Source: Acidimicrobiaceae bacterium (GTDB lineage: Bacteria > Actinomycetota > Acidimicrobiia > Acidimicrobiales > RAAP-2). From it: DNA of 38,042 nucleotides. The DNA is taken from NCBI GenBank assembly GCA_003158855.1, contig PMLJ01000032.1:57697-95738 (forward strand), read 5' to 3'. A program made the position numbers and the translations under genes. Positions 1 to 38,042 of the stretch are shown piece after piece (positions within the stretch are counted from its first letter, which is position 1; each line of letters starts with the position of its first letter). The notes under the pieces were generated by a model. It ran no database searches. It had not been told where the DNA came from and saw only the letters and a list, made by a program, of their open reading frames with translations.

Positions 1-1403
<1,403 letters not shown>

Positions 1404-1423
1404 TTTTATTGCCTCCTGTGCAA

Positions 1424-1450
1424 TTAGCACTCGAAACCTGTGACTGCCAA
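1424..1450. promoter_or_regulatory. CIRCE-type inverted repeat (HrcA operator) for groES-groEL
   Basis: Read on the plus strand, TTAGCACTC at 1424-1432 is separated by exactly 9 bases from GACTGCCAA at 1442-1450. The CIRCE consensus, from established knowledge, is TTAGCACTC-N9-GAGTGCTAA: the left arm matches 9/9 and the right arm 7/9. It lies 21 bases before the groES ATG, the usual place, and overlaps the predicted -10 element. HrcA repression relieved by heat is the expected behaviour. hrcA itself is not in the window. Confidence 0.85.
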
Positions 1451-1478
1451 TTTAGCAGCCTAAGCGACCGAGCGCCAA
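1449..1478 (-). promoter_or_regulatory. Candidate promoter of groES-groEL
   Basis: On the minus strand TTGGCG (plus 1473-1478) is followed after 18 bases by TAAATT (plus 1449-1454). This resembles a housekeeping -35/-10 pair with 4/6 matches in the -10. The expected start point falls inside the CIRCE repeat, which fits repression by an operator at the transcription start. The assignment is inferred from spacing and operator overlap only. Confidence 0.5.
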
Positions 1479-1533
1479 GCCCGAACGGCCTTGATTTTCC
1501 TATGCTGGCCAAAACCGCACTGCAAGGAGATTC

Positions 1534-1587
1534 GTGCTTTATCCCACGCCGGGTGAAGAATCCCTGTTCGACTGGTTCTGGAAATGA
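1534..1587 (+). CDS. Possible 17-codon small ORF coupled to the MFS gene
   Basis: A GTG at 1534 opens a short frame encoding VLYPTPGEESLFDWFWK. Its TGA at 1585-1587 overlaps the ATG of the MFS gene at 1584-1586 (ATGA), the classical layout for translational coupling. AAGGAG at 1524-1529 lies 4 bases before the GTG, slightly closer than ideal. I recognise no family; the peptide is acidic and aromatic at its C-terminal end. It may be a translated leader that delivers ribosomes to the transporter gene, which has no good ribosome site of its own, or it may be chance. Codon use cannot decide at this length. Confidence 0.4.
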   Translation: MLYPTPGEESLFDWFWK

Positions 1588-2798
1588 CCTTCTCGGCGCC
1601 CCAGCGCCGCGACGTACGGCTGCTCGCGTTCCTGCGCGGCGCGTCGTTCCTCGGCGACACCGTGGCCCTCGTGGCCCTCTTCCTGCGGCTCGCCCCCATC
1701 GGCCACGCGTGGGCGATCGCGGCGCTGGCGACGGCGGGTTCCCTGCCTCTGGTTCTTCTGTCGCCCCTCGCGGGCCACGTGGTCGACCACGTGCCCGCCA
1801 AGCGGATGCTGACGCTCCTCGGAGTCGGCGAGGCTCTGATCTGCACGGGCATTGGCTTCTGGCATTCCATGGCGGCGACGCTCCTGCTCATGGCCTTGCT
1901 CAGTTGCGCGGTGGCCTTCTCCCTCCCCGGTTACTCCGCCCTCATCCCCGCCCTGGCCGGCGAGGGGAACATCGCGAGGGCGCAGGGGATGATGCAGTCC
2001 GTGCAGGGCGCTGCCGGCGTTGTCGGCCCGGCTCTCGGGGGGCTCCTCGTCGGCGGGGCCGGGCAGAGCTGGCCGCTCTATATCGATGCGATGAGTTTTG
2101 CGCTGTGCGCGGTGGGCACCTCGATGCTGCGACACGACCGTCGCCCGTCGCCCGCGCTCACCATCGAACGGGCCGAATCGAAGGGGATGATGGCCGGTAT
2201 CGCGCTGCTCTGGAGCGACCGGATTCTTCGCTCCGTCACCATTGTCGTCTCGGTCTTCATCTTCGCCCTCGGAATGATCAACGTGGGCGAGGTCTTCTTC
2301 GCGACCCGGACCCTTCACGGCTCCGCCACCCAGTACGGACTTATCGGGGCGAGCTTCGGTCTCGGCTCGATCGGCGGCGCCCTGTACGCCGGTCGATTGA
2401 AGCAAGAGACCGTGCCGCTGGTGCGCTCGGTGCTGCTCGCCATCGTGGTGATCGGCCTCATGATCGGGGCGGTGGGCCTGGTCGAGCACATTGGCTACAT
2501 CTATCCGCTGATGGTGGTGGCGGGATTCGCCGCGGGCATCGCCAACGTGAGTTCGAACACGCTGCTCGCCCTGCGCACCCCCGAGCACCTGCGCGGTCGG
2601 GTGTTCGCCGCCTTCGGGGCGATCTTCACGGCGGGAGAGATCGGTTCGTACGCGGCGGGCGGCCTCGTGCTGATGGCCATCGCCCCGCGCACGGTCTTCC
2701 AGGTCGCGGGGATCGCCTCCACCCTCGCGGCGTTGCTCCTTGGTCCGCCCGCGTTCAAGGCCAGTCGCCGCGCCCACCGCAGGGAGCGCGACCTCTAG
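1584..2798 (+). CDS. Major facilitator superfamily transporter (EntS/MFS_3-like exporter)
   Basis: A 404-residue, very hydrophobic protein with about 12 membrane segments in two halves, joined by a polar loop around residues 175-205 that carries RHDRRPSP. The loop after segment 2 (VDHVPAKRML, near residues 67-76) is a variant of MFS motif A (G-x-x-x-D-R-x-x-R), and segment 5 has GVVGPALGG. The pattern resembles the EntS/MFS_3 group of efflux proteins; the substrate cannot be read from sequence. It is divergent from groES and converges on pdxH, sharing the bases CTAG for both stop codons. The start at 1584 is coupled by ATGA to the small upstream ORF. It interrupts the common actinobacterial neighbourhood of tsaD and groES. 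Confidence 0.88.
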   Translation: MTFSAPQRRDVRLLAFLRGASFLGDTVALVALFLRLAPIGHAWAIAALATAGSLPLVLLSPLAGHVVDHVPAKRMLTLLGVGEALICTGIGFWHSMAATLLLMALLSCAVAFSLPGYSALIPALAGEGNIARAQGMMQSVQGAAGVVGPALGGLLVGGAGQSWPLYIDAMSFALCAVGTSMLRHDRRPSPALTIERAESKGMMAGIALLWSDRILRSVTIVVSVFIFALGMINVGEVFFATRTLHGSATQYGLIGASFGLGSIGGALYAGRLKQETVPLVRSVLLAIVVIGLMIGAVGLVEHIGYIYPLMVVAGFAAGIANVSSNTLLALRTPEHLRGRVFAAFGAIFTAGEIGSYAAGGLVLMAIAPRTVFQVAGIASTLAALLLGPPAFKASRRAHRRERDL

Positions 2799-3406
2799 GG
2801 CGCGTGCCTCTCGCGGCGCCAGGCCGCTCCCTCCGGCGTGTAGAACACGCGGTCGTGCAGTCGGTCCTCGCGGTGCTGCCAGAACTCGAAGAGCGTGGGC
2901 GTGAGCTTGAACCCGCCCCAGTGGGCGGGTCGGGGAACGTCGCGGTCCTGGAACAACTCCTCGAGTTCGCGAACCCGCTCCTCGAGATCCTCCCTCGAGT
3001 GAAGGAGCTGGCTCTGGTGGCTCGCGTGCGCGCCGATCTGGTGGCTCCGCGGGCGGGCGTTGAAGTACGCATCGGATTGGGTGTCGCTCATTGATTCGAC
3101 GTGGCCCTCGATGCGGATCTGGCGACCCAGCGGCTCGCAGTACCAAAGAAGCCCGGCGTTGGGATTCTCTTGGAGCTCCCGGCCCTTCCTCGAGAGGTAG
3201 TTGGAGTACCACCCGAAGGAGTGCTCGTCAACGTGGCGCAGCAGGACCATCCGCGCGCTCGGGTGCCCGTCGAGCGTCGACGTGACGAGCGCGATCGCCT
3301 CGCGTTCGGGCATCAGCTCCTTCGCCTCGTCGAACCACCTCGTGAACTGAACGAAGGGGCTCGGGTCGCACTCCTCGACATGCAGCGGTGTCCAGCGCGG
3401 GCTCAT
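2795..3406 (-). CDS. pdxH: Pyridoxamine 5'-phosphate oxidase
   Basis: This enzyme oxidises pyridoxamine or pyridoxine 5'-phosphate to pyridoxal 5'-phosphate with FMN and oxygen, the last step of vitamin B6 salvage. The 203-residue product has the normal length. It shows the FMN-binding ARMVLLRHVDEHSFGWYSNY region (about residues 51-70), the SRKGRELQENPNAGLLWY strand, the ARPRSHQIGAHASHQS segment, and the C-terminal PLP-site block WGGFKLTPTLFEFWQ followed by RLHDR. The ATG at 3406 overlaps the tsaD stop by four bases (ATGA), so it is probably the last gene of the long alr/tsa transcript. PLP is the cofactor of alanine racemase encoded upstream, a plausible but unproven link. Confidence 0.95.
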   Translation of the reverse strand: MSPRWTPLHVEECDPSPFVQFTRWFDEAKELMPEREAIALVTSTLDGHPSARMVLLRHVDEHSFGWYSNYLSRKGRELQENPNAGLLWYCEPLGRQIRIEGHVESMSDTQSDAYFNARPRSHQIGAHASHQSQLLHSREDLEERVRELEELFQDRDVPRPAHWGGFKLTPTLFEFWQHREDRLHDRVFYTPEGAAWRRERHAP

Positions 3407-4410
3407 GTGACGTCCTCCAACTGCCAGTTGGGACGAGCCGACAACTCCATCGGGCTCGGCCCATCTGACTTCAACCGATAGATGCCTGCGGCGGCGATCA
3501 TGGCTGCATTATCGGTGCACATGACCATCGACGGCAAGTGACTTATGACACCAAATTCCTGGGCCAGCCGGATCACCCCCGCCCGCAGGGCGGAGTTCGC
3601 CGCTACGCCGCCCGCGAGGGCCACGCCCCTCACCTCGTACTTCTCCATGGCGCGGCGCAGCTTTCGCAGCAGCTGCTCGGCGACCGCGGCCTGGAACGAC
3701 GCGGCCACGTCGGCGACGGCCACGTCGCGCTGCTTCTGCGTCGCTCGAACGACGGCGGTCTTAAGCCCCGAGAACGAGAGGTCGAAGTCGGTGCCGGTCA
3801 TCGAGACGGGCAGCTTCAGCTTCCCGGGCGTCCCCTGCTGGGCCAGCCGGTCGATCTCCGGTCCGCCGGGATAGCCCAGCCCGAGCCAGCGCGCCACCTT
3901 GTCGTAGGCCTCGCCAGCGGCGTCGTCAATCGTTTCGCCCAGCACTTCGTGGTGTCCGGGACCCGACTGGAGAACGATGAGACTGTGCCCGCCCGAAACC
4001 AGCAGCGTCAGCAGCGGCCACTCGAGATCGGACTGTTCGAGCAACGGCGCGAACAAGTGACCCTCGAGGTGGTTGACCCCGACGAACGGCACCCCCCACG
4101 CCAGCGCGTAGGCCTTGGCGGCGGAGAGCCCGACGAGGAGCGAGCCAATGAGCCCTGGTCCGCTCGTGACGGCGATGCCGGCGATGCCGGGGTCGTGGGC
4201 GTCGAGACCGGCGTCGTTCAGCGCGCGCCTGACGACGGGTCCGATTGTCGCGACGTGGGCGCGTCCCGCGAGCTCGGGCACGACGCCGCCAAAGGCGCGG
4301 TGCTGGTCGATCGAGGACTCGATGACCGAGGAGAGCACGTGGAAGTCGTCGTCGACGACGGATGCGGCGGTCTCGTCGCAACTGGTTTCGATGCCGAGGA
4401 CGACCGCCAT
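3403..4410 (-). CDS. tsaD: tRNA N6-adenosine threonylcarbamoyltransferase TsaD
   Basis: TsaD transfers the threonylcarbamoyl group to A37 of ANN-decoding tRNAs (t6A) as part of the TsaBDE complex. The 335-residue protein starts MAVVLGIETSCDETAAS, as family members do. It has the metal-binding HLEGH at 114-118, the ASKHA-type elements SGGHS (139-143) and FSGLKTAV, and the C-terminal CTDNAAMIAAAG motif. The ATG at 4410 is chosen because homologues begin with this sequence; the open frame extends further upstream without family similarity. It lies 23 bases after rimI and overlaps pdxH by four bases. TsaB and TsaE are encoded just upstream; TsaC (L-threonylcarbamoyl-AMP synthase) is not in the window. 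Confidence 0.97.
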   Translation of the reverse strand: MAVVLGIETSCDETAASVVDDDFHVLSSVIESSIDQHRAFGGVVPELAGRAHVATIGPVVRRALNDAGLDAHDPGIAGIAVTSGPGLIGSLLVGLSAAKAYALAWGVPFVGVNHLEGHLFAPLLEQSDLEWPLLTLLVSGGHSLIVLQSGPGHHEVLGETIDDAAGEAYDKVARWLGLGYPGGPEIDRLAQQGTPGKLKLPVSMTGTDFDLSFSGLKTAVVRATQKQRDVAVADVAASFQAAVAEQLLRKLRRAMEKYEVRGVALAGGVAANSALRAGVIRLAQEFGVISHLPSMVMCTDNAAMIAAAGIYRLKSDGPSPMELSARPNWQLEDVT

Positions 4411-4433
4411 GGAACCAGCGTAGGTCGAAGCCG

Positions 4434-4895
4434 TCAGGTCTCTGGCGCCAGGTCCGCCCACAGCACCAGGGCGTCTTCCTTCGTGCGTTCGTAGTAGTTC
4501 TTTCGAACTCCGACGGGCTTGAAGCCGTAGCGGAAGTAGAGCAGCTGGGCTCTCGTGTTGGACGTCGCCACCTCCAGAGTGGCCCGCGTGATCCCGCGGC
4601 GAGCCGCGTCGCGCAGCGCTTCGTCCATGAGCGAACTCGCGATGCCGCGTCCCTCGAAGCCCGGCAGCGTGCCGATGGTGTTGATGTGCAGTTCGTCCAG
4701 GACGAACATCACTCCCAGATAGCCAACGATCTTCTTGTCTCGCACGGCAACCGTGTAGCGGCGGGCTTCGGTATTGGTGATCTCGTCGAGCAGCATGCCC
4801 TTGGTCCACGGTTCTGGGAACTGCGACTGCTCAATGAACAAGAGCTCGTTCACGTCGCGGCGCTCGCAGAGGCGGATGGACCACGAATCCGTCAT
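4434..4895 (-). CDS. rimI: Ribosomal protein S18 alanine N-acetyltransferase RimI (GNAT family)
   Basis: A 153-residue GNAT acetyltransferase. The acetyl-CoA loop is GFEGRGIASSLMDEAL (about 79-94), followed by the core LEVATSN and AQLLYFRYGF. Glu108 and Tyr120 sit where the general base and acid of RimI are expected, and RKNYY-TKEDAL matches the family C-terminus. RimI acetylates the N-terminus of S18 in enterobacteria; in actinobacteria the substrate range may be wider. The ATG at 4895 overlaps the tsaB stop by four bases. Its position between tsaB and tsaD is the usual one for this cluster and is the main reason for preferring RimI to a generic GNAT. Confidence 0.92.
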   Translation of the reverse strand: MTDSWSIRLCERRDVNELLFIEQSQFPEPWTKGMLLDEITNTEARRYTVAVRDKKIVGYLGVMFVLDELHINTIGTLPGFEGRGIASSLMDEALRDAARRGITRATLEVATSNTRAQLLYFRYGFKPVGVRKNYYERTKEDALVLWADLAPET

Positions 4896-5572
4896 ACGGG
4901 ACGTTCGCGGGTCGTGAAGTTCGCCACGGCGTCCGCTTCGCGCAGGTACAGGGGCGCGACGGACTCCTGCGGGCGCCGAGACGCCCCGAGCCGCAGCGCG
5001 GCGTGCAATGAGGGCACGGACTGCGCGAGGATCTGGCCGTTCGAAACGGCATTGAAGTCGGCGTTGTAGCGATCGACCCCGTCGCCAGTGAACGTGACGC
5101 TGGCGCCGTTGGTCGCCCACTCGATCACCACGTCACGCGGCGTCGCGACCGACGGGCCGCCGCGGGCCTGCACGTCGTCACCGAGCGCGAACGTCTGCAC
5201 GAACACCTCGCCGCGCCGGCCGTCGACGACGCCCACGACCATGCCTCGAACGCCGGCGTCGTGCGCTCCATGAGCCAGCAGTTCGAGCGACGTCACCCCA
5301 ACGAGCCCGCATCCCAGGCCCTCGGCGAGACCTATGGCGGTCGCTATCCCCACGCGCAGACCGGTGAAGAGACCGGGCCCGATGTCGACGACCACCCGAT
5401 CGATGTCGCGTGCCACGAGCCCCGTCTCGGCCAAGAGGGTCGCTATCCCCGAAACCAGAACCTCGGTATGGCGACGTTCGAGGTCGAGGACCCGCGTCAC
5501 CTCGACGTCGCCGCTGGTGCGCACTCCGGCCCCGCAGGCCTGCGTGGCCGTCTCGATCGCGAGGAGATTCAT
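4892..5572 (-). CDS. tsaB: TsaB, dimerisation/scaffold subunit of the t6A complex
   Basis: A 226-residue paralogue of TsaD that lacks the metal-binding histidines and acts as the partner for TsaD and TsaE in t6A synthesis. It starts MNLLAIETATQACG, has GPGLFTGLRVGIATA at about 74-88, the DGRRGEVFVQ segment and the C-terminal PLYLREADAV signature. The ATG at 5572 overlaps the tsaE stop by four bases, and the gene's own stop overlaps rimI by four. The tight tsaE-tsaB-rimI-tsaD chain suggests coupled translation and balanced amounts of subunits. Confidence 0.95.
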   Translation of the reverse strand: MNLLAIETATQACGAGVRTSGDVEVTRVLDLERRHTEVLVSGIATLLAETGLVARDIDRVVVDIGPGLFTGLRVGIATAIGLAEGLGCGLVGVTSLELLAHGAHDAGVRGMVVGVVDGRRGEVFVQTFALGDDVQARGGPSVATPRDVVIEWATNGASVTFTGDGVDRYNADFNAVSNGQILAQSVPSLHAALRLGASRRPQESVAPLYLREADAVANFTTRERPV

Positions 5573-6048
5573 TGGTCCGCCCACTGTTCCAGAAGCGCTC
5601 GGCGCGCCTCGTCTATCGCGCCGCCGACGAGCAGCGTGCGCGTGTCGTCCTCGTCGATCTCGAAGCTGACGCGAAGGACCTCTCGTCCAAAGACCGACTC
5701 GGCGAGTTCTCCCCACTCGACGAGCGCGACCGCGGACTCTTCGACGAGTTCGCCGAGCGCGAGGTCCAGCACCTCGTCGAGGCTTTCTACCCGGTAGACG
5801 TCGCAGTGCTGGAGGGTCTGGATGCCCAGATCATTCTCGCAGCGGTGCTCGCGAACCATGGCGAAGGTGGGGCTCGTCACGCGCTCAGTCACCCCGAGCC
5901 CCTGCGCGACGCCCTTCGCGAAGGTGGTCTTTCCCGCGCCGAGCGGCCCCGTCAGCAGGACGATGTCGCCGCTTCGCAGGATCCGAGCGAACGACTGGCC
6001 CGCTCGCTGGGTGTCCGCGTCGGTTGCGCAGCACCGGCTGGTGGTCAC
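5569..6048 (-). CDS. tsaE: TsaE, ATPase of the t6A complex
   Basis: A 159-residue P-loop ATPase that drives turnover of the TsaBD complex. The Walker A motif GPLGAGKT lies at about 34-41, followed by TTFAKGVAQGLG. TSPTFAMVREH and HCDVYRVESLDE carry the family's switch-like and Walker B-type regions, and ALVEWGE is the usual late motif. The start is a GTG at 6048 that overlaps the stop of the uracil-DNA glycosylase gene by four bases (GTGA). Length and motif order are normal for the family. Confidence 0.95.
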   Translation of the reverse strand: MTTSRCCATDADTQRAGQSFARILRSGDIVLLTGPLGAGKTTFAKGVAQGLGVTERVTSPTFAMVREHRCENDLGIQTLQHCDVYRVESLDEVLDLALGELVEESAVALVEWGELAESVFGREVLRVSFEIDEDDTRTLLVGGAIDEARRALLEQWADQ

Positions 6049-6590
6049 GCCTGCTCCAGCAACTGCTTGAGGATCCCAAGATCGGCGCGCATCACGCCCA
6101 CCACGCTAGGCCCGGCGCGCAGCGCCGCCGCCGGGTGGTAGGTGGCGATGCCCTGGGCCGCGCCCAACTGGCAGACCCGCCCGTGCGTCTGGCCAATACC
6201 GTCGACGTAGCCGAACACGGCCCTCGCCGCGGTGTTGCCGAGCGCCAGCACCACGCGAGGCGCGCAGTCCTCGAGCTGTTCGAGAAACCAGGGCCGACAC
6301 GCCGCCAGCTCTTGGCGCCTGGGCGTTCGATTGGCCGGTGGCCGGCACTTCACGACGTTGGTCACGAAGCACTCTTCGCGCTCCACGCCCGCTTCCTCGC
6401 TCAGCAGCTGAAACAGCAGACGGCCGCTTCGACCGATGAACGGCTCGCCGCCCTCGTCCTCGTTCTGCCCCGGTGCCTCGCCGACCACCATGAGGGAAGC
6501 CCTTCGAGGTCCCGAGCCAACGACCACGCGCTGACGCGTCTTCGCCAGATCACATCGGGTGCAGGTGCGCAGTGCGTCGAGATCGAGCAC
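6045..6590 (-). CDS. udg: Uracil-DNA glycosylase, family 4 (iron-sulphur type)
   Basis: A 181-residue enzyme that removes uracil from DNA. The family 4 signature is clear: GEAPGQNEDEGGEPFIGRSG at 37-56, and YHPAA near 151-155 as the second active-site motif. Four cysteines (C10, C13, C82, C98) stand in the C-x2-C ... C ... C arrangement that holds the [4Fe-4S] cluster. This separates it from the Ung type (family 1). The likely start is a GTG at 6590, three bases after the alr stop; no better in-frame start fits the N-terminal cysteine pair. Placement between alr and tsaE implies co-transcription but no functional link that I know of. Confidence 0.92.
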   Translation of the reverse strand: MLDLDALRTCTRCDLAKTRQRVVVGSGPRRASLMVVGEAPGQNEDEGGEPFIGRSGRLLFQLLSEEAGVEREECFVTNVVKCRPPANRTPRRQELAACRPWFLEQLEDCAPRVVLALGNTAARAVFGYVDGIGQTHGRVCQLGAAQGIATYHPAAALRAGPSVVGVMRADLGILKQLLEQA

Positions 6591-6593
6591 GAC

Positions 6594-7745
6594 TCAGTCC
6601 ACGAGAACGCGCGGCACCCGGGCTCCGACGCCGCAGAGGATCTCCCACGTAATGGTGTCGCCACGACGGGCCCACTCTTCGGCGGTTATCTCCTCGTCGC
6701 CCTGTCGTCCCAGCAGCACGACGACGTCACCGAGCTTCACCTCGTCGTCGCCACAGTCGACGAGCAGCTGATCCATGGTGACGTTGCCCGCGAGTGGATA
6801 GCGCTTTTCGTTGATCAGCACTTCGGCGCCGGCGTCGAAGAGCCGGCGCGGGTAGCCGTCGGCGTAGCCGAAAGGAACCGTCGCAATCGTCGCGTCGTGT
6901 GCGAGGGCCCGGCGCCGCCCGTAACTGGGACGCTCCCCGGCTTGGACTCGCCGCACCGCCACCACCTTGGCATGCAGGCTCAGGGCGGTCTCGAGCTTGA
7001 GACCCTTCTCCTCGAGCTCACCCGAAAGCCACCCTTCGGGAAGGTAACCGTAGAGGGCGAGGCCGACCCGAGCCATGGTCCTTCTGGCTTCGCCGTACCC
7101 GAGGGCGCCGGCGCTGTTGGCGAGGTGCACGACCCTAGGCGCGACACCGCGGGCCTTCAGACGGCCGAGCACCTCGTCGAAGAGCTCGATCTGGTGCCGG
7201 GTGAAGACGCGGTCCTCGGCGCTCGAACCGTCAGCGACGCTGAAATGGGTGTAGATGCCCTCGAGGTCAATGGCATTCGAGGCGAGCAGCACGTCGACCA
7301 CTTCATCCACCTCTGACGGGTCGACGCCCATCCGGTGCATGCCCGTGTCGATCTTCAGGTGCACGCGATGGACGCCGCCGAGCTCTTCGGCGCTCCGCAC
7401 CACCGCGCGGGCCCCCTCGAGGGAGCCCACCGTCAAGGTGAGCGAGTTAGTCAGCGCATCGAAGATCGTGTCGGGGGGAATCTCTGCGAGCAGCAGAATC
7501 GGCGCGGACACGCCGATTCCTCGAAGTTCGACTCCCTCGTCGACGATCGCGACCGCGAGCGAGTCCGCCCCACCCGCGAGGACCGCCTTCGTGGTGAGTT
7601 GGGCCCCGTGGCCGTAGGCGTTAGCCTTCACGACGGCGCAGAGCAGCGTGTCGCCCAGCAGCGCCTTCATGACCCGCACGTTGTTGGCTATCGCCGACGC
7701 CGAGATCTCCGCCCACGCGGGACGACGAATGCCCTCAACCGCCAC
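6594..7745 (-). CDS. alr: Alanine racemase (PLP-dependent)
   Basis: Alr interconverts L- and D-alanine for peptidoglycan. The 383-residue protein carries the PLP lysine in AVVKANAYGHG (K40), the HLKIDTGMHRMG block, HLANSAGAL, and GYADGYPRRL toward the C-terminus, where the second domain supplies the opposite-face tyrosine. The GTG at 7745 is my choice: it gives VAVEGIRRPAWAEIS, matching the family N-terminus, and overlaps the end of acpS by 11 bases. The frame is open further upstream but only as an antisense-like shadow of acpS. It needs PLP, made by PdxH at the end of the same gene string. Confidence 0.93.
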   Translation of the reverse strand: MAVEGIRRPAWAEISASAIANNVRVMKALLGDTLLCAVVKANAYGHGAQLTTKAVLAGGADSLAVAIVDEGVELRGIGVSAPILLLAEIPPDTIFDALTNSLTLTVGSLEGARAVVRSAEELGGVHRVHLKIDTGMHRMGVDPSEVDEVVDVLLASNAIDLEGIYTHFSVADGSSAEDRVFTRHQIELFDEVLGRLKARGVAPRVVHLANSAGALGYGEARRTMARVGLALYGYLPEGWLSGELEEKGLKLETALSLHAKVVAVRRVQAGERPSYGRRRALAHDATIATVPFGYADGYPRRLFDAGAEVLINEKRYPLAGNVTMDQLLVDCGDDEVKLGDVVVLLGRQGDEEITAEEWARRGDTITWEILCGVGARVPRVLVD

Positions 7746-8123
7746 GAGGGGGGCCCTTCGCGGCGCTGGCGACCACGAATGCCGCGGCCATCTGGTCGGT
7801 GTGCGTAAGCGACACATGGAGCTCGCCGACGCCGCAGCGTGAGGCGAGTTCCTTCGCCGCCCCGTGCAGGTGCACCGACGGCGCGCCGCTCGCGTCACGA
7901 CGAATCTCAATGCTGCGCCAGGGTGCCGCACCGATGCCCGAGCCGAGCGTCTTGAGCACCGCCTCCTTCGCGGCGAATCGCGCGGCTAATCGCTCGGGGC
8001 GCGAGTTCGCGTCGCTGCGCTCCTGATCGGTGAAGAGCCGGGTGAGCAACTTCGGGTGACGCTCGAGCGCCGACGCGAAGCGCGGCACGTCGACGATGTC
8101 GACGCCCACCCCCACGGTTGCCA

Positions 8124-8124
<1 letters not shown>
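7735..8124 (-). CDS. acpS: Holo-[acyl-carrier-protein] synthase
   Basis: AcpS transfers 4'-phosphopantetheine from CoA to acyl carrier protein. The 129-residue product has the magnesium-binding aspartate in GVGVDIVDVPRF (D9) and the RFAAKEAVLKTLG motif with E54, followed by the HVSLTHTDQMAAAFV C-terminal strand typical of the family. The GTG at 8124 shares one base with the glmS stop (TAGTG). Length is normal, with a short basic tail (AKGPPRGG). In many actinobacteria acpS is followed by nnr; here it runs straight into alr. Confidence 0.93.
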
Positions 8125-9965
<1,841 letters not shown>

Positions 9966-10012
9966 GGTGGCCAGCCTACTCGTGGCAGTCTGGTTGCTAT
10001 CGGCTCGAGCGC

Positions 10013-11314
10013 CTACTCGGAGAACTGCGAGGCGATCCGCGACGAGAATTCGGCAACGAACGAGCCGTCAAGCGCTTCGACCATGACGCGCACGACGGGC
10101 TCGGTCCCCGAAGGGCGAATGAGCAGCCGCACGTCATCGTCAGCGACCCCAAACGACGCGCGCAGCTCGGAGAAGATCCCCGACACCACGTCGTCGTTGT
10201 ACGCGCCCACCCTGACGTTGACCAGCGCCTGGGGCACACGAAGCCACGCGGCCTTCGCCTGGTCGGCCAGAGGACCTCGACGCACGACGAGGTCCGCGAG
10301 GATCAGACCGGTCAAGAGCCCGTCACCGGTAGGCGCGAGGTCGCGAAAGATCAGGTGTCCCGACTGCTCGCCGCCGAAGGGCAACGACTTCTCCTCCAGG
10401 GCCATCAAGACGTTGCGGTCGCCGACGTCGGTTTCGATAATCGCGATGTCGCGGGCCGAAAGGGCACGTCGAAGCCCGAGATTGCTCATTGACGTCACCA
10501 CCAGTGCGCCGCCCAACCGGTTGCGCTCGGCGAAGTCGAGCGCGAAGAGGACCATCATGTCGTCGCCGTCACGCACGTGGCCTTCAGCGTCCACCGCTAT
10601 CAGGCGATCGGCATCGCCGTCAAAGGCCAGACCGAGGTCGGCGCCCACCTCGAGAACCTTCGCGACCAGGTCGTCGACGTGCGTCGACCCGCAGTTCTCA
10701 TTGATGTTGCGCCCGTCCGGCTGATCGTGGATCGTGGTGATCCGAGCACCCGTCTTCTCGAAGAGTTCGTGGGCCACGTGCGACGCCGCGCCGTTCGCGC
10801 AGTCGAGCACGATGTGCAGCGACGAAATGTCACCCGGGACCAGCTCGCGAAGGTGCGTGGCGTAATCGTGCTCGGCCTGCTCGTCGACGGGAACATCATC
10901 GAAGGAGTCGCTCGGTGCGGAGGGCGCTGCGTTGAGCGCCTCGGTGACCGCTTGCTCGGTGGCGTGGTCGAGTTTCGATCCACCCAGGCCGAGAACCTTC
11001 AGCCCATTGTCGTAGTACGGATTGTGCGACGCCGAAACGACGACGCCGGCACCGTTGCGCTGCTGGGCGATGACCGCGACACCGGGCGTCGTGAAGTAAC
11101 CGAGGTTGACCGCGACGGCGCCGCCATCGCGCAGCCCGGCGAGCACCGCGGATGCCAGCTCGGGCGAACTCTCCCTCGTGTCGTAGCCAACGAACACCGG
11201 GACGGAGAAGACGGCCGCCACGGCCCGACCCAGCCGGTAGGCCAAGTCGACGGTGATCTGCTCGGAGGCCCTTCCACGAATGCCGTCCGTGCCAAAGCGC
11301 ACGGTCACCGTCAT
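10013..11314 (-). CDS. glmM: Phosphoglucosamine mutase
   Basis: GlmM converts glucosamine-6-phosphate to glucosamine-1-phosphate, the step after GlmS. The 433-residue protein opens with VRFGTDGIRGRA. The phosphorylated serine lies in VVSASHNPYYDNG (S96), the magnesium loop DGDADR is near residue 232, and the sugar-specificity loop is GGEQSGH. The C-terminal LLIRPSGTEPVVRVMVEA block is the phosphate-binding domain. The ATG at 11314 shares a base with the rpsI stop (TAATG), so the sugar pathway genes are tied to the L13-S9 ribosomal pair, an arrangement common in actinobacteria. Confidence 0.97.
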   Translation of the reverse strand: MTVTVRFGTDGIRGRASEQITVDLAYRLGRAVAAVFSVPVFVGYDTRESSPELASAVLAGLRDGGAVAVNLGYFTTPGVAVIAQQRNGAGVVVSASHNPYYDNGLKVLGLGGSKLDHATEQAVTEALNAAPSAPSDSFDDVPVDEQAEHDYATHLRELVPGDISSLHIVLDCANGAASHVAHELFEKTGARITTIHDQPDGRNINENCGSTHVDDLVAKVLEVGADLGLAFDGDADRLIAVDAEGHVRDGDDMMVLFALDFAERNRLGGALVVTSMSNLGLRRALSARDIAIIETDVGDRNVLMALEEKSLPFGGEQSGHLIFRDLAPTGDGLLTGLILADLVVRRGPLADQAKAAWLRVPQALVNVRVGAYNDDVVSGIFSELRASFGVADDDVRLLIRPSGTEPVVRVMVEALDGSFVAEFSSRIASQFSE

Positions 11315-11706
11315 TAACGCTTCGAGTACTGGGGAGCCTTGCGCGCCTTCTTGAGACCGTACTTCTTGGTCTCCTTCTTGCGCGAGTCACGGGTGAGCAG
11401 TCCGGCCTTCTTGAGCGAGGGACGTACGTTCTCGTCGATCTCCAGCAGCGAGCGGGCGATGCCCAAACGCAGCGCGCCGGCCTGACCCGCGACGCCGCCG
11501 CCTTCGATGGTCGCGTCGATGTCGTAGGTCTGCTGTGCGTCGATGAGGCGCAGCGGCTCCATCACCATCTGGCGGTGCGTGGCCGACGTGAAGTAGTTGT
11601 CGAAGGCGCGCGAGTTGATGGTGATCGTTCCGGTGCCAGGACGAAGACGTACGCGGGCAACTGCTTCCTTGCGGCGGCCAGTTGTTTGGGTAAGTGGGCT
11701 AGACAC
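11314..11706 (-). CDS. rpsI: 30S ribosomal protein S9
   Basis: S9 binds the 3' major domain of 16S rRNA; its basic tail reaches the P-site tRNA. The 130-residue protein has TGRRKEAVARVRLRPGTG, a GGGVAGQAGALRLGIARSL core, and the C-terminal basic tail KKARKAPQYSKR, where the terminal arginine contacts tRNA. The start is a GTG at 11706 with GAGGAG nine bases upstream. It follows rplM by 14 bases, and its stop overlaps the glmM start. Confidence 0.97.
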   Translation of the reverse strand: MSSPLTQTTGRRKEAVARVRLRPGTGTITINSRAFDNYFTSATHRQMVMEPLRLIDAQQTYDIDATIEGGGVAGQAGALRLGIARSLLEIDENVRPSLKKAGLLTRDSRKKETKKYGLKKARKAPQYSKR

Positions 11707-11720
11707 GAACTGTTCTCCTC

Positions 11721-12167
11721 TTAACCGCGGCGGATTGCCGAGGTGTCGTACTTCGTAGGCTGCTGCGCTGCGTGAGGGTGCTCGGCACCGGCGTACACGA
11801 AGAGCTTGCCCATCTGGGCGCGGCCCAAACGGTTCTTTGGAACCATGCCCTTGATCGCGTCAAAGACGAGCTTCTCGGGGTCGTTCTCCAGGAGCGACGC
11901 CCACGACGTCGAGCGCAGTCCGCCCGGGTAGCCCGAGTGGTGGTACTGGAAGTTCTGTGCGGCCTTGTTGGCGGTGACGACGATCTTGTCGGCGTTGATG
12001 ATGACGACGAAGTCACCGGTGTCGACGTGGGGGGCGAAGTAGGTTCGGTGCTTTCCGCGCAGCAGTGAGGCGGCGACCGTCGCGACGCGACCGAGGACGA
12101 GGCCCTCCGCGTCGATGACACGCCACTCGCGCGTAATCTCATGAACCTTTGGTGTGTAGGTGCGCAC
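11721..12167 (-). CDS. rplM: 50S ribosomal protein L13
   Basis: L13 is an early-assembly protein of the large subunit. The 148-residue product has the usual length, with MRTYTPKVHEITREW at the N-terminus, the core LRGKHRTYFAPHVDTGDFVVI, and the signature GMVPKNRLGRAQMGKLFVYAG. The start is a GTG at 12167 preceded by AAGGAAG. The 58-base gap after truA is the largest between infA and glmM and may hold a promoter or leader (see the GGGACT repeat entry). Confidence 0.97.
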   Translation of the reverse strand: MRTYTPKVHEITREWRVIDAEGLVLGRVATVAASLLRGKHRTYFAPHVDTGDFVVIINADKIVVTANKAAQNFQYHHSGYPGGLRSTSWASLLENDPEKLVFDAIKGMVPKNRLGRAQMGKLFVYAGAEHPHAAQQPTKYDTSAIRRG

Positions 12168-12206
12168 AATTCTTCCTTAAGCGATCTTTAGGACAGTCAC
12201 CGCGGT

Positions 12207-12223
12207 GGGACTCCTAAGGGACT
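12207..12223. repeat. Tandem GGGACT half-sites in the truA-rplM gap
   Basis: GGGACT occurs at 12207-12212 and again at 12218-12223, exactly 11 bases apart, about one helical turn. Next to it CACCGCGGTG at 12198-12207 is a perfect 10-base palindrome. GGGACT is also the half-site of DevR/NarL-type boxes, and a DevR-like regulator is encoded at 18025-18669. A link is speculation, because DevR normally binds inverted rather than direct half-sites. Confidence 0.35.
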
Positions 12224-12225
12224 CT

Positions 12226-13119
12226 CTACCTTACAAAACCTGAGGGCCCGCCGGCAAATTCATCGAATCCGACCCCGATAAGGCTCAGACCCCCAGCAGG
12301 GGCCGGCGGGGGCAAATGGTCCCGTTTTAGGCTCTCCAGGCGCTCTTTCACGGTGTTTTGGGCTAGGCGTCCCTGCCCGATAGCGACCATGGTCGACGTG
12401 AGACAGCGCACCATGTTGTGGCAGAACGACTGGGCCCGGATGGTGAGGCGAACGGCGGGGGCGTTGTTGGGGCTCATCCCCCACTCGTCTTCCAGCCTCT
12501 CCCATCGCGCCGCGTCAACGTGGCGAAGCAGCGGCTCGCCCGGCTCGGAGTTCGTGGGGCGCCGACAGAACGAGCGAAAATCGTGGGTTCCAATGATGTC
12601 GTCGCACGCCGCGTTCATGGCGGCGAGGTCCAGGGGGCCCTCGACCGACCAGGACCACGCTTCATTGACACCGAGGGCCGGCGGGGTCGCTTCCAGGAGG
12701 AGGTAGCGGTACTCGCGCCACGTCGCCGAGAAACGGGCGTGGAACTCGTCGCTGACCGTTTGTGCGCGTATGACGCGAACTCGGCCTCGAAGCTGCTGGT
12801 TGAGAGAGCGCATCAGCCGCTCGGGGTCGGGTCCGCGGTTCTTCGCAAAGAGCTTGGTGGGCAGGTCCACGTGGACGACCTGGGCGAAGGCGTGCACTCC
12901 GGTATCGGTGCGCCCGGCGCCGACAACGACGGGCTCTTCGCTCATGCCAAGGGTGCTCGCCAGGGTCTCGCGGAGCAGTCCGACTACCGTCGTGAACTCG
13001 GGCTGAAAGGCGAAGCCATTGAAACCATTGCCGTCGTAGGCAAGGTCAAGCCGCCACCGTTGGGTGGTGGCTACCGGTTGCTCAAACGAACTCAATGCGC
13101 GCCATCGGGGCGTTGTCAC
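12226..13119 (-). CDS. truA: tRNA pseudouridine(38-40) synthase TruA
   Basis: TruA makes pseudouridine at positions 38-40 of the tRNA anticodon stem-loop. The protein has RLDLAYDGNGFNGFAFQP, the catalytic aspartate in VGAGRTDTGVHAFAQVVH, the RYLLLE strand, DFRSFCRR and the late motif SFCHNMVRCLTSTMVAIG. The start is uncertain: GTG at 13119 gives 297 residues and overlaps rplQ by 38 bases; TTG at 13095 would give 289. The region before RWRLDLAYD has no family similarity, so either fits. It follows rplQ, as in many actinobacteria. Confidence 0.93.
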   Translation of the reverse strand: MTTPRWRALSSFEQPVATTQRWRLDLAYDGNGFNGFAFQPEFTTVVGLLRETLASTLGMSEEPVVVGAGRTDTGVHAFAQVVHVDLPTKLFAKNRGPDPERLMRSLNQQLRGRVRVIRAQTVSDEFHARFSATWREYRYLLLEATPPALGVNEAWSWSVEGPLDLAAMNAACDDIIGTHDFRSFCRRPTNSEPGEPLLRHVDAARWERLEDEWGMSPNNAPAVRLTIRAQSFCHNMVRCLTSTMVAIGQGRLAQNTVKERLESLKRDHLPPPAPAGGLSLIGVGFDEFAGGPSGFVR

Positions 13120-13444
13120 CCTGACGCGGCCCGAGCTTCAAGATTCGCGTGTACCCGCCGGGGCGCTCGGTGTAACGAGGAGCGATCTCGGTGAAGAGCT
13201 TGTGGGTCATGTCCTTGTCGCGAATGAACGCGACGACGCGACGCTGGGCGTGCACCGAGCCCTCGGGCGAGTTCTTCGCGGCGGTCACGACCTTCTCGAC
13301 GATCGGACGCAGCGCCTTGGCCTTGGCTTCGGTGGTAACGATCGATTCGGCCGCGATCATCGAAGCGACGAGGTTGCCCATCATCGCCTTCTGGTGGGCG
13401 CTGTCGCCACCGAATCGCTTGCCCTTCGTAGGTGTCCCGCGCAT
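13082..13444 (-). CDS. rplQ: 50S ribosomal protein L17
   Basis: L17 lies near the peptide exit tunnel. The 120-residue product has GTPTKGKRFGGDSAHQKAMM at the N-terminus in place of the more usual start with LGR, the core LVASMIAAESIVTTEAKAKALRP, and the ending GGYTRILKLGPRQGDNAPMA. The length is at the family norm. The ATG at 13444 lies two bases after the rpoA stop, and the 3' end overlaps truA. Confidence 0.96.
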   Translation of the reverse strand: MRGTPTKGKRFGGDSAHQKAMMGNLVASMIAAESIVTTEAKAKALRPIVEKVVTAAKNSPEGSVHAQRRVVAFIRDKDMTHKLFTEIAPRYTERPGGYTRILKLGPRQGDNAPMARIEFV

Positions 13445-13446
13445 GC

Positions 13447-14388
13447 TTAGTCCTCTATCCGCAGTGAGAGACCGCGCTCTTCGAGGCGGTCGTTGACGTC
13501 CTTCAGCGAGGTGGCGCCGAAGTTGGTGATCGAGGTGAGGTCACGCTCGGTGGCGTTGACCAGCTGGGCGATGGTGTTGATGCCGGCGCGCTTCAGGCAG
13601 TTGCGCGAGCGCTCGGTCAGGCCGAGCTCCTCGATGCGAATATCGAGTTCGGAGGCTGCGGCCTGAGCCGTGCCCACGTCGCCCAATTCCAGCGAAGGCG
13701 CTTCTTCGTCGAAGCTCCCGATCAGGTCAACGAGCGATCCGAGGGTCTTGCCCGAGGAAGCAAGCGCCTCACGGGGGCTGATCGAGCCGTCGGTCTCGAT
13801 GTCGATGACGAGACGGTCGAAGTCCTTCGACTGCTCGACGCGAACTGGCTCGATTTCGAAGCTCACGCGGCGCACCGGGGTGAAGATCGCGTCGAGCGGG
13901 ATCACGCCAATGGTCGACGAGCCCTTGTTGCCCTCGGCTCCGACGTAACCCTTGCCTCGCTCGACCGTCAACTCGAAGGTCAGCGCGCTCTTGGGATTGG
14001 TCAGGTACGCGAGGTGCAGGTCGGGGTTCAGGATCTCGACGTCGGCGGTCGTGGACAGGTCGACGGCGGTGACTGGGCCCTCGCCCCTCTTGTCGAGGCG
14101 CAGGGTGACGGGCTCGTCGCTGTGCACGATGAGCAAGAGGTCTTTCAGGTTCAGGCAGATGTCCTGGACGTCTTCCTTCACGCCCTCAATGACGCCGAAC
14201 TCGTGCAGGACCGCGTCGAACTTCACACGGGTCGCCGCGGCGCCCGGGATCGACGACAGCAGGGTGCGGCGAAGCGAGTTGCCGAGGGTGTGACCAAAAC
14301 CGGGGTCGAGCGGTCCAATGCCAAATGACTGACGGTTATTGACTTCTTCGCCGAGTGCTTCGATGGTGGGTCGTTGGATAATCAACAT
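13447..14388 (-). CDS. rpoA: DNA-directed RNA polymerase subunit alpha
   Basis: The alpha subunit nucleates RNA polymerase assembly and contacts promoter UP elements and activators. The 313-residue protein has the N-terminal dimer domain (FGIGPLDPGFGHTLGNSLRR at about 22-41, then LSSIPGAAATRVKFD) and, after a linker near 230-245, the C-terminal DNA-binding domain (IEELGLTERSRNCLKRAGI ... DLTSITNFGATSLKDVNDRL). TAAGGAG sits six bases before the ATG at 14388. It follows rpsD by 31 bases, as in the classical alpha operon. Confidence 0.98.
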   Translation of the reverse strand: MLIIQRPTIEALGEEVNNRQSFGIGPLDPGFGHTLGNSLRRTLLSSIPGAAATRVKFDAVLHEFGVIEGVKEDVQDICLNLKDLLLIVHSDEPVTLRLDKRGEGPVTAVDLSTTADVEILNPDLHLAYLTNPKSALTFELTVERGKGYVGAEGNKGSSTIGVIPLDAIFTPVRRVSFEIEPVRVEQSKDFDRLVIDIETDGSISPREALASSGKTLGSLVDLIGSFDEEAPSLELGDVGTAQAAASELDIRIEELGLTERSRNCLKRAGINTIAQLVNATERDLTSITNFGATSLKDVNDRLEERGLSLRIED

Positions 14389-14419
14389 GGGGACTCCTTA
14401 AGATCTTTGAAAGTTACGT

Positions 14420-15064
14420 TTACTTCGAGTACAGCTCGACGATGAGCTGCTCGTGGATCGATTCGTCGATCTGCTCACGCTGGGGTACGACTCGCACAGT
14501 GACGTTGAAACCGCCCTCGCTGACCTCGAGCCAGCCCGGAACCGTGCGGTCCAAGACGTCGAGGTTACGCTTCACATTGAAGTTCTCGCGGGTCACGTTC
14601 TTGAGGCCAATGACTTCGCCGGGACGGACGCGGTACGAGGGGATATTGACGCGCTTGCCGTTGATGGTCACGTGGCCGTGGCGCACGAACTGGCGGGCCT
14701 GGGCGCGGCTCGCGCCCCAACCGGCGCGGTACGCCACGTTGTCGAGGCGAAGCTCGAGGAACTGGAGCAGGTTCGTTCCGGTCATGCCGGGGCGACGGCT
14801 GGCCTCTTCGTAGAGATTGCGGAACTGCTTCTCCAGGAGACCGTAGATACGACGGGCCTTCTGCTTCTCGCGCAGCTGGGTCAGGTACTCGGATCCCTGG
14901 CGCTGACGGTCGCGACCGTGCATGCCGGGTGGGAACGCGCGCATCTGGCGGTCCGAGTTCTCCGCGACGGGGCACTTCATGGTGAAGCAACGCTCACCCT
15001 TCAGGTACAACTTGGTGCGCTCACGACGACAAAGTCGGCAAACGGGTCCGGTATAACGAGCCAT
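14420..15064 (-). CDS. rpsD: 30S ribosomal protein S4, zinc-binding form
   Basis: S4 starts assembly of the 30S body. The 214-residue product begins MARYTGPVCRLCRRE and has four cysteines (C9, C12, C26, C31) in the CxxC ... CxxxxC pattern of zinc-containing S4. The S4 RNA-binding domain includes LELRLDNVAYRAGW, ARQFVRHGHVTINGKRVN and IPSYRVRPGE. The ATG at 15064 lies eight bases after rpsK; a longer in-frame start at 15103 would add residues that no S4 has. In other bacteria S4 represses its operon by binding mRNA; I cannot identify such a site here. Confidence 0.97.
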   Translation of the reverse strand: MARYTGPVCRLCRRERTKLYLKGERCFTMKCPVAENSDRQMRAFPPGMHGRDRQRQGSEYLTQLREKQKARRIYGLLEKQFRNLYEEASRRPGMTGTNLLQFLELRLDNVAYRAGWGASRAQARQFVRHGHVTINGKRVNIPSYRVRPGEVIGLKNVTRENFNVKRNLDVLDRTVPGWLEVSEGGFNVTVRVVPQREQIDESIHEQLIVELYSK

Positions 15065-15072
15065 GATCTTCC

Positions 15073-15468
15073 TTAGCCTCGACGACGCTTTTTGGGGCGG
15101 CATCCGTTGTGGGGTAGCGGGGTGACATCCTTGATGGCCACCACTTCAATGCCGGCAGCGGCAATTGATCGAATCGCGGTCTCGCGGCCTGAGCCGGGAC
15201 CGCGCACGAGCACGTCGACCTTCTTGACGCCGTGCTCCATCGCGGCGCGCGCGCACTTCTCGGCGGCGAGCTGCGCGGCGTAGGGGGTTGACTTGCGTGA
15301 ACCCTTGAAGCCGACCTGACCCGACGATGCCCACGACAGGACGTTGCCCTCGGGGTCGGTGATCGACACGATGGTGTTGTTGAATGAACTCTTGATGTGC
15401 GCAACACCGAATGCGATGTTCTTGCGTTCCTTGCGGCGACCCTTTCGAGCCGTGGTCGGCTTAGCCAT
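15073..15468 (-). CDS. rpsK: 30S ribosomal protein S11
   Basis: S11 lies on the 30S platform beside the mRNA exit. The 131-residue product has [19 protein letters not shown], the [18 protein letters not shown] core, the [12 protein letters not shown] motif, and the C-terminus [16 protein letters not shown], all family hallmarks. Its ATG shares a base with the rpsM stop (TAATG). Confidence 0.98.
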
Positions 15469-15845
15469 TACTTCGTTACCTTCTTCTTACCGGCGACTGT
15501 GCGCTTCGGTCCCTTGCGGGTACGAGCGTTGGTTCGGGTGCGCTGACCGCGGACGGGCAGGCCCTTGCGGTGGCGGATCCCCTGCAAGCAGTTGATCTCC
15601 ATCTTGCGCTTGATGTCTTGAGCAACGTCACGACGAAGGTCACCCTCGACGGTGACGCTCTGGTCGATGTACGCACGAAGCTTGTTGATGTCGGCCTCGG
15701 TGAGATCCTTCACCCGGGTCGACTCGTCGACACCGGTCGCCGCGCAGATCTGCTGAGCGGTGGTGGGTCCAACTCCGAAAATGTAAGTAAGTGAGATCAC
15801 CGTTCGCTTCTCGCGTGGGATGTCTACTCCGGCAATACGGGCCAT
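15468..15845 (-). CDS. rpsM: 30S ribosomal protein S13
   Basis: S13 forms intersubunit bridges and its basic tail contacts the P-site tRNA. The 125-residue protein has [51 protein letters not shown] and [20 protein letters not shown]. It follows rpmJ by 12 bases and overlaps rpsK by one. Confidence 0.98.
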
Positions 15846-15857
15846 ATTCTTCCTCTC

Positions 15858-15971
15858 CTAGCCCTGGCGCTGCTTGTGACGCGGGTTCTCGCAGATCACG
15901 CGGACGTGACCCTCTCGACGAATGACCTTGCACTTCTCACACATCGCCTTAACGCTGGCGCGAACCTTCAT
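15858..15971 (-). CDS. rpmJ: 50S ribosomal protein L36, zinc-binding form
   Basis: A 37-residue protein: it begins [19 protein letters not shown] and ends NPRHKQRQG. Zinc ligands C11, C14, C27 and H32 are all present, so this is the zinc-containing form. It stabilises late folding of 23S rRNA. The ATG at 15971 follows GAGAAAG. Its position between infA and rpsM is the standard one in the alpha operon. Confidence 0.97.
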
Positions 15972-16004
15972 GTTTTTTCTTTCTCGATCTCTGTGGAACT
16001 TGAG

Positions 16005-16229
16005 TTATTTGTAGCGGTAGGTGATGCGCCCGCGAGTCATGTCGTAGGGCGTGATCTCCACCTGCACCTTGTCGCCGGGCAGGATACGGATGCGGTGCAT
16101 GCGCATCTTCCCCGAACTGTGAGCGAGCACGGTGTAACCGTTCTCCAGCTCGACGCGGAACATAGCATTGGGTAGAGGCTCTACGACGGTTCCCTCAACG
16201 GTGAACGCGTCTTCCTTTGGCTTACTCAG
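16005..16229 (-). CDS. infA: Translation initiation factor IF-1, apparent CTG start
   Basis: IF-1 is an S1/OB-fold protein that binds the ribosomal A site during initiation. The core is unmistakable: [58 protein letters not shown], ending TYRYK. Homologues start about ten residues before VEGTVVE. The only codon there with a ribosome site is CTG at 16229 (reading [14 protein letters not shown] as 74 residues), with AAGGAG exactly seven bases upstream. The in-frame GTG at 16283 (92 residues) and the ATG at 16322 (105 residues) would give unusually long proteins; the GTG has a weaker AGGGG seven bases before it. It is the first gene of the infA-rpmJ-rpsM string and is divergent from the DevSR-like module. 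Confidence 0.93.
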
Positions 16230-16262
16230 GTTCCTTCTCCTTGTGACGGCACTGCGACGTAG

Positions 16263-16279
16263 AGGAGCGAAATGCTCCT
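16263..16279 (-). promoter_or_regulatory. Hairpin in the infA leader
   Basis: AGGAGC (16263-16268) and GCTCCT (16274-16279) form a perfect 6-bp stem with a 5-base loop. On the minus-strand transcript it stands about 33 bases before the CTG start. Two shorter hairpins lie further upstream: ACCCC/GGGGT around 16290-16300 and GGTC/GACC around 16309-16320. A structured 5' leader is likely; a regulator is unknown. Confidence 0.4.
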
Positions 16280-16320
16280 TCACGGATGGACCCCTGGGGT
16301 TTCCAAGAGGTCGGCTGACC

Positions 16321-16348
16321 ATTCTACCGAAAATCCCCCGGAACGCAA
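16321..16348 (-). promoter_or_regulatory. infA: Candidate promoter of the infA (alpha) operon
   Basis: On the minus strand TTGCGT (plus 16343-16348) is followed after 16 bases by TAGAAT (plus 16321-16326). The -10 matches the consensus at 5 of 6 positions, the -35 at 3. Transcription would start near 16314 and give a leader of about 85 bases. A separate promoter is needed here because the plus-strand module separates infA from map. Confidence 0.55.
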
Positions 16349-16405
16349 AACCCGGTGTTTTGGAACGGCCCGGAATCCGTCCGAAGACGCCAAAATCCGC
16401 AAATT

Positions 16406-16419
16406 GTGACTGCAGACCC
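16406..16419 (+). promoter_or_regulatory. DevR-type inverted repeat upstream of the sensor module
   Basis: GTGACT at 16406-16411 and AGACCC at 16414-16419 are separated by two bases. The DevR/DosR box known from mycobacteria has the core GGGACT-N2-AGTCCC; this copy matches 10 of 12 core positions. Its centre is about 43 bases before the ATG at 16456. If that ATG is also the transcription start, the box lies at about -43, where DevR activates many promoters. The regulator encoded at 18025-18669 keeps the DevR recognition helix, so autoregulation is the natural inference. Confidence 0.5.
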
Positions 16420-16455
16420 TAGTGGCCCGTTGGGAATTGGGTTCATGCTTGGTAG

Positions 16456-16848
16456 ATGACGGCGCACCGCAAAACCCAGCTATCTGGGGCAATTGAGCGA
16501 GAAACCTGCCTCGATCTGCTTGAGCACGCTGCCTTGGCGCGCGTGGTCATCTCCGTCAAATGCCTGCCGGTGGCCCTTCCGGCACGAATTTCGCTCGTGG
16601 GGCGCGATCATCTGCTGCTCGCGAGCTCAGACCCCGCTGTTCGCCAGGCTGCGGAACGAAACGACGTGTTGTCGATCCAGATTGACGGCCTTGACGACGA
16701 CGGCATGGTCTGGTCGGTGATGGTGTCGGGCATCGGCAGCGTCGCCGGCGAGGACGAACCCTTGAGCCGCCCCCTCCAGGATGCCCTCGGTCACGGGGCC
16801 AAATTGGTCATGCTCCCGCTCTCGGTGGTTGTTGGCCAGCACGGGTAG
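16456..16848 (+). CDS. Pyridoxamine 5'-phosphate oxidase-like FMN-binding split-barrel protein
   Basis: A 130-residue protein with the layout of small actinobacterial split-barrel flavoproteins: CLDLLEHAALARVVISV (18-34), PVALPARISL (38-47), then RNDVLSIQIDGLDDDG and VWSVMVSGIGSV (85-96), which corresponds to the GWSVxVxG motif. These proteins bind FMN, F420 or haem in different groups; the cofactor here cannot be told. It is not a second PdxH, because the PLP-site block is absent. No Shine-Dalgarno precedes the ATG at 16456, which suggests a leaderless message. It is the first gene of a plus-strand module with the kinase (38 bases downstream) and regulator, and it lies next to a DevR-type box. 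Proteins of this type also occur in DosR-type regulons. Confidence 0.75.
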   Translation: MTAHRKTQLSGAIERETCLDLLEHAALARVVISVKCLPVALPARISLVGRDHLLLASSDPAVRQAAERNDVLSIQIDGLDDDGMVWSVMVSGIGSVAGEDEPLSRPLQDALGHGAKLVMLPLSVVVGQHG

Positions 16849-16886
16849 CTTGGACGACCGCGCGAGGTCGTGTGAGATGCTGGGTC

Positions 16887-18023
16887 ATGGCGTATCACCA
16901 AATCAAGGAGCCCGAGCGACTGTACGCGCTCATTGAAGCCATCCTTCTGATCGAAGCCGACGCCAGCCTCTCGACTCTGCTGAATCGAATCGTCGAGACC
17001 GCCGCCAAGTTGGCGGGTGCGCGTTACGGCGCGCTCGGCGTGCTCTCGAGTAACGGCGAATCGCTCTCCCGGTTCATCACCTACGGCATCGGCCAGGACC
17101 AGCGGGCACTCATCGGCGAAAGCCCGCACGGCGCCGGCGTGCTCGGCGAGACCATCCGCCTGGCGAAGCCGCTGCGCATCGACGAGCTCGCCGACCACGA
17201 GGGCTCGGCGGGGTTCCCCGAGCACCACCCCCCCATGCACCGGTTCCTCGGGGTGCCGGTGAAGACCGGCAACGGCCACGTCTACGGCAACCTCTATCTC
17301 ACCGACCCCTTCGACGGTGCGCCGTTCACGCAGGCCGATCAGGATCTCGTCGAGGCCTTCGGCCACGCCGCCGGCATCGTCATCGATCAGGCGCTGCTGC
17401 GCAGCCACGTGCGCGAGCTCACCCTGAGCGAGGAGCGCGAGCGCATTGCGCGCGATCTTCACGACACCGTGATCCAGCGGCTCTTCGGCGTGGGCCTCTC
17501 GCTGCAGCTTTCGCTCGGCGGATCGGTCGAGGACTCGGTGCGCGAGCGCATCGACAAGGCGCTCGACGACCTCAACGAGACCATCCACGAGATCCGGACC
17601 ACCATCTTCGAGATCGACCAGGAGGACGAGAAGAACATCTCCCTGGAGCGGCGCATCGCCGCGCTCACGACCGAGGTCGGGTCGCGGCTCGGCGTCTACG
17701 CCCACCTCGTCATGGCCCCAAACATCGGCAGCGACGTCGGCCCGCACAGCGCCCAGCACGCCTTGCAGGCGCTGCGCGAGATCCTGTCCAATATCGTGCG
17801 CCATTCCCAGGCCACCCTGGTGGACGTCAACGTGAGCGTCGAGGGCAATATGTTGGTGCTCACGGTCAAGGACAACGGCATCGGCTTCAACCAAACGAGC
17901 GGCACCGGCAGCGGATTGCGTAATCTGGTATCACGGGCGCACGACCTCGGGGGCGAATGTACCATTAACTCCGAGCTAGGGCGTGGCACACTTGTGCGGT
18001 GGACCGCCAACCGATTGGACTGA
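16887..18023 (+). CDS. DevS/DosS-like sensor histidine kinase, single GAF domain
   Basis: A 378-residue soluble sensor kinase. Order: short N-terminal helix; one GAF domain (about 27-172) with ARYGALGVL, SAGFPEHHPPMHRFLGVPV and GNLYLTDPFDGAPFT; HisKA_3 dimer domain with the phosphate-accepting histidine in ERIARDLHDTVIQRLFGVGL (H192); HATPase domain with REILSNIVRHSQA (N box, N302), DNGIGF and GTGSGLRNL. There are no membrane segments. Mycobacterial DevS has two GAF domains and binds haem through His149 in HPPM; here H114 is in the equivalent place, so haem sensing of oxygen, NO or CO is possible but unproven. The ATG at 16887 is chosen; a GTG at 16872 would add five residues. It ends one base before the regulator's start codon. 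Confidence 0.9.
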   Translation: MAYHQIKEPERLYALIEAILLIEADASLSTLLNRIVETAAKLAGARYGALGVLSSNGESLSRFITYGIGQDQRALIGESPHGAGVLGETIRLAKPLRIDELADHEGSAGFPEHHPPMHRFLGVPVKTGNGHVYGNLYLTDPFDGAPFTQADQDLVEAFGHAAGIVIDQALLRSHVRELTLSEERERIARDLHDTVIQRLFGVGLSLQLSLGGSVEDSVRERIDKALDDLNETIHEIRTTIFEIDQEDEKNISLERRIAALTTEVGSRLGVYAHLVMAPNIGSDVGPHSAQHALQALREILSNIVRHSQATLVDVNVSVEGNMLVLTVKDNGIGFNQTSGTGSGLRNLVSRAHDLGGECTINSELGRGTLVRWTANRLD

Positions 18024-18024
18024 C

Positions 18025-18669
18025 GTGATTCGACTACTCCTCGTTGATGACCACGAAATCGTGCGTCGCGGACTGCGCGAGCTTCTCGAGGCGAACGAGG
18101 ACCTGCGCGTCATCGCGGAGGCGGGATCGCTCGAAGAGGCGCTGGCGCTGGAGCTCGACGACATCGACGTCGCGGTGCTCGACGTCCGGCTTCCCGACGG
18201 CAGCGGCGTTGACCTGTGCCGGCTCCTGCACGAGAAGCGCGCCGACCTGGCCTGCCTCATGCTCACGTCATTCGCCGACAACGAGGCGTTGAATGCGTCG
18301 ATGCTCGCCGGCGCCCGGGGCTACGTCTTGAAGAACGTGCGCGGCGACGACCTCGTGAGCTCGATCCGCCGCGTCGCGGCGGGAGAGACGCTCATCAGCG
18401 ACGAGCAGCTCGAACGGGCGCGCGAACGCCTGCGCCGCCAGATCACCGAGGACATCCGCCTCGAGAGCCTGAGCGGGCAGGAGCGAAAGATCCTCGAGCT
18501 GCTGAGCGAGGGGCTCAGCAATCGCGAGATCGCCGAGGTGATGTTCCTGGCGGAGAAGACCGTGAAGAACTACGTGTCCAACCTGCTCGCCAAATTGGGC
18601 TTCCAGCGACGCACCGAAGCCGCGCTCTTCGCGCAGCGTCAGTTCGACCGCGCGCATCCGGACAACTAG
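18025..18669 (+). CDS. DevR/NarL-family response regulator
   Basis: A 214-residue regulator with an N-terminal receiver and a C-terminal LuxR-type helix-turn-helix. Receiver residues are intact: D8-D9, phosphoacceptor D53 in AVLDVRLPDGSG, T81 and K103. The DNA-binding domain (about 148-205) contains SGQERKILELLSEGLSNREI and MFLAEKTVKNYVS. As I recall DevR of M. tuberculosis, that second stretch is identical and includes the base-contacting Lys, Lys and Asn (here K178, K181, N182). The GTG at 18025 lies one base after the kinase stop, so translation is coupled and the kinase is the obvious partner. It is convergent with map and shares the stop-codon bases CTAG. Targets are probably GGGACT-type boxes, including its own. 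Confidence 0.93.
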   Translation: MIRLLLVDDHEIVRRGLRELLEANEDLRVIAEAGSLEEALALELDDIDVAVLDVRLPDGSGVDLCRLLHEKRADLACLMLTSFADNEALNASMLAGARGYVLKNVRGDDLVSSIRRVAAGETLISDEQLERARERLRRQITEDIRLESLSGQERKILELLSEGLSNREIAEVMFLAEKTVKNYVSNLLAKLGFQRRTEAALFAQRQFDRAHPDN

Positions 18670-19406
18670 GGAAGCGTAAAGACTTCCGGTCCGCTGTCGG
18701 TGACGGCGATCGTGTGCTCGAAATGGGCCGATAGTTTCCCGTCCCTGGTCACGACCGACCATCCGTCCTCGAGTTCGCAGGTCTCGTAGGAGCCGACATT
18801 CACCATCGGCTCGATGGCGAAGACCATCCCCTCCTTGAGCGTCGGTCCGGGAGTCCCCGGCCAGTAGTTGGGCACCTGGGGGCTCTCGTGCATGGCCGTT
18901 CCTATCGCGTGACCCACGTATTCGCGCACGACCGAGAAGCCTGCGGCCTCGGCGACCTTCTGCACGGCTCGCCCGATCTCGTGGAGGCGATTGCCAATCG
19001 TGAGCTGATCGATGCCCGCCCAGAGGGAGCGCTCGGTGGCGTCGATGAGGCGCTGGGCGACGTCGCTGATCTTGCCAACGCCCGCGGTGTAGGCGGCGTC
19101 GCCGTGGTACCCCTCGACGATCGCCCCGCAGTCAATCGAGATGATGTCGCCCTCTTTGAGCTTGTAGTCGCCCGGGATGCCGTGCACGATCATGTCGTTA
19201 GGACTCGTGCAGATGACCGCGGGAAAGCCGTGGTAGTTGAGGAAGTTGGAGCGCGCCCCGCGCTTGGCGAGCACCTCGGCGGCGACCTCGTTCAGCTGCA
19301 TGGTCGTGACCCCGGGACGAATCGCCGCCCGCGTCGCTTCGTGCATCTCGGCGACCACCTTGCCGGCCTTTCGCATCTTGTTCAGTTCGTCCGGCGAGCG
19401 CCTCAC
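18666..19406 (-). CDS. map: Methionine aminopeptidase, type I
   Basis: Map removes the initiator methionine from nascent proteins. The 246-residue protein has all five metal ligands: D92 and D103 (in IDCGAIVEGYHGD), H166 (YVGHAIG), E199 (FAIEPM) and E230 (HFEHT), plus the substrate-side H75 (IVHGIPGD). It has no N-terminal zinc-finger or SH3-binding extension. The start is a GTG at 19406 that overlaps the adk stop by four bases. It is the last gene of the large ribosomal string; its 3' end collides with the response regulator gene. Confidence 0.97.
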   Translation of the reverse strand: MRRSPDELNKMRKAGKVVAEMHEATRAAIRPGVTTMQLNEVAAEVLAKRGARSNFLNYHGFPAVICTSPNDMIVHGIPGDYKLKEGDIISIDCGAIVEGYHGDAAYTAGVGKISDVAQRLIDATERSLWAGIDQLTIGNRLHEIGRAVQKVAEAAGFSVVREYVGHAIGTAMHESPQVPNYWPGTPGPTLKEGMVFAIEPMVNVGSYETCELEDGWSVVTRDGKLSAHFEHTIAVTDSGPEVFTLP

Positions 19407-20062
19407 GCAAGGCCCTTCTCGTGGACAACTGACCTAATCGCCTCGGTGACGTCGTCGGGGCTCTGGTCGCCGTCAACCGTGACGAGGAGGCCTCTCGACT
19501 CGTAGAAGGACAGCAGCGGCGCGGTATCGCGCTCGTAGGTCTCCAGGCGCTTGCGGATGGCGTCGGGCTGGTCGTCGACGCGCTGGATCACGTCGCCACC
19601 GCAGTTCGCGCACGTTCCCGAAATCGCCTCGATGTCGGTGTCCCTGTAGATCGCACCGCACTCTTGGCACACGCGACGCGACGAGAGTCGGGCGGTCACG
19701 AGCTCGATGGGGACTTCGAGATTGATGCAGAGCTTGATCCCGTCATCGCCGAGCAGCGCCTCGAGCGCCTCGGCCTGGGCGAGGGTGCGAGGGAAACCGT
19801 CGAGCAGCGCCCCTCCCTGGGCGTCATCCTCCTTGAAGCGTTCGTCAACCAAACGGATCACGAGATCGTCCGATACCAGCGCGCCGGCGCTCATGACGTC
19901 CGCGACCTCGTGGCCGAGCGGCGTGCCGCTCTTCACGGCCGCGCGCAGGATGTCACCAGTTGAAACGTGAGGGATGGCGTACTCTTCGGTAAGGCGCTTG
20001 CACTGCGTTCCCTTGCCCGCACCCTGTATTCCCAGAACCACGAGGTTTAGACGTCCGGACAT
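19403..20062 (-). CDS. adk: Adenylate kinase, long form with zinc-type LID
   Basis: Adk interconverts ATP+AMP and 2 ADP. The 219-residue protein has the P-loop VLGIQGAGKGTQ (about 9-20), the AMP-binding HVSTGDILR and LLDGFPRTLAQAE, and a LID domain with four cysteines (C132, C135, C151, C154) in the zinc-binding pattern. The P-loop has Ile-Gln where most adenylate kinases have Pro-Pro, a mild deviation that keeps the catalytic Gly-Lys. It stands in the usual secY-adk-map order, two bases after secY. Confidence 0.97.
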   Translation of the reverse strand: MSGRLNLVVLGIQGAGKGTQCKRLTEEYAIPHVSTGDILRAAVKSGTPLGHEVADVMSAGALVSDDLVIRLVDERFKEDDAQGGALLDGFPRTLAQAEALEALLGDDGIKLCINLEVPIELVTARLSSRRVCQECGAIYRDTDIEAISGTCANCGGDVIQRVDDQPDAIRKRLETYERDTAPLLSFYESRGLLVTVDGDQSPDDVTEAIRSVVHEKGLA

Positions 20063-20064
20063 GG

Positions 20065-21354
20065 CTAGCGCTTCAGGAAGCCTTCGTAGTTGCGCATCAT
20101 GAGCTGCGAGTCGATCTGGCGCATGGTTTCAAGCGCGACACCCACCGCGATCAACAGGGTCGTTCCGTAGTACGGGAACTTGTTGATGTTCCACAACGCC
20201 ATCAAGATACTCGGCACCACCGCGACCGACGCGAGGAAGAACGCTCCCACGACCGTGATACGGCTCAGCATCTTGGCGAAGTACTTCTCGGTCGGCATGC
20301 CGGGGCGAATTCCCGGAACGAAGCCGCCCTGCTGGCGCAGCATTTCAGCCTGCTGGTGCGGTTCGAAGGCGATGTAGACGTAAAAGAACGTGAAGGCGAG
20401 GATCAAGATGAAGTCCGAGGCGATGTAGAAGAAGCTCGTCGGGTGCAGCGAGGTGTTCACGAAGTTCTGGAATCCGGTCCATGGCACGATGTTCGACAGC
20501 AGCACCGGGATGTACAGCACCGACGACGCGAAGATGATGGGGATAACTCCCGACTGGTTCACCTTCAAAGGTATGTACGTGGAGTTGCCACCCATCTCCT
20601 TGCGCCCGACAACGCGTCGGGCGAACGTCACCGGTATGCGGCGTTGGCCGTTGTCCATGAAGACGATGAGCACGAGCAGCGCGATCGAGATCACGAAGAT
20701 GATGAAGAACTTCGCGGGGCCACCCTCGCTCCACACGGCCTTGCCGCCCGACGGCAGTCCAGCCACCACGTTCGCGAAGATCAAGAGGCTCATGCCCTGG
20801 CCAATGCCGCGCTGGGTGATGAGCTCGGCGAGCCACATGACGAACGCCGTTCCGGCGGTCATGATGGCCACCATGAACAGGCCCATCCAGAGGCTGAACT
20901 TGGGGATCAGGTCGATGTTGAAGCCGAGCAACGCCTGGTCGTGACCGTGGAACGCGTAGATGAGCCCCGTTGACTGCAGCAGCGCGAGGCCGATCGTCAG
21001 GTAACGGGTGGTCTGCGTGATCCGCTTCTGACCAACGGCACCCTGGTCACGCCATTCGGTGAGCTTGGGGATGACGGTCGTGAGCAGCTGGATGACGATC
21101 GAGCTGGTGATGTAGGGCATGACACCGAGGCCGAAGACCGCGAGGCGGGTCAGCGCGCCGCCCGAGAACAGGTTCAAGAATCCAAGCACTCCACTCGCGC
21201 CGGCCTTGGACTGGAGCAGTTGGACCTGCGACCAGCTGACCCCAGGAATGGGCAAGTTCGCCCCCAACTGGTAGAGGCTGATGATCCCGATCGTGAACAG
21301 GACCTTGTTGCGAAGGTCCGGTACACGAAAGATATTCGCGAGTCGCTTGAACAC
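20065..21354 (-). CDS. secY: Protein translocase subunit SecY
   Basis: SecY is the channel of the general secretion pathway. The 429-residue protein has about ten membrane segments. It starts MFKRLANIFRVPDLRNKVLF, followed by PGVSWSQVQ, FSGGALTRLAVFGLGVMPYI, which carries the plug/TM2 region, and the late GIRPGMPTEKYF cytoplasmic loop. TM10 and the short C-terminal tail (MMRNYEGFLKR) are typical. The start is a GTG at 21354 with AAGG upstream. It lies nine bases after rplO in the standard spc operon order. SecE and SecG are not in the window. Confidence 0.98.
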   Translation of the reverse strand: MFKRLANIFRVPDLRNKVLFTIGIISLYQLGANLPIPGVSWSQVQLLQSKAGASGVLGFLNLFSGGALTRLAVFGLGVMPYITSSIVIQLLTTVIPKLTEWRDQGAVGQKRITQTTRYLTIGLALLQSTGLIYAFHGHDQALLGFNIDLIPKFSLWMGLFMVAIMTAGTAFVMWLAELITQRGIGQGMSLLIFANVVAGLPSGGKAVWSEGGPAKFFIIFVISIALLVLIVFMDNGQRRIPVTFARRVVGRKEMGGNSTYIPLKVNQSGVIPIIFASSVLYIPVLLSNIVPWTGFQNFVNTSLHPTSFFYIASDFILILAFTFFYVYIAFEPHQQAEMLRQQGGFVPGIRPGMPTEKYFAKMLSRITVVGAFFLASVAVVPSILMALWNINKFPYYGTTLLIAVGVALETMRQIDSQLMMRNYEGFLKR

Positions 21355-21363
21355 GTGGCGACC

Positions 21364-21849
21364 TTAGCGGTTCTGGTGCTGGTTGCCCGACGCAGGAGGA
21401 CGCACGCTGAACGGCTTGTCAAGCTCCGTCGTCGTGCCGCCCGCGGCCTCGATGGCTGCCTTTGCCGAGGCGGAAAAACCGTGAGCTGAAACGTTGAGCG
21501 CGGTGTTCAAGGTGCCGCGACCAAGGATCTTCACGAGGTCCTTCTTACGCGCGAGACCGCGCGAGACGAGCACGTCGAGGTTGATGTCGGTGACGCCCAG
21601 CACCACGAGCGCGTCGAGGTTGACGGGCGTGTACTCCACGCGGAAGGGGTTCGTGAAGCCCTTCAGCTTGGGGATGCGCTGAAGAAGCGGCAGCTGACCA
21701 CCTTCGAAGCCGGCGGGAATCGAGCGACGAGCCTTCTGGCCCTTGGTACCGCGACCCGCGGTCTTGCCGCCCCTGCCGCCAATGCCACGTCCGACGATCT
21801 TCTTTCGATGCGTTGAGCCCTCGGGTGACTTGAGATCGTGCAGCTTCAT
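21364..21849 (-). CDS. rplO: 50S ribosomal protein L15
   Basis: L15 is a late-assembly protein of the large subunit. The 161-residue product starts MKLHDLKSPEGSTHRKKIVG and has the glycine-rich region GGRGGKTAGRGTKGQKAR, FEGGQLPLLQRIPKLKGF, and the C-terminal globular part with VSAHGFSASAKAAIEAAGG. A short polar tail (RPPASGNQHQNR) extends beyond the usual end. Its ATG shares a base with the rpmD stop. Confidence 0.97.
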   Translation of the reverse strand: MKLHDLKSPEGSTHRKKIVGRGIGGRGGKTAGRGTKGQKARRSIPAGFEGGQLPLLQRIPKLKGFTNPFRVEYTPVNLDALVVLGVTDINLDVLVSRGLARKKDLVKILGRGTLNTALNVSAHGFSASAKAAIEAAGGTTTELDKPFSVRPPASGNQHQNR

Positions 21850-22031
21850 TAGTTGACCTCTTCTACTTTGATCAGGTGCGGCACGCGAGCGATCATCCCG
21901 TGGATTTCGGGGCGGTCGGGCAGCACGTTGGACTGGCCGATGCCGCGAAGTCCGAGCGCGCGCAGTGTTCCACGGTGCTTGGGCTTTGTCGCGATCGACG
22001 AGCGGATTTGAGTGACTTTCAGCTGAGCCAT
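21849..22031 (-). CDS. rpmD: 50S ribosomal protein L30
   Basis: A 60-residue protein: it begins MAQLKVTQIRSSIATKPKHR, continues TLRALGLRGIGQSN, and ends with HGMIARVPHLIKVEEV. It has the family's usual length and binds 23S rRNA domain II. It sits between rpsE and rplO, as in the standard spc operon, with a three-base gap to rpsE and a one-base overlap with rplO. Confidence 0.97.
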   Translation of the reverse strand: MAQLKVTQIRSSIATKPKHRGTLRALGLRGIGQSNVLPDRPEIHGMIARVPHLIKVEEVN

Positions 22032-22034
22032 GAC

Positions 22035-22586
22035 TTAGCCCTCCGTCTTAAACAGGTCGCCCTCGCGCTGGCGCTCGCGGTAGGCGCGAAGGGTGCCAGA
22101 AGGAATGACGTGGTCGGCCGGCTTGTCGCGTGACGCCGCGATTTCCTCGGGACGACGCAGCTGCTTCAGCCCTTGGATGGTGGCGTGGGCGACATTGATG
22201 CCGTTGGATGAGCCCAGTGACTTGGCGATGATGTCCTTGACGCCGGCCATCTCCAGGATCGCGCGCGCGGCGCCGCCGGCGATGACTCCGGTACCGGGAG
22301 CGGCGGGCTTCATCAGCACGCGTCCGGCTCCCGAGGCGCCGAGCACGGGGTAGACGATGGTCGTGCCGGCAATCGGCACGTCGAAGAGGTTCTTGCGAGC
22401 TTCCTCGATGCCCTTCTGCACGGCGAGGCCGGCCTCTTTGGCCTTGCCATATCCGAGGCCCACCTTGCCATTGCGGTCGCCGATCACCATGAGGGCGGTG
22501 AACGAGAATCGACGTCCACCCTTCACAACCTTCGACACGCGGTTGACCTTGATGGTCCGCTCTTCGTACTGCTCTAGGTCAGCCAT
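22035..22586 (-). CDS. rpsE: 30S ribosomal protein S5
   Basis: S5 takes part in decoding accuracy and mRNA unwinding at the entry channel. The 183-residue protein has the double-stranded RNA-binding-like N-terminal domain ([19 protein letters not shown] is present in variant form as [16 protein letters not shown], then [10 protein letters not shown]) and the C-terminal domain with [35 protein letters not shown]. The start ATG overlaps the rplR stop by one base. Confidence 0.98.
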
Positions 22587-22942
22587 TAAAACTCCAGTCC
22601 GGCGGCGCGCAGCTGGTCAGCAAACGCAGCAACGCGACCGTGGTAGTCAAATCCACCGCGGTCGAAGACCACGGTGGTGATGTTGGCGGCCTGTGCGCGC
22701 TGCGCGAGCAGCGCGGCCACGGCCTTGGCGCCATCGATGTTGCCACCGCTGGTGTCCTTGAGGGATGCTTCCACCGAGGACGCGGCGGCCAGGGTGCGCC
22801 CGGCGACGTCGTCGATGATCTGCGCCGAGATGTGCTTGTTCGTGCGCGAGACGGCGACACGCGGACGCTCGGCCGTGCCCGAAAGGCGACGACGGATGCG
22901 GGCGTGACGACGCTGGCGCAGTTCACGGGTTGTACGTGCCAT
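22586..22942 (-). CDS. rplR: 50S ribosomal protein L18
   Basis: L18 binds 5S rRNA. The 118-residue protein has [40 protein letters not shown], and the C-terminal [19 protein letters not shown], which is the family's best-known block. It overlaps its neighbours rplF and rpsE by one base at each end. Confidence 0.98.
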
Positions 22943-23481
22943 TACTTAGCAGCCTTTCCAGCCTTGCGCGCCACTCGCTCACCGAGGTAGCGCACACCCT
23001 TGCCCTTGTAGGGCTCGGGCTTACGGAGTTTGCGGATAGACGCGGCCACCTGGCCAACGACTTCCTTGTCGGCACCCTTGATGATCACGCGCGTCGGAAC
23101 GGGCACCTCAAAGGTGACTCCCTCCGGGGCGGTGAACTTCACGGGGTGCGAGAATCCGAGCGCGAGGTCGAGGACGCCAGGACCGCCGGCGGCGGCACGG
23201 TAGCCAACGCCGATGATTTCGAGTTCCTTCGACCAGCCGTCAGTCACGCCGACCACCATGTTGGAGACCAGCGTGCGCGTCAGGCCGTGCAGCGAACGGT
23301 ACATGGTCTCGTCGTTGACGCGGTCAACGGTGAGCACGTCGCCCTCTTGGCTCAATGTGATGCCGTCGGGGATGAACCGGTCCATGGTCCCGTTGGGGCC
23401 CTTCACCGTAACAACACCGTCCGCCACCGATACGGTCACCGTCGAGGGCACCGTGATGGGGTTACGACCAATACGTGACAT
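22942..23481 (-). CDS. rplF: 50S ribosomal protein L6
   Basis: L6 lies near the factor-binding site by the sarcin-ricin loop. The 179-residue protein starts [15 protein letters not shown], has [30 protein letters not shown], the [20 protein letters not shown] turn, and the C-terminal signature [13 protein letters not shown]. It lies 30 bases after rpsH and overlaps rplR by one. Confidence 0.98.
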
Positions 23482-23511
23482 CAGCGAACCTCCTGCTGAA
23501 TCGTTGGCTGG

Positions 23512-23916
23512 CTACCAGACATAACACAGCACCTCGCCGCCCAGTTTCGCCTTGCGAGCTTCGCGGTCGGTCATCAGGCCGTGGCTCGTCGAGACGACGG
23601 CGACGCCGACGCCGCCAAGCACCTTGGGCATCTGGTCGGACTTCTTGTAGATACGTAGACCTGGCTTCGAGACGCGCTTGATGCCGATGATGGTCTTCTT
23701 GCGGTCTTCGGAGTACTTCAGGTTGATCTCGAGCTGCATGCCCGGCTTGCCCTCGACCTTGGTCACGGTGAAGCCGGAGATGAAGCCTTCCTTCTGGAGA
23801 ACCTTCGCGAGGTTCTCCTTCAGCTTGGAGCTGGGCATCTTCACGCTGTCGAACGCGGCGGCATTCGCGTTGCGAATACGCGTGAGCATGTCGGCGATGG
23901 GGTCAGTCATTGTCAT
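23512..23916 (-). CDS. rpsH: 30S ribosomal protein S8
   Basis: S8 binds helix 21 of 16S rRNA; in E. coli it represses the spc operon through an mRNA mimic. The 134-residue product has [17 protein letters not shown], the [17 protein letters not shown] segment, and the C-terminal [20 protein letters not shown]. The ATG at 23916 is favoured by AGGAGGA five bases upstream; a second in-frame ATG lies two codons later. I cannot recognise an S8 regulatory site near rplE or rpsN. Confidence 0.98.
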
Positions 23917-23926
23917 AGCTGTCCTC

Positions 23927-24112
23927 CTACCAACTTGCCTTCGTCACGCCGGGGATCTCACCGGCGTGCACCATTTGACGCAGGCAAATCCGGCACAGGC
24001 CGAACTTGCGGTACACCGAGCGTGGACGGCCGCAGCGCTCGCATCGCGTGTACGCACGCGTCGAGAACTTCGGGGTCTTCTGCTGCTTGATTCGAAGAGC
24101 TTTCTTCGCCAT
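23927..24112 (-). CDS. rpsN: 30S ribosomal protein S14, type Z (zinc-binding)
   Basis: A 61-residue S14 of the short zinc-binding kind: [20 protein letters not shown] followed by RICLRQ gives the CxxC ... CxxC zinc site, and the C-terminus IPGVTKASW is typical. The long zinc-free S14 has about 100 residues, so the class is clear. It stands between rplE and rpsH in the standard order, with two- and ten-base gaps. Confidence 0.98.
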
Positions 24113-24114
24113 GA

Positions 24115-24678
24115 CTATCGATTCTCCTGCTTGAAGGGGAAGCCGTAGGCGCGCAGGAATGCGCGTCCCTGCTCATCGGTCTCGGCCGTGGTGACAATGG
24201 TGATGTCAAAGCCACGAGGCGCGTCAATCTTGTCGTAGTCGATCTCAGGAAAGATCAACTGGTCGTTGATACCGAAGGTGTAGTTCCCGTGACCGTCGAA
24301 CGACTTGGGCGACAGCCCGCGAAAGTCGCGGATTCGAGGAATCGCGATGCTGAGGAGCCGGTCGAAGAACTCCCAGGCACGGTCGCCACGCAGGGTGACC
24401 TTCGTGCCGATGGGCTGCTCTTCACGGAGCTTGAAGCTCGCGATCGACTTCTTCGCGCGCGTCACGATCGGCTTCTGGCCGGTGATGAGCTCGAGGTCAC
24501 GCTGGGCGCCTTCGAGCAGTGATGCCTGCTGCGTGGCGCGGCCGACACCTGAGTTCAGCACGATCTTCGTGAGACGCGGCACCTGCATGATGTTGTCGAG
24601 GCCGAGTTCTTCCTTGAGAGCCGCACGGATCTCTTGGTCGTAGCGGACCTTCAAACGCGGACGAGTTGTGGTGCTCAT
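24115..24678 (-). CDS. rplE: 50S ribosomal protein L5
   Basis: L5 binds 5S rRNA and touches the P-site tRNA. The 187-residue protein has [54 protein letters not shown], and [20 protein letters not shown]. The ATG at 24678 overlaps the rplX stop by four bases (ATGA); the frame is open upstream, but only into rplX coding sequence without L5 similarity. Confidence 0.98.
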
Positions 24679-24980
24679 AGCGCCTCTCCACACTTGCGGC
24701 AGACGCGGATCTTCGCGCCGTCTGCAACCTTGTAGCCAACCTTCGCTGGACCCTTGTGACCGTCGCACCAGAGGGCCACGTTGGACACGTGCAGCGGCAT
24801 CAGCTTGTCGATGATGCCGGCCTGCATGGTCGAACCGGCCTGCTTGGTGTGGCGCTTTGCGATATTCAGGCCGTCGAGGATGACCTTCTGGCTTTGCGGT
24901 AGAGCTTCTTCGACCTTCGCGCGCTCTCCACGGAACTTGCCCGCGAGAACGAGCACGTCGTCACCCTTATGAATCTTCAT
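24675..24980 (-). CDS. rplX: 50S ribosomal protein L24
   Basis: L24 is one of the two initiators of large-subunit assembly. The 101-residue product starts [19 protein letters not shown], the KOW motif region, and has [15 protein letters not shown], then [20 protein letters not shown]. The end [10 protein letters not shown] contains a CxxC pair often kept in actinobacterial L24. It overlaps rplN by one base and rplE by four. Confidence 0.97.
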
Positions 24981-25348
24981 TACAGCACCTCCGGAGCCAG
25001 CGAAATAATGCGCATGAACTTCTTGTCGCGCAGTTCACGTCCGACGGGCCCGAAGATGCGGGTCCCGCGCGGCTGCAGCTGGTCGTTTATCAGCACCGCG
25101 GCATTCTCGTCGAACTTGATATACGAACCGTCGGGACGACGCTTCTCTTTGGCGGTGCGAACGACGACGCAGCGAACCACGTCACCCTTCTTCACCGCGG
25201 CCCCGGGAATGGCGTCTTTCACCGTGGCGATGAAGACATCGCCAATCGAGGCGTAGCGACGGCGTGAGCCACCGAGCACGCGGATGCAGAGGACTTCCTT
25301 CGCACCGCTGTTGTCGGCGACCTTGAGGCGGGATTCTTGCTGGATCAT
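24980..25348 (-). CDS. rplN: 50S ribosomal protein L14
   Basis: L14 forms part of intersubunit bridges B5 and B8. The 122-residue protein has the exact family length and the start [20 protein letters not shown], with [40 protein letters not shown] and [20 protein letters not shown]. Its ATG overlaps the rpsQ stop by four bases. Confidence 0.98.
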
Positions 25349-25623
25349 CGAGCACGCTCCACAATCTCAGTCAGGCGCCAGCGCTTGAGCTTGGACAGGG
25401 GACGGGTCTCCTGCACGCGCACGCGGTCGCCGATCTTGGCTTCGTTCTTCTCGTCGTGGACGTAGAGCTTCTTCGTACGCTGCACGGTCTTGCCGTAACG
25501 AGGGTGGCTTACCCGCTCGTTCACCGCAACGACCAGCGTCGAAGCCATCTTGTCCGAGACGACAATACCCTCGCGGACCTTGCGAGGATTCTCGCGAGTT
25601 GTGTCGTTCGTCGAGTCAGTCAT
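25345..25623 (-). CDS. rpsQ: 30S ribosomal protein S17
   Basis: S17 is an OB-fold protein that binds the 5' domain of 16S rRNA early in assembly. The 92-residue protein has a polar N-terminal extension ([12 protein letters not shown]), then [39 protein letters not shown] and the C-terminal [18 protein letters not shown]. It follows rpmC by two bases. Confidence 0.97.
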
Positions 25624-25625
25624 GA

Positions 25626-25859
25626 CTACTCACCTTCTCCAACGGCCTCAGCGGCCGAGATCTCGCGCTCGCGCAGGAACGTCGAGAGGCGCGCGATGTC
25701 CCTGCGCACCTCGCCAAGTCGAGCCGAGTTGTCGAGCTGACCGGTGGCCAGCTGGAAGCGCAGGTTGAAGAGCTCGCGACGAGCCTCGCCCAAACGCTCG
25801 ACCAATTCGTTGTCGCCGAGGAGACGAAGCTCCGCGACGTGTTCTTTCGTCTTTGCCAT
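25626..25859 (-). CDS. rpmC: 50S ribosomal protein L29
   Basis: L29 is a small helical protein at the polypeptide exit, next to the binding place of trigger factor and SRP. The 77-residue protein has [40 protein letters not shown] and a slightly long acidic C-terminus ([11 protein letters not shown]). It shares a base with rplP (TAATG). Confidence 0.97.
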
Positions 25860-26296
25860 TAGATGGTCACCTCCGGTGTGCCGTGCGTCCCGGGACGTAT
25901 GACGAACTTGGCCTTGATTGGCAACTTCTGGATGGCGCGCTCCATGGCGGCGCGGGCCAGCGTCTCGTCGACACCGCCGAGCTCGAACATGATGCGTCCA
26001 GGCTTCACGACGGCGACCCAGAACTCGGGGTTGCCCTTGCCCGAACCCATGCGGGTTTCGGCGGGCTTCTGCGTGACGGGCTTGTCCGGGAAAATCCGGA
26101 TCCAGACCTTACCGCCGCGCTTCACGTGACGGGTCATCGCGATACGCGCTGCTTCAATCTGACGAGCCGTGATCCAGCCCCGTTCGAGGGCCTGGATACC
26201 GAAGTCACCGAAGGACAGTTCAACGCCACCCTTGGCGTTGCCGGTCATGCGACCGCGCTGCTGCTTGCGGTACGCAACTTTACGTGGCATCAACAT
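25859..26296 (-). CDS. rplP: 50S ribosomal protein L16
   Basis: L16 organises the A site and peptidyl-transferase centre. The 145-residue protein starts [19 protein letters not shown], as family members do, with [40 protein letters not shown] and [20 protein letters not shown]. The outer ATG at 26296 is preferred over the inner one at 26290 because MLMP is the conserved start. It follows rpsC by two bases. Confidence 0.98.
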
Positions 26297-26298
26297 GA

Positions 26299-27222
26299 TT
26301 ACTCAGCGTCCTTTCGAAAGTGCGGCGTGTCGGACTGACCTTGGGCCGTACGGCGCTCGATCTCTTCCTCGACGCTCAAGCGGCGCTCAACCTCGTCGTT
26401 CGCCGCCAACAAGTCAGCGGGCTTGACGTCTTCCGCGGCGAGCTCGGCGACGGGCTCGGCCTCGACTCGACGGCGCCCCCCACCGGCACGGACGACACCC
26501 TTGGGCACGGCCGGAGCCGAACCTACGGGCACCGCGTCACCGGCGGCCATGGCCGCTTCGCGAACGATCTTCTCGTCATTGGTCAGCTGGTAGGGCAAGA
26601 TGTCGCCCTTGTAGATCCAAACTTTCACACCAACGCGGCCGGTGGACGTACGCGCTTCACGGAAACCGTAGTCAATGTCGGCGCGAAGGGTGTGCAGGGG
26701 CACGCGACCTTCACGGTACGACTCGCGACGTGACATTTCAGCACCACCGAGACGACCCGAGGCCTGAATCTTCACGCCCATTGCGCCCGCCTTCTGCACC
26801 GTCTGGATGCCGCGCTTCATAGCGCGGCGGAAAGCCACGCGGCGAAGCAACTGGTCGCAGATTCCCTGGGCGATGAGCGCGGCGTCGAGCTCAGGCTGCT
26901 TGATCTCCTGGATGTTCAAAGAGATCTTGTTCTTCTGGCCGGTGATCTTCTCGAGATCCTTCTTCAAGCGCTCAGCCTCGGCGCCTCGGCGCCCAATGAC
27001 AATGCCCGGACGAGCCGTGTGGATGTCAACGCGGATGCGGTCCGAGTTGCGCTCGATCTCGATGCGGCTCACGGCCGCGCTCTCGAGCTGCTTCGTCAGG
27101 TAGTCGCGGATCTTCCAGTCCTCGATAACGAGGTCCTTGTAGCCGCGCTCCTTGAACCAGCGCGACTTCCAGTCCGTCGTAATACCGAGACGGAAACCGT
27201 AGGGGTTTACCTTCTGACCCAT
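26299..27222 (-). CDS. rpsC: 30S ribosomal protein S3 with a long C-terminal extension
   Basis: S3 forms part of the mRNA entry channel and helicase. The 307-residue product is long for the family (often 210-275). The normal core occupies 1-211: [20 protein letters not shown], the KH domain with [20 protein letters not shown] (71-90), and the C-terminal S3 domain ending [15 protein letters not shown]. Residues 212-307 form an extra tail that is first alanine/proline-rich with a basic patch ([10 protein letters not shown], about 248-256) and then acidic and probably helical ([20 protein letters not shown]). Tails of this kind occur in actinobacteria, but the function is unclear. Its ATG overlaps the rplV stop by one base. 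Confidence 0.98.
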
Positions 27223-27869
27223 TAGTTCGTCTCCTCAGTGGTGTCGTCTGACACCGTCTCGTCAGTCGAGCTCTCCTCAACGACTGTCTCGTCGAGCGTG
27301 GTGTCGACATCGTCGTTGACCGCGTTGGCCGCGACTTCGGCCTCGACTGCCTCATTCTCGATCTCTTGCGCGGCAACGGCCGCGGCAGACTCACGCTTGT
27401 TGAGGCTGGCGGTCTGGTCGGCACGGTGGCGTGACGACGCCACTCGGCGGGTACGCGACGCAGCGGCCTGGGCCGTGCGCGCGGCGCGAAGAATCGCGAG
27501 GCGGTCCTCGTCTAGGCGCGACACGATCACCGTGATGTGGCACGAACGCTTGCGGATCTTGCCCGCACGTCCGCGAGCACGCGGGGTGAAGCGCTTCATG
27601 GTGATGCCCTCGTCGGCGTACGCCGCCGAGACGAACAGCTCGTCGGCGTTCAGCCCGTCGTTGTTCACGGCGTTGGCGACGGCTGACGCCAGCACCTTCC
27701 CGATGACGTCGGCGGCCTCGCGGGTGGTGCCCGCCAAGATCTCGCGTGCGGTGTTGACGTCCTCGTTGCGAATGAGGTTCAACACGACGCGGGCCTTGCT
27801 CGCTGACATGTGGTAACCGCGCAGCGTGGCGCGGGTCCCTGGACGTTCGTTGGTCTTTGGACCGGTCAT
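27222..27869 (-). CDS. rplV: 50S ribosomal protein L22 with a ~95-residue C-terminal extension
   Basis: L22 lines the peptide exit tunnel; its beta-hairpin loop is the site of macrolide-resistance changes. The core is residues 1-120 ([20 protein letters not shown], the hairpin with [19 protein letters not shown], end [10 protein letters not shown]). The total of 215 residues is nearly twice the usual 110-120. The extra part is basic at about 124-160 ([14 protein letters not shown]) and strongly acidic with Thr/Ser at 165-215 ([20 protein letters not shown]). The tail is read in frame without interruption and ends one base into rpsC, so it is not a frameshift artefact that I can see. Confidence 0.97.
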
Positions 27870-28147
27870 TAGCGCCTACCCGTCTTTTCCTGGCCGGCGT
27901 GGAACTTGAAGGTGCGCGTCGGAGCGAACTCGCCAAGCTTGTGGCCCACCATGGACTCGTTGACAAACACTGGAACGTGACGACGACCGTCGTGCACGGC
28001 GAAGGTGTGGCCGACCATGTCCGGGATCACCGTCGAGCGACGGCTCCAGGTCTTGATGACCTTCTTCTCGTTGGCCGCGTTCATCGCGTCCACCTTCTTC
28101 AAGAGGTGGGCGTCAATGAAGGGACCCTTTTTTAAGCTACGTGACAT
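27869..28147 (-). CDS. rpsS: 30S ribosomal protein S19
   Basis: S19 lies at the 30S head next to S13. The 92-residue protein has the family length, with [40 protein letters not shown] and [19 protein letters not shown]. It follows rplB by seven bases and overlaps rplV by one. Confidence 0.98.
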
Positions 28148-28154
28148 TGTCTAC

Positions 28155-28988
28155 CTACCTCCGCGAGCCGCGTCCACGGCGACGACGAATAATGAGCGCG
28201 TCTGATGCCTTTGGCAGACGCGTACGACCCTCTGGCTGACCCCATGGTGATACTGGGTGGCGTCCACCGGAAGTCTTGCCTTCACCCCCACCGAGTGGGT
28301 GGTCGACTGGGTTCATGGCCACACCTCGCGTCTGGGGGCGGATGCCCTTCCAGCGGTTACGGCCGGCCTTACCAATCTTGATGAGTTCGTGCTCCGAGTT
28401 GCCGACGATGCCGAGCGTGGCGCGGCAGTCGATCGGTACACGGCGCATTTCGGTCGAGGGAAGACGAAGGGTGGCGTAGCCGCCGTCCTTCGCCACGAGC
28501 TGAACGCTCATGCCGGCGCTGCGCGCCATCTTGCCGCCGCCGCCGGGGCGAAGCTCAACGTTGTGAACGGTCGCACCGGTTGGGATGAAGCGCATGGGCA
28601 AGGAGTTGCCGGTACGGATGTCGGCCTTGGGGCCGGACTCGACGAAGTCGCCGACCTTCAGACCGTTCGGCGCGAGGATGTAGCGCTTCTCGCCGTCGGC
28701 GTAGTGGAGCAGCGCAATGCGGCACGTGCGGTTCGGGTCGTACTCAATAGCGGCGACCTTCGCCGGAACGGCGTCCTTGTTGCGCTTGAAGTCGATGATG
28801 CGGTACTGCTGTTTGTGGCCACCGCCGCGGTGACGCGAGGTCTTGCGACCGTGGGTGTTGCGCCCACCCGTGCGGGGCTTGGGCGCGAGCAGTGACTTCT
28901 CTGGCGTCGACTTCGTGATTTCGGCAAAGTCCGAAACCGTCTGAAAACGGCGACCGGGGCTGGTTGGTTTGCGGTGACGCAGTGCCAT
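28155..28988 (-). CDS. rplB: 50S ribosomal protein L2
   Basis: L2 is needed for subunit joining and peptidyl-transferase activity. The 277-residue protein has normal length, with [60 protein letters not shown], and the C-terminal [20 protein letters not shown] with the conserved histidine important for activity. It follows rplW by eight bases. Confidence 0.98.
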
Positions 28989-28996
28989 GGCAGTCC

Positions 28997-29287
28997 TTAA
29001 CTCTCGAAGAGGTTGATTGAGTCACCCTGCTTCAAGGTGACGATGGCCCGCTTCGTGCCGGGGCGCGAGCCCACGACACCGGTGCGGCGGTTGCGCGTCG
29101 TCTTACCCTTGCGGTTCAGAGTGTTGACGTTCGTGACCTTGACGTTGAAGGCCTGCTCGACGGCGTTACGCACGTCGATCTTGGTGGCCCTGGGGTCGAC
29201 GACGAACACGTACGTGTGGTTGTCCATGAGCCCGTAGGTCTTCTCAGACACCACGGGACGGATGAGGATGCTCATTGCATCGCGCAT
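28997..29287 (-). CDS. rplW: 50S ribosomal protein L23
   Basis: L23 surrounds the exit tunnel and docks trigger factor and SRP. The 96-residue protein has [60 protein letters not shown] and a C-terminal [20 protein letters not shown] chose the ATG at 29287, which overlaps the rplD stop (TAATG); an ATG at 29275 would shorten it by four residues. Confidence 0.97.
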
Positions 29288-29967
29288 TAGACGATCTCCT
29301 TCACCACGGGCAACGTGGCGTCTGTGAAGAGGATCCAGTCCGAGTCCAGCACGTCGTAGGCATTCACTTCGCCGGCGTCGATGGTCTTCACGTTGTTGAG
29401 GTTGCGAAACGAGCTGATGGCGACGGAGTCGTCACGGCTCAGCACGACGAGGATCTTGCCTTCGAGGCCGAGAGCGCTCAAGGCGCTGATCGCTTCCTTG
29501 GTCTTGGGCACGGTCCAGCCTTCGAAGCTGTCGAGGAGCGCCACGCGCTCGAGCGACGCACGGTCCGACAGCGCCGAGTAGAGGGCCAAACGGATCATCT
29601 TCTTCGGCGTCTTCTGGTCGTACTTGCGCGGCTTGGGTCCGAGCGCAATGCCACCACCCGGGTAGTGCGGCGCACGAATGGTTCCCTGACGGGCTCCACC
29701 GGTCCCCTTCTGGTTGAACGGCTTCTTTCCACCACCGCGCACTTCCTTGCGGGTCTTGGTGGACTGGGTGCCGGAACGCTTGGCGGCGAGTTGGGCCTTG
29801 ACGACCTGGTGCATGACGGCCATGTTGGGCTCGATACCGAAGATCGTGGGCTCGAGGGCCACCGTCCCGAGCTCGGCGCCCGAAAGGCTCTTGCGAGTCA
29901 CTGAACGGCTCTCGGGAGCGGGACGGTCCTTCTTGATTGGACCACGCAGAGTGAAGACATCGCTCAT
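29287..29967 (-). CDS. rplD: 50S ribosomal protein L4
   Basis: L4 contributes to the exit-tunnel constriction. In E. coli it also represses the S10 operon by acting on the leader RNA. The 226-residue protein has the extended loop region KTRKEVRGGGKKPFNQKGTG, GGARQGTIRAPHYPGGGIAL, and the core RLALYSALSDRASLERVALL. The ATG at 29967 overlaps the rplC stop by four bases. The 226-base structured gap before rplC is a place where an L4-type control could act, an inference from position only. Confidence 0.97.
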   Translation of the reverse strand: MSDVFTLRGPIKKDRPAPESRSVTRKSLSGAELGTVALEPTIFGIEPNMAVMHQVVKAQLAAKRSGTQSTKTRKEVRGGGKKPFNQKGTGGARQGTIRAPHYPGGGIALGPKPRKYDQKTPKKMIRLALYSALSDRASLERVALLDSFEGWTVPKTKEAISALSALGLEGKILVVLSRDDSVAISSFRNLNNVKTIDAGEVNAYDVLDSDWILFTDATLPVVKEIV

Positions 29968-30623
29968 CGCATACCTCCGGCCTTCATTGGGTTCTTCACC
30001 GACGTGCGAAGAACAACGACGCCACCGCGAGGGCCGGGAACCGCGCCCTTCACGAGAACGAGGCTGCGCTCGACGTCGACACCGATCACTTCGAGATTGG
30101 TCGTGGTGACCTGGCCGCCACCGTAGCGACCGGCCATCTTCGTACCCTTGAAGACACGTCCGGGCGTGGCGCAGGCGCCAATCGAACCAGGAGCGCGGTG
30201 GTGCTTGTGGTTACCGTGGGCGGCTCCCTGTCCGGAGAAGTTGTGGCGCTTCATACCACCAGCGAAGCCCTTGCCCTTGCTCACGGCGGTGGCGTCAATC
30301 ATTTCGCCCTTTTCGAACACGTCGGCCAGGATCTCCTGTCCGACCGTGTAGCCCGAGACGTCATCGAGGCGAAGCTCTACGAGCTTCTTGCCCGGAGTGA
30401 CGCCGGCTTTGTCGAAGTGTCCGAGCTCAGGCTTGGTCAATGTCGACGTGCGGCGTGTGCCCCACGTGACCTGAAGGGCGCTGTAGCCCTCCTTCTCGGG
30501 AGTCTTTACCTGGACGACGCGAGCTGGACTGACACGGACAACTGTCACCGGAATAGCCCGGTTCTGGTCATCCCAGACTTGGGTCATGCCCACCTTCTCG
30601 CCGACGATCGCTTTGGTCGCCAC
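29964..30623 (-). CDS. rplC: 50S ribosomal protein L3
   Basis: L3 is a primary large-subunit assembly protein whose loop reaches the peptidyl-transferase centre. The 219-residue protein has IVGEKVGMTQVWDDQNRAIP, VTVVRVSPARVVQVKT, KGKGFAGGMKRHNFSGQGAA followed by HGNHKHHRAPGSIG, and PGRVFKGTKMAGRYGG. The start is a GTG at 30623 with GAGAGGGA upstream. It is the first gene after the structured gap, so it begins the S10/spc transcript here. Normally rpsJ comes immediately before rplC. Confidence 0.97.
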   Translation of the reverse strand: MATKAIVGEKVGMTQVWDDQNRAIPVTVVRVSPARVVQVKTPEKEGYSALQVTWGTRRTSTLTKPELGHFDKAGVTPGKKLVELRLDDVSGYTVGQEILADVFEKGEMIDATAVSKGKGFAGGMKRHNFSGQGAAHGNHKHHRAPGSIGACATPGRVFKGTKMAGRYGGGQVTTTNLEVIGVDVERSLVLVKGAVPGPRGGVVVLRTSVKNPMKAGGMR

Positions 30624-30673
30624 GTTTCCCTCTCTCTACTGATACCCGCGCATCGGTTCGTCCGACACACAGA

Positions 30674-30706
30674 CGCTCCGCCGGGCCAAATAACCCGAAC
30701 GGAGCG
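30674..30706 (-). promoter_or_regulatory. rplC leader hairpin B
   Basis: On the plus strand CGCTCCG (30674-30680) pairs with CGGAGCG (30700-30706), and inside it CGGG/CCCG pairs again, leaving an 8-base loop and a small asymmetric internal loop. Eleven pairs in all, mostly G-C. It ends about 50 bases before the rplC GTG on the transcript. With hairpin A it forms a structured leader. Confidence 0.5.
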
Positions 30707-30719
30707 CTCGACTGTTTCG

Positions 30720-30749
30720 GTTCAGCGTTCCTTTTTAAGGCAACTGAAC
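30720..30749 (-). promoter_or_regulatory. rplC leader hairpin A
   Basis: GTTCAG (30720-30725) pairs with CTGAAC (30744-30749). Inside, CCTT and AAGG pair around an AAA loop on the transcript, with a bulge and one mismatch between the two helices. The A-rich loop segment and lack of a following U run argue against a simple terminator. It stands about 95 bases before rplC. Confidence 0.45.
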
Positions 30750-30806
30750 ACATCTGCATTTTCTCCCCACCACTGCTGGCAGGGCTTACAACCGTACACC
30801 ATCAGA

Positions 30807-30834
30807 CCCCGCCAGCGCAAAGCAGCTGACGGGG
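30807..30834 (-). terminator. Stem-loop after rpsJ, possible terminator or processing site
   Basis: On the transcript CCCCGTCAGC pairs with GCTGGCGGGG through ten pairs including one U-G, with an 8-base loop. It begins 15 bases after the rpsJ stop. No U tract follows, so intrinsic termination in the E. coli manner is not assured; actinobacterial terminators often lack one. It supports a break between rpsJ and rplC. Confidence 0.55.
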
Positions 30835-30849
30835 CCCGCGGTGGTACTA

Positions 30850-31173
30850 CTAAGCCTGGCGAATCTTGATTTCGATGTCCACGCCCGCTGGAAGGTCGAG
30901 ACGCTGGAGCGAGTCGACGGTCTTGGCGGTGTGGTCCACGATGTCCAAAAGACGCTTGTGCACGCGCATTTCGAAGTGCTCGCGGCTGTCCTTGTGCTTG
31001 TGGGGTCCACGAACCACCGTGTAACGGTGCTTCTCGGTGGGCAGCGGCACGGGGCCCTGCACACGAGCGTTCGTACGCTCGACCGTTTGCACGATCTTCG
31101 CGCAGGACTGGTCCAGGACGCCGTGGTCGAAGGCCTTCAGCCGGATACGGATCATTTGACGGTTGTCGGCCAT
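30850..31173 (-). CDS. rpsJ: 30S ribosomal protein S10
   Basis: S10 is part of the 30S head and also acts as NusE in antitermination. The 107-residue protein has [60 protein letters not shown] and [17 protein letters not shown]. It lies only seven bases after tuf but 226 bases before rplC, the reverse of the spacing commonly seen, so it appears to be transcribed with the str cluster. Confidence 0.98.
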
Positions 31174-31180
31174 GATCGAA

Positions 31181-32368
31181 CTACTTCAGGATCTTTACGA
31201 CGCGGCCTGAACCCACGGTGCGGCCACCTTCGCGGATGGAGAAGGTGAGTCCCTCTTCCATGGCGATTGGCTTACCCAGGGTCACGGTCATCTCGGTGTT
31301 GTCACCGGGCATAACCATTTCAGTACCGGCTGGCAGCTCGATGGTGCCAGTGACGTCAGTCGTGCGGAAGTAGAACTGCGGACGGTAGTTCGCGAAGAAC
31401 GGCTTGTGGCGGCCGCCTTCTTCCTTGGTCAACACGTAGACCGATGCCTCGAAGATGGTGTGAGGGGTGATGGTGCCTGGCTTGCACAGGACCTGTCCGC
31501 GCTCGACGTCTTCCTTCTTGGTGCCACGCAGCAGCGCGCCCAGGTTGTCGCCGGCCTGACCTTGGTCAAGCAGCTTGCGGAACATCTCGATGCCGGTGAC
31601 GGTCGTCTTGGTCGTGTCGCGCAGACCCACGATCTCGACTTCGTCGCCGACCTTCACGACGCCCTGCTCGACCTTACCGGTCACCACGGTGCCACGGCCG
31701 GTGATCGACATGACGTCTTCGATCGACATGAGGAAGGGCTTCTCCGTCGCGCGCACTGGCTCGGGGATGAAGGTGTCGACAGCCTCCATGAGCTCCATGA
31801 TCTTGTCGCCCCACGCTTCGTCGCCCTCAAGGGCCTTCAATGCAGAGACGCGCACGATCGGGGTGTCGTCGCCTGGGAAGCCGTAGCTGTCGAGCAGTTC
31901 GCGGACTTCCATCTCGACGAGCTCAAGGAGCTCCTCGTCCTCGACCATGTCAGCCTTGTTCAGGGCCACCACGATGTAGGGAACGCCCACCTGACGCGCA
32001 AGCAGCACGTGCTCACGGGTCTGGGGCATTGGTCCGTCGGTCGCCGAGACCACGAGGATCGCGCCGTCAACCTGAGCGGCGCCGGTGATCATGTTCTTCA
32101 CGTAGTCGGCGTGACCGGGCATGTCGACGTGGGCGTAGTGACGCTTTGCCGTCTCGTACTCAACGTGGGCGATCGAAATGGTGATTCCGCGCTGGCGCTC
32201 TTCGGGGGCCTTATCGATCTGGTCGAAAGGTGTGAAGGCACTTCCTGGGACGCGGGTTGACAGAACCTTGGTGATGGCCGCGGTAAGAGTGGTCTTACCG
32301 TGGTCAATGTGGCCCATGGTACCGATGTTTACGTGCGGCTTAGTGCGCTCGAACTTCTGCTTTGCCAT
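31181..32368 (-). CDS. tuf: Elongation factor Tu
   Basis: EF-Tu brings aminoacyl-tRNA to the ribosome. The 395-residue protein has [16 protein letters not shown] (P-loop, about 19-34), the switch [15 protein letters not shown] (82-90), NKAD (137-140) and domains II and III ending [15 protein letters not shown]. The position usually held by Cys or Ala in DxPGH is Met83; this site varies between phyla. Normal length. It is preceded by 110 bases containing two hairpins. Confidence 0.98.
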
Positions 32369-32394
32369 TGTCGGGGACTAACTTTCTCTCTAGT

Positions 32395-32416
32395 GACCGG
32401 CCCGCTTGGGCCCGTC
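32395..32416 (-). promoter_or_regulatory. GC-rich hairpin in the tuf leader
   Basis: On the transcript GAC-G-GGCCC and GGGCC-G-GTC form eight pairs around one G-G mismatch, with the loop AAGC. It ends about 27 bases before the tuf ATG. No U tract follows. It may slow transcription or mark processing between fusA and tuf. Confidence 0.4.
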
Positions 32417-32462
32417 TTGTTTGTTTCGGCCCTCCCCGACGACGGTTTGGACCTTGGTTTTA

Positions 32463-32474
32463 CTGGTTTCCCAG
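32463..32474 (-). other. GNRA-type hairpin just after fusA
   Basis: CTGG-GAAA-CCAG on the transcript is a 4-bp stem with a GAAA tetraloop, five bases after the fusA stop. A G-U pair can extend it. It is too short for a terminator; it may protect the 3' end of a processed fusA message, or be chance. Confidence 0.3.
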
Positions 32475-32478
32475 CTTC

Positions 32479-34566
32479 TTACGCGCCAGTTGCCTTGGCC
32501 ACGATCTCCTTCGAGATCGAGTCAGGCACTTCTGCGTACGAATGGAACTGCATGGTGTACGTCGCGCGCCCTTGGGTGCGAGAACGCAGGTCAGTAGCGT
32601 AGCCGAACATGTCGGCTAGTGGCACAAGTGCCCTAATTGCTTGGCTATTGCCCTTCTGCTCCATGCCCTCCACGCGGCCACGTCGCGATGACAAGTCACC
32701 GATAACGTCGCCCATGTAGTCCTCGGGGGTTACCACTTCAACGGCCATCACGGGCTCGAGGAGCACCGGGCTGGCGAGACGGGCGGCCTTCTTTACCGCG
32801 ATGGAGCCCGCGATCTTGAAAGCCATTTCCGAGGAGTCGACGTCGTGGTAGCTACCGAAGGTCAAGCGGACGCGCACGTCCACTACCGGATAGCCCGCCA
32901 GCACACCCGAGGTCAGCGCCTCGGTGATGCCCTGGTTGACCGGCCCGATGTACTCCTTGGGAATGACGCCACCGGAGATCTCGTCCAAGAACTCGTAACC
33001 ACCACCGGGGCCCGTGGGCTCGAGGGTGATGACGACGTGTCCGTACTGACCTTTACCACCGGTCTGGCGCACGTACTTCTCCTCGACCTTTTCGACCTTC
33101 TTGCGCACGGTCTCGCGGTAGGCCACCTGGGGCTTGCCGACGTTGGCGTCGACCGCGAACTCGCGGAGCATGCGGTCAACGAGCACCTCGAGGTGCAACT
33201 CGCCCATTCCCGAGATGACCGTCTGGCCGGTCTCCTCGTCGGTGCGCACGCGGAAGGTGGGGTCTTCTTCTGAAAGCGCGTAGAGGGCCTTTGACAGCTT
33301 CTCCTGGTCGGCCTTGGTCTTGGGCTCGACGGCGACGTGGATGACGGGCTCGGGGAACGTCAAGGTCTCGAGCTGGATTGGCTGGTCGATCGAGCTGAGC
33401 GTGTCACCGGTCGTCACCTGCTTCAGGCCGACCGCGGCGACGATGTCGCCGGTGCGGATGGTGTCGAGGTCCTCGCGGTTGTTCGCGTGCATCAGCAGCA
33501 GGCGACCCAAGCGCTCCTTCTTCATTCCCTTGGTGGTGTTGACCACGGTGTCGCCCTTTTGCAGGGTTCCCGAGTAGACGCGCAGGTACGTCAGCTTGCC
33601 GACGTAGGGGTCGGTCATGATCTTGAACGCCAGGGCCGCGAAGGGCTCGTCGTCCGACGGCTTGCGCTCGAGGATGTCCTCCTTGCCGGGCTTGGTGCCC
33701 GGAGTCGGGGGAAGGTCGACCGGCGAAGGCAGGAAGTCCACGACGGCGTCGAGCATGGGCTGGACGCCCTTGTTCTTGAAGGCGCTGCCGTTGAGGATCG
33801 GGACGCAGTGGTTCTCCAGGGTTCCCCGGCGCAGGGCGCTGCGGAGGTCCTGGGTGGTGATCACTTCGTCGCTCAGGACCTTCTCCATCAACGCGTCGTC
33901 GAACGTCGTCAGCACGTCGATCAGTTTGGTGTGGTACTCCTCGGCCTGAGCCTTGAACTCCTCGGGGATCTCGATGACCTCGAGTTCCTCGCCCTTGTCG
34001 TCGTGGTAGATCGTCGCGGTCATCGAGCAGATGTCGATGATGCCCTTGTAGTTGCCCTCGGCGCCGATGGGCAGCTGGATGACGGCGGGAACGCAGTCGA
34101 GGCGGTCCTCGATCATCTCCACGCAGCGGAAGAAGTCCGCGCCGACCCGGTCCATCTTGTTCACGAAGCAGATGCGCGGAACGTTGTACTTGTTGGCTTG
34201 GCGCCATACCGTCTCGGTCTGGGGCTCAACGCCGGCGACGGCGTCAAAGACGGCAACGGCGCCGTCGAGCACGCGCAGGGAGCGCTCCACCTCGACGGTG
34301 AAGTCAACGTGGCCGGGGGTGTCGATGATGTTGATGCGGTGGCCGTTCCAGTGGCAGGTGGTGGCGGCGGAGGTGATGGTGATGCCACGCTCTTGCTCCT
34401 GGACCATCCAGTCCATGGTGGCGGCGCCTTCGTGCACCTCACCGATCTTGTAGTTCTTGCCCGTGTAGAACAGGATCCGCTCGGTCGTGGTGGTCTTACC
34501 GGCGTCAATGTGCGCCATGATGCCAATGTTGCGAACCTTGTCGAGGGGGAATTCGCGTGCGGTCAT
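32479..34566 (-). CDS. fusA: Elongation factor G
   Basis: EF-G drives translocation and, with RRF, ribosome recycling. The 695-residue protein has the P-loop [19 protein letters not shown] (18-36), the switch [19 protein letters not shown] (82-89), NKMDR (136-140), and the domain IV/V pattern including [20 protein letters not shown] and [20 protein letters not shown]. Full length with normal domain order. The ATG at 34566 follows AAAGAGAG by about 11 bases and lies 18 bases after rpsG. Confidence 0.98.
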
Positions 34567-34584
34567 TTCAATAACTCTCTTTGA

Positions 34585-35055
34585 TTACCAGCGGTAGTGG
34601 GCGAACGCCTTGTTGGACTCGGCCATCTTGGCCATGTCCTCGCGGCGCTTTACAGCGGCCCCGACGCCGTTGCTGGCGTCGATGATCTCATTGGCGAGAC
34701 GCTCGGCCATGGTCTTCTCACGGCGCTTCTTGGCGAAGTCGGTGAGCCAACGGATGGCGAGGGTGGTCGAACGGCGAGGACGCACTTCCATCGGAACCTG
34801 GTAGGTGGTTCCTCCGACGCGGCGACTCTTCACTTCGAGCTCGGGGCGGACGTTCTCAAGCGCGCGCTTCAAGGTGGCGACGGGGTCCGTGCCGGTCTTC
34901 TGCTCGACCAGCTCGAGGGCCGTGTAGACGATGCGCTCGGCGATGGTGCGCTTGCCGCGCTCGAGGACCTTGTTGGTCACCTGGGTGACGAGAACCGACT
35001 TGTAGATCGGGTCGGCGGGAACTTCACGACGAATGGCTGGGCCTTTACGAGGCAT
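34585..35055 (-). CDS. rpsG: 30S ribosomal protein S7
   Basis: S7 starts assembly of the 30S head and lies at the E site; in E. coli it regulates the str operon. The 156-residue protein has the family length and start [20 protein letters not shown], then [60 protein letters not shown] and the C-terminus [17 protein letters not shown]. It overlaps rpsL by one base. Confidence 0.98.
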
Positions 35056-35426
35056 TAGCTCTCCCTCTTTGCGCCGTAGCGGCTGCGGGCTTGCTTGCGG
35101 TCACGGACGCCAGAGGTGTCCAGCGCGCCACGGATGATCTTGTAACGAACACCGGGAAGGTCCTTCACACGTCCGCCACGCACGAGCACAATGGAGTGCT
35201 CCTGCAGGTTGTGGCCGACACCGGGGATGTACGCCGTGACCTCGACGCCCGACGTAAGGCGCACGCGGGCGACCTTTCGAAGAGCCGAGTTCGGCTTCTT
35301 GGGCGTGACGGTGTGCACACGGGTGCATACGCCGCGACGCTGCGGGGCCCCCTTGAGAGCCGGCGTCTTGGTCTTGGATACTTTGTCCTGCCGGCCTTTT
35401 CGGACCAACTGTGCAATTGTGGGCAC
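35055..35426 (-). CDS. rpsL: 30S ribosomal protein S12
   Basis: S12 controls decoding accuracy and is the streptomycin-resistance locus. The 123-residue protein has [20 protein letters not shown], the loop [18 protein letters not shown] with Lys43 and Lys44, and [17 protein letters not shown] with Lys88. The lysines changed in resistant mutants are wild type. The start is a GTG at 35426 with AGAAGAGG upstream. It is the first gene after rpoC, with a candidate promoter 70-95 bases upstream. Confidence 0.98.
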
Positions 35427-35461
35427 GCGGAACCTCTTCTAGTTGTACTTCGTTCATGGAA

Positions 35462-35482
35462 CGTGCAAGTGCTGCCTGCACG
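35462..35482 (-). promoter_or_regulatory. Hairpin near the 5' end of the rpsL transcript
   Basis: CGTGCA (35462-35467 as read on the plus strand) is followed by TGCACG (35477-35482), a perfect 6-bp stem. The predicted transcription start is near 35486, so the hairpin would stand almost at the 5' end of the str mRNA, where it could protect against decay or take part in control. Confidence 0.4.
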
Positions 35483-35492
35483 CGGACTTTCT

Positions 35493-35522
35493 ATCCTACG
35501 ACAAATGACCTTCTATCGGCAA
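35493..35522 (-). promoter_or_regulatory. Candidate promoter of the str (rpsL) operon
   Basis: On the minus strand TTGCCG (plus 35517-35522) and TAGGAT (plus 35493-35498) are 18 bases apart, each with 4/6 matches to the -35 and -10 consensus. It lies directly behind the rpoC stem-loop and before rpsL, where a promoter is expected. Confidence 0.55.
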
Positions 35523-35526
35523 GCCC

Positions 35527-35550
35527 GCTGCCGGCCCGGGGGCCGGCAGC
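35527..35550 (-). terminator. Perfect 10-bp stem-loop after rpoC
   Basis: GCTGCCGGCC (35527-35536) and GGCCGGCAGC (35541-35550) pair completely around a 4-base loop. It stands 11 bases after the rpoC stop on the transcript. No T run follows, so it is a strong but U-less terminator candidate, separating the rpoBC and str transcripts. Confidence 0.65.
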
Positions 35551-35561
35551 GTCGCTCGCCG

Positions 35562-38042
35562 CTAGATAGCCTGTCCGCCAAGCTCGTTTTCGGGCCTGGC
35601 TTCATCGTCTTCGGGCAGCGCTGACTCGTCGTAGGTGGCCGTTCCGATGTTCTGGAAAGCCGACAGGTCGGCGCTAAATGTGTCTTCGCCACCGATTTCA
35701 CCCAAGAGACTGGCCAAATCGAGGTCATCGTCCGACACCTGAGCCCAGGCGGGCAGCAGTTCGGCGTCGGGCATGTCCAGACGAAGCTCGCGCTTGTTGT
35801 AGTACTCGAGGCCAGATCCAGCCGGGATCAGCTTGCCGATGATGATGTTCTCCTTCAGGCCCACGAGGTGGTCTCGCTTGCCCTCGATGGCGGCCTCGGT
35901 CAAGACACGGGTGGTCTCTTGGAACGAAGCGGCCGAGAGCCACGAGTCAGTCGCCAGCGAGGCCTTGGTGATACCCATCAACTGGGCACGGCCGTCGGCG
36001 GCTTCCTTCGAGTTGGCCTCGAGGCCATCGTTGGTGTCGTTGAACAACTTGACGTCGACCATCGCACCGGGCAGCCACGGGGACTCACCCGCGTCGACGA
36101 TCTGGACACGGCGGGTCATCTGGCGAACGATGAGCTCGATGTGCTTGTCGTGGATGGATACACCCTGGTCACGGTAGACATTCTGGACCTCTTCGACCAA
36201 GTACTGCTGGGTCTCACGGGTACCACGGAACTTCATCATCAGCTTGGGGTCAAGCGGACCATCGTGCAGCGGGGTGCCGACTTCGACCTCTTGGCCGTCC
36301 TCGACGTGCAGGTGGCGCGCGATCGAGATCGACTCCTCCTGAACCTCACCCTCGTTACCGATGACCGTGACCTTACGCTCACGACCAATCAGTTCAACGC
36401 GTATAACTCCTGAGAATTCAGCAACCTTGGCGGCACCCTTCGGGGTACGGGCCTCAAAGAGCTCGACCACTCGCGGGAGTCCGTGGGTGATGTCGCTCTC
36501 GGTCACACCACCGGAGTGGAAGGTACGCATGGTCAACTGCGTGCCGGGCTCTCCAATGGACTGCGCCGCAATAACGCCGACCGCTTCACCGAGCTCGACG
36601 AGCTGGTGGGTCGCGAGCGAGAGTCCGTAGCACGCCGCACACACGCCCTGGACTGCGTCGCAGGTGAGGGTGGTGCGAACACGCACGCGGGTCACGGCCT
36701 CGTCGTCGCGCAAGCGCTCGACGTCGTCGACCATCAACATGGTGCCGGCGGGGATCGTCGATCCGTCCGACAGCGTCACGTCTTCAGCGGCAACGCGGCC
36801 CCAGAGCTTGGTTTCGAGGTGAGCGCGCTGGCCACGGGTGTCCGGGGCGACGTGCTCGATCCACATGCCACGCGAACCTCCACAGTCGAACTCCTTGACA
36901 ATCAACTCCTGGGCGACGTCGACGAGTCGACGGGTCAGGTAGCCAGAGTCGGCGGTACGAAGCGCGGTGTCACCAAGGCCCTTACGGGTACCGTGCGTCG
37001 AGATGAAGTACTCGAGGACCGAGAGGCCTTCGCGGAACGAGGACTTGATCGGACGAGGGATCATCTCACCGCGCGGGTTCGACACGAGGCCCTTCATGGC
37101 GGCGATCTGTCGGATCTGCTGGCTGTTACCACGAGCACCCGAATCCACCATCATGCGGATCGGGTTGTCGAACAACGCGTTCATGGCGCGGTCGGTGGCG
37201 TCACCGACCTCCTTGTTCGCGTTGGTCCAGATCTCGATCTCCTGCTGGCGACGCTCGTCGTCGACGATGACGCCTCGGCGGTAGTTGGTCTCGACCTTGG
37301 CGGCCTGCTCCTCGTACTTGTTGAGGATCGCGGCCTTCTCCGAGGTGGTGACAACGTCGTCGATGGAGATCGTCAAACCCGACTGCGTGGCGAAGCGGAA
37401 GCCCAGCGACTTGATGGCGTCAAGCGACTCGGCGACCTCTTGGCGGCCGAAGCCGCCGGAGATCTCCTCGACGATGGTGCCAATAGGCGTGGCGTTCTTT
37501 CCGATCAACTCGTTCACGTAACGAAACCCGAACGGCAGCGCCTCGTTGAAGAAGACCCGACCCGGCGTCGTCACGAGCGAGCGGCTCGCGCCGACCACTT
37601 TGACGCCCAAGGCATCGAGACGAGTGTCGAGCGATGATCCCTCGAGAGGACGAATCTGAATGGGCGTGCGCAGACCAACGGTCTTGTCACCCAAGGCGTT
37701 TTCGATCTCGTACACGTGACGGAATACCCGGGGGTTCTCGATCTCCTCGTCAGCGGGCAGCGTCAGGTAGTACGCGCCAAACACCATGTCCTGAGCGGGC
37801 TCGGTGATGGGACGACCGGTCGCGGGCGTGAAGATGTTGTTGGTCGAAAGCATGAGGATCCGCGCTTCGGCCTGGGCTTCTGCCGAGAGCGGCACGTGCA
37901 CGGCCATCTGGTCACCGTCGAAGTCGGCGTTGAACGCCTTGCAGACGAGGGGGTGGATCTGGATGGCCTTGCCGTCGACGAGCACCGGCTCGAAGGCCTG
38001 GATGCCGAGACGGTGCAACGTCGGCGCGCGGTTCAGCAGCAC
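35562..38042 (-). CDS. rpoC: DNA-directed RNA polymerase subunit beta', C-terminal 826 residues; cut by the window edge
   Basis: The beta' subunit holds the catalytic magnesium. The fragment begins within the conserved [18 protein letters not shown] and includes [17 protein letters not shown] with the three catalytic aspartates (D40, D42, D44 of the fragment). It continues through the bridge helix and trigger-loop regions ([20 protein letters not shown] near the latter), the second zinc site (FDCGGSRG and [17 protein letters not shown]), and the C-terminal [16 protein letters not shown]. It ends with an acidic tail ([18 protein letters not shown]). About one third of the gene, with the clamp and first zinc finger, is outside the window. 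The codon at 38042 is internal, not a start. Confidence 0.98.

Follow-up and report, generated by a model that had tools for sequence, protein, structure and literature searches.

The mycobacterial sensor kinases DosS and DosT each carry two tandem GAF domains, GAF-A and GAF-B, and regulators of the DevR/DosR/OsdR type recognise boxes with a GGGACTTnnGGCCCT-like consensus and regulate genes of hypoxia and anaerobic metabolism. The proximal heme His is H149 in DosS and H147 in DosT, the distal Tyr Y171 and Y169, respectively, and these kinases autophosphorylate in the deoxy, CO and NO states and are switched off by O2. Passages of PMC4082495 assign heme-pocket roles to H149 (the proximal heme histidine) and Y171 (the distal tyrosine) of DosS and to G85 of DosT, published abstracts name Asp54 as the phospho-acceptor of DevR and K182 as a contact residue, and part of PMC3029386 describes a box over the -35 region for DevR targets. 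Fsq (MSMEG_5243) of Mycobacterium smegmatis, a flavin-sequestering dormancy-regulon protein described as protecting FAD in hypoxia (in PMC13284343), is counted in the DosR regulon in passages of PMC6292918 and PMC13284343. In Streptomyces coelicolor a DevR-type regulator and a DosS/DosT-like kinase form OsdR-OsdK (SCO0204-SCO0203). The osdR-osdK operon lies in a stress-gene-rich region with USP genes in Streptomyces, one of its boxes is GGGGCCATCCGGCCCT before SCO0214, and the predicted OsdR regulon in Streptomyces includes a PNPOx gene (sections of PMC5069765).

The window, the whole stretch of 38,042 nucleotides analysed here, belongs to a genome of 2.7 Mb. In its infA-map interval three genes lie on the plus strand, opposite to both flanking genes, in the order flavoprotein-kinase-regulator (Table 1). 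Coordinates and strands are as claimed in the preliminary description of this DNA. The stop codons of the regulator gene and map overlap in a shared CTAG. The kinase start was placed at ATG 16887 from the sequence and its relatives; the mechanical ORF begins at 16872. Like OsdR-OsdK, the trio combines a DevR-type regulator with a DosS/DosT-like kinase and has a similar box, and the PNPOx gene predicted for the OsdR regulon parallels its flavoprotein gene, but it differs in gene order and in its place between infA and map, and no universal stress gene belongs to it. With DosS/DosT-DosR it shares the heme GAF residues, including the DosT-type Gly, and the DNA-contact positions of the regulator, whereas the single GAF domain, the gene order and the genomic place are different. 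We read the trio, with a probability of about 0.8, as a self-regulating hypoxia/CO/NO module of the DosR/OsdR type that controls an anaerobic regulon and is lodged at a transcription-unit boundary.

Table 1. Features of the infA-map junction in the window
Feature	Coordinates	Strand	Evidence
infA (IF-1), CTG initiation codon at 16227-16229	16005..16229	-	window and relatives
infA 5' leader, putative 5' end; one covariation-supported hairpin	16230..16314	-	8/9 predicted pairs
infA promoter-like element TTGCGT-N16-TAGAAT	16321..16348	-	conserved with and without trio
DevR-like box GTGACTGCAGACCCTA, centre 42 bp 5' of trio start codon	16406..16421	+	aligned relatives
-10-like element CATGCT, 6 bp 5' of trio start codon	16444..16449	+	aligned regions, by eye
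Fsq-like flavin-binding split-barrel protein, PF12900, FDOR type; trio gene 1, predicted leaderless start	16456..16848	+	Pfam, AlphaFold2 model, PDB match
Single-GAF sensor histidine kinase, DosT-like heme GAF (predicted) with HisKA_3/HATPase_c	16887..18023	+	Pfam, structure matches, invariant residues
DevR/OsdR-type response regulator, receiver and LuxR HTH, start GTG 18025	18025..18669	+	Pfam, structure match, invariant positions
map, type I methionine aminopeptidase, convergent with trio	18666..19406	-	TIGR00500

The placement of the trio was compared in 44 genomes of the same genus (G000-G036, G114, G122, G126, G156, G181, G185 and G195). In 22 of them infA, the trio and map lie on one contig in that order, and in eight more (G006, G009, G013, G020, G024, G026, G114, G122) the trio is near just one of infA and map, the other flank being unresolved or far: the trio is 3.6 kb from infA in G006, the kinase is cut by a contig end in G013, and infA falls outside the stretch read beside the trio in G009, G020 and G026. 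One genome, G035, is ambiguous as its kinase reaches the contig end and infA is on a different contig. The remaining 13 have no trio at the map-infA junction (G001, G004, G007, G008, G012, G014, G019, G022, G028, G032, G033, G156, G181), where map and infA are on separate contigs in G001, G004, G014 and G032, and the call for G001 is based mainly on no kinase match. The arrangement thus recurs in many independently assembled genomes, so that chance and an error in one assembly are both excluded as its source; an insertion in one genome, which the preliminary description had named among the outcomes that would refute its reading, is rejected. Tail-to-tail contact with map varies: by alignment ends, 14 of the 22 genomes have a trio-map gap of no more than 60 bp, and the other eight have one above 500 bp. 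Gene order, orientation and box spacing are kept although kinase identity drops to 45-50%. The closest kinases in named records come from the Acidimicrobiaceae MAGs palsa_657 (96%) and bog_806 (83%), and the isolate names, palsa and bog among them, hint at peatland.

The trio was not found in three genomes of two other genera of the family (L308-L310), nor in the regions examined in other families of the order. In these families map and infA are adjacent on one strand, the arrangement that had been called normal, with 87-308 bp between them in eight intervals (L134, L136-L138, L141, L143-L145), 375 bp in L140 and 467 bp in L139; the exceptions are L135 with 1.6 kb and L142 with 3.0 kb. In trio-less genomes of the genus with both genes on a shared contig, map and infA are 482-13,889 bp apart in seven cases, about 0.25 kb apart in G156 and about 0.5 kb in G181. 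DNA other than the trio is therefore accepted at the junction as well, with stretches of 3-14 kb in L115, L119, L123 and L125. A regulator-like gene or fragment remains in the map-infA interval of the trio-less genomes G019 and G022. In G019 (L121:2392-3091) it is a regulator gene, 44% identical, accompanied by a palindromic DevR-like box GGGACTTTGGTCCCTA; a kinase match was not found in that interval.

A tree of four alpha-operon proteins from 43 genomes, with G008, G009, G018, G020, G032 and G036 left out, has 26 rows with the trio, 16 without it and one unlabelled (G035). Presence and absence of the trio require at least five changes on this tree, whose support is uneven and whose method does not tell gain from loss. 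Since the outgroup is without the trio and early branches of the genus have it, one gain followed by a few losses is the simplest account, and the trio would then have entered once near the base of the genus, with mainly vertical inheritance afterwards. By its alpha-operon proteins G029 (L034/L290) groups with G005, yet its kinase is 96% identical to that of the window, which may reflect either recombination or misassembly.

Upstream of the trio a box with the pattern GKGACYnnnGRCCCTA (13 fixed positions) is found. Within 31 infA-trio intergenic regions the fit is 13/13 in 22, 12 in six and 11 in two, and L020, which holds a run of N, scored 8. In total 40 distinct regions have a box with at least 11/13, and for 39 of them a start codon was called, taken as an ATG or GTG in frame at a distance of 35-60 bp (in L062 the box is present and no start codon was called). 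The box centre lies exactly 42 bp 5' of the trio start in 35 of these 39 loci and 43-44 bp in three; the last, L023, was mis-called at 36 bp and by eye has its ATG at 42. Left out of the spacing count were L020, L047 and L133 (one genome) as well as L055 and L086, which have no box of at least 11/13. A CATGCT or similar word stands at the same place in many aligned regions, as judged by eye. Because this -10-like element ends 6 bp 5' of the start codon, the trio mRNA is probably leaderless, and with such a start the box would lie over the -35 region, as in mycobacterial DosR promoters. The trio thereby has a GGGACTTnnGGCCCT-like box before its own operon, as DevR/DosR/OsdR regulators do, and most likely regulates itself through it, with the regulator predicted to bind directly over the -35 of the leaderless promoter. 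A consensus scan reported no promoter and no terminator. It is little informative, as it missed even conserved elements such as CATGCT and the infA element TTGCGT-N16-TAGAAT.

This infA element and the leader behind it are conserved in the genus, trio-less genomes included; in one locus without trio (L304) the -35 departs from the genus element, and by eye promoter-like elements precede infA in several other families as well. With its own promoter-like element and leader also where the trio is absent, infA is probably the first gene of a transcription unit of its own. This supports a boundary between the units of map and infA, which would explain why an insertion is tolerated there, and the module would sit at this junction for that reason. 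If so, genes can persist within a block of ribosomal genes throughout a genus, apparently because such a boundary tolerates them.

In 31 loci the box lies between 38 and 2166 bp from the infA -10, and in 21 of these the distance falls within 83-101 bp. The box stays with the trio where 2.3-3.6 kb separate trio and infA (L039, L116, L124). Eleven stretches from the genus contain infA and lack the trio; ten of them have no box reaching 12/13, and the eleventh is L121, with its regulator-like gene and one palindromic box. Direct control of infA by the box was rejected as improbable on the spacings. It is conceivable that the module is as we describe it and its place is functional in addition, so that induction of the trio at low oxygen alters the infA-alpha operon or map via divergent promoters or convergent transcription and so couples gas state to translation. 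The recurrence of the trio at this junction in 22 genomes, with eight more showing one flank, the overlapping stop codons, the scan without a terminator and the 83-101 bp shared by 21 of 31 loci are all in line with this. However, the other ten loci span the whole range of 38-2166 bp with an unchanged 42 bp to the trio, the box remains with the trio despite kilobases to infA, the infA promoter-like element and leader are alike without the trio, the trio-map gap exceeds 500 bp in 8 of 22 genomes, and 13 of 44 genomes have no trio there. We therefore consider a functional place unlikely.

Even further, the junction itself could be regulatory, with induction of the gas module lowering or reshaping translation capacity and gas state being linked to initiation-factor supply at one locus. 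This we regard as quite unlikely: the coupling to translation proposed in the preliminary description finds no support in a box that is fixed at 42 bp from the trio and accompanies it kilobases from infA, and its divergent control of infA is disfavoured by an infA element and leader that look alike in trio-less genomes. If true, it would concern a genus in which infA also has a structured leader and a CTG start. We thus prefer the module at a tolerant boundary, and its parts are described below.

The kinase consists of GAF, HisKA_3 and HATPase_c domains (Pfam), and its best sequence matches among solved structures are the heme GAF domains of DosT and DosS. Its predicted structure has a mean pLDDT of 77.4, and the GAF part superimposes on DosT (2vzw) with 50% identity and an rmsd of 1.3 over 144 columns. 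All 33 of the 33 aligned homologues keep the equivalents of DosS H149 and Y171 and of DosT Gly85. Pfam finds a single GAF stretch (residues 31-172 of 383) instead of the tandem of DosS and DosT, so the kinase is DosT-like and not a DosT. These matches and residues bear out the DevS-like identity given to the kinase earlier, and the heme-ligand residues together with the DosT-like fold support gas sensing as the likely input; the GAF domain is predicted to bind heme. A second HisKA_3 kinase of PAS-PAS-GAF architecture is encoded on contig C29 (L208:4486-6438), with two DevR-like boxes 1.5 and 5.7 kb away, and is a possible second input.

The regulator has Response_reg and GerE domains (Pfam) and matches DevR best among solved structures (3c3w, 203.7 bits). 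Its phospho-acceptor and DNA-contact positions are invariant in 21 of 21 sequences, so that it carries the residues of DevR/DosR/OsdR regulators; among them are the equivalents of Asp54, of the Thr/Lys switch and of the DNA contacts K179, K182 and N183. The DevR-type identity that had been proposed for it is thus supported. In the mechanism we propose, the DosT-like kinase would hold heme in its single GAF domain, and O2 leaving the heme, or binding of CO or NO, would cause it to phosphorylate the regulator, which would then bind the box of its own promoter.

GAF domains bind many ligands, and the kinase might sense something else without heme, or the boxes might belong to another NarL-type regulator, as two further GerE-domain proteins are encoded in the genome. 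Against this stand the ligand residues invariant in 33/33, the DosT-like fold, the DevR contact positions invariant in 21/21 and the box at fixed spacing before the trio itself, and the regulator on contig C19 is just 31% identical to that of the window. A different ligand or regulator is therefore decidedly doubtful. That the genes moved without any constraint, by drift or hitch-hiking, is very improbable: the junction does hold other DNA in trio-less genomes of the genus and several lineages are without the trio, but order, orientation and box spacing have been kept down to 45-50% kinase identity.

The product of the first gene (130 amino acids) matches Pfam Pyridox_ox_2 with 30.4 bits at a cut-off of 27. 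A sequence search of solved structures gave 6eci as best, though weak, match (E 0.0055). In the AlphaFold2 model (mean pLDDT 89.0) the nearest structure is again 6eci, which is MSMEG_5243 (Fsq); ranks 1-17 are all 6eci chains, the TM-score on the target reaches 0.84, and the split-barrel fold is present at about 20% identity. The DosR-regulon member Fsq is thus both its best structural and its best sequence match. The flavoprotein is Fsq-like and probably shields FAD at low oxygen, with FAD binding being putative. As part of the module, it would guard FAD during low oxygen.

Across the window's genome, sites with at most one mismatch to the box number 34 versus 24 for the reversed pattern, and exact sites three versus none. 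Thirty of the 34 were examined, four without a locus being left out. By a crude ORF caller, whose training set was 33 ORFs of the window, 21 of the 30 boxes but only 4 of 24 control sites are intergenic (Fisher p 1.1e-4). Sites that are intergenic and also have a gene start no more than 300 bp away number 15 of 30 versus 1 of 24 (p 2.3e-4), and nine boxes lie inside coding sequence. As the excess over the reversed pattern is modest, the predicted regulon rests on the genes beside the boxes and not on box number. Ten proteins near eight intergenic boxes were picked by eye, a choice that favours recognisable genes, and belong to the Pfam families NiFe hydrogenase small subunit, POR gamma subunit, CtaA, Prismane/CO dehydrogenase, zinc alcohol dehydrogenase, nitroreductase, flavin reductase, E1-E2 ATPase, radical SAM and malic enzyme. 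The full CO dehydrogenase ORF is an anaerobic CO dehydrogenase catalytic subunit (TIGR01702, NCBIfam, 710.9 bits, cut-off 478). For the hydrogenase ORF, NCBIfam likewise gives a hydrogenase small subunit (421 bits, cut-off 179.5). Some distances are long: cooS begins about 0.8 kb from its box, and the ORF of the hydrogenase small subunit about 0.4 kb. The nitroreductase and cation-ATPase genes adjoin one and the same box and are reminiscent of the acg-like and ctpF genes in the DosR regulon. Other boxes adjoin a glycosyltransferase-like protein, a transporter and unknown proteins, and one lies inside coding sequence in a block that, as judged by eye, comprises rpsP, rimM and trmD (L162).

In 12 relatives 20 exact boxes were counted versus eight for the reversed pattern; minus the nine trio boxes, 11 versus eight remain, which is hardly an excess. 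Nine of these 11 adjoin a close homologue of a gene beside a box in the window's genome, two of the nine being from the very close G029 and two inside a called ORF. The box-gene associations point to anaerobic metabolism as the predicted target. Besides a nitroreductase and a cation ATPase, the genes whose nearby boxes the regulator would bind serve the metabolism of H2, CO, malate and 2-oxoacids, and the predicted targets would join H2, CO and ferredoxin-linked metabolism. Unlike the DosR regulon, they include the anaerobic CO dehydrogenase (TIGR01702) and a 2-oxoacid:ferredoxin oxidoreductase. The module would thus extend the DosR/OsdR dormancy-type switch to a genus of the Acidimicrobiales known here from metagenome-assembled genomes. 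Among the literature matches listed (titles and abstract starts) none dealt with this case, be it for DevR/DosR with Acidimicrobi, for a two-component system in a ribosomal operon or for CUG and other non-canonical starts of infA; PMC9845219, on non-AUG starts in chloroplasts, contains the word infA.

The infA leader is structured in the genus, and in eight of nine predicted pairs of its hairpin at least one sequence is changed on both sides. Rfam gave four matches in window positions 13000-21000, none up to its gathering score; a known RNA family at the junction was rejected, Alpha_RBS reaching 19.3 bits versus 38. At the initiation position of infA, the relatives have CTG in 75 of 83 distinct contexts, GTA in four and an unclear codon in four, with no ATG, GTG or TTG among them. 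In 32 of the 83 contexts there is no canonical codon up to the upstream in-frame stop; the remaining contexts, including that of the window, have an ATG, GTG or TTG further upstream. Start codons in the class were read in the best 30 of 141 genomes. The infC gene starts with AUU, which the CTG start of infA resembles, and the latter may mean autoregulation; the CTG/GTA start could open a testable parallel to infC. Elsewhere in the phylum a canonical codon, mostly TTG or GTG, is nearby in 20 of 28 loci, and by eye infA starts with ATT in L325 and L334.
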